NCBI GenBank assembly: GCA_026988315.1 | Contig: JALSLJ010000056.1 | Coordinates: forward strand, 1 to 64,000 | From: Sulfurimonas sp. | Lineage (GTDB): Bacteria; Campylobacterota; Campylobacteria; Campylobacterales; Sulfurimonadaceae | DNA length: 64,000 bases | Direction: 5' to 3' | Translations under genes and position numbers: made by a program | Notes under the pieces: generated by a model | The model's database searches: none | What the model was told of the DNA's origin: nothing | Seen by the model: only the letters and a program-made list of their open reading frames with translations | Part shown: one piece after another, positions 1 through 64,000 of the stretch | Position numbering within the stretch: the first letter of the stretch is position 1 | How the letters are laid out: each line of letters begins with the position of its first letter

Positions 1-1
1 C

Positions 2-133
2 ACTACAAGTGGAGTCACAAAATATGTAAACTCTAATTTTTTAGCCTTTTTAGGTGCTTCTGGACTCAAAAAAAAGATGAGACTTTATGGATTTAGAGGT
101 GTGAGAAATGTTATGGAATTATTTGGGATATAA
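2..133 (+). CDS. C-terminal end of an unidentified protein (partial)
   Basis: An open frame enters from the left edge and runs 43 codons to a TAA at 131-133. The residues are basic and end in RGVRNVMELFGI. The amphipathic ending resembles the last helix of small regulatory domains such as STAS, but too little is present to assign a family. The gene begins outside the window. Confidence 0.55.
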   Translation, partial: TTSGVTKYVNSNFLAFLGASGLKKKMRLYGFRGVRNVMELFGI

Positions 134-197
134 TTATAATTTGATATTTATTTGATAATATTGTAGTATTCTTGAAATTTTACAAGGAATTACAAAA

Positions 198-788
198 ATG
201 AAAAAAATACTTACATCTACAATAACAACAATGTTATTGCTTACAAACATATATGCTGAGACTACAACTTGTGATGCAGTTGACACTGTAAATACGAGTA
301 TTACATCTCTAACCACTGCAGTTGAAGGACAACAGGTTTTAGTTTCTAAGCTCTCTGATGACATAGGGGTAATGGCTGATAGAATTGGAACAATGGCTGA
401 TAAAATTGTTGCAACAGAGACTTTACTTGCAAACACTCTCATTGTTTTAACAGGAAATGCAGATTTAGGAACATCAAGCAGTTCAACAAATAGTGTCGTT
501 TTAACAAGTCCACTTGATGGCTCTAGTGTGAGTAAAACTACACCACCTACTATTGAACTCTCCAGTTCAGCTACTACATACTTACTTTATGCTTCAAATG
601 AACCAACTTTTAGTGATGCAACGACTATCTCTCTTTACATAGTTTCAGCAGCTTCTCTTAGTACATCTTGGAATCAAGTAGTAAATTTTTCTGGAACAAA
701 CACTGATGTATATATAGCTGTTAAAAGCATAGATGCAAACAATCAAATATCTTCTCTCTCAAACGGAGTTAAGTTAACTTGGCAATAA
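198..788 (+). CDS. Exported protein of unknown function
   Basis: This 196-residue protein has a Sec signal peptide (MKK, hydrophobic core, likely cleavage near Ala20 in NIYAET). Residues about 30-90 look helical with a repeated MADRI/MADKI segment and could form a coiled coil. The C-terminal 100 residues are Ser/Thr-rich and probably beta. An AAGGA ribosome site lies 9 bases before the ATG. The C-terminal pattern (TPP.IELS, Thr-Tyr-Leu-Leu, ASLSTSW, N-x-D-V-Y) recurs in the next gene, so the two look like diverged tandem paralogues. I do not recognise a family. It is probably periplasmic or surface exposed. Confidence 0.7.
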   Translation: MKKILTSTITTMLLLTNIYAETTTCDAVDTVNTSITSLTTAVEGQQVLVSKLSDDIGVMADRIGTMADKIVATETLLANTLIVLTGNADLGTSSSSTNSVVLTSPLDGSSVSKTTPPTIELSSSATTYLLYASNEPTFSDATTISLYIVSAASLSTSWNQVVNFSGTNTDVYIAVKSIDANNQISSLSNGVKLTWQ

Positions 789-799
789 AAGGCTAAATA

Positions 800-1423
800 A
801 TGAGTAAAATAATAATTTTATATATACTGAGCATTTCTATATTTTTTAGTGGGTGCTCTAAAGATGACAATTCAGATACCACATCCGCAAATGAGATTTC
901 TGTAGATGCAGAGATAGTTAAAGTATCAGCTATGAAGATTAACGACCTTACACTCAAAGTAGATCAAAACACTTATGATACTACATCTAAAATGTATAAA
1001 GATATAAATAAAACACTACAAGCCTTTGATAAAATGAGTCAAAGTGTTTTAAATACCTTAGACAATGGGATGAAACTAGCAAATACCTTAGCGCAACCTT
1101 TTAAAATCTCAGATGACTACACAACCCTTTTTGCACTAGAGAACAATTATACAGCAACTACTCCAGCCTTTACTATGTCACTAAGCGCTAATAAAACATA
1201 CTTCTTACTTTCATCTCAGACTAAATTTTATGTTGAAAACAAAACCATAAAAACTTACTTTAAAGATGCAAGTACACTCTCAGGTGGATGGACTAGAGCT
1301 ATCTCTATGGCTGATAAGAACAAAGACTTATATTTAAAAATAGTAGAGATTTTTTCTGATGGAACAAGCAAAAAAGTCACCAATAGCTTTCTTATAAAAA
1401 GCACAGAGTTACAAGCTTTATAA
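800..1423 (+). CDS. Putative lipoprotein, paralogue-like partner of the upstream gene
   Basis: This 207-residue protein has a short hydrophobic signal ending in a lipobox-like FFSGC, so it is probably lipidated at Cys19. The middle is helical (residues about 45-100). The C-terminal part repeats features of the preceding protein: TPAFTMSLS, TYFLLSS, ASTLSGGW, KDLYLKI. The gene starts 11 bases after the upstream stop behind AAAGG, so the two are one transcript. A secreted protein plus a lipoprotein with related C-terminal domains may form an envelope complex (inference). No enzymatic motif is visible. Confidence 0.7.
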   Translation: MSKIIILYILSISIFFSGCSKDDNSDTTSANEISVDAEIVKVSAMKINDLTLKVDQNTYDTTSKMYKDINKTLQAFDKMSQSVLNTLDNGMKLANTLAQPFKISDDYTTLFALENNYTATTPAFTMSLSANKTYFLLSSQTKFYVENKTIKTYFKDASTLSGGWTRAISMADKNKDLYLKIVEIFSDGTSKKVTNSFLIKSTELQAL

Positions 1424-1432
1424 GGCTTGTAA
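1409..1432 (+). terminator. Weak hairpin at the end of the lipoprotein gene
   Basis: An 8-bp perfect stem (1409-1416 with 1425-1432) with an 8-base loop contains the stop codon of the preceding gene. It lacks a following T-run, so it may be an RNA 3'-end stabiliser rather than a true terminator. Confidence 0.3.
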
Positions 1433-1477
1433 ACTAAAATTTACCAACACTTTACCTTTTTTTAACCACAAAAAAGA

Positions 1478-1483
1478 TATAAT
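1478..1483 (+). promoter_or_regulatory. -10 box of the guaB promoter
   Basis: TATAAT preceded by T-rich sequence and with no -35 consensus, the usual sigma-70 promoter style of Campylobacterota. It lies 54 bases before the guaB ATG. Confidence 0.6.
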
Positions 1484-1521
1484 CGAAAAATTATAAAGAA
1501 ATAAGCATATTATATTCTTAG

Positions 1522-2981
<1,460 letters not shown>

Positions 2982-2982
<1 letters not shown>

Positions 2983-3479
2983 TGAATAATATTAAAGATG
3001 AAGTAAGATATGCAGGTTTTTGGACTCGTTTTGTTGCTTCATTTTTAGATACCCTTTTTCTAGCTCTGCCAGTTGCAATTGTCATCTACTTCCTAAGCGA
3101 TGGCAACTGGTTTGACTTTTCCAAATACCAGCAAAACATAGCGTATGCGATGAGTGGCAATGCAGATAAAGCACTATCAAACCAACCTCAGATGTCATTG
3201 AAATGGGAACTTCTTTTTGAATTTTCAGTTTTACTTGTAACAGTTGTTTTTTGGAGAAGATGGAAGGGCGCTACCCCTGGAAAAAAGTTTGTTCACATCA
3301 AGATAGTAGATGCTAAAACACTAAAAGATGTGAACAATACTCAAGCTCTAACTCGTTCATTTGGCTATATAGTTTCTACTTTAGCATTTCTTATTGGTTT
3401 TTTAATGGTAGCATTTAGAAAAGATAAACGAGGTTTGCATGACCTTTTAGCAGGAACTGTAGTTATACATGAAAATTAG
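2982..3479 (+). CDS. RDD family membrane protein
   Basis: This 165-residue inner-membrane protein has the RDD family signature: an Arg and two Asp residues in conserved places (FWTRFVASFLDTLFLALP near the N-terminus, and ATPGKKFVHIKIVD between helices). Three hydrophobic segments are visible, at about 13-35, 75-92 and 122-142. The role of most RDD proteins is unknown; a few act in ion exchange. The start overlaps the guaB stop by one base. Confidence 0.85.
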
Positions 3480-3539
3480 ATATTTTAAGTCATTTTCGCT
3501 AAAATTACAAAAATAGTTTATTCTCGAAGGTACTAATAA

Positions 3540-4652
3540 TTGTCATTAAATTTACAAACACATACTGTGCACTTTACAAATCCACTATATTTAGAAAGTG
3601 GGCGTATTTTAGAACCGTATGATATCACTTATGAAACTTATGGTAACTTAAACGAAGACAAAAGTAATGTTGTCGTAATTTGTCATGCACTTACTGGTTC
3701 CCATCACTGTGCTGGAACTTACGAAGGTGAAAATAAAGCTGGATGGTGGGATGGTCTTATAGGTTCAGGTAAAGCCATAGATACTGACAAATATTTTGTA
3801 ATATGCTCAAATGTAATAGGAAGCTGTTTTGGCTCCACAGGACCTATGAGTCCACAACATCCACACCACGAACCTTATCGCTACAAATTCCCAGTTGTAA
3901 CCATCAAAGATATGGTAAAAGCACAGCGAATCCTCTTTGACAGACTAGACATCCATCGTGTTCATGCGATAGTTGGAGGTTCTATGGGTGGGATGCAAGC
4001 TCTTCAGTTTGCCATCCACTACCCTAACTTTGCCAATAAAATCATAGCTATGGCTACAACCTATGCAACCCAACCATGGGCAATTGCATTTAACAAAGTC
4101 GCAAGTGAGTCAATTTTAAAAGACCCTGATTTTAAACAGGGCTATTATGATAGTGGCATCATAAAAGAGCAAGGTCTCTCAGGGATGGCAGTTGGAAGAA
4201 TGGCTGGACACATCAGCTTTTTATCTCATGAATCTATGAGCACTAAATTTGGCAGAGAGTATAAAAGAACAGATGGACTTTATGAGCTTTTTGGAAAATT
4301 TCAAGTGGAATCATACCTAGAATACAACGGCTATAATTTTACAAAATGGTTTGATCCACTCACTTATCTTTACATCACAAAAGCTATCAATATTTTTGAT
4401 CTTGCGCGTGGTTTTGATTCACTCAAAGATGCAATGAAAAAAATTCAAGCAGAGATACATCTAGTAAGCTTTAGCAATGACTTACTATTTAAAAGTTCTG
4501 AAATGCAAGAGTTAGATAGAGTCTTAAAAGAGGTCAAAAATAAAAATCACAATTATTTAGAGATAGATAGTGATTATGGACATGATGCTTTTTTAGTTGA
4601 GCTCGAAAAATTTGAAAACTATATAACAGAGGTATTAAGTACCTCTCCATAA
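3540..4652 (+). CDS. metX: Homoserine O-acetyltransferase
   Basis: MetX transfers an acetyl group from acetyl-CoA to L-homoserine, opening methionine biosynthesis. It is an alpha/beta hydrolase of 370 residues: the nucleophile elbow is GGSMGG with Ser148, and the Asp (SNDLLF) and His (YGHDAFL) of the triad lie near the C-terminus. The start is TTG, supported by GAAGG 9 bases upstream and by the N-terminus typical of the family. The last codons (Leu-Ser-Thr-Ser-Pro-stop) lie inside the left arm of the large inverted repeat at 4636-4868, which may have replaced the original end. Confidence 0.93.
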   Translation: MSLNLQTHTVHFTNPLYLESGRILEPYDITYETYGNLNEDKSNVVVICHALTGSHHCAGTYEGENKAGWWDGLIGSGKAIDTDKYFVICSNVIGSCFGSTGPMSPQHPHHEPYRYKFPVVTIKDMVKAQRILFDRLDIHRVHAIVGGSMGGMQALQFAIHYPNFANKIIAMATTYATQPWAIAFNKVASESILKDPDFKQGYYDSGIIKEQGLSGMAVGRMAGHISFLSHESMSTKFGREYKRTDGLYELFGKFQVESYLEYNGYNFTKWFDPLTYLYITKAINIFDLARGFDSLKDAMKKIQAEIHLVSFSNDLLFKSSEMQELDRVLKEVKNKNHNYLEIDSDYGHDAFLVELEKFENYITEVLSTSP

Positions 4653-4868
4653 ATAACCCCAACTTCAGAAGCTTAAAAAGAGGGCTAATACAAGGCGAAA
4701 GCTCGTAGGAACTACTGGTAGTTTCAAGAGTTTTCAACGAAGTAGTAGCTCTCTTTTTAAACTTCCCTTCGGACGAAAAGCAAATAGCTCTAGTGCTAGG
4801 CAGATTTCTGCAGGACTAGAGCTATTTGCTTTTCGCTGAAGTTGGGGTTATTTATGGAGAGGTACTTA
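4636..4868. repeat. 233-bp nested inverted-repeat element
   Basis: The outer arms are a perfect 33-bp inverted repeat (4636-4668 and 4836-4868). Inside are a 19-base pairing with two mismatches (about 4668-4686 with 4747-4765), a small hairpin around AACTACTGGTAGTT, and a perfect 21-bp hairpin (4774-4794 with 4815-4835) that abuts the right outer arm. The whole segment could fold into a branched RNA or DNA cruciform. The left arm includes the metX stop codon; the right arm includes GGAGAGG, the ribosome binding site of xseB. No transposase is nearby. It may be a non-autonomous mobile element or a structured mRNA element. Confidence 0.85.
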
Positions 4869-4870
4869 CA

Positions 4871-5056
4871 ATGGCTAAAGAAGATTTTGAAACAAAACTA
4901 CACAATGCAAAAAATATTTTAGAAACTCTTATGAATCCTGAAATAACACTTCAAGATAGTGTAAAAGCGTATGAAAAAGGGATGAAAGAGTTGAGTCAAG
5001 CTCAAAAAATACTCGAAGATGCTCAAATAAAGATTAATGAGATAAAAACCTCTTAA
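4871..5056 (+). CDS. xseB: Exodeoxyribonuclease VII small subunit
   Basis: XseB is the small helical subunit of exonuclease VII, which degrades single-stranded DNA from both ends together with XseA. The protein is 61 residues: MAKEDFETKL, then MNPEITLQDSVKAYEKGMKE, the diagnostic part of the family. A longer open frame begins at 4826, but those codons lie in the inverted repeat. The ATG at 4871 has GGAGAGG 8 bases upstream and gives the normal N-terminus. The gene overlaps the next by one base (TAATG). xseA is not in the window. Confidence 0.92.
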   Translation: MAKEDFETKLHNAKNILETLMNPEITLQDSVKAYEKGMKELSQAQKILEDAQIKINEIKTS

Positions 5057-5847
5057 TGCGTACTGCTGTATTACAACTCAGTGCACAGGGACTTAGTAGC
5101 ACAAGGCTGTTTAAATATATTCGAATTGCTCATTCGAAAAATGTCAAAGTTTTAGTTTTAGGTGAATATGTTTTAAATCCCTTTTTCAAAGAACTACAGA
5201 ACATGTCAGTAAGTATGTTAAAAGAACAAGCCCAGCACCAAATAAAAGTTCTTAAAGAACTATCAACTACTTACAATATGACAATAATTGCCCCTTTAGT
5301 AATAGTTAAAAAATCTTTGGCTTACAAAACAATAGTCAAATTTTCTCCATCATCTACATCTTATTATCAACAACAAATCCTTATAAATTATCCCCATTGG
5401 AATGAAGAGAAGTTTTTTGCAAATGAAATCAAAGCTTTAGAGTCTCCTATGATTTTCAAGGTTGATGGGTTTAAGTTTGCTGTTATGAGTGGCTTTGAAC
5501 TTCATTTTGATCAACTTTGGAGTTATATAAACACTAAAAATGTAGATGCTGTTTTAGTTCCGAGTGTTTCAACATTTGATTCCTATCAAAGATGGAAAAA
5601 CATAATAGTCACTCGCGCATTTACACACAATTGTTATGTACTAAGAGCAAACCGAATCGGCGAATTTAAAGACAAAGATTTTAGTTGGAAATTTTATGGT
5701 GACTCAATTTTAGCCTCTCCAAATGGAGATATTGTTTCCCATTTAGGAAACAAAGAGGAACTTATGATTGTAGATATGAGCCATAGTGAAGTGATTCAAG
5801 CGCGTCGCAATTGGGGATTTAAGGATATAGTAAACAAAAGAGTTTAA
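5056..5847 (+). CDS. Nitrilase-superfamily (carbon-nitrogen hydrolase) protein, probably inactive
   Basis: The 263-residue protein has the nitrilase fold pattern: Glu37 in VLGEYVLNP, the region after the active-site loop (VDAVLVPSVS), RAFTHNCYVLRANRIG, and a C-terminal FYGDSILASPNGDIV. The catalytic Lys (normally in YRK-x-H-L) aligns with YQQQIL, and the nucleophile Cys (normally C-Y-E/D-x-x-F-P) aligns with Gly146 in MSGFELHF. Only the Glu of the Glu-Lys-Cys triad remains. It may be a binding or scaffold protein. The gene is translationally coupled to xseB. Confidence 0.75.
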   Translation: MRTAVLQLSAQGLSSTRLFKYIRIAHSKNVKVLVLGEYVLNPFFKELQNMSVSMLKEQAQHQIKVLKELSTTYNMTIIAPLVIVKKSLAYKTIVKFSPSSTSYYQQQILINYPHWNEEKFFANEIKALESPMIFKVDGFKFAVMSGFELHFDQLWSYINTKNVDAVLVPSVSTFDSYQRWKNIIVTRAFTHNCYVLRANRIGEFKDKDFSWKFYGDSILASPNGDIVSHLGNKEELMIVDMSHSEVIQARRNWGFKDIVNKRV

Positions 5848-5863
5848 GCATAATATTTTATGA

Positions 5864-5869
5864 TATAAT
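5864..5869 (+). promoter_or_regulatory. -10 box upstream of the ThiF-like gene
   Basis: TATAAT within TGATATAATT, 24 bases before the next ATG and followed by a T-run. There is no -35 consensus, as is normal for this phylum. Confidence 0.5.
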
Positions 5870-5893
5870 TATTTTTTTATAAAGGCTTTAATT

Positions 5894-6565
5894 ATGATGA
5901 AATATTTCCACCGCCAAGTACAACTTTGGGGCGAAGAAACACAAATTCTACTACAAGATAAAAAAATAGCTATTGTTGGCTCAGGTGGGCTTGGTTCCTC
6001 TTTGGCATTTGCCCTTGGTGCAAGTGGTATTGGTGAAATTCACATGATTGACTTTGATGCAGTAAGTTTACATAACATCCACCGTCAAATTGCTTTTAAA
6101 GTTGGTGATGAGGGTAAAAATAAAGCTGTTATAAATGCTCAAACTATAGAAGAAAGATGCCCCTATGTAAAAGCTATAGCTCATGAGTGTAACTTTAAAG
6201 AGTTCTCAAAGAAGAATATTGAAGTTGACCTTATTATAGATGCTACTGATAATTTACCAAGTCGTGCAGAGATAAATGAGTATGCAAAAGTTAAAAATAT
6301 GCCATGGTTATATGGAAGTGTTGAAGCTTTTCATGGTCAAGTATGTTTTATTAACGAATCATCTTTTACAGATGCTTTTAAAATCATACAAAAAACACCT
6401 GCAGGAATTGCAGCTCCTATTGTTATGCATATAGCTTCACTTCAAGCAAATTTAGCACTAAGATATTTAGCAGGTCTGAGTGTTAAAAAAGATATGCTTT
6501 ATTATCTGTTTTTCAATGATGAGGGTGAGATGATCACTCAGAAATTTGGACTTCCTAAAGCATAG
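5894..6565 (+). CDS. ThiF/MoeB/HesA-family adenylyltransferase-like protein
   Basis: An E1-like protein of 223 residues. It carries the nucleotide-binding GSGGLGS, the acidic strand end MIDFDAVSLHN, the arginine finger in NIHRQIAF, and the magnesium-binding DATDN. Members adenylate the C-terminal Gly-Gly of ubiquitin-like sulfur carriers in thiamine or molybdopterin synthesis. It lacks the paired CxxC zinc ligands of MoeB/ThiF and is short, so the substrate is uncertain. Two Met codons begin the frame (5894 and 5897). No sulfur-carrier gene is adjacent. Confidence 0.8.
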   Translation: MMKYFHRQVQLWGEETQILLQDKKIAIVGSGGLGSSLAFALGASGIGEIHMIDFDAVSLHNIHRQIAFKVGDEGKNKAVINAQTIEERCPYVKAIAHECNFKEFSKKNIEVDLIIDATDNLPSRAEINEYAKVKNMPWLYGSVEAFHGQVCFINESSFTDAFKIIQKTPAGIAAPIVMHIASLQANLALRYLAGLSVKKDMLYYLFFNDEGEMITQKFGLPKA

Positions 6566-6574
6566 CATACTAAA

Positions 6575-6603
6575 AGCCTTATAACTATTTTAGAAATAAG
6601 GCT
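6575..6603. terminator. Hairpin between convergent genes
   Basis: An 8-bp stem, AGCCTTAT with ATAAGGCT (6575-6582 and 6596-6603), lies where the ThiF-like gene and the reverse-strand membrane protein converge. It probably terminates in both directions, though the T-runs are weak. Confidence 0.45.
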
Positions 6604-7445
6604 ACTCTTTCATTTTCTAGTTTAATTCTAAAAATCAATTTTATACTAACAATAAAAAACCATAAAAATAGTAGCGGCATCACTATACTTTGTATGACAA
6701 ATATAGTAATAAGCGTAATTATTTTTCTTGATGCATCCTCTATACTTTGAGAAATTGCCTCAAGTTTTGCTGAGAGGTTTAACTGCTCTTTAATATCATT
6801 ATACTTTGATGTAACATCCAACTGATACCAAGCGCTCTCTTTTTTTGAATTCATTATATTTTTATTTTTTGTATGTATATTGTCAAGATTGCTTTTAGTC
6901 TTCTCTAACACTGCGCTTGATGCTTCATACTCTTCATAAAGCACCTCATCATAGAGAAGCTCAGATGTGTAAACAGAGAGTATCGCTCCAAACCTAAGAA
7001 CTATAAGAAGCAACAATATTTTCATACTAAAAACAAAAAAACTGCTATTATGTAACTTTTTCATCCAAATAAAAATGAGAGAAACACCTATACTTACAGT
7101 AAAAACAACTTGTAAGAAAATTTTTGAACTTAAAACCAAAAGAAGCTTTTGAACACCTAAAGATATGGAAGCTGCAAGCATCACCCATGAAAATCGCTCA
7201 ACCATATCGTTAAAAGGGTCTAAGACCTCTCCAATGCTAAAGTTTAAGCCTATTCCAACTGGGGCAAAAGAGAGTTCAGTCCCTTGAATAAGAGAGATAA
7301 CAGCATTCAACCCTTTTGCTAAACCAAAAGCAACCATAGCCCTCTCGAAAGCTTTGTCGTGCAATAGCATTGCACTTTCATCAAGAGCGAAACTAAGACT
7401 TAAAGCTAAAATTAAAATCAATAATATTGTAATAAATATTTTCAT
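6585..7445 (-). CDS. Multi-spanning membrane protein of unknown function
   Basis: A 286-residue protein starting with a signal-like helix (MKIFITILLILILALSLSFA). Hydrophobic helices follow at about 88-130 and 138-162, then a polar, probably coiled-coil stretch at about 165-235, then a long hydrophobic segment at 236-270. No family motif is recognised. It stands alone on the reverse strand and diverges from dapC, with about 75 bases between the two starts. Confidence 0.7.
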   Translation of the reverse strand: MKIFITILLILILALSLSFALDESAMLLHDKAFERAMVAFGLAKGLNAVISLIQGTELSFAPVGIGLNFSIGEVLDPFNDMVERFSWVMLAASISLGVQKLLLVLSSKIFLQVVFTVSIGVSLIFIWMKKLHNSSFFVFSMKILLLLIVLRFGAILSVYTSELLYDEVLYEEYEASSAVLEKTKSNLDNIHTKNKNIMNSKKESAWYQLDVTSKYNDIKEQLNLSAKLEAISQSIEDASRKIITLITIFVIQSIVMPLLFLWFFIVSIKLIFRIKLENERVALFLK

Positions 7446-7481
7446 AACAAATCACCTAATAATATACAATGAAATTTTAGA

Positions 7482-7487
7482 TATAAT
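7482..7487 (+). promoter_or_regulatory. -10 box of the dapC promoter
   Basis: TATAAT in GATATAATATC, 33 bases before the dapC ATG, in the divergent gap with the membrane-protein gene. Confidence 0.55.
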
Positions 7488-7519
7488 ATCACGATTTTAT
7501 AAGGACACTACTTAAAACT

Positions 7520-8659
7520 ATGAATTTTGAACCATATCCATTTGAAAAACTAAACAATTTACTAAAAAATATCACACCAACTACAAAATATCAAGCGGCT
7601 GTTTTAACTATAGGTGAACCCCAATTTGAAACACCAGACTTTATACAAAAAACCCTATGTGAAAACTCAGCCTTACTCAAAAAATATCCTAAAACTTCAG
7701 GTGAAGCAACTCTAAGAGAAGCGCAGCGTAAATTTGTTTCAAATCGCTTCAATATAAAACTGAATGATGAGCAAATCATCCCTACTTTTGGTACTCGTGA
7801 AGTGCTTTTTAATTTTCCTCAGTTTTTACTTTTTGATACAAAAAATCCAACAATCGCTTTTACAAATCCCTTTTACCAAATTTATGAGGGTGCTGCTATA
7901 GCATCAAGAGCAAAAATAATTCACCTAAATCTTGATGAGGCTAATAACTTTAAACCTACGATTCATGAAGATGAATTAAGCGAATGTGACTTAGTAATAT
8001 TAAACTTTCCAAATAATCCCACATCATCTGTTTTGAGCATAGAAGAGCTTGGAGAATGGGTTTACTTAGCTTTAAAGCATGATTTTGTTTTACTCAATGA
8101 TGAGTGTTACAGTGAGATTTATACAGATAAGCCTATCCCTTCTCTTCTTGAAGCTTCTCTCCATGTTGGAAATACTACATTTGAAAATATTTTAGTGATT
8201 AATTCTATCTCTAAGCGTTCATCTGCTCCAGGCCTTCGTTCTGGTTTCATTGCTGGTGATGCAGTAATTTTAAAAGAATATCTAAAATACAGAACCTATG
8301 TTGGATGTGCTTCCCCTCTTCCCCTTCAAAGTGCAGCTGCAGCTGCATGGTTAGATGAAGAACATGTTGCAATTTCAAGAAAAGTTTATAAAAGAAACTT
8401 TGAATTAGCTCATGAGATACTTGGTATAAAAATTCCAGAAGCTACTTTTTATATCTGGTTAAAAGTTCAAAATGCTATAGAATTTACTCAAAAACTTTAT
8501 AAAGAGTATAATGTAAAGGTACTTCCTGGTGAATACTTAGCAAGAGATGATAAAAATGGAATAAATCCAGGAAAAGGTTTTATCCGTATCGCCTTAGTTG
8601 AAGACGAAGAAAAAACAAAAAATGCATTATTAAGAATCAAGGAGTGTTTAAATGGATAA
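7520..8659 (+). CDS. dapC: Succinyldiaminopimelate transaminase (epsilon type)
   Basis: A fold-type I PLP aminotransferase of 379 residues. It shows the substrate/PLP patterns TFGTREVLFN, NFPNNPTSS and NDECYSEIY, the PLP lysine Lys232 in SISKRSSAPGLRSGF, and the C-terminal carboxylate-binding Arg in GFIRIAL. The Campylobacterota-specific DapC subfamily makes N-succinyl-diaminopimelate for lysine and peptidoglycan. The murC gene two positions downstream fits a cell-wall role. A different class I aminotransferase specificity cannot be excluded. The end overlaps the next gene by 8 bases. Confidence 0.78.
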   Translation: MNFEPYPFEKLNNLLKNITPTTKYQAAVLTIGEPQFETPDFIQKTLCENSALLKKYPKTSGEATLREAQRKFVSNRFNIKLNDEQIIPTFGTREVLFNFPQFLLFDTKNPTIAFTNPFYQIYEGAAIASRAKIIHLNLDEANNFKPTIHEDELSECDLVILNFPNNPTSSVLSIEELGEWVYLALKHDFVLLNDECYSEIYTDKPIPSLLEASLHVGNTTFENILVINSISKRSSAPGLRSGFIAGDAVILKEYLKYRTYVGCASPLPLQSAAAAAWLDEEHVAISRKVYKRNFELAHEILGIKIPEATFYIWLKVQNAIEFTQKLYKEYNVKVLPGEYLARDDKNGINPGKGFIRIALVEDEEKTKNALLRIKECLNG

Positions 8660-9155
8660 AGCTGACGAGTTAAAAGAAGAAGTATTAAAAGCTCAAGAAA
8701 ATTCTGATATAGCCTCACTTTATGTACTAGAACAACGAGCTCATGAGATATTTGATGAAGAGACACTTCACGGTTTTTATGCAAATATACTTGATTTAGC
8801 ACTAGAAAAATTAACTGAAACCTTAGAAACACATAGAGTTATGGATATGAATGAAATTCAAGATTTTGCAACAACTCGTGCTCTTTACGAATACGCAATA
8901 GAGCACTATAGTGCAGGACAAATTGCAGATGCAAGCGCACTATTTGAAGTGCTAAGCGGACTTACAAATGATGAAAAATTCTCATCAGCACTAAAGCTTC
9001 ACTGGATCGCTTCTTCAGAAAATCTCACTCTAGATGATTTTATATCTAAAATAGCAGATGTTGACGCAACTCAGAGTGCTGGTACTTTTTATATAAGTTG
9101 TTTTTCTAAAGAGGCACAAAAATTGCTAAATAAATCCCAAAATGGTGGGGAGTAA
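8652..9155 (+). CDS. Conserved hypothetical helical protein between dapC and murC
   Basis: A 167-residue acidic protein with almost entirely helical character, no signal peptide and no membrane segment. An AAGGAG site precedes the ATG, which overlaps the end of dapC. The stop is 4 bases before murC. I do not recognise a family. The middle (residues about 70-115) reads like a tetratricopeptide-type helix pair. The tight coupling suggests a cytoplasmic role linked to cell-wall precursors, but that is context only. Confidence 0.7.
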   Translation: MDKADELKEEVLKAQENSDIASLYVLEQRAHEIFDEETLHGFYANILDLALEKLTETLETHRVMDMNEIQDFATTRALYEYAIEHYSAGQIADASALFEVLSGLTNDEKFSSALKLHWIASSENLTLDDFISKIADVDATQSAGTFYISCFSKEAQKLLNKSQNGGE

Positions 9156-9159
9156 TAGT

Positions 9160-10473
9160 ATGAAAATTCATTTTATTGGAATTGGTGGCATTGGTATCTC
9201 AGGACTGGCACAATATATGCACTTTAAAGGTCATGAGGTGAGTGGATCAGATATATCTGACACAAGCATCACTAAAAATTTATGTGACTTAGGGATAAAA
9301 GTAACCGTTCCTCATTCTCAAAGTGCTATTACAAACCAAGACCTCATAATCCACTCTGCTATCATCAGCCCAGAAAATCCTGAAGTTGTAGCAGCTAAAG
9401 CTAAAGGGATTGAAGTTCTCGCTCGTCGTGAAGCACTCCCTCAAATTCTTCACGACTCAAAAGTGTATTCTGTTGCGGGTGCACATGGAAAAAGTACTAC
9501 CACTGCAATACTAACTGCTATCATGAGTGGTTCAGCTATTATAGGTGCTGAATCAAAAGCATTTGGCTCAAATGTAAGATATAACGATAAAACAGATGTT
9601 ATGCTATTTGAAGCGGATGAAAGTGATGGAAGCTTTATAAATTCTAATCCATACTGTGCATTAGTAATCAATGCTGAACCTGAACATATGGAATATTATG
9701 ACTATAATTTTGAAAGATTTTATGATTCTTATCGTACTTTTATAAAATCAGCTAAAATTCGTGTTCTCAATGCTGAAGACCAATTTTTAAGCACCTTAAA
9801 AGACACTATTGATGCTATTTGGCTGTATCCAAGTGAAGATATTTCAAATATGGAATTTGTGCTTATAAATGATGAGCCACATACTCGTTTTAAGCTCAAA
9901 AATTTCGGCTCATTTGATGTATGGGGATTTGGAAGACACATCGCTATTGATGCCTCTTTAGCAATTTTAGCTGCACATGAATCTATGGATATTGAAGCTA
10001 TTAGAACCAATTTACTTACATTCAAAGGTATCAAAAAACGCTTTGATATTGTTGGATCTGAAAACGGAAGTGTCATTATTGATGATTATGGTCACCATCC
10101 AACTGAAATCAAAGCAACATTTGAATCGGTCAAAGAGTATGCAAACCTAAAAGGTTTTGATAAGATTACAGCTATTTGGCAGCCTCATAAGTATTCTCGT
10201 ACTATTGATAATCTTGAAGCATTTATAAAGTGTTTTGAGGGAGCAGAAGAGCTTATTATACTTCCTGTTTGGCCTGCTGGTGAAACAATTCGTGAGATTA
10301 ACTTTAAAGAGAAATTTAAAGGGTATAATCTCACTATGGCAGATACAATAAAAAGGGCAAATAACTCTATCACCGTTATAAAAGACAAAAAAGATTTAAA
10401 AACTTTAGACAAAGGTCTCATCATCGGATTTGGTGCTGGAGATATCACATATCAAATTAGAGGAACAGCTTAA
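9160..10473 (+). CDS. murC: UDP-N-acetylmuramate--L-alanine ligase
   Basis: MurC adds the first amino acid, L-alanine, to UDP-MurNAc, using ATP, in the cytoplasm. The 437-residue protein shows the N-terminal UDP-binding HFIGIGGIGISGLA, the ATP loop GAHGKSTTT, the central EADESDGSF, and the C-terminal HHPTEI and WQPHKYSR. The frame could open at 9142, but the ATG at 9160 has GGGGAG 7 bases upstream and gives the normal N-terminus. The stop overlaps the next gene by one base. Confidence 0.95.
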   Translation: MKIHFIGIGGIGISGLAQYMHFKGHEVSGSDISDTSITKNLCDLGIKVTVPHSQSAITNQDLIIHSAIISPENPEVVAAKAKGIEVLARREALPQILHDSKVYSVAGAHGKSTTTAILTAIMSGSAIIGAESKAFGSNVRYNDKTDVMLFEADESDGSFINSNPYCALVINAEPEHMEYYDYNFERFYDSYRTFIKSAKIRVLNAEDQFLSTLKDTIDAIWLYPSEDISNMEFVLINDEPHTRFKLKNFGSFDVWGFGRHIAIDASLAILAAHESMDIEAIRTNLLTFKGIKKRFDIVGSENGSVIIDDYGHHPTEIKATFESVKEYANLKGFDKITAIWQPHKYSRTIDNLEAFIKCFEGAEELIILPVWPAGETIREINFKEKFKGYNLTMADTIKRANNSITVIKDKKDLKTLDKGLIIGFGAGDITYQIRGTA

Positions 10474-10802
10474 TGGCATATATTATTGGACTAGTAGTTG
10501 TAGGGCTTTTCTTTCTAGCACTTCACTACTTTACAGACTTAAAAACATCTCAAAAAGCTGGCATAACCGCTATCGTACTTGCAATTATTGCTGGAGCTAT
10601 TACATACAATAGTTATGCTTACGCACAAAGAGACAACATGCTTAATGTAGCAATGAAATTTAATCAAAACAAAACAGTACAATGCAATGGAGTGGATGTA
10701 AACAACACCAACTATACACTTAGTATTGGTACATATACTTTCATAGGGAAGAAAAATACTCCAAATTATGGTCAAATGATTAGTGTTTCTACTTGTAAGT
10801 AG
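10473..10802 (+). CDS. Small membrane protein of unknown function
   Basis: A 109-residue protein with two N-terminal membrane helices (about 2-18 and 28-47), followed by a periplasmic or cytoplasmic domain with two cysteines (Cys73 in VQCNG, and the penultimate residue) that could form a disulfide. It is translationally coupled to murC (TAATG). No family recognised. Confidence 0.7.
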   Translation: MAYIIGLVVVGLFFLALHYFTDLKTSQKAGITAIVLAIIAGAITYNSYAYAQRDNMLNVAMKFNQNKTVQCNGVDVNNTNYTLSIGTYTFIGKKNTPNYGQMISVSTCK

Positions 10803-10844
10803 AGTACACTAATATCTATAAAATAATAACTTTGCATACATCAT

Positions 10845-13064
10845 ATGAAAACAGATAAAACTTCTAAACTAAACATATTAATAAATCAACTTGACTTAAA
10901 TGAACACATAGAACAATTTGAAAACTTTTTTGCGCGTGAGAGTTCCCTTTTTATTGAAGGTGATCAAGAACTACACTTTCGTTATATCAAGGCGCTTGAC
11001 AAAATCGAATTTAAAGCACCTCCTAAAACTGCTAACTTTGGTACTATTAAGGCACATTTAAAAAAAAGAGGTGTATTAAACTTTGAACAAATTTTTGAAA
11101 TTATAAAAGTTGTAAGATACTTCAGATACTTTAAAAATCGTGAAATTGATGGAATCATCGGCGATTGGATGAATAAGTTTATAATTGATGATAAATTTTT
11201 AGAGATTGAAGAATACTTTTTAGAGGATGGTCGATTTAATGAAACTCTCGATGAGACTCTTTTTGGTCTAAGTGCAAGAATAAAAGAGTATAAAAATGAG
11301 ATGAGTGGCTCATTAAAAAGACTCATGTCAAGCTCAAAACTTTCTGGCTATTTAGTAGATACACAGATACATTTTGTTAATGATGAGGAGTGTCTTTTAG
11401 TTCGTGGTGGTTTTAACCATGTTCTTCGTGGAGCTGTAATAGCTAGAAGTAGTGGTGGATTCTTTTATGTATCACCAGACAGTATTTTAAAGGCTAAAGA
11501 GAAGATACGCTATATAGAACAAGAAAGAGAAACTATTTTCTACTCTTATGCTAAATCCTTTTCTGCAAAACTAGCTGAACTACAGTCATTTATCGGTTTT
11601 ATAGACAAGGAATTTGCTAGATTTGATAATTATCAAGCGAGAGTTCTTTTTGCAAAGAGTAAAAACTTGCAACTTATCAAATCAAAAAATGATTCTAAAA
11701 TAATCCTCAGCAACTTTATACATCCAGCCCTTCATAAAGCAAAGCCGATAAATGTTGACTTTAGTAAAAATATACTGATGATTACCGGTGTAAATGCTGG
11801 TGGTAAAACGATGTTGTTAAAATCTATCCTGGCATCTGCATTTATGGCAAAATATATTATACCTATGGGTTTAAATGAGAGTAAGTCACATATTGGCTCA
11901 TTTAAAAATGTACTCGCTATTATAGATGATCCCCAAAATGTAAAAAACGACATCTCCACTTTTGCAGGTCGGATGCAAGAGTTCTCACATATCTTTACTT
12001 ATAAATCAGCTCTTGTTGGTGTAGATGAGATAGAGCTAGGAACTGACAGTGATGAAGCTGCGGCTCTTTTTAAAGTTATGCTTGAAGAGCTTGTACAAAA
12101 AAATCAAAAGATTATAGTAACTACTCACCATAAACGCCTTGCAGCATTGATGGCAGATAGAGATGATGTTGAGTTAATGGCTGCTCTATACAATGAAGAG
12201 TTAAGAGTCCCTACCTATGAGTTTATGCAAGGTATCATTGGTAAGAGTTACGCTTTTGAAACAGCTAGTAGATATGGTATATCCAATAAAATAGTAAGTG
12301 AAGCAAAGAATGTTTACGGGGATAACAGTGAGAAGTTAAATCTTCTCATTGAAAGAGGTTCTCAACTCGAGCGTGAACTCAAACAAAAACATAAAAAAGT
12401 TGATGAAAAACTTGAAGAATTAAAACAAAAAGAGTTATATTTAAAAGAGCAAAAAGAAAAATTATTTGCTGAACTACAAGAGCAAAAAAATGCACTCAAA
12501 AGAAGTTATGAGGTAGCAATAAATGAAGCAAAAAAAGCAGCTAGAGAGGGTGATAGTGCTTCAATCCATAGAGCTATGAATAAAGCAAATAAAAAACTGC
12601 CTGAAGCAAGTAAAGAGCCTAAACCAGAGCATATTAATTTCAAGATTGGAGACAGTGTTAAATACCATAGTAAAAAAGGCACTATAATCTCTATGAAGAG
12701 TAAAAAAGAGGCTACTATAGAAGTTGAGGGGATGAGAATTCGTGTGAAAACTTCTCATTTAAAACCCACACAAATCATTAAAGCAAATCCCACTACAAAT
12801 GTAAAAGTAAATGTTGAAAAACGCGCTGGACTGAAGTGTGACTTGCACGGAATGCGAGCTGATGAAGCGATAGAAGTACTTGATAAGTTTATTTCAGATG
12901 CACTTATAGCTGGTTGGGATGAGATTATCATCTACCATGGAATTGGTACGGGAAAATTATCATTTGCAGTCAAAAACTTCTTAATCGCACATCCAAGTGT
13001 TAAAAAATTTGATGATGCACCACAATATCTTGGTGGTTATGGCGCAAAAATAGTAACTCTTTAA
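10845..13064 (+). CDS. mutS2: MutS2 family DNA-binding ATPase with Smr nuclease domain
   Basis: MutS2 proteins bind branched DNA or stalled ribosomes rather than mismatches. The 739-residue protein has the Walker A loop GVNAGGKT at 315-322, Walker B in SALVGVDEIELGTD, a long charged coiled coil at about 500-590, and a C-terminal Smr domain (about 655-739) with DLHGMRADEA and HGIGTGKL. No MutS mismatch-recognition domain is present. The N-terminal half is divergent from Bacillus MutS2, as in other Campylobacterota. A TAAAAT box is upstream; no clear ribosome site is seen. Confidence 0.93.
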   Translation: MKTDKTSKLNILINQLDLNEHIEQFENFFARESSLFIEGDQELHFRYIKALDKIEFKAPPKTANFGTIKAHLKKRGVLNFEQIFEIIKVVRYFRYFKNREIDGIIGDWMNKFIIDDKFLEIEEYFLEDGRFNETLDETLFGLSARIKEYKNEMSGSLKRLMSSSKLSGYLVDTQIHFVNDEECLLVRGGFNHVLRGAVIARSSGGFFYVSPDSILKAKEKIRYIEQERETIFYSYAKSFSAKLAELQSFIGFIDKEFARFDNYQARVLFAKSKNLQLIKSKNDSKIILSNFIHPALHKAKPINVDFSKNILMITGVNAGGKTMLLKSILASAFMAKYIIPMGLNESKSHIGSFKNVLAIIDDPQNVKNDISTFAGRMQEFSHIFTYKSALVGVDEIELGTDSDEAAALFKVMLEELVQKNQKIIVTTHHKRLAALMADRDDVELMAALYNEELRVPTYEFMQGIIGKSYAFETASRYGISNKIVSEAKNVYGDNSEKLNLLIERGSQLERELKQKHKKVDEKLEELKQKELYLKEQKEKLFAELQEQKNALKRSYEVAINEAKKAAREGDSASIHRAMNKANKKLPEASKEPKPEHINFKIGDSVKYHSKKGTIISMKSKKEATIEVEGMRIRVKTSHLKPTQIIKANPTTNVKVNVEKRAGLKCDLHGMRADEAIEVLDKFISDALIAGWDEIIIYHGIGTGKLSFAVKNFLIAHPSVKKFDDAPQYLGGYGAKIVTL

Positions 13065-13120
13065 ATAAAGAGTGCCTCTAACAGCCCGAAATATTTACTT
13101 CATCTAAAGAGCTTTTTAGA

Positions 13121-13126
13121 TAAAAT
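13121..13126 (+). promoter_or_regulatory. -10 box just upstream of the flavoprotein start
   Basis: TAAAAT ends only 7 bases before the ATG at 13134. If it is the true -10, transcription would begin at or next to the A of the start codon, giving a leaderless mRNA. No Shine-Dalgarno sequence is seen there. Confidence 0.4.
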
Positions 13127-13133
13127 TTTATTT

Positions 13134-14360
13134 ATGAATAAAATAGCAATAATTGGTGCTGGAGCATCTGGACTTATGTGTGCAATTATTTGTGCAAAAG
13201 CCTCTTTAAAAGTGGAAATATTTGAACAAAATGATAAATGTGCAAAAAAAATTTTAGTATCTGGCAACGGTCGTTGTAACATTTCAAATAAGAACTTAAG
13301 TAGCAATGATTATTTCTCAAACAACCCCTCTTTTGTTGCCTTTGCACTCAATAGTTTTGGATTTAAAGATTTTGAAGAATTTACTACAAGCATAGGGCTT
13401 TTACTTAATGTCAAAGAGGATGGCAGAGCGTATCCACAAAGCAATGAAGCAAAATCAGTTGCTATGCTTTTAGTAGAGTATGCCAAAAATCTCGGTGTGA
13501 TATTTCACACTAATACAAAAGTTTTGGATATAGAATATAATGATTTATTTTCATTAATTACACAAAAAACTATATACACAAACTTTCATTCTGTAGTAGT
13601 TGCTACAGGCTCACAAGCAGCTTCTCATCTTGGTGGTTGTGATGATGGATATATTTTTGCTAAAAAATTTTCTCACAACATCATTCCTCCATACCCATCA
13701 CTTGTTCAACTACATCTAAACTCAAACATACATTCTAAAATGTCAGGAACAAAAATAGAGGGTGAAGTTACACTACTTATAAATCACAAACAAGATATGA
13801 TTACAAAAGGTGATATACTTTTTACAAGTTATGGTGTCTCTGGTTTTGCTATTCTTGACATCTCTCAGAGAGCTAGTGTTGCCTTGATGAACTATGAAAA
13901 TGTTGATTTATCCATAAATCTTCTTCCCAATTTTAGCTCTCAAAAACTTTCTTCACACATAATTAAACTCTCTGCTTTACATAAAGAGTTTACTTTATTA
14001 GATATTTTAATAGGGATACTCCCTATTAAAATTGCAAATACTTTACTTACAAGTATTGATATTTCACCTAAGCTATTAGCTAAAAATGTCAACACAAAAT
14101 TATCTAAAAAAATTGCAAATTCTATAGTAAACTGGAGATTTGAAGTTGTAAATACACATGGGTTCCGACATGCTGAAGTTAGTGGTGGTGGAGTGGATAC
14201 TAATGAGATAAATTCAAAAACAATGGAGTCTTTAAAACAAAAAAATCTCTATTTTTGTGGTGAAGTTGTAGATGTTCTAGGGCGACGAGGTGGTTTTAAC
14301 TTTGCATATGCCTGGGCAAGTGGCCATTTATGTGCTAGTAAGATACTAAGAAGCCTTTGA
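13134..14360 (+). CDS. HI0933-family NAD(P)/FAD-dependent oxidoreductase
   Basis: A 408-residue flavoprotein with the N-terminal dinucleotide fold IIGAGASGLMCA, the family motif KKILVSGNGRCNISN, VATGSQ in the second FAD contact, and the C-terminal GEVVDVLGRRGGFNFAYAWASG. Members (YhiN/BaiN group) are soluble flavoproteins whose substrates are mostly unknown. The gene is monocistronic and convergent with the chemotaxis receptor. Confidence 0.9.
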   Translation: MNKIAIIGAGASGLMCAIICAKASLKVEIFEQNDKCAKKILVSGNGRCNISNKNLSSNDYFSNNPSFVAFALNSFGFKDFEEFTTSIGLLLNVKEDGRAYPQSNEAKSVAMLLVEYAKNLGVIFHTNTKVLDIEYNDLFSLITQKTIYTNFHSVVVATGSQAASHLGGCDDGYIFAKKFSHNIIPPYPSLVQLHLNSNIHSKMSGTKIEGEVTLLINHKQDMITKGDILFTSYGVSGFAILDISQRASVALMNYENVDLSINLLPNFSSQKLSSHIIKLSALHKEFTLLDILIGILPIKIANTLLTSIDISPKLLAKNVNTKLSKKIANSIVNWRFEVVNTHGFRHAEVSGGGVDTNEINSKTMESLKQKNLYFCGEVVDVLGRRGGFNFAYAWASGHLCASKILRSL

Positions 14361-14362
14361 AG

Positions 14363-14390
14363 CAAAGCAAAAGTTTATCACTTTGCTTTG
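14363..14390. terminator. Bidirectional hairpin terminator
   Basis: A 9-bp stem (CAAAGCAAA at 14363-14371 with TTTGCTTTG at 14382-14390) spans the gap between convergent genes and overlaps the last codons of the receptor gene. Confidence 0.45.
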
Positions 14391-15808
14391 TTAGAGTATT
14401 TTTCATAAACTAAAGAGTCTAATAATTCAAATAATTTATCGCTATCTTTTTCCATATTTTCAAAGTTATTAATTATTTGCTCCTTAGAACTATCTTTATA
14501 AACAGTATTGTTTTTAACAAACTCCATGTTTTTGTAAACATTATCATGCACTGATGCATGTGGTATATCTATCTTTTGATAGCTTGGCATACTTGAAAAG
14601 CTTTGAGTTGCTTCATTTAAATACCATTTTCCAAAACGACAATTCTTATGATCACTTACTTGAATATCTATATTGTTAATAATTGCAGAGTAAGCACTAG
14701 ATTTAAAAAGTATGTGGTCAACTTTCACTAATGTAATAAATATTTTGTTATTTATAAGTTCCGAAAGTTGTGCATTTTGAGAAGCTGATTTGCTAAATGA
14801 TTTAAACAAACTAGATACACTCTCTAGATGCTTACTTGTTGTGTTTGCAATATCACTCATCTGAATTGAGTTGTCTTGTATTGTCATTGTCTCTTGCTGT
14901 AATGTTTGGATAGTTATAGAGATCTCTTGAGTTGCCTTTGTTGTTCTCTCTGCTAGTTTTCTAACCTCATCTGCAACTACAGCGAAACCTCGCCCGTGCT
15001 CACCTGCTCTTGCCGCTTCTATAGCAGCATTTAAAGCAAGTAGGTTTGTTTGATCAGCAATATCTTTAATAAGACTCACTACAGAGGATATCTCTTGTGA
15101 GCTTTCAGCTAAGCTGTTTACCGCTGATGAAGAGTTTTCAATAAACTCACTTAAACCGGAAAACTGTTCATTAACATCAGATACACTCGTTAATCCTTCA
15201 TCTGCTTCATTCAGTATAGATATAGAATCATCTAAAATTTTGTCAATTTTCTCACTATTTGATTTCAAGTCTTCTTGAATAACTTCTAAGCTTTTTGCCA
15301 TTCCACCACCTAAGGAGTGAAATTTAGAAGAGAGCTCCCCCTTATTTTTCATAGCAATGCCCTCATAAACTGAGCTTACACCAAGGTTTATTTTTTTAAG
15401 ATTATCACTAAAAGCTCCATACAAACCCTTTGTCTGAGCTTGACGCGGTATCCCCTTAGTAGCTTTCTCTATACTTGTTGAAGCTTCTCGCATAAATGTC
15501 TCTAGCTGGTCTAGTGTATTATTTATTTTCCATGCTAATTTAGACAAAGGATCGCTACTATCTATATTTGTAACTCTTTTTTCAAATAGCCCTTTTGACA
15601 TATCATCAATCAAGCTACTAAACTCTTCTAAAAGCTTTGAATTTTGAGTTGTATTTGATGGTACAGATAAGATTGGCAACAATAGTACAATAAGAACCAA
15701 TGCAATTATATACTCACCCATAAATAAAAATACAACTGAGGCTATTGCTGCAATTACTAGAGAGTAAAGTGCTTGATAGTTACGAAATAGATGTGATAAA
15801 TTCGTCAT
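14378..15808 (-). CDS. CetA-like methyl-accepting chemotaxis protein with CZB domain
   Basis: A 476-residue receptor: paired membrane helices near residues 12-50 with almost no periplasmic loop, a HAMP-like region (about 60-110), a signalling coiled coil with the kinase-contact tip ([19 protein letters not shown]), and a C-terminal zinc-binding CZB domain ([24 protein letters not shown]). The start at 15808 is preferred over an in-frame ATG at 15826 because AAGGGGA lies just before it. It overlaps the PAS gene by 29 bases. With that PAS protein it matches the two-part CetA/CetB energy-taxis design of Campylobacter. The CZB domain adds possible zinc or hypochlorite sensing. Confidence 0.88.
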
Positions 15809-16268
15809 AGTCCATCCCCTTTTCATTTAGTATTGAATTTAGTAGTTCTTCTGATTTTGTTATGCCACCCTGTTTTTCAGCATCTAGTAGTTTTTTATAT
15901 AAATCTTCTATAACATCTATTGCTTGCGTCGATGGCTTCCTTCTAACTGAAAAATATCCAAGTATATTATCTCTTGAATCTAGCGAAGCAGTTACATTTG
16001 CTATAACCCAATAATAGTCATCATTTTTTGTTCTATTTTTAACAAAAGCAAAAATCTCTTCTTTATTTTTTATTCTATCCCACAAAAGTTTAAAAATAAT
16101 TTTCGGCATATCCTTATGTCTTAAAATATTATGAGGTTTTCCTAAAATCTCTTTTTCCAAATAGCCAGACATCTCAATGAAAATCTCATTGCCATAAACT
16201 ATTTTTCCCTTTAAATCTGTTTTAGATACAATAAAGTCACTATCTTTAAGTACTCTTTCCATCTTCAA
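15780..16268 (-). CDS. CetB-like PAS-domain sensor protein
   Basis: A soluble 162-residue protein with one Aer-type PAS domain: [49 protein letters not shown] and [12 protein letters not shown] domains of this type bind FAD and report redox state. No membrane helix or signalling domain is present, so it must act through a partner, presumably the overlapping downstream receptor, as CetB does with CetA. It is transcribed divergently from the cache-protein operon. Confidence 0.88.
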
Positions 16269-16330
16269 TAAACCTTTGTATTAATTTACAATGGTATTTT
16301 ACTGGAATTTCCTTAAAATAGGATATTTTA

Positions 16331-16347
16331 TTGTTATAACATAACAA
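16331..16347. promoter_or_regulatory. 17-bp palindrome between divergent sensory operons
   Basis: TTGTTAT-AAC-ATAACAA is a perfect dyad with a 3-base centre. It lies just upstream of TACAAT (16364-16369), the probable -10 of the forward operon, centred near -37, and about 70 bases from the reverse PAS gene. The position suits an operator. The binding protein is unknown. Confidence 0.45.
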
Positions 16348-16363
16348 ATGGAATAATTTTTGC

Positions 16364-16369
16364 TACAAT
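16364..16369 (+). promoter_or_regulatory. -10 box of the cache/motor/TolC operon
   Basis: TACAAT within TGCTACAATTT, 35 bases before the ATG at 16405; an AAGG ribosome site follows nearer the start. Confidence 0.45.
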
Positions 16370-16404
16370 TTCAATAGTTTGGCATCTTTCAATTAAGGTT
16401 ATAT

Positions 16405-17358
16405 ATGTTCAGTTTTATCAAATTTTTTCAGTCTTTAACAGCTTTTTTAAAAAGAAAAAAATGGTTATGGTTTAGTATTTTAAGTTTTGGTTCGGCTGCT
16501 GGTGTTTTAATATCTATGCTATTTATAAACATGATGACAAGCGATGTTGCAAAGAAAACATTTTTAGAACAACACCGTCTTGATACAAGTTTACTTGATG
16601 GCTTCATTACATCTCGTTATGATTCTCTACTTTCAGTTGGTAATATCTTAGCAATTGAACCAAAAATTATCACACATATTAACCAACAAGAAGATGAAAC
16701 CTTAGTAGCACTACTTAACAAAACATCTCAAAATATAAATGATAAAATAAACATAAGCCCTCTAAGTATTAAATATTATGCACTTGATTATCAAGCTTCT
16801 ATATCTGAAAATCAGGAATATGCAGATTTAGTAATGTCATCTAAGCAAAATATTACAGGTATAGCAGTAAATAAAGATGGGGTTCGCTTAATCTCTATTA
16901 CACCCGTTGTAGATAAAAATGACACTATTGGAGCCATAGAGGTCTCTCAAAGTATTCATGCTCTTAAAGAAGATTTTGAGCGTATTGGCAAAGAGTTCAT
17001 TTTTATTTTAAACAAAAATCAATTAGTATTTTTAGATATAAAACACAAAACAGATACCTATACTGATATTGACGAACAATATAAAGTGGCATTTCATAAC
17101 TATGATTCAAAGTTTTATACAAATCTTCAAAAATTAGATGTTGAAAGTTTTAGAGAAAAAAAATATAATAACAATAAAAATTTCTACACAACCTATAGTG
17201 AAACTTACGATTTGAATGGTAGAGAAATTGGAATGTTTTTCATAGGTCAAAGTGCTGCCAATGCTAATTCCTTTGTAAAGATTACAGAAGATATGATTAA
17301 ATCAGTTACTATGGTAGCTCTGGGTCTTGTTATATCACTAATCTTATTTATGTTCTAA
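16405..17358 (+). CDS. Membrane-anchored cache-type sensor protein without output domain
   Basis: A 317-residue protein: a cytoplasmic N-terminus rich in Lys, a membrane helix at about 19-43, a periplasmic region of about 250 residues resembling a double cache ligand-binding domain (LDGFITSRYDSLLSVGNILA, YYALDYQAS, GIAVNKDGVRLISITPVVDKN), and a C-terminal helix at 296-317. It stops within that helix (LVISLILFMF), so there is no HAMP, kinase, GGDEF or MCP module. The next gene starts 16 bases later. It probably senses a periplasmic signal and passes it through the membrane to the channel protein encoded next (inference). Confidence 0.75.
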   Translation: MFSFIKFFQSLTAFLKRKKWLWFSILSFGSAAGVLISMLFINMMTSDVAKKTFLEQHRLDTSLLDGFITSRYDSLLSVGNILAIEPKIITHINQQEDETLVALLNKTSQNINDKINISPLSIKYYALDYQASISENQEYADLVMSSKQNITGIAVNKDGVRLISITPVVDKNDTIGAIEVSQSIHALKEDFERIGKEFIFILNKNQLVFLDIKHKTDTYTDIDEQYKVAFHNYDSKFYTNLQKLDVESFREKKYNNNKNFYTTYSETYDLNGREIGMFFIGQSAANANSFVKITEDMIKSVTMVALGLVISLILFMF

Positions 17359-17374
17359 GAGGGAGTCAGCTAGT

Positions 17375-19570
17375 ATGAAACGCTTAAAAATAATGAAGTC
17401 ATATATGGTTTTATGGCTATTTATTTACTTTTTAGTTCACTCCAATATAGAAGCAATATCTGTATTTTTCTTTGCTACACTAACATTTAATCTTGCAGTT
17501 TTAACACTGCTTACTATTGGTATTATTATGGTTATGAAAGCAGCTATTAACCTTGTGATGCTAGCTGGAACATTTGGTATTTTGGCATATAAAAAAGATA
17601 ATCTTGCATTTTACCTACAAGATATAGATAAAATTATGCCAGCAAATATTGCTCATATGTTTTATGCTCGTGCAGAAAAAGGTGTACTGCTTTTTACAAC
17701 TGAAGAGTCTCGTGATGTTATTGAGTGGATTGAAGAAAAATTTTCACACCAAAACAGATATACAAATTATTTTATCGGTACTGTTTTGATGATTGGTCTC
17801 TTGGGTACATTCTCTGGACTTCTTATCGCAATTGATGACATGGGTAGAATTATTTTATCTCTATCTGGCGATATTGACTTAGCAAAAGTTATATCAGACT
17901 TTTCTGGTCCTCTTGGTGGTATGGCTGTTGGGTTCGGATCTTCACTATTTGGTGTTATAGCTGCTATTATCCTTGGTCTTATGGGCTATATATTAAACAA
18001 AAACCAAGAAACACTAGTAGAGGGTGTTGAAGATTGGCTAAAAGGTCGTATCATTAATACTGGGGGAATAACATCGACAACTTCTATAGGCACAGAAGTG
18101 AGTGATATGCCAGATCACAAAGCATCTTTTATGGAAGTCTTTATAGACAACATCTCTACCTTATCAAACGAAATGTCAAAAATGTCTCAAACCAACGAGA
18201 GATTAAATTCTGCCACTATTGCTTCTATTCAGGCTGCGAGAGATGAACATGAGATAAGTGTTACCCTATTTGAGGATATTAATAAATCTCTTAAAAATAT
18301 CGATACAAATGCACAAAATTCAACTAAACTTGCCATTCAGCAATTTGATGCTCTGCAAAACACTATCAGTTCCAATCACAAACAACTAATAGCCTCACAA
18401 AAAGAATCTATACTTACTTTAATAGATAGAATAGAGTCTTCCCTGCAAATAACTCAAGAGGTACTATCACAAAAGCTTCAAAATATATCTGAACACTCAT
18501 CTGACGAGCTCAAAGAGCAAACAAATTCAATTGTTACAATATTGCGAGCAATTGATACGCAGCTCATAGAAAAACAAAAACTGCTATTTGATATTCAACT
18601 TGATAATAAACAAAATCAAGAAATAAATGAAGATTTTCTAAAGCAGTTAATCTTACTAATTAAAGATTCAAGCTCTAAACTAGATATAGAGTATGAGGCA
18701 CTACAAAGCATCCACAAAGAGCTAGAGTTAGACAACGAAAACTCTAAAGAACATTTTCAAGGTATCACTGCGTCACTTACATCACTATCTCAAACTTTAC
18801 AAAATGAAACACAAAGCCTAAACTCCTTAAAAGAGATACAAACAGAACAATCTGAAATAATGAAAGATAATGCAAAAAGCTCACAAGATATCCGTCAAAC
18901 TTTACTTGAATCACAAATGCAAAGCTTAAAACAAGAAGAACATTTATCAGAGATAACTTCTAAAATTGACTCATTTAAAGAGCAAATGACTCAAGCACAT
19001 GGCAAATCTTTAGAGATGTTAGGTGAGACAATCAAACCCCTAGAGAACATTATTGAGGTTGGGAAAAATCAAAACGAAAGTTTAAAAGATTTACTTGGCA
19101 CAGGTGAGAAAAATGCAAATGAAGCACAAAACCACTTAAATACAATCACGACAGAGCTAGAATCTGTAAACGAACAAATTGCTCAAGCAAATAACAACTC
19201 AATTCAAATGATTGATGCAAACAAACAAGAGCTTCAAGCACTAGAAAATATTTTACTTAAAAATGAGGAATATTCAAATACTCAAGAGAAACAACTAAAC
19301 AATCTAACCTCAAAACTAGAATCTCTTAACGAAGAAATAGCTAAAACAAACAAAACATCCTTGCAGATGATGGAAGCTAATGCAAAAGAGTTTAAAACAC
19401 TCACAGAAATTGAAAATGTACAATCACAAACACTAGATAAACTACTCAAAACAGATAAGCATAGTAGCAATGTTCTAGATAAAATTCAAAAAAATACAAC
19501 AAAACTTCGTCCAGGCGGTTCAAATAAAAATAAAAAAAGCGATAGCTTTTTTGATAAACTATTTAAGTAG
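17375..19570 (+). CDS. MotA/TolQ/ExbB-like proton-channel protein with long coiled-coil tail
   Basis: A 731-residue protein. N-terminal hydrophobic helices lie at about 12-30 and 35-70. The family core follows: TVLMIGLLGTFSGLL (helix about 132-153) and SGPLGGMAVGFGSSLFGVIAAI (helix about 180-206). Residues about 240-715 form an extended coiled coil. Near its end are three related repeats of about 45-60 residues containing TSKIDSFKEQ, TTELESVNEQ and TSKLESLNEE. ZorA of Zorya defence has the same plan, but ZorC, ZorD and ZorE genes are absent. With the next gene it probably forms a proton-driven rotary or torque unit (inference). Confidence 0.82.
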   Translation: MKRLKIMKSYMVLWLFIYFLVHSNIEAISVFFFATLTFNLAVLTLLTIGIIMVMKAAINLVMLAGTFGILAYKKDNLAFYLQDIDKIMPANIAHMFYARAEKGVLLFTTEESRDVIEWIEEKFSHQNRYTNYFIGTVLMIGLLGTFSGLLIAIDDMGRIILSLSGDIDLAKVISDFSGPLGGMAVGFGSSLFGVIAAIILGLMGYILNKNQETLVEGVEDWLKGRIINTGGITSTTSIGTEVSDMPDHKASFMEVFIDNISTLSNEMSKMSQTNERLNSATIASIQAARDEHEISVTLFEDINKSLKNIDTNAQNSTKLAIQQFDALQNTISSNHKQLIASQKESILTLIDRIESSLQITQEVLSQKLQNISEHSSDELKEQTNSIVTILRAIDTQLIEKQKLLFDIQLDNKQNQEINEDFLKQLILLIKDSSSKLDIEYEALQSIHKELELDNENSKEHFQGITASLTSLSQTLQNETQSLNSLKEIQTEQSEIMKDNAKSSQDIRQTLLESQMQSLKQEEHLSEITSKIDSFKEQMTQAHGKSLEMLGETIKPLENIIEVGKNQNESLKDLLGTGEKNANEAQNHLNTITTELESVNEQIAQANNNSIQMIDANKQELQALENILLKNEEYSNTQEKQLNNLTSKLESLNEEIAKTNKTSLQMMEANAKEFKTLTEIENVQSQTLDKLLKTDKHSSNVLDKIQKNTTKLRPGGSNKNKKSDSFFDKLFK

Positions 19571-19581
19571 GCTAACTAAGA

Positions 19582-20298
19582 ATGGGAAAACGCTGTCCAG
19601 AAGATTTTAATCCTTGGCCACCATTTGTTGATATATTTGCATCTGTTATTCTAGTATTGATGCTATTTTTACTCATAACAATTGTAAATATTGGTTATTA
19701 TGCTCAATTTAAATCTGTAAAATCTTACACATCATATGCTACCGTGAAAGTGGACACCGTTATAGTGGATGATGGGCCACCAGCCCCTACCACTTGTATC
19801 CCAAGACCTGAAGTTAAAGAACAAAAAGATGAAATTGATATGATTTCATTTCACAAAGTTCCTGAACCCCAAAGTACAGAATCAAATAGCTCTCTCTTTA
19901 GCGGTGGCATTGCAGAGGGAAATGCCGTGATGTATGCTAGAGAAAAAGAGAGAAAAATTACAAATCAAACAGCAGTTTTAAAGGAACGAAGTATAGAGCT
20001 ATTTTTTGAAGATAAAGAGATTTTTATTAACACTGCTATAAAATTTAAAATTAAAAAATTTATTGGCGACATCAACAGAATGACTAAAGAATCAAAATTT
20101 ACAATCTTTGTAAGAGACCCAGATGGTATTATAAGTGCAACATTAGCAAAACAAATTTCACTAGGCCGTGTACTAAATATTAAAAGTATTATCAAAAAAA
20201 GTAACATCAAATCTAAAAGAATTAAAATAAACCTACAAGAGCAGGTATCTGTACCTTCAAAGTATGGTAGCTTAGTTATAAAGGCTTACATCCCATGA
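19582..20298 (+). CDS. MotB/ZorB-like partner protein
   Basis: A 238-residue protein with a single N-terminal membrane helix preceded by PWPPFVDIFASVILVLML. Asp17 sits at the start of the helix where MotB, TolR and ZorB have the proton-carrying Asp. A Pro-rich periplasmic linker follows, then a C-terminal domain (about 135-238) with a degenerate OmpA-like pattern: FINTAIKF, a strand FTIFVRDPDG, SLGRVLNIKSIIKKSNI, and a last strand. The Asp/Arg peptidoglycan contacts are not clear, so the target may differ. It overlaps the TolC-like gene by 4 bases. Confidence 0.75.
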   Translation: MGKRCPEDFNPWPPFVDIFASVILVLMLFLLITIVNIGYYAQFKSVKSYTSYATVKVDTVIVDDGPPAPTTCIPRPEVKEQKDEIDMISFHKVPEPQSTESNSSLFSGGIAEGNAVMYAREKERKITNQTAVLKERSIELFFEDKEIFINTAIKFKIKKFIGDINRMTKESKFTIFVRDPDGIISATLAKQISLGRVLNIKSIIKKSNIKSKRIKINLQEQVSVPSKYGSLVIKAYIP

Positions 20299-21767
20299 GA
20301 ACTATATCCTTATCTCTAGTTTTTACTTTTTCACTCTTTGCTAATGAAACTTATTTAGATAAAAACTTATATTCATCTATAAATAATTTTAATGAAAACA
20401 ATGAAACTACTAAATCAGTAGCACCTTTATTGTCAACACAAGAAACAAATAAAACCACAAATACAACTTCTTTAAAAGAGGATCTACTCTTTAAGTCAGA
20501 TAGAAAATCTGGATTTACATTAGCTGAAGCAATTACGTACTCTTTAGATAAAAATCCAAAGATAAAAGCATCTAATCAAAAAGTTTTACAGTCACAACAA
20601 AAAGTAAAAGAGGAAAACGCTTCCCACTTACCTATAATTGATCTATCAGGAAACACAGGCCAAGAGGCTCGTACATTCCAAGAAGATTACTCTTCTGGTG
20701 TAAAAGTATCAGCACCACAAACTCAATTTTACCAATATCACAAAACAGAACTTTTTCTTACTATTAAAGAAAATCTATGGAGCGGTGGAAAAATCCAAAG
20801 TAGAGTAAATGAACAAGAAAACAGACTTCAAGCAACTCGTTATGACCATAGAGAAAAAATCGAGACAGCTGCACTAGATATTATCAAATCATATTTTGAT
20901 GTTGTCTATGGGGAAATTGCCGTAAATATCTCCAACAAAAACATGAAAGACTATCAAAAAATATTAGAGATAGTAAAAATAAAAGAGGAGAGTGGTGCTG
21001 CAACACAAGGTGATGTGAATTTTATACTCGCAAATATTGAAAATGCAAAAACATCCCACATTAACACACAAGCAAAACTAAGCGATGCCATTGCTCAATA
21101 TGAATATCTGATGCAAGATATTAACACCTCAAATATGCCGTACGAAACAGAGATAACTATACAAGAACCAAATTTGGATGAATCACTTATATATATGGAA
21201 AAAAATAATGCTAAACTTTTAAGGCAAAAATCTTATATACAAGCAACCTCTTTTGCTCTTAAAGCTCAAGAAGCTTTGTACCATCCAACTATTGATTTAT
21301 CTTTCAATGCTGAATCAAAAAATGAATATGATGAGGGGCTTGGACAAAGAGACAAGGTAAATGCACTTATCTCTTTTAACTACAATCTTTATAATGGTGG
21401 AAAAGATGAAGCTGCATACATCCGTGTATTATCCATCATGAATGAGCAAAAATATACTTATGATGACCAAATGAGAAAACTCACTTTTGATATAAAAGTA
21501 CTCAACCGTTCTGTCGCTTCAATGAGAGACTCTTTAGAGCTAACTCAAAGTGAAGTTATCGCTGCTCGTAAAGTTGTTGAGAACTACTGGATAGCATTTA
21601 AACATGGTACACAAGATCTTCAAGCACTACAACTTGCTCAAAGAAATCTTAATCGTGCAGAGCTTGATTATGCTAACTACAAAAAAAATCTTATTATTAA
21701 TAATTTTAAGCTTATGAAAAACACAGGAATGCTACTTAAATTTTTAAATATAGTTAACGAAAACTAA
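20295..21767 (+). CDS. TolC-family outer-membrane channel protein
   Basis: A 490-residue exported protein (signal MRTISLSLVFTFSLFA). It has a 50-residue Asn/Thr-rich extension, then two outer-membrane efflux (OEP) repeats with long helices: TLAEAITYSLDKNPKIKAS, IKENLWSGGKIQSRVNEQ, and later NYNLYNGGKDEAAYIR. TolC proteins form trimeric tunnels for type I secretion or efflux. The resemblance is greatest to the AggA/LapE type. No ABC transporter or membrane-fusion gene is nearby; instead the operon supplies a MotA/MotB-like pair. Confidence 0.9.
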   Translation: MRTISLSLVFTFSLFANETYLDKNLYSSINNFNENNETTKSVAPLLSTQETNKTTNTTSLKEDLLFKSDRKSGFTLAEAITYSLDKNPKIKASNQKVLQSQQKVKEENASHLPIIDLSGNTGQEARTFQEDYSSGVKVSAPQTQFYQYHKTELFLTIKENLWSGGKIQSRVNEQENRLQATRYDHREKIETAALDIIKSYFDVVYGEIAVNISNKNMKDYQKILEIVKIKEESGAATQGDVNFILANIENAKTSHINTQAKLSDAIAQYEYLMQDINTSNMPYETEITIQEPNLDESLIYMEKNNAKLLRQKSYIQATSFALKAQEALYHPTIDLSFNAESKNEYDEGLGQRDKVNALISFNYNLYNGGKDEAAYIRVLSIMNEQKYTYDDQMRKLTFDIKVLNRSVASMRDSLELTQSEVIAARKVVENYWIAFKHGTQDLQALQLAQRNLNRAELDYANYKKNLIINNFKLMKNTGMLLKFLNIVNEN

Positions 21768-21781
21768 AATTACAATTATGA

Positions 21782-21787
21782 TAAAAT
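21782..21787 (+). promoter_or_regulatory. Possible -10 box of the ankyrin gene
   Basis: TAAAAT lies 35 bases before the ankyrin ATG, in the 54-base gap after the TolC-like gene, so the gene may be separately transcribed. Confidence 0.4.
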
Positions 21788-21821
21788 ACATATACTAAAT
21801 TTGATCTATAAGGGATAATTA

Positions 21822-23087
21822 ATGTTAAAAAGAAGTTATTTTACCTATGCATTACTGTTAGGAGTTTCTATAAGCCTGTTCTCTCCTCAACATGTTTTAG
21901 CCGATGAAAATGGTGAGAGAATTATTAGGCTCTTAGATAACGATAATCTCAATGATGATGTCAAAGGGATTATTATAAATTTGATTAAAAAAGGGGCTGA
22001 TGTAAATAGTGTAGATGCTGATGGATACACTCCACTCTTAACTGCCGCATCTTTAGACCAAGTTTATATTATGGAAGCCCTTATAAAAGCAGGAGCTGAT
22101 CTCAACACAGCAAACAAAGGTTTCACCCCTTTAATGCTTGCAAGTCGCAGTGGAAATCATCATGCAGCACTACTGCTGATAAACAAAGGTGCAAAAATCC
22201 ATCTTCAAAATATCTATAAAGAAACTGCGCTTCACTCGGCAGCACAAGGGGCACTTGAAGATATTGTAATTATGTTGATCAACAAGGGTGCTAAGATTAA
22301 CATTAAAGATGATGAGGGGATGACACCTCTACTTTACACTACTAAAAATTGGTTAGCCGATGCTTCATTACTGCTTATTAAAAAAGGTGCAGACACAAAT
22401 ATTACAGATAAAGAGGGAAATACTCCCCTTCTTTATGCTGCTAAAAGTTCAATGCCAAAAGTAGCTATTAAGCTTATAGACAAGGGTGCTGATGTTAATG
22501 TAAGGGATATAGATGGTAAAACTTCTCTATTTTTTGCAATGGAATATACTCTACCAAATCTCTTCTCAAAATTAATTTCTAAAAATGCTGAGATTGATTT
22601 AAAAACTTCAAATGGAGTTACACCTATATTTTTCGCTGCAAAAGAGGGTTTAAATAAAAGTCTCATTAGATTACTTGAAAGGGATGTTGATATAAATGAA
22701 GAAAATGAATTTGAAAAAACTCCTTTAATTGTTGCGGTTGAGAACAAAAAAACTAAAACAGCGACTTTACTGATAAAAGAGGGTGCTAATATAAATGCAT
22801 CAGATAGAGATAAAAACTCAGCTTTAATCTATGCAACAGCTCTATCGCTCTCTAACACTGCGATAGAATTAATAAATAAAGGTGCTAATGTTAATGAGCA
22901 AAATGTTTATAGAGTAACACCTCTTATGAATGCGGCCGAAAAAGGGCTTATAAAAGTTGTTAAATTATTAATAAAAAAAGGTGCCAATATCAGAACTAGA
23001 GATATTCATGGTGAAAATGCTATTGATTATGCTACTCACAAAAGAAAAAATCATACGATAGAAAAATTACTCAAAGATGCTTTATAA
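21822..23087 (+). CDS. Exported ankyrin-repeat protein
   Basis: A 421-residue protein with a signal peptide (cleavage likely after VLADE or nearby). Twelve ankyrin repeats of about 33 residues fill the rest; typical units contain TPLLYAAK and LLIKKGADTN. There is no other domain. Exported ankyrin proteins usually bind or inhibit a periplasmic partner. An AAGGGATA ribosome site precedes the ATG. It lies 54 bases after the TolC-like gene on the same strand and may belong functionally to that operon. It is convergent with dnaK. Confidence 0.88.
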   Translation: MLKRSYFTYALLLGVSISLFSPQHVLADENGERIIRLLDNDNLNDDVKGIIINLIKKGADVNSVDADGYTPLLTAASLDQVYIMEALIKAGADLNTANKGFTPLMLASRSGNHHAALLLINKGAKIHLQNIYKETALHSAAQGALEDIVIMLINKGAKINIKDDEGMTPLLYTTKNWLADASLLLIKKGADTNITDKEGNTPLLYAAKSSMPKVAIKLIDKGADVNVRDIDGKTSLFFAMEYTLPNLFSKLISKNAEIDLKTSNGVTPIFFAAKEGLNKSLIRLLERDVDINEENEFEKTPLIVAVENKKTKTATLLIKEGANINASDRDKNSALIYATALSLSNTAIELINKGANVNEQNVYRVTPLMNAAEKGLIKVVKLLIKKGANIRTRDIHGENAIDYATHKRKNHTIEKLLKDAL

Positions 23088-23098
23088 AGTAAATAAAA

Positions 23099-23121
23099 CC
23101 AAAGGAGAAGAACTCCTTTGG
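23099..23121 (-). terminator. Rho-independent terminator of dnaK
   Basis: A perfect 9-bp stem CCAAAGGAG/CTCCTTTGG with a 5-base loop. In the dnaK direction it is followed by TTTTATTT. It lies 12 bases after the dnaK stop. Confidence 0.85.
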
Positions 23122-23132
23122 AATAAAAAGAA

Positions 23133-25019
23133 CTACTCTATTTCAGCGTCTATTACATCTTCATCTTCTTTTTTCTTTTTAGCATCTGCTTTTGCAGCTT
23201 CTGGATTTTGTTCTTTTTTATACATCTCTTCAGCCATCTTATGAGCAGCTTCAGTTAATGCTTTAACTTTCTCTTCAATAATCTCTTTAGTAGTTGACTC
23301 ATCTTTTAAAGTCTCTTTTAAATCAGTTACAGCAGCTTCAATTTTAGCTTTTTCTTCTGCTTCTAGTTTATCTCCCATCTCTGTCATAGATTTTTCAGTT
23401 TGAGCAATAAGGGCATCTGCTTGGTTTCTTAAATCAACTAATGCTTTTCTCTCTTCATCAGCTGCTTTGTTCTCCTCAGCATCTTGAACCATTTTATTAA
23501 TCTCTTCTTCACTTAATCCTGAACTTCCAGAGATTGTGATTGACTGAGATTTACCAGTACCTTTATCTGTTGAAGAAACTGTTAAGATACCATTTGCATC
23601 AATGTCAAAAGTTACTTCAATTTGAGGTACACCTCTTGGTGCTGCTGGAATATCTCCTAGCTCAAATAGACCTAAAGATTTGTTATCTTTGGCAAACTCT
23701 CTTTCCCCTTGAACAACTGAAATTGAAACAGCTGGCTGGTTATCTTCAGCAGTTGAGAAAATTTGAGACTTTTTAACAGGAATAGTAGTTCCCTTTTCGA
23801 TAATCTTAGTAGCAACTCCACCAAGTGTCTCAATACCAAGACTTAAAGGTGTAACATCAAGAAGAAGTACATCTTTAACATCCCCTCTTAAAACACCACC
23901 CTGAATAGCAGCACCTGCTGCAACAACTTCATCAGGATTAACACCTTTATTTAAATCTTTTCCACCAAAGTATTTACTTACTGCCTCTTGTGCTGCTGGA
24001 ACACGAGTAGAACCACCAACCATGATAATCTCTTTAATTTCATTAGTATCTAAGTCGGACTCATCCATTGCTGTTTTAATATGGTCAATAGTCTCATCTA
24101 TAAGCCCTGAAATCATACCTTCAAACTTAGCACGAGTTAGTTTTACAACTAAGTGTTGTGGTCCAGCTTCTGTCATAGTGATAAATGGTAAATTAATTTC
24201 TGTTTCTTGTGCAGAACTTAACTCTTTTTTGGCATTTTCAGCTGCATCTTTTAGGCGTTGCAGTGCCATTTTGTCATTTTTAAGCTCAATTCCATGAGAA
24301 GATTTAAACTCATCATTGAGCATATCAACAATTTTATTGTCAAAATCATCTCCACCTAAGAACGCATTACCATCAGTTGCAAGAACTTCAAAAGTACCAT
24401 CAGAAATTTCTAAAACAGTTACATCAAATGTTCCACCACCAAGGTCATACACAAGTACATTCTCTTCAGTTTTACTATCTAGTCCATAAGCAAGTGCAGA
24501 TGCAGTTGGCTCGTTGATAATTCTTAAAACATTAAGACCAGCGATAGTTCCAGCATCTTTAGTTGCTTTTCTTTGGCTATCATTAAAGTATGCAGGAACT
24601 GTAATTACTGCATCTGTAACTGTTGAACCTAGATAAGCTTCCGCATCTTCTTTTAGTTTAGAAAGAATTTTAGCACTTATCTCTTGAGGAGTATAAATTT
24701 TGCCTGCAACATCAACACAAGCAGAACCATCCTTATCTACAATGTTATAAGTAACCTTGTCGTGAGCTGCCTTAGCATTTTCCTCATTCATCATAAGACC
24801 CATAATTCTTTTAATAGAACTAATTGTTTTCTCTGGATTTGTAATTGCTTGACGCTTTGCTGGATCTCCAACTAAAACATCACCTTTATCTGTGAAAGCT
24901 ACAACTGAAGGAGTTGTATTTTTCCCCTCTGCATTTGGGATAATTTTTGCTTCTCCACCCTCATAAACTGCCACACACGAATTTGTTGTCCCTAAGTCTA
25001 TACCTATTACTTTACTCAT
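23133..25019 (-). CDS. dnaK: Chaperone protein DnaK (Hsp70)
   Basis: A 628-residue ATP-dependent chaperone of the cytoplasm. The nucleotide-binding domain has [24 protein letters not shown] and VGGSTRVPA; the substrate-binding domain has [14 protein letters not shown]; the acidic lid ends with [10 protein letters not shown]. It lies downstream of grpE, its nucleotide-exchange factor, but has its own promoter with a palindrome (25092-25105). DnaJ is not encoded here. Confidence 0.98.
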
Positions 25020-25063
25020 ATTATTTTCCTTTTGTTTATAATTTCTAATTTTTTTACAGCGAA

Positions 25064-25069
25064 ATTATA
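25064..25069 (-). promoter_or_regulatory. -10 box of a dnaK promoter
   Basis: TATAAT on the reverse strand, 44 bases before the dnaK ATG. The GCTAC-N4-GTAGC palindrome lies 22 bases further upstream. Confidence 0.55.
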
Positions 25070-25091
25070 TATTATTTTTAAAATTTTTTAT

Positions 25092-25105
25092 GCTACTTAA
25101 GTAGC
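25092..25105. promoter_or_regulatory. Palindrome upstream of dnaK (candidate activator site)
   Basis: GCTACTTAAGTAGC is a perfect 14-bp dyad in the grpE-dnaK gap. Its near edge is 22 bases from the -10 box, so its centre would be near -41.5. The hsp20 promoter has GCTACTTAGGTGGC at exactly the same spacing. GCTAC-N4-GTAGC has the same five-four-five design as FNR-type sites. Confidence 0.6.
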
Positions 25106-25115
25106 GGATGCAAAA

Positions 25116-25670
25116 TTAATTTGCAACAATCACCATAGCTTCACGCAAAGGTCTATTTTTATATTTATAACCTGTTTGAAAAGTTTGAACAATTTGTCCA
25201 GACTCAACATCTTGGCTATCCACAGTTTGAACCGCGTTGTGAATATTTGGATCGAATGGCTCATCATGTGACACCATCGTCACTCCATGTTTTTCAAGAG
25301 CAGTAAGAAACTGCTTATGTGTCAATTCTATCCCCTCTTTTAATTTATCAAAAAGTTCTGCCTTATCTGCATCAGCATTTGCTGAGTTCATTGCACCTTG
25401 AAGTGAATCCATTACTGGAATCATATCTTTAGCAAACTTTTCATTCGAGTATTCAACAGCAGTATATTTCTCTCTTTCAAGTCTTTTTTTGATATTATCA
25501 AAGTCAGCATGGACTCTTGCATATTTATCTTTTAATGCTAAGAGTTCCTCTTGTAAAAGATCAAACTCATTTTCAACTGCTTCTGCTTCAGCCACAGCTT
25601 CATCGGAATTTGTTTCAATGTTTTCCTCTTCATTTATGAGAGATTCTTTTTCTAATTCTTCTTTAGACAT
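25116..25670 (-). CDS. grpE: Nucleotide exchange factor GrpE
   Basis: The 184-residue cochaperone that releases ADP from DnaK. It has an acidic N-terminal tail, a long coiled coil with ALKDKYARVHADFDNIKKR, and a C-terminal beta domain with VTMVSHDEPFDPNIHNAVQ and GYKYKNRPLREAMVIV. hrcA, which often precedes grpE in this phylum, is absent. The promoter at 25708-25736 is unusually close to consensus. Confidence 0.96.
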   Translation of the reverse strand: MSKEELEKESLINEEENIETNSDEAVAEAEAVENEFDLLQEELLALKDKYARVHADFDNIKKRLEREKYTAVEYSNEKFAKDMIPVMDSLQGAMNSANADADKAELFDKLKEGIELTHKQFLTALEKHGVTMVSHDEPFDPNIHNAVQTVDSQDVESGQIVQTFQTGYKYKNRPLREAMVIVAN

Positions 25671-25707
25671 AATTATTTATAAACTCCTTCTTTCAAAAAG
25701 ATAACAC

Positions 25708-25736
25708 TATTATACATATTGAGCGTAACAATGTCA
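25708..25736 (-). promoter_or_regulatory. Consensus sigma-70 promoter of grpE
   Basis: On the reverse strand TTGACA and TATAAT are both perfect and separated by 17 bases. This stands out in a phylum that normally lacks -35 conservation. Flanking TTGA/TCAA half-sites could belong to a repressor, but no CIRCE sequence is present. Confidence 0.75.
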
Positions 25737-25883
25737 AGTAATAGTTTAATTTTTACACTTAATATACTTTAGTCTATTACTATCAAGTATGAAAAACTAT
25801 AGTATCTATCCCCATATGGTCAATAATTTTATTGCTAAAATGAAATGAATGGCATGCAAATATTTAATGAAAAAGTAAAATAT

Positions 25884-27791
25884 TTATTTGAAAAGTTCAT
25901 CTTTTGTTTTTAAATAGGCTTCTGGCTTTGATATGAAGTATCCCTGCATAAAATCTATCTCCACCTCTAATAATTTTTCATAAACCTCTTTTGAGTGAAC
26001 AAATTCTGCAACTGTTTTCATATCACTCTGTTGTGCAAAATGGATGATACTTTTAACAACTTTAAAATCTTTCTCATTGGTATCTATATTTTTAATCAAA
26101 CTTCCATCTATCTTTAAATAATTAGCTTCTATATCTATGGTTGTTTTAAAATTAGAATAACCACTTCCAAAGTCATCTATAGAAACTTTTGCATGAAGAG
26201 AATGTAGCAAATTGATTTTTTCTTTAAAAAGTTCTATATTATCAATCTCGTCACTCTCCAATATTTCAAAGGTAATTCTTGATGCCAAATCTTTGTTTTC
26301 TTGTAAGGCTTTTATAATACTTGCTTCTATATCAGGGTTAGTAAGGTCACTAAAGTTAATATTTATGCTCACAGAACTTTTTAAATCTTTAAATTTATCA
26401 AAAATTATGGTCAATATTTTTTGTGTAAGTTTATAATGGATGTTAGTGTGTTTCAAACCTGGTAAAAACTGTAGAGGGGTTAATATCGTTTGATTTTTAT
26501 CTATAATTCTCACTAAAGCTTCATATTTTAAAATTTCACCAGTGTTATGGTTGTATATAGGCTGATAGTAACAAATAATTCTATTTTCCTCAAGTGATTC
26601 TTTTACATAACTAATACTCTTAACGGAACTCAGAAAAGTACTATTTTCTTTTTCATCAAAACATACAACTCTATTTCTTCCATCTTTTTTTGCTATATAG
26701 AGCATCTTATCCGCTGTTTTTATAGCTTCATAAAGATTTTTTTCTAAAGCTGGATATTTACTCAGCCCTATTGATACGCTTAGCTTTAATTCATGGGTAT
26801 CATAGATAAATTCCTCTTCACTAATCGCCCTTCTAATTCTCTCACATACCTCTATAGAAACTTCTTTTTCGTTACGATTATAAATAAGAAGAAGAAACTC
26901 CTCACCTCCATACCTCACTAAAATATCGCTATCTCTAATCTGCTCTTTAAATATTTTTGTCGCTTTTGAAAGTACATAGTCCCCTGCTTTATGCCCATAT
27001 GTATCATTTACAGATTTAAACCTGTCTAAATCAAGCATCGCTATACTATAGTGCTGAAGATTAAGCATAGGGGAGATCTCTTTGAGGTAGTTCCTATTAA
27101 AAGTATTTGTTAGCGAATCTGTAAATATTTTTTTTCTTGTGATGAAATAGTGAAAAATCTGTGTAATATTCATAATTACAAGAAGTAAAACAGAGATAAT
27201 CAAAATTATAAAAAAAGTCTCTAAGGGTTTAATAGACTCTAGTATAATTTTTTGTATATTTGTTGTTACATCTACATTAAATATACCAATCACCTCACCA
27301 TTGCTTCTAATTGGATGCAGATATGTTAAATATAAATTTTCAATATCATGCTGTTTTATTACTTGTGCTTTTTTAGTTTTATAGACCTTAAAGTATTTAT
27401 CGTCATTTACATCAAACTTTTGGTTAAAACTACTCTTATCTTCGGTTGAAGCATCTAGTATATATCTAAACTTATCTTTTTTGTCTTTATACAAAATATA
27501 AACATATTTAACATTAGATGTGAGCATTAAAGACAAAATATGCTCATACTCGTTTCTAATGCTCTCTTGATTAAACAAAGTGACTAGCTCATCAGTTGAG
27601 CCAATATCATTTGATTTTACTATATCTATTTCTAAATTTTTAAGAACATATACTATTTGCTCTATGCTATTGTCCTCAATTCTGCTAAAAATATCCTCTT
27701 TAGCCTTGTCTATATAAAAATATATATAAACAAAGAAAACTCCCAAAAGAATCAAAAAGGACATGATAAGCAACTCTTTTAGTTTTACCAT
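25884..27791 (-). CDS. Membrane-bound GGDEF/EAL cyclic-di-GMP enzyme
   Basis: A 635-residue protein: membrane helix at about 8-26, a periplasmic sensor with cache-like features (YVYILYKDKKDKFRYILDAS, YLTYLHPIRSNGEVIGIFNVDV), a second helix at about 190-210, then GGDEF and EAL domains. The cyclase signature is GGEEF with an intact RxxD inhibition site (RDSD) five residues before it. The EAL domain keeps YEALVR, the Asn in NINFSD, DDFGSGYS, LKIDGSL and the QGY loop. Both activities therefore look possible. The gene overlaps its upstream neighbour by 7 bases, in an operon with a TonB-dependent receptor. Confidence 0.92.
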   Translation of the reverse strand: MVKLKELLIMSFLILLGVFFVYIYFYIDKAKEDIFSRIEDNSIEQIVYVLKNLEIDIVKSNDIGSTDELVTLFNQESIRNEYEHILSLMLTSNVKYVYILYKDKKDKFRYILDASTEDKSSFNQKFDVNDDKYFKVYKTKKAQVIKQHDIENLYLTYLHPIRSNGEVIGIFNVDVTTNIQKIILESIKPLETFFIILIISVLLLVIMNITQIFHYFITRKKIFTDSLTNTFNRNYLKEISPMLNLQHYSIAMLDLDRFKSVNDTYGHKAGDYVLSKATKIFKEQIRDSDILVRYGGEEFLLLIYNRNEKEVSIEVCERIRRAISEEEFIYDTHELKLSVSIGLSKYPALEKNLYEAIKTADKMLYIAKKDGRNRVVCFDEKENSTFLSSVKSISYVKESLEENRIICYYQPIYNHNTGEILKYEALVRIIDKNQTILTPLQFLPGLKHTNIHYKLTQKILTIIFDKFKDLKSSVSININFSDLTNPDIEASIIKALQENKDLASRITFEILESDEIDNIELFKEKINLLHSLHAKVSIDDFGSGYSNFKTTIDIEANYLKIDGSLIKNIDTNEKDFKVVKSIIHFAQQSDMKTVAEFVHSKEVYEKLLEVEIDFMQGYFISKPEAYLKTKDELFK

Positions 27792-28213
27792 ACTTTTTCC
27801 TCTATATATGGTTTTAATGCACTAGATGCCTCTATACTTTTTTCTTTCAATCTTGGTTCTATTAGTATTATGTTTACTCTCCCTTTTTTCCAAAACAAAG
27901 CGCCAAAACTTTGAGGTAACTCATTTAACATCTCATAACTTAACACAAAGATATGTTTATCTAAGCATCTTCTATCTATATCTGAAAAAGTTTCCAAAAT
28001 TATAAAATTTGCATCCATGCATTTTATAGAGGTTTTGTGTATTTTATTGCTCTTTATGCTCTTTAAAATATCTTTATTATCGCTCCATATCACCATCTCT
28101 TTTTCTACAACTAGGCCAGAAAAAACACTGTTGATAATTTCAGCTTTTATAATGCTACTCTCTAGTGCAAAAAGCATTGATGCTGAAAAAACAAAGCTTA
28201 TCATAAATTTCAT
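27785..28213 (-). CDS. Small periplasmic protein of the receptor/c-di-GMP operon
   Basis: A 142-residue protein with a signal peptide (MKFMISFVFSASMLFA). Two cysteines (in IKCMDANFI and RRCLDKH) could form a disulfide. The C-terminal half contains SFGALFWKKGRVNIILIEPRL, an uncharacterised pattern. The position between a TonB-dependent receptor and a sensor GGDEF/EAL protein is where YfiR/DUF4154 proteins are often found, but I do not see a convincing YfiR match. A periplasmic link between the two is a reasonable guess. Confidence 0.72.
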   Translation of the reverse strand: MKFMISFVFSASMLFALESSIIKAEIINSVFSGLVVEKEMVIWSDNKDILKSIKSNKIHKTSIKCMDANFIILETFSDIDRRCLDKHIFVLSYEMLNELPQSFGALFWKKGRVNIILIEPRLKEKSIEASSALKPYIEEKVW

Positions 28214-30066
28214 TAGAATGTGTACTCCATAGTGACTAACGCTCGCCTATCTATAGCTTGAATCTTTACATTACTGATTGGAACCTGTGTTGCTTTATCT
28301 AGCAGATTTTCACCCTTTAGTTTTATATCTATTCTTTTGCCTAAAGGGTAGATAAGACCAATGGTATAATTGTTTCCTGCAGGCATATTTATCCCATCAA
28401 AACTACGATACGACGATCTATAAATCAATTCATTATATATGTCAACTTTTCCCACCTTGTTAAACAACTGAATGTACATGCCCTCTGTTGGACTAAAGTT
28501 ATTTTTTGAATAAAGTTTAAAAAAATCTATTATAAGTTTGTTGTTTACATCGAAACTATGTTCTAGATTTGTATATACTCTTGATAAATGCTTATTATCT
28601 TTAGAGTTTACATATTGATTCTGTACTCTATCAAATACAATTGCATTTTTCTTAGTAGAGTTGCCCCCACTTAGGCTTATTTTTGTATTTTGATACTTAT
28701 ACACTAGTTCAACTGTCATGGTCTGTGTTGTAGCACTATTAAGATTTGGATTTATGTTGTAATTTGGAGAAAATGTGGTCTGTCTAAATGTTGGATATAT
28801 ATATCCTTCAATAGCGAAAACTTTTACTGAAAAACTATCATTGATTGTTGATATATATCCAGCTCTTAGTATATGGTTTATGGATGATTCGTAGTCATCT
28901 TTTGTATAATTAACTCTTGCACTTAGTGTTAATAAATTTGTATTATTTATGTTCAATAAATTTTCCGCATATCCTATAAGCATATTTTTCTTTTTTACAC
29001 CTCTAGGCAGAGACTTGTATATATTATCTAATGTAAAATCATCTATTGCAAAATTTTCATTTTTATACTGAACTCCCATTGATAATTCATTTGATTCAAA
29101 AATAAACTTTTTATCTAGCATTATATTATAAACTCTTGTTTTGACTTTAGCTTCAACACTATTTGCAATGCTATTGTCATATAATTCAATGCCATTATCA
29201 TCTACACAGTTTGAACTTAATCTCTCATGGGATATACTCAAGGTAACTGAAAGTTCATTATCAAAATATTTACTTACTGAGATATGAGCACTATTGTTTT
29301 GAACATCACCATCATCAGGTGAACTGCCCAAACCCTTAAACATATCATACCTTTCATCAATTGCTCCAATCTCTATAGTATAGCTTTTGTCTTTTGAAAA
29401 ACTAAAGTTAAACTGCCCTCGTGTGCCATCACGAGATAATTCTTTATTATTTAGAGTGTATTTTTTAAAGCTATTTTTACTAGTATCTACACTAACTAAA
29501 TATGAGTATTTACCATTTTGTCTTGCATCAATAGCACGAGCATTTACACCTCCTATGCTGTCAAAAGATATTTGAGTAGAAGTTCCATTTTCTCGGGAGG
29601 GGTCTTTAGTGTAAAGTTTTATAACTGTATTTGCTGGTTCATTTCCAAAAGTAACCGAATTACTTGCTTGATAGATTTCAATATGGTCTATAAAATATAA
29701 ACTCATTTTACCATATTGCGTAAGAGCATTCCCTAAAGTAGCAGAGTTAAGTTCGTGTTTATTAATAAAAATTTTAACATTACTTTCTAGCACTTGATCA
29801 CTTCCCGACTTTACAAGAGTTGTCATACCATTTGGCGTCACCTGTAGAGTATAAGTACGAAGTGTTTTTAAAATATCATTAAGTGAGTATGCTTGCATCT
29901 TATCTAAGTCACTGCGGGAGAAAACTATCACATTACCAGCACTCTCTTTTTTACTCTTTAAGTAAAGTGCTTGAGATTTTTCATATTTTTGCAATAAACT
30001 ATCTAATTTTACCTCATCTGAATACAAGACACTTATAAGTAAAATATATAAAAGTAAAATTCTCAA
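28213..30066 (-). CDS. TonB-dependent outer-membrane receptor
   Basis: A 617-residue exported protein (signal ending near VLYSDE). The plug domain covers about residues 40-150 (NVIVFSRSDLDKMQAYSLND, KIFINKHELN, IDHIEIYQASNSVTFGNEPA). A beta-barrel follows, ending with an aromatic strand (RRALVTMEYTF) suited to BAM insertion. No clear TonB box is seen at the N-terminus. The substrate is unknown. It leads a three-gene operon (stop and next start share one base) with the periplasmic protein and the GGDEF/EAL enzyme. Confidence 0.85.
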   Translation of the reverse strand: MRILLLYILLISVLYSDEVKLDSLLQKYEKSQALYLKSKKESAGNVIVFSRSDLDKMQAYSLNDILKTLRTYTLQVTPNGMTTLVKSGSDQVLESNVKIFINKHELNSATLGNALTQYGKMSLYFIDHIEIYQASNSVTFGNEPANTVIKLYTKDPSRENGTSTQISFDSIGGVNARAIDARQNGKYSYLVSVDTSKNSFKKYTLNNKELSRDGTRGQFNFSFSKDKSYTIEIGAIDERYDMFKGLGSSPDDGDVQNNSAHISVSKYFDNELSVTLSISHERLSSNCVDDNGIELYDNSIANSVEAKVKTRVYNIMLDKKFIFESNELSMGVQYKNENFAIDDFTLDNIYKSLPRGVKKKNMLIGYAENLLNINNTNLLTLSARVNYTKDDYESSINHILRAGYISTINDSFSVKVFAIEGYIYPTFRQTTFSPNYNINPNLNSATTQTMTVELVYKYQNTKISLSGGNSTKKNAIVFDRVQNQYVNSKDNKHLSRVYTNLEHSFDVNNKLIIDFFKLYSKNNFSPTEGMYIQLFNKVGKVDIYNELIYRSSYRSFDGINMPAGNNYTIGLIYPLGKRIDIKLKGENLLDKATQVPISNVKIQAIDRRALVTMEYTF

Positions 30067-30131
30067 TAACGCACCTTTAGCTGTAAATATAATTTACTCT
30101 AATCCAAATCTACTTAGTATGTGCTTAAAAA

Positions 30132-30707
30132 CTATTTTAAACTAGCATCAGCTAATGTTAAACATAAAATTGGATTCTTTTTTTGCTCTTTCATGGATGC
30201 CACCGCTTGATTCAAAGTAAAACCAGTAGTTATAATATCATCAACTAAAATCACATCTTGCTCTTTAAATTTGTTTACACTAAATTCTCTTGGATGTAGC
30301 AATCTAAACTCCTTACTTTTCCCAGAATATGAAATCCTATTTTTAGCTCGTAATTTATTAAAATATGGTTTTATAAACTCACTCTTTAGTTCTCTGTTTA
30401 AGATTGCTGTGTGCGAATAACCATTATGAATATGGTCATCCACTGCGATAGATGCTACGGAATATTGAAATTTAAAATTCTGTATAAATTTTTTAAAACT
30501 ATTTTTGGCTAATATTGAATATATATAATAGCCCAAGTCTGTATGTTTAGTGTGGAGCAAATCTTTAATCTCACTATATTTATAAAAGGAGATAACTTCG
30601 ATATTATTAAAAATTTTTCTTTTGTAGATAGAAGGGGTTAAAAAGGTTTCTTGACAAGGTGAGCAGATGTGCCAAAAGGATAAGCTTTCACACACCATAC
30701 ATCTCAT
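30132..30707 (-). CDS. ComF-family phosphoribosyltransferase-like protein
   Basis: A 191-residue protein with an N-terminal four-Cys zinc-finger pattern (CMVC and CSPC) and a C-terminal phosphoribosyltransferase domain with the PRPP loop VILVDDIITTG. ComF proteins act in DNA uptake and handling of incoming DNA; the chemistry is unknown. The gene begins 1 base after the lepA stop, so it shares that transcript. Confidence 0.88.
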   Translation of the reverse strand: MRCMVCESLSFWHICSPCQETFLTPSIYKRKIFNNIEVISFYKYSEIKDLLHTKHTDLGYYIYSILAKNSFKKFIQNFKFQYSVASIAVDDHIHNGYSHTAILNRELKSEFIKPYFNKLRAKNRISYSGKSKEFRLLHPREFSVNKFKEQDVILVDDIITTGFTLNQAVASMKEQKKNPILCLTLADASLK

Positions 30708-30708
30708 T

Positions 30709-32499
30709 TTAATCCATTTTTAGAACTGACATAAAGGCTTCTTGTGGAAGCTGTACTTTTCCTATAGATTTCATCCGCTTTTTACCCGCTTTTTGTTTTT
30801 CAAGTAGTTTTCTTTTACGAGTGATATCACCACCATAACATTTAGCTGTAACATTTTTACCCATAGATTTTACAGTTTCGCGTGCAATAATTTGAGAACC
30901 TAAAGATGCTTGAACGGCTACTTCAAAAAGTTGTCTCGGGATTTGTTCTTTCATATTTTTAACCAAAACTCTACCGCGAGATAAGGCTTGAGTGCGAGGA
31001 ACAACGATACTTAGTGCATCAACTGCTTCCCCTGCTACTTTAATATCAAGCTTTACAAGATCGCCAACTTTAAAGTCTATAGGATCATAATCAAAAGAGG
31101 CATACCCTTTTGAGATAGATTTTAAGGTATCGTAAAAATCCATAACTATCTCATTCATAGGTATCTCGTACTCGAGCATAACTCGATCTTCATTGAGATA
31201 AGTCATCTTTGTTTGAGTACCCCTTTTGCTAACTAAAAGAGTGATAATATTTCCAAGATATTCTGCAGGTGTGATTACAGTTGCTCTCACATAAGGCTCT
31301 TTTATATAGTCTATCTTTTGCACGGGTGGAAGCTGTGAAGGGTTTTGAACTAAAATCATCTCCCCATTTGTAAGATATACTTCATAAACAACGGAGGGTG
31401 CAGAGGCAATTAAGTCTAGATTAAATTCCCTCTCAAGTCGCTCTTTTATAACCTCCATATGAAGCATCCCTAAAAATCCAACGCGAAATCCAAAACCTAG
31501 TGCTACCGATGTTTCAGGCTCATAAGACAAAGAACTATCATTTAAGCGAAGCTTATCTAAAGCATCTCTTAGGTCTTCAAACTTATCTGTATCTATTGGA
31601 TAAATTCCTGCAAATACAAAAGGTTTTGCTGGTTCGTAGTCTCCCACAGGCTCTGGCGTTGGATTTTTGGCATCTGTAATTGTGTCACCAACATTTACTA
31701 CGCTCACCTCTTTAAGTCCAAGAACAACTACCCCTATCTCTCCACACTCTATGGTATTTGTTTTAATCTTTTTCATTGGATGGGGATACATTAGGTCTAA
31801 GATTTGATGCTCTTCATTATTACTCATGAGTTTGATATTTTGACCTTTTTTAACCTGCCCATCAAATACACGAACCAATGCTAAAGCACCTAAGTACTGG
31901 TCAAACCACGAGTCATAAATGATAGCCTTGGTTGTAGCTTCAGGATCTCCAACTGGAGCGGGAACTCTATCTACAATAGCATCAATTAGCTCTCTTATAC
32001 CAATACCAGTTTTTGCACTTACTAAACAAGCATCTGTCGCATCTATCCCTATGGAGGTTTCTATCTCTTCAGCTACTTTATCAGGATCAGCGGCAGGCAA
32101 GTCAATTTTATTTATAACAGGGATAAGCTCTAAATCATTATCTAAAGCTAGATACACATTTGCGATAGTTTGAGCTTCTACACCTTGAGCAGCATCAACA
32201 ATAAGTAGAGCACCATCGGAAGAGGCAAGTGATTTGCTTACTTCATAAGAGAAATCAACATGACCAGGTGTGTCTATAAGATTGAGTATATAATGCTCAC
32301 CATCTTTTACATAATCTAAACGAACAGACTGAGCTTTAATGGTGATACCACGCTCTTGTTCGATATCCATCGTATCCATCATCTGTGTACTCATTTCACG
32401 CTCAGTTACTGACCCACATTCTTGGATTATTCTGTCCGCTAATGTACTTTTACCATGATCTATGTGAGCAATGATAGAAAAGTTTCTAATATTTTTCAA
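30709..32499 (-). CDS. lepA: Elongation factor 4 (LepA)
   Basis: A 596-residue translational GTPase that back-translocates or helps restart stalled ribosomes. It has the G1 loop [14 protein letters not shown]3 DTPGHVDF and G4 NKIDLP, EF-G-like domains II, III and V, and the LepA-specific C-terminal domain ([22 protein letters not shown] region). Confidence 0.97.
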
Positions 32500-32567
32500 A
32501 AAAATGTCCTATTTAAAATAATTATTGAGATTATACAAAAATTGTTCTTTTTTTGTTGTTAACTTAT

Positions 32568-33251
32568 CTAAATATTGAGCTTATCAAGAAGTTTGTTAAA
32601 ATTTTTTATATGTATTTTCTTTCTTGAGAGTTCAATAATCCCATCTTGTTTCAGTTTTTGCAAGCTTCTATTTAACACTTTCCTGACTGTACCAATCATC
32701 GCAGCTATATCATCATGTTTTAAGTTGTCAATTACCCTTAATGTTGCTTTGCCATCTTTCATATATGTATAATTTGTAAATAGTTGAACCACTCTTTGAT
32801 AAACATCATAAAAAGAGAGGCTTACCGCTAAGGCTTCCATTGATTTTAATTGCCCTGCAAGATATGCATAAAAAAATTGTCTAAAAGAGCTATCTTCTAA
32901 AATCATAGTTTTAACATCTTCTAAGGGAAGACTAATAAGCTCTGCATCTTCTAAAACCTCTGAAATATACTCTCTTTTTGAGCCATCTAGCAGTGATACC
33001 ACATCAAACATATCTCCACGCGACAACAAGTATAGAGTCTGCTCCTTCGAGGTGTTGAAGTCAAGCTGATAGATTTTAATTTTACCACTCATAATAAAAT
33101 AAAAAAAATTGTTTGTGTCAACACTATTTAAAGGATCTTCCCCTTTTTTGAAATGTATCTTTTTTTGATTTTTAGATACTTGGGGAAGTTTATTAATTTC
33201 TTTAAAAATTAAATTTTGTTCATTTGGTTGTTTCAGTATTAAATTGCTCAT
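32568..33251 (-). CDS. Crp/Fnr-family transcriptional regulator
   Basis: A 227-residue protein with an N-terminal cyclic-nucleotide-binding-type beta roll (about 35-115: FFYFIMSGKIKIYQ, LSRGDMFDVVSLLDG), a dimer helix at about 120-160, and a C-terminal winged helix (about 165-227). The recognition helix reads TVRKVLNRSLQKL, so Lys replaces the Glu that reads canonical CRP/FNR half-sites. No N-terminal Cys cluster for iron-sulfur is present. It is the last gene of the small heat-shock operon (18-base gap). It is the obvious candidate to bind the GCTAC-N4-GTAGC dyad (inference). Confidence 0.88.
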   Translation of the reverse strand: MSNLILKQPNEQNLIFKEINKLPQVSKNQKKIHFKKGEDPLNSVDTNNFFYFIMSGKIKIYQLDFNTSKEQTLYLLSRGDMFDVVSLLDGSKREYISEVLEDAELISLPLEDVKTMILEDSSFRQFFYAYLAGQLKSMEALAVSLSFYDVYQRVVQLFTNYTYMKDGKATLRVIDNLKHDDIAAMIGTVRKVLNRSLQKLKQDGIIELSRKKIHIKNFNKLLDKLNI

Positions 33252-33269
33252 ATAGCATGATATATGAAT

Positions 33270-33785
33270 TTAATTAATCTGTAAAACCTTTACACCATTT
33301 TTAGTGGATTTTTTCATATCTTTTGCAACTTTTATACTTAAAATCCCATCTTTATAACTAACATCTATTTTTGTGCTGTCAATATCATCAGGTAATGATA
33401 TACTTCTATTAAAAGAGCCATAGTGACGCTCCTGTCTTATGACGCCATCTTTTTCCTCTTTATTGTATTCATCACGAACACCACTAACATTTAAGATGTT
33501 TTTTTGCGAAAGAGTGACTTTTATATTTTTTTTATCCACTCCAGGCAATTCAAATTTTAAAATATACGAATCCTTGCTCTCAATCATATCAAACTTAGGA
33601 TAGGCAGAGAACACCCTATTCATACCCAATCCATTAAAGCTTCTATCGTTAAAAAAATGCTCTATTTGCTTTTGAAAATCGTTATAAAATCTTTCATGAG
33701 AGTCATCATTTAATACTAATGAACTTGCACTCAGAGAACCCGTTAATAAAATCGATGATAACAATAAAAATAATTTAGCTTTCAT
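33270..33785 (-). CDS. Hsp20-family protein with signal peptide (periplasmic small heat-shock protein)
   Basis: A 171-residue protein starting with a Sec signal (MKAKLFLLLSSILLTGSLSA, cleavage after Ala20), followed by a full alpha-crystallin domain (about 70-160) with YILKFELPGVDKKNIKVTL, RHYGSFNRSISLPDDID and VSYKDGILSIKVAK, and a short tail. Small heat-shock proteins are ATP-independent holdases, nearly always cytoplasmic; an exported one is uncommon. It is the third hsp20 gene in the operon, 9 bases after the second. Confidence 0.88.
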   Translation of the reverse strand: MKAKLFLLLSSILLTGSLSASSLVLNDDSHERFYNDFQKQIEHFFNDRSFNGLGMNRVFSAYPKFDMIESKDSYILKFELPGVDKKNIKVTLSQKNILNVSGVRDEYNKEEKDGVIRQERHYGSFNRSISLPDDIDSTKIDVSYKDGILSIKVAKDMKKSTKNGVKVLQIN

Positions 33786-33794
33786 GACTCGCTC

Positions 33795-34220
33795 CTATTT
33801 TATGGATATATTTTTCGCTTTAGCTTTTTTTGTTTTTTGTAACTCTATTACGAGTCTTCCGTCCTCTAGTGATGCTTCAACTTTATCAGTATCTACACTA
33901 TCAGGAAGAGCATATCTTCTCTCAAATTTCCCAAAAGAACTTTCACAGATATAATAGTCCTCTCTGCTCAACTCTTTTTGATACTTTCTAATTGCACTAA
34001 CTACTAAGATTCCATCTTCAACTTTTATGTCGATATCCTCTTTTTTTACACCAGGTAAATCAACCTCTAAATGAAAACTACTATCTTCTTTTTTCGCAAG
34101 ATTCGAAAATGGAAGGTGAGAAGCTAAGTTATCAAATGTATCTACCACTTTAGAAGCAACAACCTCAGCACCTTTTTCTATTTCAGAACCTATTTTTTTT
34201 GCACTTTTTACAATATCCAT
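33795..34220 (-). CDS. Small heat-shock protein (Hsp20), second copy
   Basis: A 141-residue protein. The N-terminal 50 residues are amphipathic (VKSAKKIGSEIEKGAEVVAS) and unlike the neighbours. The alpha-crystallin domain has FHLEVDLPGVKKEDIDIKV, SSFGKFERRYALPDSVD and LEDGRLVIELQK. It ends ISIK, an I-x-I/K-like tail for oligomer contact. It lies in the middle of the three-copy tandem, 10 bases after the first. The N-terminal helix may direct it to membranes. Confidence 0.92.
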   Translation of the reverse strand: MDIVKSAKKIGSEIEKGAEVVASKVVDTFDNLASHLPFSNLAKKEDSSFHLEVDLPGVKKEDIDIKVEDGILVVSAIRKYQKELSREDYYICESSFGKFERRYALPDSVDTDKVEASLEDGRLVIELQKTKKAKAKNISIK

Positions 34221-34230
34221 AACAGCCTCC

Positions 34231-34680
34231 TTATTTAATCTCTATTTTTTTAACTTTATCAACTTTAGCACTTTCTAACTTTGGCACAATCACTTCCAAA
34301 ACACCATCTTGAGATTGGGCATGTATATTTTCTACATCTGCATCTTCTGGAATAGAAAAAGAGCGTGTAAATGAACCGAAACTACTCTCTACTTTATAGT
34401 AATTTTCCTCTTTTATCTCCTCTTTAAGTTTTCTTTCCCCAGATATTATTAAAGTTGAATCTTCAACTTGAATCTTAATATCATCCTTTTTAACTCCTGG
34501 TAAATCTACCTCGATATGGTAAGCAAACTCCCCTTCTCTTGTATTTATTGTTGGAGAGAAATCACCTTTAAAACTTATTTCCTTTTCCTGATTTATCCCA
34601 TCAAGCATAGTATTTAACAAATCAAAACCTCTTCTAAACTCTCTCATTTGATTGCTTGGATTATATCTTGTAATTAACAT
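34231..34680 (-). CDS. Small heat-shock protein (Hsp20), first copy
   Basis: A 149-residue cytoplasmic holdase of the bacterial class A type. The N-terminus is MLITRYNPSNQMREFRRGFD. The alpha-crystallin domain has YHIEVDLPGVKKDDIKIQV, SSFGSFTRSFSIPEDAD and QDGVLEVIVPK. It ends in KKIEIK, containing the conserved I-x-I tail. AAGGAG lies just before the ATG. It is the first gene of the operon hsp20-hsp20-hsp20-crp/fnr. Confidence 0.95.
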   Translation of the reverse strand: MLITRYNPSNQMREFRRGFDLLNTMLDGINQEKEISFKGDFSPTINTREGEFAYHIEVDLPGVKKDDIKIQVEDSTLIISGERKLKEEIKEENYYKVESSFGSFTRSFSIPEDADVENIHAQSQDGVLEVIVPKLESAKVDKVKKIEIK

Positions 34681-34715
34681 GGCTAACTCCTTAAATATTT
34701 TTTATTTATGCTGTA

Positions 34716-34721
34716 ATTATA
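34716..34721 (-). promoter_or_regulatory. -10 box of the hsp20 operon
   Basis: TATAAT on the reverse strand, 35 bases before the first hsp20 ATG; the dyad at 34744-34757 lies 22 bases upstream, as at dnaK. Confidence 0.55.
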
Positions 34722-34743
34722 AAGGATTTTTTTCAGAAGTTTT

Positions 34744-34757
34744 GCCACCTAAGTAGC
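34744..34757. promoter_or_regulatory. Imperfect palindrome upstream of hsp20 (candidate activator site)
   Basis: On the reverse strand it reads GCTACTTAGGTGGC, differing at two positions from the perfect dyad upstream of dnaK and at the same 22-base distance from its -10 box. Confidence 0.55.
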
Positions 34758-34782
34758 AGAGTGAGTTAATATTAAGTGGAAC

Positions 34783-34816
34783 AGAAACAATATAGCAAAA
34801 TCACTATATTGTTTCT
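34783..34816 (-). terminator. Hairpin downstream of prs
   Basis: A 13-bp perfect stem built on GAAACAATATAG/CTATATTGTTTC with an 8-base loop, 21 bases after the prs stop. It separates prs from the hsp20 promoter. The T-rich tail is weak, so it may be a 3'-end stabiliser. Confidence 0.55.
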
Positions 34817-34837
34817 AAAAATTTGTAGTTTATTCTT

Positions 34838-35764
34838 TTATGCAAAAAGTGAATTAACACTTTCATTGTGGTAAACACGACGAATCACTTCCGCAAAAAG
34901 AGGAGCAACAGTTAATACTTTTATATTTTTATGAGGTTTTGTTTCTAATGTATTTGTTATAATAAGCTCATCGAGTTCGCCATGTTCTAAATTTTCATAA
35001 GCTTTTCCACTCAACACTCCATGAGTAGCACAAGCCATAACCGAAGTAGCTCCCTCATTTTTAAGTGCTGTGGCAGCTTTAACCATAGTTCCTGCAGTAT
35101 CAACCATATCATCAATCATAATTACATCGTAACCATCAACATCACCAATAATCCCCATAACTTCAGCTTCATTAGCTTTTTCACGACGCTTATCAACAAT
35201 AACCATATCTAAATCCATTCTTTTTGCAAAATAACGCGCACGAGCTACTCCACCAATATCTGGAGAAGCAATGATTGGATTTTTAAGATTTTTACTTTTT
35301 ATGTAAGTTTCAAAAGTGATAGAACCGTAAAGATTATCAACTGGAATGTTAAAAAATCCTTGAATTTGACCAGCATGTAAATCTATAGTAACTACTCTAT
35401 CAATTCCAGCACTCTCATACATATCTGCAACAAGTCTTGCAGTGATTGGAACACGAGGAGCAGCTTTTCTATCTTGTCTAGCATATCCATAATAAGGAAC
35501 AACAGCAGTAATACTTTGAGCAGAGGAACGACGAAGAGCATCCGTCATGATAAGCAGTTCCATTAAATTATCATTAGATGGAGCACCAGTTGACTGGACT
35601 ATAAATACATCACGACCACGAACACTTTCAGCAATTTGTACTGAAATTTCACCATCACTAAACCTTTTTGTATCAGCATTAGCCAACGGAACATCTAAAA
35701 TTTTACAAATCTCTTTTGCAAAACCAACACTTGAACTACCAGCGAAAATCTTATAACCACGCAT
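34838..35764 (-). CDS. prs: Ribose-phosphate pyrophosphokinase
   Basis: PRPP synthetase makes 5-phosphoribosyl diphosphate from ribose 5-phosphate and ATP for nucleotide, His and Trp synthesis. The 308-residue protein has FSDGEISVQIAESVRGRDVF, the catalytic flexible loop YGYARQDRKAAPR, DLHAGQIQGFF, DKRREKANEAEV, and the PRPP loop MIDDMVDTAGT. It is full length with the standard start. Confidence 0.97.
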   Translation of the reverse strand: MRGYKIFAGSSSVGFAKEICKILDVPLANADTKRFSDGEISVQIAESVRGRDVFIVQSTGAPSNDNLMELLIMTDALRRSSAQSITAVVPYYGYARQDRKAAPRVPITARLVADMYESAGIDRVVTIDLHAGQIQGFFNIPVDNLYGSITFETYIKSKNLKNPIIASPDIGGVARARYFAKRMDLDMVIVDKRREKANEAEVMGIIGDVDGYDVIMIDDMVDTAGTMVKAATALKNEGATSVMACATHGVLSGKAYENLEHGELDELIITNTLETKPHKNIKVLTVAPLFAEVIRRVYHNESVNSLFA

Positions 35765-35840
35765 GTGATTCCTTTAGGGGAAAATAATAATCGAAGTATA
35801 TAATAGTAGTGCTGAGGGATTGTTAAAAGTTAAAACGAAA

Positions 35841-35854
35841 AGAACTTAAGTTCT
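35841..35854 (-). terminator. Short hairpin at the end of argJ
   Basis: AGAACTTAAGTTCT contains the argJ stop codon. In the argJ direction it is followed by TTTCGTTTT. The stem is only 5 bp with a TTAA loop, so this is a weak terminator call. Confidence 0.4.
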
Positions 35855-37033
35855 ATAATCCGCATTTATTTTTACATACTCGTAACCTAAATCACATCCA
35901 TAAGCTTTAAAATTTCCATCTGCTATACCCAAATCACAAGATATTGTAAATTTTTGAGATTGCATCACCCTTGAGGCTTTCTCTTCCATCTGTGTATCAA
36001 AATGAAGTTCGCCTCTATCATAGACGCAAAGATTATCAAAAGAGATTTTTAATGTCTCTTCAGAGCATTCTACACCACTAGCTCCTACCGTTGAAGCTAA
36101 TCTTCCCCAGTTTGGGTCCTCTCCAAAAAGTGCAGTTTTTACAAGAAGTGAATTTGAGAGTGCTTTGGCAGCTATTTCAGCTTCCTTATCATTTTTAGCA
36201 CCAGTTATATTATAAGTAACAAGTTTTCTAGCTCCCTCTCCATCTCTTACTATCTCTAATGCCAAAAATTGCATCACTCTAAACAAAGCCTCCCTAAAAG
36301 CATCTCTATTAAATACTTTACTTTTAGCATTAGACATAAGCATTACAGTGTCGTTTGTTGATGTGTCTCCATCCACACTAGCAGCATTAAAAGTAGTTTT
36401 CGTAACTTCATCTAAAATCTCTTGCATAACATTTTTGGAAACATCCGCATCAGTTGTGATGAAACACAGCATTGTAGCCATAGCAGGATTTATCATCCCT
36501 GCGCCCTTAGCCATTGCACCTATGTTGAAACTTTTTCCATCTTTTAACTCAACTCGATAAGCTATCTCTTTAGAGAAAGTATCTGTAGTCATTATCGCTT
36601 TTGCAGCATCTTTATTATTTCTATTAGTCAAATCAAAAAAAGTTGTCCCATCTATAATCTTCTGCTTTGGTAATCGAACTCCAATTACACCCGTTGAGCT
36701 CATAACAGGATTTTTAATCTCTTTATATTTTATACTCAGTGTTTCTAAAATTTCATCAATATCTTTTATACCAGCATCACCAGTCATCGCATTAGCATTC
36801 TTAGCGTTTATGAGGACAAAATTTGTTTTAAAATCGCCTTTTGCTTTAAAATGTTTAATTGGTGCTGCATACATTTTATTCGTTGTAAATACAGATGCTA
36901 TTTCACACTCATTTTCACTATAGATAAAAGCCATATCATGTGCATTGTCTGGCTTTAATCCTGCCCTAACACCATCAGCATAAAACCCTTCACTAGCGCA
37001 TACACCACCATCCCTGTAAACTATGTTATACAA
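35846..37033 (-). CDS. argJ: Bifunctional ornithine acetyltransferase / N-acetylglutamate synthase
   Basis: ArgJ transfers the acetyl group from N-acetylornithine to glutamate, recycling it in arginine synthesis. The 395-residue precursor is self-cleaved at NPAMATML, with Thr187 becoming the N-terminal nucleophile of the beta chain. The oxyanion region SSTGVIG and C-terminal GEDPNWGR are present. The start overlaps the potassium channel gene by 8 bases. Confidence 0.95.
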   Translation of the reverse strand: MYNIVYRDGGVCASEGFYADGVRAGLKPDNAHDMAFIYSENECEIASVFTTNKMYAAPIKHFKAKGDFKTNFVLINAKNANAMTGDAGIKDIDEILETLSIKYKEIKNPVMSSTGVIGVRLPKQKIIDGTTFFDLTNRNNKDAAKAIMTTDTFSKEIAYRVELKDGKSFNIGAMAKGAGMINPAMATMLCFITTDADVSKNVMQEILDEVTKTTFNAASVDGDTSTNDTVMLMSNAKSKVFNRDAFREALFRVMQFLALEIVRDGEGARKLVTYNITGAKNDKEAEIAAKALSNSLLVKTALFGEDPNWGRLASTVGASGVECSEETLKISFDNLCVYDRGELHFDTQMEEKASRVMQSQKFTISCDLGIADGNFKAYGCDLGYEYVKINADYRT

Positions 37034-38156
37034 ATTTTAGCTCCTTTGGTTTATCTCTTTTTCTCATTAAATCTTTTGTCATATTTATACCACTTTGAGT
37101 TCCAATAACAAGAAGCTTACATTCACTAGTAACTAGAACATCCCCTTTTGGCATAGTTAAAAATTTACCATCTTTTTTTGTTATACCTATCACAGATGTA
37201 TTAGTTATTTGTCTAATATGTGTCTCTTTTAATTTTTTAAGAACTGCCCAGCTATACTTTGGAACTTCTATCTCCTCCATATCAAGAGGATTGTCACTTT
37301 GATATAAAAACTCTTCAAGAAGATTCTCCATATCAGGTCTCGCTGCCATTGCACTTACCCTTTGTGCAGTTAACTTCGTTGGTGAGACAACAGTATCAGA
37401 ACCTAGTTTTTTAAGTTTTTCAACATCACTCATACTCTCAGCAGCGGATATAATATAATATGGTCTAGGTAAAAAATGCTCTTTTTCAAAAAGTCTAACA
37501 GATGCTATAAGAGCGATATTGTCCGATATTGAACTAGAAAGTGTAATAAGTCCTTTTGCAGATGATAAATGAGCTTTAAGCATTGTAAGTTCGGCATGTG
37601 GTTCTGCCTGTAGATAGGCAGGGTATTTATGCTCTTTTGCCCACTCATGTATCTCTTGTCTTGGGTCTATAACAACAAAAGGGATATGATTTTTTCTTAA
37701 CTGTTTTGTCACTTCAATTGTGTAGTCATTGTGATAACAAACAACAAAATGCTTTTTTAAGCGTGCAATTTTATATAGCATTCTTCGCTCCTTTAAAACG
37801 GCAACTATATTCCCTCTATTTAATTCTGCAACCATAATACCAACAGCACTTGAAAAAACTGCAAAACCTGCAATAATGAGAGTAATAGTAAATAATCTAC
37901 CAGCATCAGAGATTGGTGATATCTCGCCAAATCCAACTGTAGTAAAAGTTATTCCTGTCTGATATATAGCATCGATTACTGTAAAATCATCAATAACTAC
38001 ATAACCTACTGTTCCAACAAGCATTGTAATAACTGTTAAAATTAATGGAAGACGGAATGGTTTAAGGTGTGGGTAAACTTCTGGAAGAAGTTTTTTATCT
38101 GGTTTGGGAGAAGACTCCCAGTGCAAGAAATGTCGAATCCTTTGCAAAAGATTCAA
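37026..38156 (-). CDS. Two-helix potassium channel with RCK-like domain
   Basis: A 376-residue protein: membrane helices at about 36-54 and 86-112 around a pore helix and selectivity filter TTVGFGE (72-78), then a cytoplasmic RCK/TrkA-N-type region and a C-terminal TrkA-C-like region (about 290-370). The RCK Rossmann loop GxGxxG is replaced by CYHNDY (140-145), so NAD or nucleotide binding there is doubtful. The rpmB-channel neighbourhood is shared with Helicobacter pylori, whose homologue conducts potassium. The start is 13 bases after rpmB. Confidence 0.88.
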   Translation of the reverse strand: MNLLQRIRHFLHWESSPKPDKKLLPEVYPHLKPFRLPLILTVITMLVGTVGYVVIDDFTVIDAIYQTGITFTTVGFGEISPISDAGRLFTITLIIAGFAVFSSAVGIMVAELNRGNIVAVLKERRMLYKIARLKKHFVVCYHNDYTIEVTKQLRKNHIPFVVIDPRQEIHEWAKEHKYPAYLQAEPHAELTMLKAHLSSAKGLITLSSSISDNIALIASVRLFEKEHFLPRPYYIISAAESMSDVEKLKKLGSDTVVSPTKLTAQRVSAMAARPDMENLLEEFLYQSDNPLDMEEIEVPKYSWAVLKKLKETHIRQITNTSVIGITKKDGKFLTMPKGDVLVTSECKLLVIGTQSGINMTKDLMRKRDKPKELKFV

Positions 38157-38169
38157 GTCAATTTCCTAA

Positions 38170-38358
38170 CTACGAATTTTTCTTAAGTGTACGTAGTTCT
38201 CTTGCAGAAATTTTAATTTTTTTAGTAGTACCATCTTCTAAAGTGATACGTACTGTTCTTAAATTTAATAAAAAACGACGCTTTGTTCTGTTTTTAGCAT
38301 GAGAAACATTGTTTCCGCTCATTGGGCCTTTGCCACTAATAGCACATCTTCTTGCCAT
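38170..38358 (-). CDS. rpmB: Large ribosomal subunit protein bL28
   Basis: A 62-residue basic protein with the L28 signature [19 protein letters not shown] followed by [19 protein letters not shown] precedes the ATG. It heads the operon rpmB-channel-argJ. The first residues contain one Cys of the ancestral zinc ribbon; the other cysteines are missing, as in many bacterial versions. Confidence 0.96.
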
Positions 38359-38393
38359 GTCAGGCTCCTTATATTTAGGTTTAAAAGTTGCGA

Positions 38394-38399
38394 ATTATA
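38394..38399 (-). promoter_or_regulatory. -10 box of the rpmB operon
   Basis: TATAAT on the reverse strand, followed by TCGC, 35 bases before the rpmB ATG. Confidence 0.55.
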
Positions 38400-38451
38400 C
38401 TAAGTTAAAGCAAAACTATAACTTAAGCCAAATAAAAATCAAAATATAATT

Positions 38452-38630
38452 TAAGTCCAGAGTCAAAACAAGCTAGTCGCTCATGTAAATATTGTAGAAC
38501 AAAAAAGAGTAATTCTCAAAACTTTATTACATTTATATCTATTTAATATGTAAATAGCTAAAATTGATGCCTAAAACTAGAACTCTCTACCACTTCACTG
38601 GAGTTGGTGTTATTTTTGACTCAGGACTTA
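38452..38630. repeat. Imperfect inverted-repeat element, about 180 bp
   Basis: The left end (38452-38468) TAAGTCCAGAGTCAAAA pairs with the right end (38614-38630) TTTTGACTCAGGACTTA with one mismatch over 17 bases. The inner right flank GGAGTTGGTGTTATTT resembles the right arm of the element at 4836-4868 (GAAGTTGGGGTTATTT). The right end contains AGGA, the ribosome site of the HDOD gene, whose ATG starts 4 bases after the repeat ends. No coding region is inside. Confidence 0.6.
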
Positions 38631-38634
38631 TTTG

Positions 38635-39432
38635 ATGATTACTAAAGAAAAGATAGATGATTATATAGAAAAAATCCCACCTGCTCCTGACACACTGAGA
38701 AAAACTGTTTTCTTACTTAATAATGGTGAACTACACAAAGCAGCAGTTGTAGCACAGAGTGATTTAGCATTGTCGGCATACTTAAAAAGTATTGTGAACA
38801 AACCTATTTATGGCTTCAAAAATGAAGTGAGTGATATTTCACAAATTTTTGGAATACTGGGAGCAACAGGATCACAAACTACAGTATATAACTATATGAT
38901 TAATCTTTTATCTCCAAATAAATGGTTGCTTTTTAAACTTAATGCCACTTCATTTTCTTCTTTACAAGATACATTATCGCTCCAATGGAAAAAGATACTG
39001 CAACATTTGGAGATCAAAGATAAAGATATTGAAAACTCTATCACACTACTTCCTGCAAGTATTATTGTTTCAGAAGCTCTTTTTTGTGAAAAAATAGAAG
39101 ATGTTCAACTAATCAGAAGTGCCAAAAGTATTGACTACAATACAATACTTGTTAGACTTGCAGGTGTAGATTTATTTGATATTTGTGAACAAATTTCAAA
39201 TAAATGGGAGATGTCAAATAAAATTGCAACAATAATTCAAGCTGCTTCTGGCATCAAGCCTTTAAGTGATGAATCAATAAATATATTAGGAAAATGGATG
39301 CATCTCTTATTATTTTATGAACTTTCTCAACCAACCTTTGTTGAAGCTGGTTTAAATGACTTTATAGATTTTCAAATAGATTTCGTTAGTGATATATATG
39401 AAGATTTTGCTTCTTTAATGGATGTTCAATGA
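38635..39432 (+). CDS. HDOD-domain protein
   Basis: A 265-residue protein with an HDOD (non-catalytic HD-related) domain at about 10-200: IPPAPDTLRKTVFLLN, VAQSDLALSAYLKSIVNKP, then ISQIFGILGATGSQTTVYNY. HDOD proteins act in signalling, often beside chemotaxis and c-di-GMP genes; mechanisms are poorly known. A TTG three bases earlier could also start the frame, but the ATG has AGGA 8 bases upstream. It overlaps the CheX-like gene by 4 bases. Confidence 0.82.
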   Translation: MITKEKIDDYIEKIPPAPDTLRKTVFLLNNGELHKAAVVAQSDLALSAYLKSIVNKPIYGFKNEVSDISQIFGILGATGSQTTVYNYMINLLSPNKWLLFKLNATSFSSLQDTLSLQWKKILQHLEIKDKDIENSITLLPASIIVSEALFCEKIEDVQLIRSAKSIDYNTILVRLAGVDLFDICEQISNKWEMSNKIATIIQAASGIKPLSDESINILGKWMHLLLFYELSQPTFVEAGLNDFIDFQIDFVSDIYEDFASLMDVQ

Positions 39433-40823
39433 GAGCTATAGTTAAAAATGGCATTGGCGTATTTTTGCCACAAGGTTTTTTAGATGGCAATAAAACAACT
39501 GTTTTTTTAAGCATAGATGATATTGAAGCAACAAAAAAACTCAAAGTTGATATGATTTTAGTGTCTCTTAAAAAAGTTATTTTTTTTAATAAAAATGGCT
39601 TGGATGCATTTGTAAAAATGTTTTTAAAACTCCGTGCAGCTAACAATATTACCGTAGGATTCTGTGAATATGATCATAAAAAATATGAAGCGATTCAAAA
39701 ATTTTATGCGGATGAATTAAACTTTTCTCTTTTTAAAACAGAAGAGATTGCCTCTCTTTTTGCATCCAGCTTTAAAAATCAAAAAAAATCAGCCTTGCTT
39801 TATAGTGAAGACAAATCACAACGCTCAGCCATTGCAATTGAATTACATGATAATGGGCATAATCCTATTATTGCCCAAACTAAAAGTGAATTTATAGAAA
39901 AACGCGTACAAAAAGAAAACTATGATGTAATAATTAGTGATACATACTTAGGGCAAATGGGACAGAAAGTTGCTACTCGCGTAACTGGAAATGCTATCAT
40001 TTATACTGTAAATTCATTTTTAGATGCAGAGATTGGAAACACCTTTAATATTGCTTATCATAATAACTCTTTAAATGTTGGTTTTAGACTTTTTATTTTT
40101 GATGCATATAAAGTTGTTTCCATGAATGTTCATGCACTAAATTTTTTCTCAAGATTAGCAAGTTCAGCAGCTGAATATAATGCTACTCTTTGTTTTGTTG
40201 GTATGAGTTTTGAAAAAACTCCTGAATCTTTAAAAGAGACTATGGAAGACTCTGGCATCATGTTTTATGAGCAGATGGATGACATTTTACAAAATAAAGA
40301 GCTCTTAAAAGAACTTGGTGCAAGTAGCGCAGGTAATGCTAAAAATAAACGAGTAATTAACAAAACATTAGTTTCTGAGCTACCTAAATTTATAGATGCA
40401 GCAATATTAACAATAGAAATGATGACAAACTCAAATGCAGAAAAAGACGCTGTGGAGATATGCGACATAAAAGTGAGTGACCATTCAAATAAAATAGCTA
40501 GCTCTATTGGTTTTTATGGTGATATTGATGGAATGATTGTCTTGGTTTTCCCTACATCCATTGCCAAAAGCGCTTGTGAACTTCTAATAGGTGAAAAGAC
40601 TGATGATATAGAACTTATTTTAGATTCACTAGCAGAACTTGTTAACATTGTTGGAGGAAAAATTAAAACTCTTTTAGCAGATCACGATGTAAGTGTAAAT
40701 ATAACACTTCCAAGAACCTACTCTACAGTTGATAGTGTTTTAGAAGTAATTTCTGAGAAAAAAGGTGTTCAAGTAGATCTCTCCTTCAATAATGATAAAT
40801 TTTTATTTTTCTTAACAAGATAA
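39429..40823 (+). CDS. STAS-like / CheX-like signalling protein
   Basis: A 464-residue soluble protein. Residues about 1-100 resemble a STAS domain (VDMILVSLKKVIFFNKNGLDAF, then VGFCEYDHKKYEAI). Residues about 110-200 look like a degenerate receiver-type fold (ALLYSEDKSQRSAI, YDVIISDTYLGQMG). The C-terminal 150 residues match CheX: ILDSLAELVNIVGGKIKTLL is the phosphatase helix pattern E-x-x-N, followed by ITLPRTY. A CheX domain would dephosphorylate CheY-P. It is translationally coupled to the HDOD gene. Confidence 0.75.
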   Translation: MRAIVKNGIGVFLPQGFLDGNKTTVFLSIDDIEATKKLKVDMILVSLKKVIFFNKNGLDAFVKMFLKLRAANNITVGFCEYDHKKYEAIQKFYADELNFSLFKTEEIASLFASSFKNQKKSALLYSEDKSQRSAIAIELHDNGHNPIIAQTKSEFIEKRVQKENYDVIISDTYLGQMGQKVATRVTGNAIIYTVNSFLDAEIGNTFNIAYHNNSLNVGFRLFIFDAYKVVSMNVHALNFFSRLASSAAEYNATLCFVGMSFEKTPESLKETMEDSGIMFYEQMDDILQNKELLKELGASSAGNAKNKRVINKTLVSELPKFIDAAILTIEMMTNSNAEKDAVEICDIKVSDHSNKIASSIGFYGDIDGMIVLVFPTSIAKSACELLIGEKTDDIELILDSLAELVNIVGGKIKTLLADHDVSVNITLPRTYSTVDSVLEVISEKKGVQVDLSFNNDKFLFFLTR

Positions 40824-40891
40824 AAATATAAAGCCTTCTCTAACTACTATAGTGATAAAATTCCAAATTAAAAGAGATTAAAGGATAAATA

Positions 40892-41533
40892 GTGAAAATA
40901 GCTCCTAGTGTTTTGTCGGCTGATTTTGGTAACTTACAAAGAGATGTTGAGTCCATCTGCGAGGCCGGCTGCGATTTAGTTCATGTGGATGTTATGGATG
41001 GACATTTTGTTCCAAACCTAACAATAGGACCAGTTGTTGTATCAGCTATAGCTAAGTGTGCCACAAAGCCTCTTGACATCCACCTAATGGTTCAAAACAA
41101 TACTTTTTTCGTTGAACTTTTTGCACCTTTAAAACCTGAGTATATCTCTTTTCATATAGAAGAGGAAAAACATCCACATAGACTAATTCAAAAAATTCGT
41201 TCATATGGCATAAAACCTGCAATAGTTTTGAACCCACATACTCCACCTGAGAGTGTTGAGTATTTACTTGAAGATTTAGATATGGTACTTCTAATGAGCG
41301 TAAATCCTGGTTTTGGTGGGCAAAGTTTTATAGATAGCGTAATTCCAAAAGCTGCAAGACTCAGTGAACTTAGAAACAAGATCAACCCAAACTGTCTTAT
41401 CGAAGTTGATGGTGGAGTCAACGATAAAAACATTCATCAATTGAAAGATGTTGGTGTAGATATTGTTGTTGCGGGCAGCTATGTATTTAAACATGCTTCA
41501 AAAGAAGAAGCGATTAAAAGCTTACAAATCTAA
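40892..41533 (+). CDS. rpe: Ribulose-phosphate 3-epimerase
   Basis: Rpe interconverts ribulose 5-phosphate and xylulose 5-phosphate. The 213-residue TIM barrel has APSVLSADFGNL, the metal His and Asp in VDVMDGHFVPN and DIHLMV, LLMSVNPGFGGQ, and EVDGGVN. The start is GTG with AAAGGAT before it. trpF begins one base after the stop. Confidence 0.95.
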   Translation: MKIAPSVLSADFGNLQRDVESICEAGCDLVHVDVMDGHFVPNLTIGPVVVSAIAKCATKPLDIHLMVQNNTFFVELFAPLKPEYISFHIEEEKHPHRLIQKIRSYGIKPAIVLNPHTPPESVEYLLEDLDMVLLMSVNPGFGGQSFIDSVIPKAARLSELRNKINPNCLIEVDGGVNDKNIHQLKDVGVDIVVAGSYVFKHASKEEAIKSLQI

Positions 41534-41534
41534 G

Positions 41535-42122
41535 ATGCGTGTAAAAATCTGTGGTATAACATCCTATGAAGATGCAATGGATGCTATCAATGCTGGGGCA
41601 GATGCACTAGGTTTTGTATTTTATGATAAGTCACCAAGATATATAACTGTTATGCGTGCAAAAGCGATAATACAACAACTGCCTCCCTTTGTTGAAAAAG
41701 TTGCTCTTTTTGTTAATGTAGATGCAGAAACTATTAACTCTACATCTCTTTTTACAGGAGCGACACTGGCTCAAATCCATTTTGATGCACCTCAAGAACT
41801 GTACAACCAGCTAAAGATACCTTATCTAAAAGTAATTAGAGCACAACATCAAGATGATATTTTAAAAAACAGTGATGGATATAGATTAGTAGATGCTTAC
41901 TGTGAAGCATATGGTGGTGCAGGAAAAAAATTAAATATTGAATGGTTTAAAGATATTGATTGCTCTAAAATTATTCTAGCTGGTGGATTAAATCCTCAAA
42001 ATGTAGCTACCCTTAAAGAGTATGGTTTTTATGGTGTGGATGTTAGTAGTGGTGTTGAGATTTCACATGGCATAAAAGACTCTTTAAAAGTCAAAGGCTT
42101 TATACTAAATGCTAAACAATGA
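41535..42122 (+). CDS. trpF: Phosphoribosylanthranilate isomerase
   Basis: TrpF isomerises N-(5'-phosphoribosyl)anthranilate in tryptophan synthesis. The 195-residue TIM barrel starts MRVKICGIT, with the catalytic Cys in KICGI, DALGFVFYDKSPRYI, and the Asp near LVDAY. A longer frame opens at 41463 inside rpe, but the ATG at 41535 gives the family N-terminus. The gene stands away from other trp genes, beside another barrel enzyme acting on a pentose phosphate. Confidence 0.93.
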   Translation: MRVKICGITSYEDAMDAINAGADALGFVFYDKSPRYITVMRAKAIIQQLPPFVEKVALFVNVDAETINSTSLFTGATLAQIHFDAPQELYNQLKIPYLKVIRAQHQDDILKNSDGYRLVDAYCEAYGGAGKKLNIEWFKDIDCSKIILAGGLNPQNVATLKEYGFYGVDVSSGVEISHGIKDSLKVKGFILNAKQ

Positions 42123-42939
42123 TTTTAGCTTAGATGCAAAAAGTATTTCAAAACTCTCTTCTAAAGGCTTGTCACTTGAATCTCTCAAACAACAGATTAA
42201 TGAAGATATTGATTTTAACCTTGAACTTTGGCATTCCCAAGGTTTAGAGATTGTAAAACATCATGGATATTTCTATTTCGCTACCAAATTTATCTCTTTT
42301 AACGAAGCTGAATTTTGTATTGTAGATATAGAAACAAATGGCTCAAAAATAGAAAAACATCAAATTATCGAGATTGGTGCAGTTAAAGTTAAAAATGGGA
42401 TCATAACTGATAGGTTTGAATCACTTGTAAAGTGTGAAACAATAAATGAGCATATTACTGCTATTACGGGTATAAGGGCTGAAGACACTCAAGATGCACC
42501 CTCTTTACAAGAGGTTTTATACAAGTTTAAAATCTTTTTAGGTGACTCTATATTTATAGCACATGATGTAAAATTTGACTATAGATTTGTATCTTTATCA
42601 CTTCAAAAAGTTGGACTAGAGCCTCTCTTAAATAGAAGCTTATGCTCATTGGCATTAGCAGAGAGAACTTTAAGCTCTTACAGATATGCTCTATCTTATT
42701 TGAGTGAATACTTTAACCTAAATCCCAATGCAACTCACCATCGTGCCATGAGTGATGTAATAACAACATATGAACTTTTTTTACTCTCAATTACAAATTT
42801 GGATAAAAAAATTAGAACAGTAGAAGATCTTATAAAGTTTACAAAAACAGCGAAGAGATTAAAAAGACCAAAACTCAATCCTCTTCAAACTGAGGGCAAT
42901 AGAGAAAGAAGAGAAGATAGTGAAGCTTACTCCGAATAA
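42109..42939 (+). CDS. DnaQ-like 3'-5' exonuclease
   Basis: A 276-residue protein. Residues about 68-230 form a DEDDh exonuclease domain: [10 protein letters not shown] (Asp73, Glu75), [10 protein letters not shown], and HHRAMSDV with the catalytic His and Asp. The N-terminal 65 residues and Arg/Lys-rich C-terminus are unassigned. It resembles the epsilon proofreading subunit of DNA polymerase III or PolC-type exonucleases. It overlaps trpF by 14 bases and converges on accA with a 13-base overlap. Confidence 0.88.
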
Positions 42940-43862
42940 GCTCCCTTATTTGTTAATTTTTCATATCTAGCATCAAGTCTCTCTTGGCTAGATAGCTCAC
43001 GAAGTTCTTTTAATGAGTCTAAGAAATAATTAGCAATTGCTGTTGCACTACCTTCCTTGTCTCTATGAGCACCAATTAATGGCTCATCAATTACATCATC
43101 AATTAAATGTAACTCTTTTAAGTCTTCACTTGTAATTTTCATAGCATTTGTTGCAGCTTCAGCTTTAGCAGGATCGTTCCATAATATGGCAGAACAACCT
43201 TCAGGCGAGATAACACTAAACACTGAATATCTCATCATTGCAAGTTTATCCGCAACTCCAATTGCCAGTGCACCACCACTTCCACCTTCACCTATCACTA
43301 TAGATACTGTTTGAGTATCAAGCTCAGAAAGTTCAAGTAAATTTCTTGCAATCGCCTCACTCTGGTTTCTCTCTTCTGCACCGAGACCTGGATATGCACC
43401 TGGTGTGTCAATCAACATAAGAACTGGTATATTAAATTTCTCAGCCATTTTAGCTGCACGCAGTGCCTTTCTATATCCTTCTGGATTAGGCATACCAAAG
43501 TTACGCTTTAACTTATTTTTGGTGCCACGACCTTTTTGTTCACCAATGACCATAACTTTTTCATCACCAATGTAGCCGAGATAACAGATAACTGCAGCAT
43601 CATCACGAAAATGTCTATCACCATGAATTTCATACTTATCTCTCATTATAAGATTGATATAATCAAGAGCATATGGTCTATCTTGATGACGAGCCAATTG
43701 TAATTTTTGAAAAGGCGATAAATTTTTATAAGTTTTACTTACTTCTTTATCTAACGACTTTTGAAGTATTTCTACAGCATGAGAATCATGGCGAATCTCT
43801 GCACTTATAATATCTTCTTGAATATTTTTTATCTTTTGCTCAAAATCTAAATATGTAGCCAA
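42927..43862 (-). CDS. accA: Acetyl-CoA carboxylase carboxyltransferase subunit alpha
   Basis: AccA with AccD transfers carboxyl from biotin to acetyl-CoA, giving malonyl-CoA. The 311-residue protein has [57 protein letters not shown] and [12 protein letters not shown]. It is the last gene of the cluster fabG-acpP-fabF-accA. Confidence 0.97.
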
Positions 43863-43877
43863 ATTGAATCCTTAAAC

Positions 43878-45095
43878 TTAGATTTTTTTGAAAATTAGAA
43901 CACCGTTCGTTCCACCAAAACCAAAAGAGTTACTCATAACTACATTTAATTCAGCTTTTCTTGCTTTATTTGGGACAACATCTAAATCACAGTTTTCATC
44001 TGGTGTAGTGTAGTTAATTGTCGGAGGGATAATACCATCTCTCATAGCCATCAAACATGTAACAGCTTCAATTCCACCAGCAGCACCAAGACAGTGACCT
44101 AGCTGACCTTTAATCGAACTCATTGGAGGACAGTTCTCTTTTCCACCTAGTAACTCTTTTACAGCAGCAGTTTCATTTTTATCATTGATAGGTGTACTTG
44201 TACCATGAGCATTCACATAATCAATTTTCGGCTCACCGGCCATCTTATATGCAGCTTTCATCGCGCGTGCAGGTCCTTCAAGACTTGGCGTTGTAATATG
44301 ATTAGCATCACCACTCTCACCAAAACCTATAATTTCACCATAAATATTAGCACCACGAGCAACAGCATCCTCATAGATCTCTAAAACTAATGAAGCTGCA
44401 CCCTCACCCATAACAAAACCATCTCTATCAGTATCAAATGGGCGAGAAGCTGTTTTTGGATCATCATTTCTTGTTGATAGTGCTTTCATTGCAGCAAAAC
44501 CACCAATCCCAACACCAGTTATAGCAGATTCTGCAGATACAACCAACATCTTATCAGCGCCACCGCACATAATTGTCTTGCACGCCTCACTTATAGCATG
44601 TGTACCAGCAGCACAAGCTGTTACGCTTGAAAGATTTGGTCCTTGTGTTCCATGCTCAATAGAAACAAAACCACCCAACATATTTACAAGTGCCGATGGG
44701 ATGAAAAAAGGAGAGATTCTACGAGGGCCTCTGTTTTCTAAAATAACAGAATTTTTCTCAATCACAGGGAGACCACCGATGCCAGATCCTGCACTGATAC
44801 CAAACCTTTCCATATCTGTATCTTCACTTAGGTTAGCATCTGCCATAGCCTCTTGAGCAGATTTTAAGCCAAGATGGATAAATCTATCAGCTTTTTTAAC
44901 CTCTTTTGGTGCCATTACAGTTGATGGATCAAAATCTTTCACTTCACCAGCAATTTTCACACCATAATCACTTGGATCAAAAATAGTAATAGTATCGATG
45001 CCACATACACCATCACATATAGCTTTAAATGAACTCTCTTTATCATTTCCTACAGCGTTAATCATACCAATACCAGTAACCACTACTCTTTTCAT
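43878..45095 (-). CDS. fabF: Beta-ketoacyl-ACP synthase II
   Basis: FabF condenses malonyl-ACP with acyl-ACP in chain elongation. The protein is 405 residues from MKRVVVTG; an in-frame ATG four codons earlier (45107) lies in the ribosome site and is less likely. Cys-His-His catalysis is visible: TACAAGTHA, NAHGTSTPIND and GQLGHCLGAAGG. It ends MSNSFGFGGTNG, then the last strand. Confidence 0.96.
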   Translation of the reverse strand: MKRVVVTGIGMINAVGNDKESSFKAICDGVCGIDTITIFDPSDYGVKIAGEVKDFDPSTVMAPKEVKKADRFIHLGLKSAQEAMADANLSEDTDMERFGISAGSGIGGLPVIEKNSVILENRGPRRISPFFIPSALVNMLGGFVSIEHGTQGPNLSSVTACAAGTHAISEACKTIMCGGADKMLVVSAESAITGVGIGGFAAMKALSTRNDDPKTASRPFDTDRDGFVMGEGAASLVLEIYEDAVARGANIYGEIIGFGESGDANHITTPSLEGPARAMKAAYKMAGEPKIDYVNAHGTSTPINDKNETAAVKELLGGKENCPPMSSIKGQLGHCLGAAGGIEAVTCLMAMRDGIIPPTINYTTPDENCDLDVVPNKARKAELNVVMSNSFGFGGTNGVLIFKKI

Positions 45096-45199
45096 CAAAA
45101 TCTCCATAATAAATATAAAATACTTTTAACAACCGGCAAAAAAGCAAGCTATTAAAAATATTTTACTACTGAGGTTTCCCTCAATAGATTCTCAAAGTA

Positions 45200-45427
45200 T
45201 TATTTACTTTCTATATAAGCAACAACATCTTTAACAGTTTGAATTTTTTCTGCTTCATCATCAGGAATTTCTATATCGAATTTCTCTTCAAGAGCCATTA
45301 CTAATTCTACTACGTCAAGGCTATCAGCACCTAAATCTTCAACGAATTTCGCATCTTCTTTTACTTCATCCGGGTTAACGCTTAACTGCTCAACTACTAC
45401 TTCTTTAATATCGTCTAAAAGTGCCAT
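45200..45427 (-). CDS. acpP: Acyl carrier protein
   Basis: A 75-residue acidic four-helix protein that carries acyl chains on phosphopantetheine attached to the Ser of [10 protein letters not shown]. The frame is open 15 codons further upstream, but the ATG at 45427 has AGGAG just before it and starts MALLDD as expected. Confidence 0.97.
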
Positions 45428-45571
45428 TATAGCTCCTATGTTTAAGTATAAAATCACCGAATTATAGCACAAGTATCTTAAATATACTAAAGTTATTGCA
45501 AGGAAAAAAAGGAAAATATCTGTTATTTTATAGTCTAAGAAGTATTATAATATTGCCCTTTAATAGCAATA

Positions 45572-45593
45572 CATAAGAGATAAATCTCTTATG
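45572..45593 (-). terminator. Hairpin at the end of fabG
   Basis: A 9-bp perfect stem, CATAAGAGA/TCTCTTATG with loop TAAA, covers the fabG stop codon. There is no strong T-run, so it may only attenuate transcription towards acpP. Confidence 0.4.
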
Positions 45594-46335
45594 CCATATT
45601 TAATCCACCATTTACTTTTAAAGTTTCACCAGTGATATAACTAGCATGGTCTGAAAGTAAAAAAGCGGTAGCTTCTGCAACCTCTGAGGCATTTCCAAAA
45701 CGCTTCATAGGTATATTTGCAGTAAAACTACCTTTCACTTCATCACTTAACGCATCTGTCATCTCAGTTGCAATAAAGCCTGGTGTTACAGTATTGTAAC
45801 GGATACCACTTGTAGCAGCTTCTATTGCAAAACTTTTTGTCATTGCAATCACTCCACCCTTGGATGCAGCGTAGTTTGTTTGTCCAGCATTTCCTGTTTC
45901 ACCAACAATTGAAGCAATATTAACAACTCCACCAAATTTTTTCTTTCTCATCACTTTCATAGATTCACGACATCCAATAAAACAAGAGGTAAGATTTGCA
46001 TTGATTACAGACATAAAATCATCACTTTTCATACGAAGCGCTAGCTTATCATTTGTGATTCCCGCATTGTTTACAAGGTATGAAAGCTCACCATCACTCT
46101 CAACGATAGTTTTAATTGCATCAACAAAGGCAGCTTCATCACTTACATCAAAACCAATAACAGCAGCTTTTCCACCATTGGCCTCAATCGCCTCTTTTAC
46201 AGCATCAGCTTCAACAGCACCACTTCTATAATTAATCCAAACTTTTAAGCCAAAACCAGCTAAAGTTTTTGCAACCTCCGCACCAATACCACGACTTGAA
46301 CCTGTAACTAAAACATTTTTACCACTAAATTTCAT
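45589..46335 (-). CDS. fabG: 3-oxoacyl-ACP reductase
   Basis: FabG reduces beta-ketoacyl-ACP with NADPH. The 248-residue short-chain dehydrogenase has VLVTGSSRGIG (cofactor), NNAGIT, the catalytic Ser in VNIASIVGE, YAASKGG with Tyr and Lys, and ends ETLKVNGGLNMA. It is first of the fatty-acid genes here, with a 161-base gap to acpP. Confidence 0.96.
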   Translation of the reverse strand: MKFSGKNVLVTGSSRGIGAEVAKTLAGFGLKVWINYRSGAVEADAVKEAIEANGGKAAVIGFDVSDEAAFVDAIKTIVESDGELSYLVNNAGITNDKLALRMKSDDFMSVINANLTSCFIGCRESMKVMRKKKFGGVVNIASIVGETGNAGQTNYAASKGGVIAMTKSFAIEAATSGIRYNTVTPGFIATEMTDALSDEVKGSFTANIPMKRFGNASEVAEATAFLLSDHASYITGETLKVNGGLNMA

Positions 46336-46401
46336 TATTTATATTTCTCCATTTTTTATTACATTTATAGGAAGTGGGACTTTAGTCCAGCTTCCAAATT
46401 A

Positions 46402-47877
46402 CTATATTAAACTGTGATCCATCTCAGATGGAATTTCGATGCCCATAAGTTTTAAAACTGTTGGTGCTATATTATTTAAACCACCAGCTTCAACTTTTGT
46501 TACACCATCTGCCATTACAAAACACCACACTTTTCCAACTGTATGATTTGTTAAAATATTACCATCATCATCACGCATCTCTTCACAATTTCCATGATCA
46601 GATGTAATAATTAAAGCATAATCGTTCTTTTTAGCACTCTCTACAATTTTACCAAGTTGCTTATCTACAGTAGTTACAGCTATTTTAGCCGCTTCAAAAT
46701 CACCAGTATGCCCAACCATATCACCATTTGCAAAATTTACAACTATAAAATCATAAGCCTCATCCATTGCCTTGAGTACTGCATCACCAACTTCAACAGC
46801 ACTCATTTCAGGTTTTTCGTCATAAGTTTTTACATTTGGTGAAGGGATGAGAACTCTTGTCTCATTCTCATATGGCTCATCAATGCCACCATTTAAGAAA
46901 AAAGTCACATGAGCATATTTTTCTGTTTCAGCAGTGTGTAGTTGACGGAGTCCTTTTGATGCGATAACTTCCGCTAATGTATTTTTTGGTGTATCTTTTG
47001 AGAATAGTACAGGATAAGAAAAACTCTTATCATATTGTGTAATAGTTGCAAGCGTTACATCTACATGTTTCTTTGAAAAACCTGTAAAATGTTCATCACC
47101 AATAGCTGAGACCATCTCTCTCATCCTATCACTTCTAAAATTTATAGTTAAAACACTGTCTCCATCTTTCATCCCCTCGTACCCTGCAAAAGCAGTTGGC
47201 TCAATAAACTCATCTGTTTCACCAAGTGCATAAGATGAACCAATGTAACCAGCTGGTTCAAAATCAGTTTTTGGAGTTGCATTTACTATAGCTTCATAGC
47301 CTCTTTGAACTCTTTCCCAGCGATTATCTCTATCCATAGAATAAAAACGCCCTGAAATTGTTGCTATTCTTACATTTTCATTTAGATGGGCTTCTACCTG
47401 TGTTATATATTTTTGAGCAGATATTGGTGAGACATCTCTGCCGTCTGTTATAAGATGTAAAAAAACCTCTTTGCCATTTTTAGCTGCAATATCTGCAATC
47501 CCCATAAAGTGATCAATGTGAGAGTGCACACCACCGTCACTCATAAGACCTATAAGATGCAATCTATTTGAGGTTTTAAAAAGATTTTGTAATTCTTTAT
47601 TATCTTCTAAAGTATTTTCACTGAGTGCTAAAGATATCTTTACTAAATCTTGATATAAAACTCTGCCACTTCCGATGCTCATATGCCCCACTTCGGAGTT
47701 ACCCATCTGCCCTTCAGGCAATCCAACACTTAGCCCAAATGTGTCTATCAAAGAGTGGGGAACCTCTTTAAAAAGTTTATCATATGTAGGTTTAACAGCA
47801 TTATAAAATGCGTTGTACTCAGTTTTTGAGTTATAACCTATGCCATCAGTAATCACTAAAATAGTTTTTTTACTCAA
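46402..47877 (-). CDS. gpmI: Cofactor-independent phosphoglycerate mutase
   Basis: GpmI interconverts 3- and 2-phosphoglycerate using two Mn ions. The 491-residue alkaline-phosphatase-fold enzyme has the metal Asp in ITDGIG, the phospho-Ser61 in GQMGNSEVGHMSIGSGR, RDVSPISA, FRSDRMRE, and the metal cluster TSDHGNCE and NHTVGKV. It is divergent from mraY with overlapping -10 boxes. Confidence 0.96.
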   Translation of the reverse strand: MSKKTILVITDGIGYNSKTEYNAFYNAVKPTYDKLFKEVPHSLIDTFGLSVGLPEGQMGNSEVGHMSIGSGRVLYQDLVKISLALSENTLEDNKELQNLFKTSNRLHLIGLMSDGGVHSHIDHFMGIADIAAKNGKEVFLHLITDGRDVSPISAQKYITQVEAHLNENVRIATISGRFYSMDRDNRWERVQRGYEAIVNATPKTDFEPAGYIGSSYALGETDEFIEPTAFAGYEGMKDGDSVLTINFRSDRMREMVSAIGDEHFTGFSKKHVDVTLATITQYDKSFSYPVLFSKDTPKNTLAEVIASKGLRQLHTAETEKYAHVTFFLNGGIDEPYENETRVLIPSPNVKTYDEKPEMSAVEVGDAVLKAMDEAYDFIVVNFANGDMVGHTGDFEAAKIAVTTVDKQLGKIVESAKKNDYALIITSDHGNCEEMRDDDGNILTNHTVGKVWCFVMADGVTKVEAGGLNNIAPTVLKLMGIEIPSEMDHSLI

Positions 47878-47911
47878 CTTCTCTCCTTGTATAGAGTTTA
47901 AAATTAAGTGG

Positions 47912-47926
47912 CATTATACTATAATG
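47912..47926. promoter_or_regulatory. Back-to-back divergent -10 boxes of gpmI and mraY
   Basis: CATTATA-C-TATAATG is a perfect 15-bp dyad. Its right half is TATAAT (47920-47925) for mraY, 41 bases before the start. Its left half is the same box on the other strand for gpmI, 36 bases before that start. The two promoters cannot be occupied at once. Confidence 0.6.
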
Positions 47927-47965
47927 TCGCTTTTAAATTTATAGAATAGTTACACAGGATACAAA

Positions 47966-49027
47966 TTGCTTTATTGGCTATATGAAATACTTAACATTAA
48001 CATACTTGGATACATAACTATTAGAGCTGGTTTATCCTTTTTTTTAGCTCTATTTTTTACACTTTTTTTGATGCCACGCTTCATAAAATGGGCAAAAAGA
48101 ACCTCTAGTGTTCAACCTATAAACAATTATGCACCAGACAGGCATAAAGAAAAAGAAAAGACCCCTACAATGGGTGGTGTAGTGTTTATTGGTGCTACTA
48201 TTTTAGCTTCTCTTTTAACTATAAAATTTTCAAATCTCTATGCTATAGGAGCAGTGATGACTCTTTTATTTTTTGCACTCATTGGTTTTCAAGATGATTA
48301 TGCTAAGATAAAGAAAAATGAAAATTTAGCAGGTTTAAGAGCACGCACAAAACTACTACTACAGGTTATTTCTGCTTTAATTATTGCATGCTATTTATGT
48401 ATATTTGCAGATTTCAATACTGATTTATACCTTCCTTTTATTAAAACTCCTATCTTAGACATGGGGATGTTCTCTGTTTTTTTATGGATTTTAGTCGTTG
48501 TAGCTACTTCAAATGCAGTAAATTTAACAGATGGACTTGATGGACTTGCAACTGTACCATCCATTACTGCCCTATCATCCTTTACAATTATCATATACAT
48601 AACAGGGCATGCAACTATTAGTTCATATCTTTTAATGCCAAACTTTGATGTCGGAGAAGTTGCTATAGTTTCAAGTGCACTTATGGGAGCACTAACCGGA
48701 TTTTTATGGCATAACTGCCATCCAGCAGAGGTGTTTATGGGTGATAGCGGTTCCCTTGCAATAGGCGCTTTTTTAGGTTACTTAGCCATCATCTCTAAAA
48801 GTGAAATCCTACTATTACTAATAGGTTCTATATTTGTAATTGAGACTTTATCAGTGATACTTCAAGTTGGTAGTTATAAACTTCGCAAAAAAAGAGTTTT
48901 TTTAATGGCTCCGATTCATCACCATTTCGAGATGAAAAAGTGGGCTGAAAATAAAATCATTGTTAGATTTTGGATTATTGCGATTTTGTCTAATCTTGTC
49001 GCGCTTATGACTTTAAAGATTCGCTAA
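47966..49027 (+). CDS. mraY: Phospho-N-acetylmuramoyl-pentapeptide-transferase
   Basis: MraY joins phospho-MurNAc-pentapeptide to undecaprenyl phosphate, making lipid I in the inner membrane. The 353-residue protein has about ten membrane helices and the catalytic loops FQDDYAKIKKNE, NLTDGLDGLA and MAPIHHHFEMKKW. The start is TTG, with AGGA 6 bases upstream. The stop shares a base with the murD start. Confidence 0.95.
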   Translation: MLYWLYEILNINILGYITIRAGLSFFLALFFTLFLMPRFIKWAKRTSSVQPINNYAPDRHKEKEKTPTMGGVVFIGATILASLLTIKFSNLYAIGAVMTLLFFALIGFQDDYAKIKKNENLAGLRARTKLLLQVISALIIACYLCIFADFNTDLYLPFIKTPILDMGMFSVFLWILVVVATSNAVNLTDGLDGLATVPSITALSSFTIIIYITGHATISSYLLMPNFDVGEVAIVSSALMGALTGFLWHNCHPAEVFMGDSGSLAIGAFLGYLAIISKSEILLLLIGSIFVIETLSVILQVGSYKLRKKRVFLMAPIHHHFEMKKWAENKIIVRFWIIAILSNLVALMTLKIR

Positions 49028-50229
49028 TGAAAAAAATCTCCCTTTTTGGTTATGGACATACTACAAAAGCAATCGCTTTTAAACATCAAGAGGTAGTTTT
49101 TTATGATGATAAATGTACTAAGCCCTTTAAAGATGAGAATGGCTTTAGCATCAAGCCATCAAGTGAGTTTCATCCTAATTATTCACAACTTGAAATAACA
49201 TCTCCAGGGATACCACCATCTAACCCTCTGATACTTAAGGCAAAAAACCTTATAAGCGAGTATGATTACTTTGCAAAAGATATGCCGCTGAGTATTTGGA
49301 TAAGTGGTACAAATGGCAAAACAACTACTACACAAATGATGCAACATCTTCTACAAGACAAAGGTTCACAAGAGGGTGGAAATATTGGAACTCCACTCGC
49401 TAAGATGAATATCAATGCTAATCTATGGATTTTAGAAACAAGTTCATTTACTATCCACTATACAAATATTGCCAAACCAAACATATATATCTTACTCCCT
49501 GTAAGCCCAGATCACTTAAGTTGGCATGGAGATATGCAAGAGTATGAAAAAGCAAAATTAAAGCCTATTACTATGATGAAAGAGGGTGAAATTGCTATCA
49601 TCCCTGATAAATATAAAGATATTCAAACAAAAGCGCATATCATTAGCTATAAAAATGAACTAGATTTAGCAACTCACTTTGATATAGATGTAAAAAAAGT
49701 AAATTTTAAAGGTGCATTTCTTAGCGATGCTCTCTTAGCGATGGCGGTTGATAAAATACTTTTCGACAGAACAAACTATGAAACCATAAACACTTTTACA
49801 CTTGACCCACACAGACAAGAGGAGCTTAGAGATGCTAAAAATCGCCTTTGGGTAAACGACACTAAGGCAACAAACATAGATGCCACTATAGCTGCTCTAA
49901 AGCGTTACAAAGGTTCACCTATACATCTCATCTTAGGTGGTGATGACAAGGGTGTAGAGCTAAAAGAGCTCTTTGATTATCTTCAAAATATAGATGTTAA
50001 AATTTATAACATCGGCTCAAACAAAGAGAAGCTTTCTTTATTAGCAAAAGAGTACACAATAGAGTTTCAACTATGCAAAAATCTCAATGATGCTATCTTA
50101 AAAATAAATAAAAATTTAGAAAAAAATGAGCTTGCACTACTCTCTCCTGCTGCATCTAGTCTTGATGAGTTTAGCTCATATGCCCATAGGGGCAATGAGT
50201 TCAAAGAAACTGTAAAAAATCTAAGCTAG
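49027..50229 (+). CDS. murD: UDP-N-acetylmuramoyl-L-alanine--D-glutamate ligase
   Basis: MurD adds D-glutamate to UDP-MurNAc-L-Ala. The 400-residue protein has the ATP loop SGTNGKTTTT, SPDHLSWHG, DPHRQEEL, WVNDTKATN and ALLSPAASSLDEFSSYAHRG. The short N-terminal domain is usual in Campylobacterota. Translationally coupled to mraY. Confidence 0.94.
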   Translation: MKKISLFGYGHTTKAIAFKHQEVVFYDDKCTKPFKDENGFSIKPSSEFHPNYSQLEITSPGIPPSNPLILKAKNLISEYDYFAKDMPLSIWISGTNGKTTTTQMMQHLLQDKGSQEGGNIGTPLAKMNINANLWILETSSFTIHYTNIAKPNIYILLPVSPDHLSWHGDMQEYEKAKLKPITMMKEGEIAIIPDKYKDIQTKAHIISYKNELDLATHFDIDVKKVNFKGAFLSDALLAMAVDKILFDRTNYETINTFTLDPHRQEELRDAKNRLWVNDTKATNIDATIAALKRYKGSPIHLILGGDDKGVELKELFDYLQNIDVKIYNIGSNKEKLSLLAKEYTIEFQLCKNLNDAILKINKNLEKNELALLSPAASSLDEFSSYAHRGNEFKETVKNLS

Positions 50230-50247
50230 ATTTCAGCACATTAGGGC

Positions 50248-50253
50248 TATAAT
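50248..50253 (+). promoter_or_regulatory. -10 box of the tRNA-Phe genes
   Basis: TATAAT, 17 bases before the first tRNA. The surrounding CTATAATGTCGCT is identical to 13 bases at the mraY -10 box. Confidence 0.6.
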
Positions 50254-50270
50254 GTCGCTCTTTAAAAGAT

Positions 50271-50346
50271 GGCCAATTAGCTCAGTCGGTAGAGCAACTG
50301 ACTGAAAATCAGTGTGTCCTTGGTTCGATTCCGAGATTGGCCACCA
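50271..50346 (+). tRNA. tRNA-Phe (anticodon GAA), copy 1
   Basis: A 76-nt cloverleaf. The acceptor arms GGCCAAT/ATTGGCC pair perfectly, the D-loop and the T-loop (GGTTCGATTCC) are standard, the anticodon loop CTGAAAA gives GAA, and CCA is encoded. Confidence 0.96.
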
Positions 50347-50371
50347 CCTTTTGAAAGACTTTTATTATTAT

Positions 50372-50447
50372 GGCCAATTAGCTCAGTCGGTAGAGCAACT
50401 GACTGAAAATCAGTGTGTCCTTGGTTCGATTCCGAGATTGGCCACCA
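50372..50447 (+). tRNA. tRNA-Phe (anticodon GAA), copy 2
   Basis: Identical to the copy 25 bases upstream over all 76 nt, with the following ACCT-like bases also repeated; a recent tandem duplication with a 101-base period. Only the first copy has a visible promoter, so both are probably one transcript. Confidence 0.96.
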
Positions 50448-50466
50448 CCTCACAACCAAAATCAAT

Positions 50467-52116
50467 TTATTCTTTATTGTACATCTTCTCATAATATTCA
50501 TGAGCCATCCGTCGAGAATCAAAAGCGGGGACAACATCTTTCATTGCCGTTTTCATCATCTCTACCCATTGTTTAGGTTGATCATAATACATTGGAATAA
50601 TCTCATTTTCTAGAATATCCATCATATTTTTGTTATCTTCGTTGTCTTGCTCTTCTGCGGGTTTATTGTGGTCAATTGCTGGAATTGTAAATGCATTCGC
50701 CCCATGTTTGGCAAACTCGGGATGCCAGCCATCGTTTGTTGAGAAGTGGATTGAGCCATTCATACTCGCTGCCATACCACTTGTGCCACTTGCCTCTCTT
50801 GAAACACGCGGAGTATTTAGCCAAATATCACTCCCTTTTTTCAAGGTAAAAGAGAGGCTCAGCTCGTAACCCACCAAAACAGCCATATTTTTAATTCTAT
50901 GACTCACATGAATTAGCTCATTAAAAGTATTAACTGCATTAATATCAAATGGATAAGGCTTACCAGCCCAAATAACTTGAACTGGATGTTTTTCATCCTC
51001 CACTATTTTTTTAAAGCGATTATAATCATGCTTTAATAATCCTGGACGCTTATACTCAGCAAAACGGCGAGCCCATACGATAGTAAGCACATCAGGATCA
51101 AACATCTTACCTGTTTGATCTGCAACCACTTCAAATAAAACGCGTTTGAGATGCTTTTTACGAGCAATCAGTTCATAATCTTCATGCTCATTAACCGCAG
51201 CAGACATCCCTTTATCAGTCCAAAAGTGTCTATTTTGTGCATTTGTAATGTAAATGATTTCCGAAGCACCTTCACAATTTTTCCACATACGATTGGCTAC
51301 CTCTCCATGCATTTTAGAAACTGCATTTGTACATTTTACAGCACGCAAAGCAGCTACTGTTAAATTGAAAGTATCACCATATACCATTGTGATTTCACGC
51401 ACTTTCTCTAGTGAGAGCCCATTAAAGAAACCAAACCTATAAAGCAGATGAATATCATGCTCTTCATTTCCAGCATCTTCAGGTGTATGCGTTGTAAATA
51501 CAACATGTTTCTTGAGTATCTCCATATCTCTATATCTATTGTAGAGCTCATATACTAATGGTAAAGCGTGCCCCTCATTCATATGATAAACATCAATCTT
51601 TTGTTGTAATGATTCAAGCACTTTAACTCCACCAATACCTAAAACAATCTCTTGGGAGATTCGTGTTTCTTCATTGGCATCATACAGTTTATGAGTAATT
51701 GTACGGGCTAAAAAATCATTCTCAGGAATATCTGTAGTAAGCAAAATTAATGGCGCAGAGTTAAATACACTCGCTGGTAAATAAAGGGCTTTAATATGAA
51801 CATCTTGAGAGTGGATATTTACAGTTGCCTGAACTCCAAGATCTTCAAGAAAGTAGTAGTGTTTACGGATAAAATTTGCTTGCAAACTGCCATCTTCATG
51901 ACGAGTTTGATCATAATAACCATAACTCCATAAAATACCCACGCCGATAACATTTTGACGGAGATCATAAGCACTTCTCATATGTGAACCAGAGAGAAAT
52001 CCAAGACCACCTGAGTAAATTTTAAGAGCCTGATGGATAGCAAACTCCATAGAAAAATAAGCTACACTTTTTTTGTATTTTGGATCAAACGCATAATCAT
52101 GTGTTATCATTTTCAC
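50467..52116 (-). CDS. Short-type alpha-glucan phosphorylase family protein
   Basis: A 549-residue GT35-family protein of the short type (about 300 residues less than classical GlgP): VAYFSMEFAIHQALKIYSGGLGFLSG, HMNEGHALPLVYE, VFTTHTP, VTIVWARRFAEYKRP-like central region, and NTPRVSREASGTSGM followed by AASMNG. In phosphorylases the residue after EASGT-x-x-M is the PLP-binding Lys; here it is Ala. Phosphorolysis is therefore uncertain. Membership in the glycogen region supports a glucan role. It overlaps pgi by 4 bases. Confidence 0.85.
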   Translation of the reverse strand: MKMITHDYAFDPKYKKSVAYFSMEFAIHQALKIYSGGLGFLSGSHMRSAYDLRQNVIGVGILWSYGYYDQTRHEDGSLQANFIRKHYYFLEDLGVQATVNIHSQDVHIKALYLPASVFNSAPLILLTTDIPENDFLARTITHKLYDANEETRISQEIVLGIGGVKVLESLQQKIDVYHMNEGHALPLVYELYNRYRDMEILKKHVVFTTHTPEDAGNEEHDIHLLYRFGFFNGLSLEKVREITMVYGDTFNLTVAALRAVKCTNAVSKMHGEVANRMWKNCEGASEIIYITNAQNRHFWTDKGMSAAVNEHEDYELIARKKHLKRVLFEVVADQTGKMFDPDVLTIVWARRFAEYKRPGLLKHDYNRFKKIVEDEKHPVQVIWAGKPYPFDINAVNTFNELIHVSHRIKNMAVLVGYELSLSFTLKKGSDIWLNTPRVSREASGTSGMAASMNGSIHFSTNDGWHPEFAKHGANAFTIPAIDHNKPAEEQDNEDNKNMMDILENEIIPMYYDQPKQWVEMMKTAMKDVVPAFDSRRMAHEYYEKMYNKE

Positions 52117-53375
52117 CCTTGAAAATTTTTATATAAAATCACCTTACCAAGTTCAACACCTGGCTGATCATAAGTGTTTACTTGTAACATCGCTCCAACT
52201 AAAGAGGTCAAAAGTTCATAATAGATAATCACTGCACCAATGTTGGACTCATTGATTTTATCAAATACAATAGAATCAACCGAGATACCACTTTGGATAA
52301 GACTCTCTTTTGTTGCTTCACATTGTGCATTGATAAGCGTGTTAAAACTTTTTGTATTGATAAAATCAGTTTTTTCAATATGCTTGAGTGAAATATCGGG
52401 AACTTTTAAATCATTCTCAAAATCTTCGATACTAATAAATGTCACTGTCTTATCTTTTGGACCCTCAATAAGCAACTGCAAAAACGAGTGCTGATCAACT
52501 GCCCCAATAATTCCAATGGGTGTTACACCTACACTATTTTGAAACTTATCAATTTTGCCAAGTGACTCACCCCAAAGCTGAACATACCATTTTGTAAGGT
52601 TCTCTAAGCTGTTTGCATAAGAAAAAAGTACATTAATGGACTGCTCTTTTGAATTCTCATAATAAAAACACGCTTTTTCAAGGATATGCTTCTCTTCACC
52701 CTTGAAAAAAGATGTTACAAAACTATCTGCACCATCAAGTAAAGCTTTTGTATCGTAACCAGCTAATGTTAGCGGGACAATGCCTACAGCACTTAAAACC
52801 GAAAAACGCCCACCAACATTATCGGGGATATTGAACTGTGTTATCCCATAATGGTCTGCAAACTCTGAGAGTGCCGAGCCTTTGTCGGTTATAACCATAA
52901 CACGCTCTTTATCTTCTTTTTCTAAGTCTAAATCAAAATGTTCAATAGCCGTCTTAAAGATTGAAGTGGTCTCAATAGTGCCACCAGATTTAGAGATAAC
53001 AATAAAAATCGTACTTTTCTTTTGTAACTTAGCTAATTTTTTAGAGATGTCAATGGGGTCGGAGTTCTCAAAAAAATGAAGCTTGCGAGTGCCTGCACCT
53101 TTGGACGAGACTAAAGAGTCTATCGCTTTAATCCCTAAAGATGAACCACCAATCCCAATAATACCTATATCAGTAATGGCACCAGAACTAAGAATTGTAT
53201 TAGTATGCAACAGTTTATCTACTGCGTCGATATGAATAAGTGAATTTTTCGTCAAACTATAGTAGCCGATTTTTCCACTTTTATGCTCATCTGAGATCAC
53301 TTTAAAAGCAGTCTCCATAATAGCACTGTGATGTGAAGTCGCTTTAAAATTAAAATCGCGACTAAAGTGTAACAT
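52113..53375 (-). CDS. pgi: Glucose-6-phosphate isomerase
   Basis: Pgi interconverts glucose 6-phosphate and fructose 6-phosphate. The 420-residue protein is short but has IGIGGSSLG, VISKSGGTIETTS, NVGGRFSVLSAVG, the Gln-Ser-region QHSFLQLLIEGP, and the C-terminal YDQPGVELGK with the catalytic Lys. The frame extends 8 codons upstream into gap, but the ATG at 53375 has AGGAA 8 bases upstream and shares one base with the gap stop. Confidence 0.93.
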   Translation of the reverse strand: MLHFSRDFNFKATSHHSAIMETAFKVISDEHKSGKIGYYSLTKNSLIHIDAVDKLLHTNTILSSGAITDIGIIGIGGSSLGIKAIDSLVSSKGAGTRKLHFFENSDPIDISKKLAKLQKKSTIFIVISKSGGTIETTSIFKTAIEHFDLDLEKEDKERVMVITDKGSALSEFADHYGITQFNIPDNVGGRFSVLSAVGIVPLTLAGYDTKALLDGADSFVTSFFKGEEKHILEKACFYYENSKEQSINVLFSYANSLENLTKWYVQLWGESLGKIDKFQNSVGVTPIGIIGAVDQHSFLQLLIEGPKDKTVTFISIEDFENDLKVPDISLKHIEKTDFINTKSFNTLINAQCEATKESLIQSGISVDSIVFDKINESNIGAVIIYYELLTSLVGAMLQVNTYDQPGVELGKVILYKNFQG

Positions 53376-54370
53376 TATTTGCTTCCTACTAACACACACA
53401 TATCAACTAAACGAGAACTATACCCCCACTCATTGTCATACCATGCCAAAACTTTAACAGTTTTACCATCAACAACACTTGTCATATCTGGAACATATGT
53501 TGAACTATATGTAGAACCAATAAAGTCACTTGAAACACGCTTGTCATGGTCAACTTCTATCAGACCTTTAAATGCACCATTTGATGCTCTCTCAAACGCT
53601 GCGTTGATATCTTCAACTGTTACATCTTTTTTAAGGTTAGCTGTTAAGTCAACTACAGAAACATCTGGAGTAGGCACACGCATAGCATACCCATTAAGTT
53701 TTCCCTTAAGGTTTGGCATAACAAGTGCGATAGCCTTAGCTGCACCTGTTGTTGTTGGTATCATATTTACAGCTGCCGCACGAGCTCTTCTTTGGTCTTT
53801 GTTGTGTTTAACATCAAGAACATTTTGATCATTTGTATATGAGTGGATAGTTGTCATTAAAGCATTTTCAATCCCAAACTCATCATCAAGAACCTTGCAA
53901 ATCGGTGCGAGACAGTTAGTTGTACAACTTGCATTAGAGATAATAGCCTCACCCTTATATTCATCTGTATTGATGTTAAGCACATAAGTAGGAGTATCAT
54001 CTTTTGCAGGAGCTGACATCACAACTTTTTTAACACCATTTTTGATGTAAGATTGAGCTTTCTCAGTTGTTAAAAACACACCTGTACACTCTATAACAAC
54101 CTCTGCACCAGCTGAACCAAAGTCTAACTCTTCTGGGTCACGAGTGCTATACATAGTTACTTTTTTTCCATTAATCATAATAGTATTGTCGTCTATAACT
54201 TTAGCATCCACACCACGATGAACGCTATCATATTTAAAAAGATACTCAAGCATTTTAGGTTTAGCTGTTGTATTAATCGCTACAAGTTCTATGTCATCAC
54301 GCTCAGTAATAATCTTTGCGACTATCATTCCGATTCTTCCTGTTCCATTAATTGCTGCTTTTATCGCCAT
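53375..54370 (-). CDS. gap: Glyceraldehyde-3-phosphate dehydrogenase
   Basis: A 331-residue NAD(P)-dependent enzyme of glycolysis and gluconeogenesis. It has INGTGRIGMIVAK, the catalytic Cys in SNASCTTNCLAP, the His in TTIHSYTNDQ, and the C-terminal WYDNEWGYSSRLVDM. It heads the operon gap-pgi-glgP-like. Confidence 0.96.
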   Translation of the reverse strand: MAIKAAINGTGRIGMIVAKIITERDDIELVAINTTAKPKMLEYLFKYDSVHRGVDAKVIDDNTIMINGKKVTMYSTRDPEELDFGSAGAEVVIECTGVFLTTEKAQSYIKNGVKKVVMSAPAKDDTPTYVLNINTDEYKGEAIISNASCTTNCLAPICKVLDDEFGIENALMTTIHSYTNDQNVLDVKHNKDQRRARAAAVNMIPTTTGAAKAIALVMPNLKGKLNGYAMRVPTPDVSVVDLTANLKKDVTVEDINAAFERASNGAFKGLIEVDHDKRVSSDFIGSTYSSTYVPDMTSVVDGKTVKVLAWYDNEWGYSSRLVDMCVLVGSK

Positions 54371-54512
54371 GTAAATCCTTTTTTATTTCTTATTATATTA
54401 TAGTACAATTATAAACATAAAACATTACATAATTATTGCTATTTTTCAGTATTTATAGCGTTTTAAAGTGTTAATATATCCATGTTTGTCTAATCATCCT
54501 AAAAGGCAAATT

Positions 54513-54632
54513 ATGAGCTTACATCCAAATGCTGGAAAACTAATCCTAATCAACATCTCTGAGCTAATCTTAGCTTACAATTATTTACTGTTACTCAAGC
54601 TGTTTGTGATTACAAAAAAGAGAATAATATAA
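54513..54632 (+). pseudogene. pgm: 5' remnant of a phosphoglucomutase gene
   Basis: A 39-codon frame with AAAGG upstream of its ATG reads MSLHPNAGK, then LINISELILAYNY. Phosphoglucomutases of the E. coli Pgm type begin in the same way (Met, then HP/HN-x-AGK/Q-PA, LIN/DV-x-x-L, AYY). After about 24 residues the similarity ends, the frame stops, and none of the later motifs (FGTSGHRG, metal loop) is found. It is divergent from gap, in a glycogen region where pgm would be expected. A short functional peptide is the alternative. Confidence 0.55.
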
Positions 54633-54788
54633 ATGGTATTTTATTTCTCAAATAGATTTTCTTTGATATAGTTATTATATCAGTTATCTAAAAAATATCT
54701 TGTTTCTTTAACTATTTTTATCCAAAAACAAAGCTTTTAAAAAAAAACCTTTATTTTTGAATGTTGGGCATTGCAAGAGGAAGAGATC

Positions 54789-54809
54789 TTATTTTTGACT
54801 CAGAACTTA
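54789..54809 (+). repeat. Solo repeat end related to the element at 38452-38630
   Basis: The 21 bases here match 38610-38630 at 20 positions (shared core TTATTTTTGACTCAG, then ACTTA). No matching inverted left end is found in the gap. An ATG follows 3 bases later but opens only a 10-codon frame. Confidence 0.5.
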
Positions 54810-54821
54810 CCCATGAGATAT

Positions 54822-56750
54822 TTACTTCTCTACTGCACGCTTTAAGTAGATTACTCCAAGGGGTGGGAGTGTTAAACATATGGAATAATCTCGCCCGTGC
54901 ATAGTTTCTTCAACAGCTTTTAAGGGACCAGAATTACCAATATTGCACCCCTCATAATACTCTGATTGCGAGTTAAATATCTCTACATATTCACCCTCAT
55001 ATGGAACACCAACTTTATATGATTCTCTAATCTCATCAGCAAAATTACAAAAAACATAAATATTTTCATCCTCTTTATCACTTTTACGAATAAAACTGAT
55101 GCAATTATGCTGATAATCACCATCATCAATCCACTCAAAGCCCTCTTTTTTCTCATCATAAAGATGAAGTCCACGCTCTTTGCGATAGATAAGGTTTAAG
55201 TCACTTAACATCTTTTGGAGTTTTGCATGTAGAGGATTCTCCAACAGATGCCAATCAAGACTTCTCTCAAAATTCCATTCAGCATATTGAGCAATCTCTC
55301 CACCCATAAAAAGGAGTTTTTTACCTGGATGTGCCATCATATAAGCATACATTGCACGCAGATTTGCAAATTTTTGCTTATTGTCACCTGGCATTTTATT
55401 GATGAGTGAGCCTTTCATATGCACAACCTCATCGTGACTCAGAGGTAACATAAACTGCTCATCAAAAGCGTACCACAAACTAAATGTTAGTTGATGATGA
55501 TGGTGTTGACGATAAATCGGGTCATAACTCATATATTTTAGTGAATCATGCATCCAGCCCATATTCCATTTAAAGCCAAAGCCGAGTCCACCAACACTTG
55601 TTGGTCGTGTTACCATAGGCCAAGCAGTTGACTCCTCTGCAATCATCATAATATCTGAAAACTCACCATAAACACTTGTATTTAACTTGCGTAAAAAATT
55701 GACTGCTTCAATATTTTCATTACCACCATATTCATTTGGTATCCATTCACCCTCTTCTCTAGCATAGTTTAAGTATAACATTGAAGCCACAGCATCTACA
55801 CGAATACCATCTATATGATACTTATCTAACCAAAACATTGCAGAACTAATCAAAAATGATTGAACCTCATTACGACCATAATTAAAAATTATACTTCCCC
55901 ACTCTGGATGGAAGCCCTGTTTTGGGTCTTCATGCTCATACAATGCTGTTCCATCAAAGTTAATCAAACCGTGCATATCTACAGCAAAGTGTGAAGGAAC
56001 CCAATCCATAATCACACCAATACCGTTTTGATGTAGCTTATCTATGAGAAACATCAAATCTTGCGGTTCTCCAAAACGAGCAGTAACAGCAAAATAACTC
56101 ACTACCTGATAACCCCATGAACCATAAAAAGGGTACTCAGTTAAGGGCAAAAACTCAACATGAGTATAATTCATCTGTTTCAAATAAACAACAAGTTCAT
56201 CAGCCATCTCAAGATAAGTAAGAAAACGGTTATCCTCTTCAACTTTTCGCTTCCATGAGCCAAAATGCATCTCATAAACACTTACGGGGGCATCATGTGC
56301 ATTTGCCTTGTGACGCTCTTGCATCCAGTTTTTATCTTGCCAATCATACCCTTCTAAACTCCAGATACGAGAAGCTGACTTTGATGGCTTCTCACTAAAA
56401 AAAGCAAATGGGTCACTCTTGTCATGCACAATGTTATGAAACTGAGAGACTATATGATATTTATAGGTTATTCCATGTGCAACACCTACAATAAAACCTT
56501 CCCAAACACCTGAGTCATCTTCTCTTAATTTCAATGGGTGTGAAAGGGTGTTATAATCATTAAAATCACCACGAACACTCACACTCTTTGCATTTGGTGC
56601 CCAAACAGCAAAATAAACACCTTCTTTACCTTTATGAGTCATCATATGGGAACCAAACTTTTCATAAAGTTTTGTGTGATTACCTTGTTTAAATAGATAA
56701 ATATCAAGTTCACTTAAATGTGAAACATCATAGCTTATAGAGTGTGTCAT
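54822..56750 (-). CDS. glgB: 1,4-alpha-glucan branching enzyme
   Basis: GlgB makes alpha-1,6 branches in glycogen. The 642-residue protein has an N-terminal CBM48 domain (YFAVWAPNAKSVSVRGDFN) and a GH13 barrel with DWVPSHFAVD, the nucleophile Asp in GIRVDAVASMLY, the acid Glu in MIAEESTAWP, LSHDEVVHMKGS, and a C-terminal beta domain. It is 8 bases downstream of glgA and last of the operon. Confidence 0.96.
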   Translation of the reverse strand: MTHSISYDVSHLSELDIYLFKQGNHTKLYEKFGSHMMTHKGKEGVYFAVWAPNAKSVSVRGDFNDYNTLSHPLKLREDDSGVWEGFIVGVAHGITYKYHIVSQFHNIVHDKSDPFAFFSEKPSKSASRIWSLEGYDWQDKNWMQERHKANAHDAPVSVYEMHFGSWKRKVEEDNRFLTYLEMADELVVYLKQMNYTHVEFLPLTEYPFYGSWGYQVVSYFAVTARFGEPQDLMFLIDKLHQNGIGVIMDWVPSHFAVDMHGLINFDGTALYEHEDPKQGFHPEWGSIIFNYGRNEVQSFLISSAMFWLDKYHIDGIRVDAVASMLYLNYAREEGEWIPNEYGGNENIEAVNFLRKLNTSVYGEFSDIMMIAEESTAWPMVTRPTSVGGLGFGFKWNMGWMHDSLKYMSYDPIYRQHHHHQLTFSLWYAFDEQFMLPLSHDEVVHMKGSLINKMPGDNKQKFANLRAMYAYMMAHPGKKLLFMGGEIAQYAEWNFERSLDWHLLENPLHAKLQKMLSDLNLIYRKERGLHLYDEKKEGFEWIDDGDYQHNCISFIRKSDKEDENIYVFCNFADEIRESYKVGVPYEGEYVEIFNSQSEYYEGCNIGNSGPLKAVEETMHGRDYSICLTLPPLGVIYLKRAVEK

Positions 56751-56758
56751 TGTAGCTC

Positions 56759-58246
56759 CTATTGGTGGCGATTACTTAATCGTCCACCGATTATATGGCG
56801 GTAAAGGTCTTCATAACCTTTTGCCGCAACTTCCCAGTTAAAACGCTCTTTCATCGCATTTAAACGCAACTGATCAAAACCATCTCTATCGTTGTACCAT
56901 GTATCTACTGCCCACTGAACAGTTCCGCTAAGTGCTTCAGGAGTTGCATCATAAAACTTAAAACCATTGCCACTTTTATTCTCGCTATTGTAATTAACGA
57001 TGGTATCATCGAGACCACCTGTTGCACGCACTATTGGCAGAGTTCCATAACGGAGGCTATATATCTGGTTTAATCCACACGGTTCAAACAATGATGGCAT
57101 CAAGAAAAGATCACTCCCCGCTTCTATCTGATGCGCAAGGTCATTTTTATAACCCATATAACAAGCAAATTTTTCAGGATATTTTGAAGCTACATCACTA
57201 AAAAAATGCTCCGCCCATTTCTCACCTGCACCCAGTAAAACTATCTGAACATCCATCTCCATCAGATTCCAAATCGCTGCTGAGAGAAGTGTAATCCCTT
57301 TTTGTTCTGCAAGACGACCAACAAGTCCGATGAGGGGGATATCAGTACGCTGAGGCAGATGAAATCTTTTTTGAAGTTCTGCTTTACAAATTGCTTTACC
57401 AGAGAGATCATCTATATCAAAAGTTGCTGGGATAAGCTTATCAATAGCAGGACTCCACTCATCATAATCAACCCCATTTAAAATTCCAAAAAGTTTATGA
57501 GCATTTTTGTCTATTAATCCATCAAGTCCCCAGCCAAACTCTGGTGTACGAATCTCCTGAGCATATTTTTTACTTACTGCATTGATAGCATCCGCGTGAA
57601 CTATCCCACCTTTAAGGAGATTGATACCGTCATACTCTTCAAGTTCATCTGCATTAAAATGCTCCCATCCAATACCTAAAACATCCATAGCACCACTATA
57701 GAACTTACCTTGATGTTGCAAGTTATGAATCGTCAACAATGAGCCTGTATTTTCAAAATTGGGATCAAAAGCGTATGTTGTATTTAGTAAGATTGGGATA
57801 GAAGCGGTATGCCAATCATTTGCATGGATAACATCAGGTTTGAAGTGCAACTTTTTTGCAAGTTGCATCACAGCTTTTGAAAAAAAGATAAATCTATTGT
57901 CGTTGTCGCCATACCCCTTTCCATCTTCATCATACAAACCAGCTCTACCAAAAAAGCCCTCATGGTCAATGAAGTAAACTGGAACATCACTATCAGGGAG
58001 AACACCCTCGTAAACACCAGCCCACGCTTCACCCATACTACCCATAGGAACACCCAGCGAACCCTCTAGTGGCTTCAGTCCATACTTCTCTTTATCAACA
58101 ATATAATAACGAGGCATAACCACACGCACATCATGACCTAAAGCAGACAATGCCTTAGGTAGAGCGCCTGCAACATCTGCCAATCCACCACTTTTTGCAA
58201 AGGGAACAACTTCTGACGCCGCTATTAATATATTTAATTTATTCAT
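56759..58246 (-). CDS. glgA: Glycogen synthase, first type
   Basis: A 495-residue GT5 enzyme adding glucose from a nucleotide-glucose (usually ADP-glucose) to glycogen. N-terminal AASEVVPFAKSGGLADVAGALP carries the nucleotide-binding KSGG. HANDWHTASIP, GRLAEQKGI, and the C-terminal MPSLFEPCGLNQIYSLRYGTLP with the catalytic Glu are present. The neighbouring synthase differs throughout, so these are not a recent duplication. The start overlaps the second synthase gene by 4 bases. Confidence 0.94.
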   Translation of the reverse strand: MNKLNILIAASEVVPFAKSGGLADVAGALPKALSALGHDVRVVMPRYYIVDKEKYGLKPLEGSLGVPMGSMGEAWAGVYEGVLPDSDVPVYFIDHEGFFGRAGLYDEDGKGYGDNDNRFIFFSKAVMQLAKKLHFKPDVIHANDWHTASIPILLNTTYAFDPNFENTGSLLTIHNLQHQGKFYSGAMDVLGIGWEHFNADELEEYDGINLLKGGIVHADAINAVSKKYAQEIRTPEFGWGLDGLIDKNAHKLFGILNGVDYDEWSPAIDKLIPATFDIDDLSGKAICKAELQKRFHLPQRTDIPLIGLVGRLAEQKGITLLSAAIWNLMEMDVQIVLLGAGEKWAEHFFSDVASKYPEKFACYMGYKNDLAHQIEAGSDLFLMPSLFEPCGLNQIYSLRYGTLPIVRATGGLDDTIVNYNSENKSGNGFKFYDATPEALSGTVQWAVDTWYNDRDGFDQLRLNAMKERFNWEVAAKGYEDLYRHIIGGRLSNRHQ

Positions 58247-59643
58247 ATTTTCTCTCTTATTTTATTATATAATTTAACATACTTTTTAGCACTTTTATCC
58301 CAAGAAAAATCGCATCTCATGTTATGTTGAGCAATTTTTTTATATCGACTACTATTTTCATAAAGCTTGAGAGCTTGTACAATAGCTTTTTTAAATGAGC
58401 TCTTGCTTTGATGTAAGAAAACTATCCCCCTCTTTTTATCAACAGTATCTTTCAAACCACCTACACCATGAACAATAGGCACACTCCCATATCGCATAGC
58501 GATAAGCTGGTTTAACCCGCATGGTTCATACACTGATGGCATAAGTAAGAAGTCTGATGCTGCATACATCCTATGAGATTTTGACTCATCATAACCAAAG
58601 TCTAAATGGATATTATTATGAACATCTGCAATCTCTTTAAGCGTATGATGATACCTCGCCTCACCCTCTCCTAAAATTGCTATATTACATTGGAGTGAAG
58701 CTATTTCAGGTAAACTCTCAATCAGTAAATCAAGCCCTTTTTGCCATGTAAAACGACCTATAAAGATAAAAAGAGGTTTTTTACTCTCTTTGAACCCAAT
58801 CTCCTTCAGATAGGCTTTTTTGTTAAGTTTTTTCCCTCTGACACTATCATATGGCTTTACTAAAGCCTTATCATCCGATGGAGAAAAATGCTTTGAATCT
58901 ATGCCATTAACGATTCCATTAAGCTTGTTACTATGATAACTTAAAAAACCTTCTAAACCACATCCAAACTCTGGGGTCAATATCTCTTTGGCATATGTTT
59001 GGCTTACTGTTGTCACTATGTCTGCATAAGCGATACCCGCTTTCATAAAGTTCACTTTGCCATAAAATTCTAAGCCGTTTACATTAAAATACTCTTTGCT
59101 TATCCCTATACTTTCTAACACTTCTTTGTCAAAAACACCCTGATATGCTAGGTTGTGAATTGTAAAAAGTGATTTTGTTTGAATGGTTTTATCTTCTTTA
59201 ATTAGTAAGGAGACTAAGGCACTTTGCCAATCATTTAGATGTACAATTTCATATTTTTTATATGTAAGTAATTCCCTTACAGCATGGTTAAAAATTCCAA
59301 ATCGAAGAGCATTATCATTGTAGCCCCTCTCTGGTAATCCATAAAGAAATTCTCTATCACAAAGTAAAGAGTTATAGATAAAAAGATAGTCTAAACCCCC
59401 AGATTCACATCCATATAATTCAATCTTATAGTTTACTCCATCGAGGCTCACATTAAGAGCTACATCCATCGTTGTAATATTATATTTCTCTCTATCAACA
59501 AAGCTATACAATGGCATAACAACATTTACCTCATACTCACCACTTAATGCTCTTGGTAAAGAGTGCGCTACATCAGCCAAACCACCACTTTTTGCAAAAG
59601 GAAAAACTTCACTTGCTACAAAAAGGAGAGTTGCTTTAGACAT
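58243..59643 (-). CDS. glgA: Glycogen synthase, second type
   Basis: A 466-residue GT5 enzyme: FVASEVFPFAKSGGLADVAHSLP, HLNDWQSALVSLL, IGRFTWQKGLDLLIESLP, and MPSVYEPCGLNQLIAMRYGSVP. The catalytic Glu and KSGG loop are intact. It diverges from the adjacent synthase, being shorter and more basic at the C-terminus. Two synthases in one operon could differ in donor (ADP- or UDP-glucose) or in priming versus elongation. It overlaps galT by 8 bases. Confidence 0.92.
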   Translation of the reverse strand: MSKATLLFVASEVFPFAKSGGLADVAHSLPRALSGEYEVNVVMPLYSFVDREKYNITTMDVALNVSLDGVNYKIELYGCESGGLDYLFIYNSLLCDREFLYGLPERGYNDNALRFGIFNHAVRELLTYKKYEIVHLNDWQSALVSLLIKEDKTIQTKSLFTIHNLAYQGVFDKEVLESIGISKEYFNVNGLEFYGKVNFMKAGIAYADIVTTVSQTYAKEILTPEFGCGLEGFLSYHSNKLNGIVNGIDSKHFSPSDDKALVKPYDSVRGKKLNKKAYLKEIGFKESKKPLFIFIGRFTWQKGLDLLIESLPEIASLQCNIAILGEGEARYHHTLKEIADVHNNIHLDFGYDESKSHRMYAASDFLLMPSVYEPCGLNQLIAMRYGSVPIVHGVGGLKDTVDKKRGIVFLHQSKSSFKKAIVQALKLYENSSRYKKIAQHNMRCDFSWDKSAKKYVKLYNKIREKI

Positions 59644-60640
59644 CGCTACTTTCTCTTAAAAGTTTTGCTGCTAACTCAGGTGTCACAGGATTTATAATCA
59701 CTCCTGTACTCACTTCAAAGCCACCATATCTATAGATACGGGGCATTATTCTTATAGAAAATCGATAAGAATAATCAATATTTCCCTCATGTAAAGGGCT
59801 ACTTGATATGCTTAGATTAAAATCGAAATAATCGAGTTGATGCTTGAGTTTTTGAAGCACTAAAAGTAAAAGTGGTGCTAAATCAGCTATACTCTTATCA
59901 CTCAGTGTATCAACCTGCCCTAATGCTTTTACTGAACTGATAATCACCTCAAAAGGATACGCACTTGCATAAGGGCAATAAGCAGTAAAGTCACCACTAT
60001 TTGCAACGATACGGCTCCCATCTTCTATCTCACTCAGCAGTATAGATTCCATTATTGAGTTGCCAGTTTCTTGGTGATACTCATAACTACGGTAAAAATA
60101 CTCTCTGTCTTTTTTTGGAACAAGAGGAAGCCCAATTAACTGAGTATGAGAGTGTTTTTGAGTTGCTCCAGCTTGAAGCCCCTCATTTTTAAAAAGTGTT
60201 ATATGTGCTATGCGGTGGTCATTTCTCAAATCCGCCACTCTTTGACGAAGTGTTTTGAGCCAATTTATTGCATTTATTTCACTCCACTGTGTCATAGATG
60301 TGAAATGTTCTGGAGTATCGATAATAACCTCATGTGCTCCAAAACCATCCCAATGCTCAAACACACCTGAACTATGAGTGTGGGGTGCTTCTATCTGAAC
60401 AGCTTTATAAAGATTTGCCACAACTCTTGTCTGCCATCCCTCTTCATTTGCAAAACTATTCTCATCACGCAGAGCAAATATTTCAGGTGGCGTCATTGAC
60501 TCATTGCCCTCACAAAAAGGGCAATTTTTATCTATTGTTTCATCTTTTTTTTCAACCATACTATCAGGTCTATGCAAACGCTCAGGAGCAATTATCACAT
60601 GAGTATCATGCAGTCTATCATAGCGGATATCAGACATCAC
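59636..60640 (-). CDS. galT: Galactose-1-phosphate uridylyltransferase family protein
   Basis: A 334-residue HIT-superfamily nucleotidyltransferase: zinc site CPFCEGNE, YKAVQIEAPHTHSSGVFEHW, GAHEVIIDTPEH, and the catalytic HSHTQ (His-x-His-x-Gln). The C-terminal half has DFTAYCPYASAYPFEVII and ends with the second zinc-binding region. No galK or galE is nearby. In this glycogen operon it may act on glucose 1-phosphate and a nucleotide sugar, feeding the synthases (inference). The start overlaps the GH57 gene by 11 bases. Confidence 0.88.
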   Translation of the reverse strand: MMSDIRYDRLHDTHVIIAPERLHRPDSMVEKKDETIDKNCPFCEGNESMTPPEIFALRDENSFANEEGWQTRVVANLYKAVQIEAPHTHSSGVFEHWDGFGAHEVIIDTPEHFTSMTQWSEINAINWLKTLRQRVADLRNDHRIAHITLFKNEGLQAGATQKHSHTQLIGLPLVPKKDREYFYRSYEYHQETGNSIMESILLSEIEDGSRIVANSGDFTAYCPYASAYPFEVIISSVKALGQVDTLSDKSIADLAPLLLLVLQKLKHQLDYFDFNLSISSSPLHEGNIDYSYRFSIRIMPRIYRYGGFEVSTGVIINPVTPELAAKLLRESSDV

Positions 60641-62675
60641 TCACATCCAATGAGCCTTTGAGTACAAGCTCTTTTGTAAATGGCAGGCTCATAGCAAAAC
60701 TAACACCCTGAACACTCAAGTCAAACCCCTCTTCACTTTGTGAGAGTGTTTTAAGAGAAAAGTAGTATATATCGCATATTTCATTGAGCTCTATAGTGAT
60801 TTTTTGCTTTAAATATTTGTCAACAATTTCAAGTTTTTTTGTCTCTTTACACATACCATCTTCAAGCAAATTTTCGCCATTGATTGTAATCATCTCATAG
60901 TCTGCAAAATGAAAATTATGCTCTAATATATAGTTAAATCTTCTATCTGTTTGTGTAGATAGATCTATCTCAAAATCAAAGCCACGACTTTTTGGTGTAT
61001 ATACTTTTTTAAGAGTTGTATCTATTTTTTGCGGGAGATAAACCCCTCCATTGCGAGAAAATATCATTTTCTTTTTAGTATAACTTACTTCACAAGCTTG
61101 GTTTGCAAAGTCTCCATATTCTTTAAAGTTTGCATAGCGAAAATTATCACCATTAAAGTTTACATCACTTATGTGGTCTATAAAGGAGTTTTTCAGATGC
61201 CAATCATAAATAATCGAGTTTTTCAATGCATCATCAACATCTATTGCACTACTATGAATAGTATCTATCCCATCTACAGGGGCAGAGCTCTCCGCTTGAA
61301 CTTGATTCCCCTCTAAAATACCCTGATGATATGCCTCTTTACGGCGAGTTAAGGTGTTTTGCCAGTTAAAGCACTCTTTTCTACTGTCAAACTCAACTAA
61401 CTGTCCACCATTTGCAGAATCAAAACGGAAGATATATTTAGGTGTGACAACCTTCACTTTATCATATCCATCAAGCTCATTTTGATCACTCTCAATCAAA
61501 AGCTTTTTACCATATCGTATATCTTCAGCTTCTATAATATAACGATACGCATTGTCTCTTAAATTTGGCAGATAAAGACCACCAAATACACCATGCCAAA
61601 GAGCGTCATTTGTTTGTGCTTTATATAATGCTTTATCAAAGTCAGCTTTATTTACATCTTTACGAGCTTTTGATAACTCTAAAGTACGCTTATGGATGCG
61701 GTTACTTTCAGTGTATTTTACAAAGAAGTTTTTCCAGATACCACCTTTTAAAAACTTCACACCCTCTGCATCATAACGCTCATTACCCATCTCTTTTTTA
61801 AAAGCTTCAAGTTTAAGAGCATCATCTGCACGCAAACTCCACTCACCCATCTCATAGTAAGAAACATTTGGCAAATAAGCAATTCCACGAGTGCGGTTTT
61901 GCTCATAATACTCACCATAGTGCTTCGTCTCTATAGACTCATCTGCGATCACAGCTTGAATAAATTTTTCTAACCAGCCCTTCTCGTAAACCCATTCATG
62001 AGTTCCAGGCCACATGCCAAACTTCTCTGCATCATCAAAAATGATAGCAGCTGAATCTTCCTCGCGGTTAAATGATTTTATAACTTTTATTGCACTCTCA
62101 ACACTTAAAAAAGGGATAGCATAACGAAGTTTTTTACTGATGGGGAAAAGCCCTATCTCTTTGCCACCCTCTTCACTCATATAGTAGCCGTCTAAAATAT
62201 CTTCATCAAAACCAGCACACTGAAAATGGTAATCATCCATCACTGTGTATTTTATTCCTGCTGTATTCATATCAGGTATAAGAGCTGATTCCCAAACTCT
62301 CTCAGTAAGCCATAAGCCTTTAGGAGTTTGTTTAAATTGTGATTTTATTGAATCATTGAGCATCTCTATTTGAGTAACTCGGTCATCTGAAGGTATAACG
62401 CTTAAGATAGGTTCATAATAACCAGCAGAAAAAAATTCTATGCTTCCTTTATCAGCTAAATCCATTATCTTTTTATAAAGATTTGGGTGAAACTTTTCTA
62501 TCTGCTCCATCAACCATCCGCTACAGTGAACAGAAAAACGAAACTCAGGGTATCTACTCACTACATCAAAAAATGGACCATAGCAGGTTTCAACTCCATG
62601 CTCAATCACCCATTTAAAATTATCTACAGGTTGGTGCATATGGATGCCAAACAACAGCGTAGTTTTTTTACTCAT
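60630..62675 (-). CDS. GH57 alpha-amylase / 4-alpha-glucanotransferase-like enzyme
   Basis: A 681-residue glycoside hydrolase of family 57 with the extended C-terminal domains typical of the amylase/glucanotransferase group. The N-terminal (beta/alpha)7 barrel has LLFGIHMHQPVDNF, FFSAGYYEPILSVIP, the nucleophile Glu in LTERVWES, and the acid Asp in YTVMDDYHF. Residues about 400-681 are beta-rich (DUF1925/1926-like). It would cut or transfer alpha-1,4-glucan chains in the cytoplasm; no signal peptide is present. AGGAG precedes the ATG. Confidence 0.9.
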   Translation of the reverse strand: MSKKTTLLFGIHMHQPVDNFKWVIEHGVETCYGPFFDVVSRYPEFRFSVHCSGWLMEQIEKFHPNLYKKIMDLADKGSIEFFSAGYYEPILSVIPSDDRVTQIEMLNDSIKSQFKQTPKGLWLTERVWESALIPDMNTAGIKYTVMDDYHFQCAGFDEDILDGYYMSEEGGKEIGLFPISKKLRYAIPFLSVESAIKVIKSFNREEDSAAIIFDDAEKFGMWPGTHEWVYEKGWLEKFIQAVIADESIETKHYGEYYEQNRTRGIAYLPNVSYYEMGEWSLRADDALKLEAFKKEMGNERYDAEGVKFLKGGIWKNFFVKYTESNRIHKRTLELSKARKDVNKADFDKALYKAQTNDALWHGVFGGLYLPNLRDNAYRYIIEAEDIRYGKKLLIESDQNELDGYDKVKVVTPKYIFRFDSANGGQLVEFDSRKECFNWQNTLTRRKEAYHQGILEGNQVQAESSAPVDGIDTIHSSAIDVDDALKNSIIYDWHLKNSFIDHISDVNFNGDNFRYANFKEYGDFANQACEVSYTKKKMIFSRNGGVYLPQKIDTTLKKVYTPKSRGFDFEIDLSTQTDRRFNYILEHNFHFADYEMITINGENLLEDGMCKETKKLEIVDKYLKQKITIELNEICDIYYFSLKTLSQSEEGFDLSVQGVSFAMSLPFTKELVLKGSLDVSDV

Positions 62676-62684
62676 TCCTATCTC

Positions 62685-64000
62685 CTAAATAAACCAGTTA
62701 TTTGAATATGTCTCTTCAAAGTTTATAAAAATTGATCCAAACCCTGGCATTGTCTGAACAATATTGTTTTTTTGTACAATATCAAAACGAAGATGTACAC
62801 TGTTATACTCTTTAAAGTACGAGCGGGAAAGAGCTAACTCAATTCTCTCCCCAATAACTAAGTGAACCTTTCTATTGTTATGTTTTTTACCCATACTAAA
62901 GCTAAGCTTTTCATCACTCTCTTGTATTATCACTTGAAGCTCTAGGTTTTTTAAATCAAGTTCGCTCATAGTTCCATCAAAAGCAAAAAAAGCAAACTCT
63001 TCATTATGCCCAAAATGTATCATATCTATGGGACCTCGAACTCTGTCCATAGTTGAATAAAGTTTCGTTTCATCTATAGAACCACATCCAAGCCACTCAA
63101 AAAATGAACCATTTTTTCCATCTATTGTTGGAGTGATAGAGCTTTGTGGATTGAGTAAAAATGAATCACTTATCTTTTTAGTGATTATAGGCTCAAACAG
63201 TTCTGATGGTGGTTGCATATTTAACAAACGATAGATACTCACAAGATGTTCTCTAAAAAGTGCATCAAATTCTAAGGCAAATTCTGTCACATGATCATCA
63301 CCATACCACCAAAACCAATCACTACACTCAGAAGCTAAAAAATGATACTGTATTTCTTTGGCAACCGCTTCACTCACCTCGCCATCATGATTGGCATAAT
63401 CAGATTTAGTTTTATATATAAACTCCCAAGCTTTGTTTTTCTCTGGATGACCTGACCATGTGTCAAAGTTTCCATATATCCAACTTCCAGGAGCTAATTT
63501 TTCAAGTTTTTCAATATCTTTTGACTCAGAAACCTCATCCATGGTTACTGTAGTACACCATGATGAACTAGATAAATTTTCATATAAGGTATTGAAAAAA
63601 TCATAGCCATTATTATGAAAAAATTCCCAAGCATTTTCCCCATCTAAAATGACAAAAACAGTTGGATTATCTTGAGCGTATGCGATTGATTCTAAGGAGC
63701 TCATAAAGTGTGATGAGGCATCATGACCTGATTGGAAACGGTAGTTAAAACCGATTAGGTTACTCAAACCATGGTCACGAAACCCTATAGTTACATCATC
63801 GTAAATATAAGGTTTGTAAAGCTTTGAGCGTTCATCCGATCCGAGTGATTTAAAAAGTATCGCTTCATCTGTTGCAATCCATCTAAGTCCGTACTCTTTG
63901 TACATAGAAACACTCACCTCATCAACCGCACCCTCTGCTGGCCAAAAACCTTTTGGTTTTACTCCAAAAGTCTCTTCATAAAGGAGTATTGAACGCTCGA
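62685..64000 (-). CDS. GH57 glycoside hydrolase (partial, 5' end outside window)
   Basis: The frame is open to the right edge and encodes at least 437 residues. The upstream codons read KGFWPAEGAVDEVSV, containing the catalytic Glu motif of GH57; a GTG at 63917 is therefore internal, not the start. Further motifs are ATDEAILF, VFVILDGENAWEFF with the catalytic Asp, and CSDWFWWYGDDH. The C-terminal 200 residues are a beta domain. It lies 9 bases upstream of the second GH57 gene in the same operon. Confidence 0.9.
   Translation of the reverse strand, partial: ERSILLYEETFGVKPKGFWPAEGAVDEVSVSMYKEYGLRWIATDEAILFKSLGSDERSKLYKPYIYDDVTIGFRDHGLSNLIGFNYRFQSGHDASSHFMSSLESIAYAQDNPTVFVILDGENAWEFFHNNGYDFFNTLYENLSSSSWCTTVTMDEVSESKDIEKLEKLAPGSWIYGNFDTWSGHPEKNKAWEFIYKTKSDYANHDGEVSEAVAKEIQYHFLASECSDWFWWYGDDHVTEFALEFDALFREHLVSIYRLLNMQPPSELFEPIITKKISDSFLLNPQSSITPTIDGKNGSFFEWLGCGSIDETKLYSTMDRVRGPIDMIHFGHNEEFAFFAFDGTMSELDLKNLELQVIIQESDEKLSFSMGKKHNNRKVHLVIGERIELALSRSYFKEYNSVHLRFDIVQKNNIVQTMPGFGSIFINFEETYSNNWFI

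Follow-up and report, generated by a model that had tools for sequence, protein, structure and literature searches.

Four genes at positions 16405-21767 of the window, by which we mean the whole 64,000-nucleotide stretch of Sulfurimonas sp. contig JALSLJ010000056.1 analysed here, probably encode two parts of a type I secretion machinery for giant RTX-type adhesins: the TolC channel and an accessory proton motor of the SiiAB type. We infer this from a periplasmic domain whose best fold match is SiiA of Salmonella, from the SiiA-like layout of the protein that carries it, and from a SiiE-like N-terminal prefix on the substrates encoded beside related copies. The module is widespread and well conserved, a variant of the known SiiAB kind and not a new free-standing machine; its novelty is possibly a sensor subunit built into the proton motor.

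Results

Five open reading frames, all on the + strand, occupy 16405-17358, 17375-19570, 19582-20298, 20295-21767 and 21822-23087, and are separated in turn by gaps of 16 and 11 bases, an overlap of 4 bases and a gap of 54 bases. Our check of the reading frames reproduced the coordinates and spacing given in the initial annotation. The anatomy and order described there also held: a dCache-fold protein, a ZorA/MotA-like protein with a coiled coil of about 500 residues, a MotB-like protein with Asp17, and a TolC protein.

The first gene (16405-17358, + strand) encodes a bitopic dCache-fold protein of 317 aa that has no cytoplasmic output domain. Pfam dCache_3 matches it at 24.8 bits (E 2e-05), slightly under the 25.7 cut-off, and a sequence-profile search matches it to the DctB structure 3by9 (8.8e-05). 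In the AlphaFold model (pLDDT 88) the predicted dCache fold is set between two membrane helices, one at each end, the last reaching residue 316 of 317, and the model aligns with the dCache domain of DctB (3by9) at Z 13.1 and an rmsd of 4.8 over 200 residues. In the window the protein closes with LGLVISLILFMF, and this C-terminal membrane-helix ending is kept by 14 aligned relatives, so the missing output domain is a family trait and not a truncation; neither the window protein nor any of these relatives continues into the cytoplasmic output domain of a dCache receptor. The periplasmic dCache fold is shared with sensors such as DctB and Tlp3, but the protein stops in its last membrane helix and has no kinase, HAMP, MCP or GGDEF output. 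We propose that it serves the motor as a third subunit or as its gate, and infer that it passes a periplasmic signal straight into it.

The second gene (17375-19570, + strand) encodes a ZorA/MotA/TolQ-like channel subunit of 731 aa, assigned on profile matches and hydrophobic segments, with a membrane part at about residues 1-225 followed by a cytoplasmic coiled coil of some 500 residues. Its best profile is PADLOC ZorA3 (E 4.6e-17); Pfam MotA_ExbB matches weakly (E 0.02), and a sequence search of the PDB with this subunit gave nothing useful. The membrane part is 47-79% identical across 14 relatives, while the tail varies in length.

The third gene (19582-20298, + strand) encodes a MotB/SiiA-like channel partner of 238 aa. 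Its AlphaFold model comprises one membrane helix carrying Asp17, a low-confidence linker at about residues 47-118, and a domain at 128-238 predicted to be of the peptidoglycan-binding type, with a beta-alpha, SiiA/OmpA-like fold. Asp17 and Arg196 are invariant in 58 sequences. The top structural match of the periplasmic domain is Salmonella SiiA (6qvp), with Z 14.1 and an rmsd of 2.1 over 101 residues, against Z 11.4 for the second-best match. A profile search of the PDB with this protein returned no SiiA match, and the PADLOC ZorB profile does not match it either; we nevertheless call the gene ZorB in describing gene orders below.

The fourth gene (20295-21767, + strand) encodes a TolC-family outer-membrane channel, probably that of a type I secretion system, matched by Pfam OEP (E 7.7e-37) and, as its top NCBIfam model, by type_I_sec_TolC (1.4e-48), whose score of 166 bits lies below the cut-off of 225. 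A TolC ortholog comes after ZorB in most copies of the module. Some of the TolC proteins, such as L086:7196-8920 and L074:2392-4137, carry an N-terminal SPOR (peptidoglycan-binding) domain, and the system's TolC homologues in Arcobacteraceae reach about 1400 aa.

The fifth gene (21822-23087, + strand), which had been taken as a member of the same system, starts 54 bases past TolC, is convergent with dnaK and encodes an exported protein with ankyrin repeats and a signal-peptide-like N-terminus. Co-transcription with TolC is possible, and a scan for promoters gave nothing above shuffled sequences. We place the ankyrin protein outside the module, as every related locus lacks a homologue.

To either side of the module the window holds another gene set. 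At 14378-16268 on the - strand, a PAS protein of 162 aa overlaps by 47 bases an MCP-type gene with a zinc-binding CZB domain, a pair that we take to be a split aerotaxis-type receptor resembling CetB/CetA. At 25884-30066, also on the - strand, genes for a TonB-type receptor, a 142-aa exported protein without a family and a membrane GGDEF-EAL protein overlap one another; through this set a receptor in the outer membrane may be tied to c-di-GMP.

The MotB-like protein is clearly present in 15 of 151 genomes of the window's family, and the order Cache-ZorA-ZorB-TolC is kept in 14/14 of the other family copies, one of which runs off its contig past ZorB. Genes for a type I ABC transporter and HlyD are present in the genomes of all 14; in 12 they lie within the same 20-kb region, either upstream in the same orientation or convergent with TolC, and in two genomes (G006 and G009) an ABC-HlyD-outer-membrane protein set is on a different contig from the motor. 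A search of the 151 genomes with this HlyD divided them cleanly, 15 genomes scoring 361 bits or more and the next 278, and the 15 coincide exactly with those that carry the motor.

A wider census, in which the membrane part of the channel subunit was used as the query against 84,980 species, yielded 60 loci in Campylobacterota, some of them named records of the family copies, and three in Alphaproteobacteria. The Campylobacterota include Sulfurimonas, Sulfurospirillum cavolei, Malaciobacter halophilus, Arcobacter caeni, Halarcobacter and Sulfuricurvum. Counted on the fetched stretches, many of which are short contigs, 56 of the 60 loci hold Cache-ZorA-ZorB, 55 TolC, 35 HlyD and 24 a GGDEF-EAL protein. 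Of the five genes suggested as a co-occurring set, cache, ZorA and ZorB stay together in 56/60 loci, TolC is found in 55/60, and the ankyrin gene has no homologue in any related locus. The recurrence of the gene order (14/14 family copies; 56/60 loci) places the arrangement beyond chance. Twelve genomes without HlyD at the locus were tested, and 11 have a clade HlyD elsewhere, one of these as a partial match; the twelfth, that of the solo module L074, has no clade HlyD. Across 35 genomes, HlyD distances correlate with cache, ZorA and ZorB distances at Spearman coefficients of 0.79-0.84, values that include shared ancestry and that 0/1000 permutations reach.

Two of the alphaproteobacterial loci show a related set. 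L116 reads HlyD-ABC-ZorB-ZorA-TolC, and L117 combines a ZorA match, TolC and an RTX protein with a PilZ domain protein, which lies between motor and TolC and again points to c-di-GMP. Our literature search, in which subscription journals were thinly covered, found no description of the Campylobacterota version.

Large RTX proteins are encoded beside many copies, for example one of 2887 aa in L026. In L069, L086, L088 and L096 the gene immediately after ZorB encodes a giant adhesin; in L082 such a gene comes after ZorB and TolC. By sequence, the giant substrates share a conserved, beta-rich N-terminal prefix of about 85 residues, next to which several have a coiled-coil-like stretch. The BapA_N profile finds a single alphaproteobacterial substrate, below its cut-off, and no Pfam model passes; we have therefore treated the prefix as a separate conserved domain, and regard it as a candidate retention module. 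The motif ..RPGDKI.FDFDISQA.FK.VGGDIVV.. within the prefix is common to L069:12087, L086:12005, L096:12096 and L065:17825.

Other neighbours recur as well, namely a GGDEF-EAL protein, a small lipoprotein, a Sel1 protein and a TPR-glycosyltransferase. In many copies the small lipoprotein, which has no Pfam family (L067:16362-16850 and equivalents), and the Sel1-repeat protein come after the GGDEF-EAL gene. Pfam models run on two downstream proteins at the likely position of a LapG cysteine protease gave no match.

The initial annotation had the usual TolC partners, an ABC transporter and a membrane-fusion protein, as absent. The genome in fact encodes a cognate HlyD at C18:7-1278, which shares 79% identity with the HlyD of the sister species and is followed by an outer-membrane protein in the order seen in G006 and G009, and ABC and HlyD adjoin most conserved copies. 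An ABC transporter and an adhesin beside conserved copies was the arrangement that the annotation had itself set against its reading, and type I ABC, HlyD and giant RTX proteins are what stands there. Searches of the window's own assembly (112 contigs, 99.85% complete) for the ABC ortholog, the TPR-glycosyltransferase and the adhesin found none of them, which is weak evidence of absence because the assembly is in so many pieces. Contig C18 opens on the start codon of HlyD, and with HlyD at the contig edge an assembly gap is expected there; the three genes may lie in it.

Discussion

The known system closest to this module is the pair SiiA and SiiB, encoded in Salmonella SPI-4 with SiiCDF and SiiE, which forms a MotAB-like proton channel controlling how SiiE, a giant type I substrate, is retained at the surface (PMC6272769, PMC12607715). 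Retention of SiiE shifts when the proton-motive force is raised or collapsed and is controlled by its N-terminus, which has beta and coiled-coil parts (PMC6272769). SiiB interacts with the ABC protein SiiF, SiiA consists of a helix, a disordered linker and a domain, and the same source treats the way in which such a motor governs adhesin retention as unresolved (PMC12607715). SiiAB is named as the type I secretion member in a 2025 paper on motors of this kind (PMC12204202). The likeness extends to a MotAB-like channel tied, in related copies, to TolC, HlyD and ABC proteins for a giant adhesin, to the predicted helix, low-confidence linker and peptidoglycan-binding domain of the MotB-like partner, and to a substrate N-terminus with beta and coiled-coil parts. 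The module differs from SiiAB, which has no known dCache subunit, in its conserved bitopic dCache protein, and also in its long ZorA-like coiled-coil tail, its RTX substrates and its recurrent neighbours with links to c-di-GMP or peptidoglycan. The GGDEF-EAL protein, lipoprotein, Sel1 protein, TPR-glycosyltransferase and SPOR-TolC proteins found here are absent from descriptions of SiiAB in the literature covered. The hosts also differ, SiiAB being from Salmonella and the present module from Campylobacterota, with a related set in Alphaproteobacteria.

With a stoichiometry taken by analogy, the inner membrane would hold a proton channel built of five ZorA-like and two MotB/SiiA-like subunits, and the MotB-like partner would be anchored to peptidoglycan through its SiiA-type domain. 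The HlyD adaptor, encoded elsewhere in the genome, and an ABC transporter, presumably encoded there too but not recovered, would export the adhesin by docking on TolC. Protons flowing through Asp17 would then decide whether the adhesin is held in the TolC channel or released from it, as proposed for SiiAB and SiiE, and the output-less dCache protein, sitting in the same membrane complex, would gate the motor on a periplasmic ligand. In its fullest form, this would be a three-component ligand-gated proton motor, in which a stoichiometric dCache subunit switches proton flow without cytoplasmic signalling and an extracellular chemical sets whether the adhesin is held or released; we offer this version tentatively, and think it somewhat more apt to be wrong than right.

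Several other accounts of the same genes deserve consideration. Within the same secretion system, the motor could instead power export, pulling or ratcheting the giant substrate or opening TolC, rather than control retention. The tight linkage of motor and TolC, with its 4-base overlap, would suit such a role, and some TolC proteins have a fused SPOR domain, suggestive of force or anchoring at the channel; however, in Salmonella lacking SiiA or SiiB the secretion of SiiE persists while invasion and virulence are reduced (PMC12607715), and we consider powered export unlikely, though the most plausible of these accounts. A somewhat smaller chance goes to a remnant, the ABC and adhesin half having been lost from the window's genome and the motor half drifting or re-used. 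That no ABC transporter, glycosyltransferase or substrate was found in a 99.85% complete assembly favours a remnant, but the four genes and HlyD are intact with their key residues conserved, and HlyD stands at a contig edge, a place where a gap in the assembly is to be expected.

The account put forward originally, an independent envelope machine in which a sensor and proton channel open a TolC tunnel without ABC or HlyD and with the ankyrin protein as a partner, now appears very improbable. The window locus and L060, L103, L106 and L110 are physically solo, and neither ABC nor substrate was found in the window's assembly. Yet the motor and the HlyD clade match perfectly in their phyletic distribution (15/15 of 151 genomes), HlyD is present in nearly all genomes with a solo module, the window's own included, and the ankyrin homologue is lacking in related loci; we reject a free-standing TolC system on this HlyD-clade co-occurrence, which extends to 11/12 solo modules. 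What survives of that proposal is a proton-driven channel with a TolC-type tunnel and a sensor-like partner, and what falls is a new envelope system devoid of ABC and membrane-fusion partners. An anti-phage defence system of the Zorya kind can be set aside almost entirely. Its channel subunit, with a long cytoplasmic coiled coil, resembles the one found here (PADLOC ZorA3), but the partner has no ZorB profile match and is SiiA-like by fold, and the genes linked to the motor are those of secretion and adhesins. PADLOC applied to eight flanking genes gave no match and hence no ZorC, ZorD or ZorE, in agreement with the earlier statement that Zorya effectors are missing, and the defence reading is rejected on these grounds. 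The Lap/Bpf/Dvh systems (LapD, LapG, LapA type) likewise secrete RTX adhesins by a type I route and share a membrane GGDEF-EAL protein with many copies of the module, but differ in that a proton motor is present here and that none of the downstream proteins examined could be recognised as a LapG-type protease.

Read as an accessory motor of adhesin secretion, the module suggests that SiiAB of Salmonella is no isolated case and that proton-motor-assisted adhesin secretion is widespread in environmental Campylobacterota. Alphaproteobacteria appear to have a counterpart of proton-motor-assisted type I secretion, with a PilZ protein. The conserved dCache subunit would be an input to the motor that is open to testing, and the genes are carried by the cultured species Sulfurospirillum cavolei and Arcobacter caeni.
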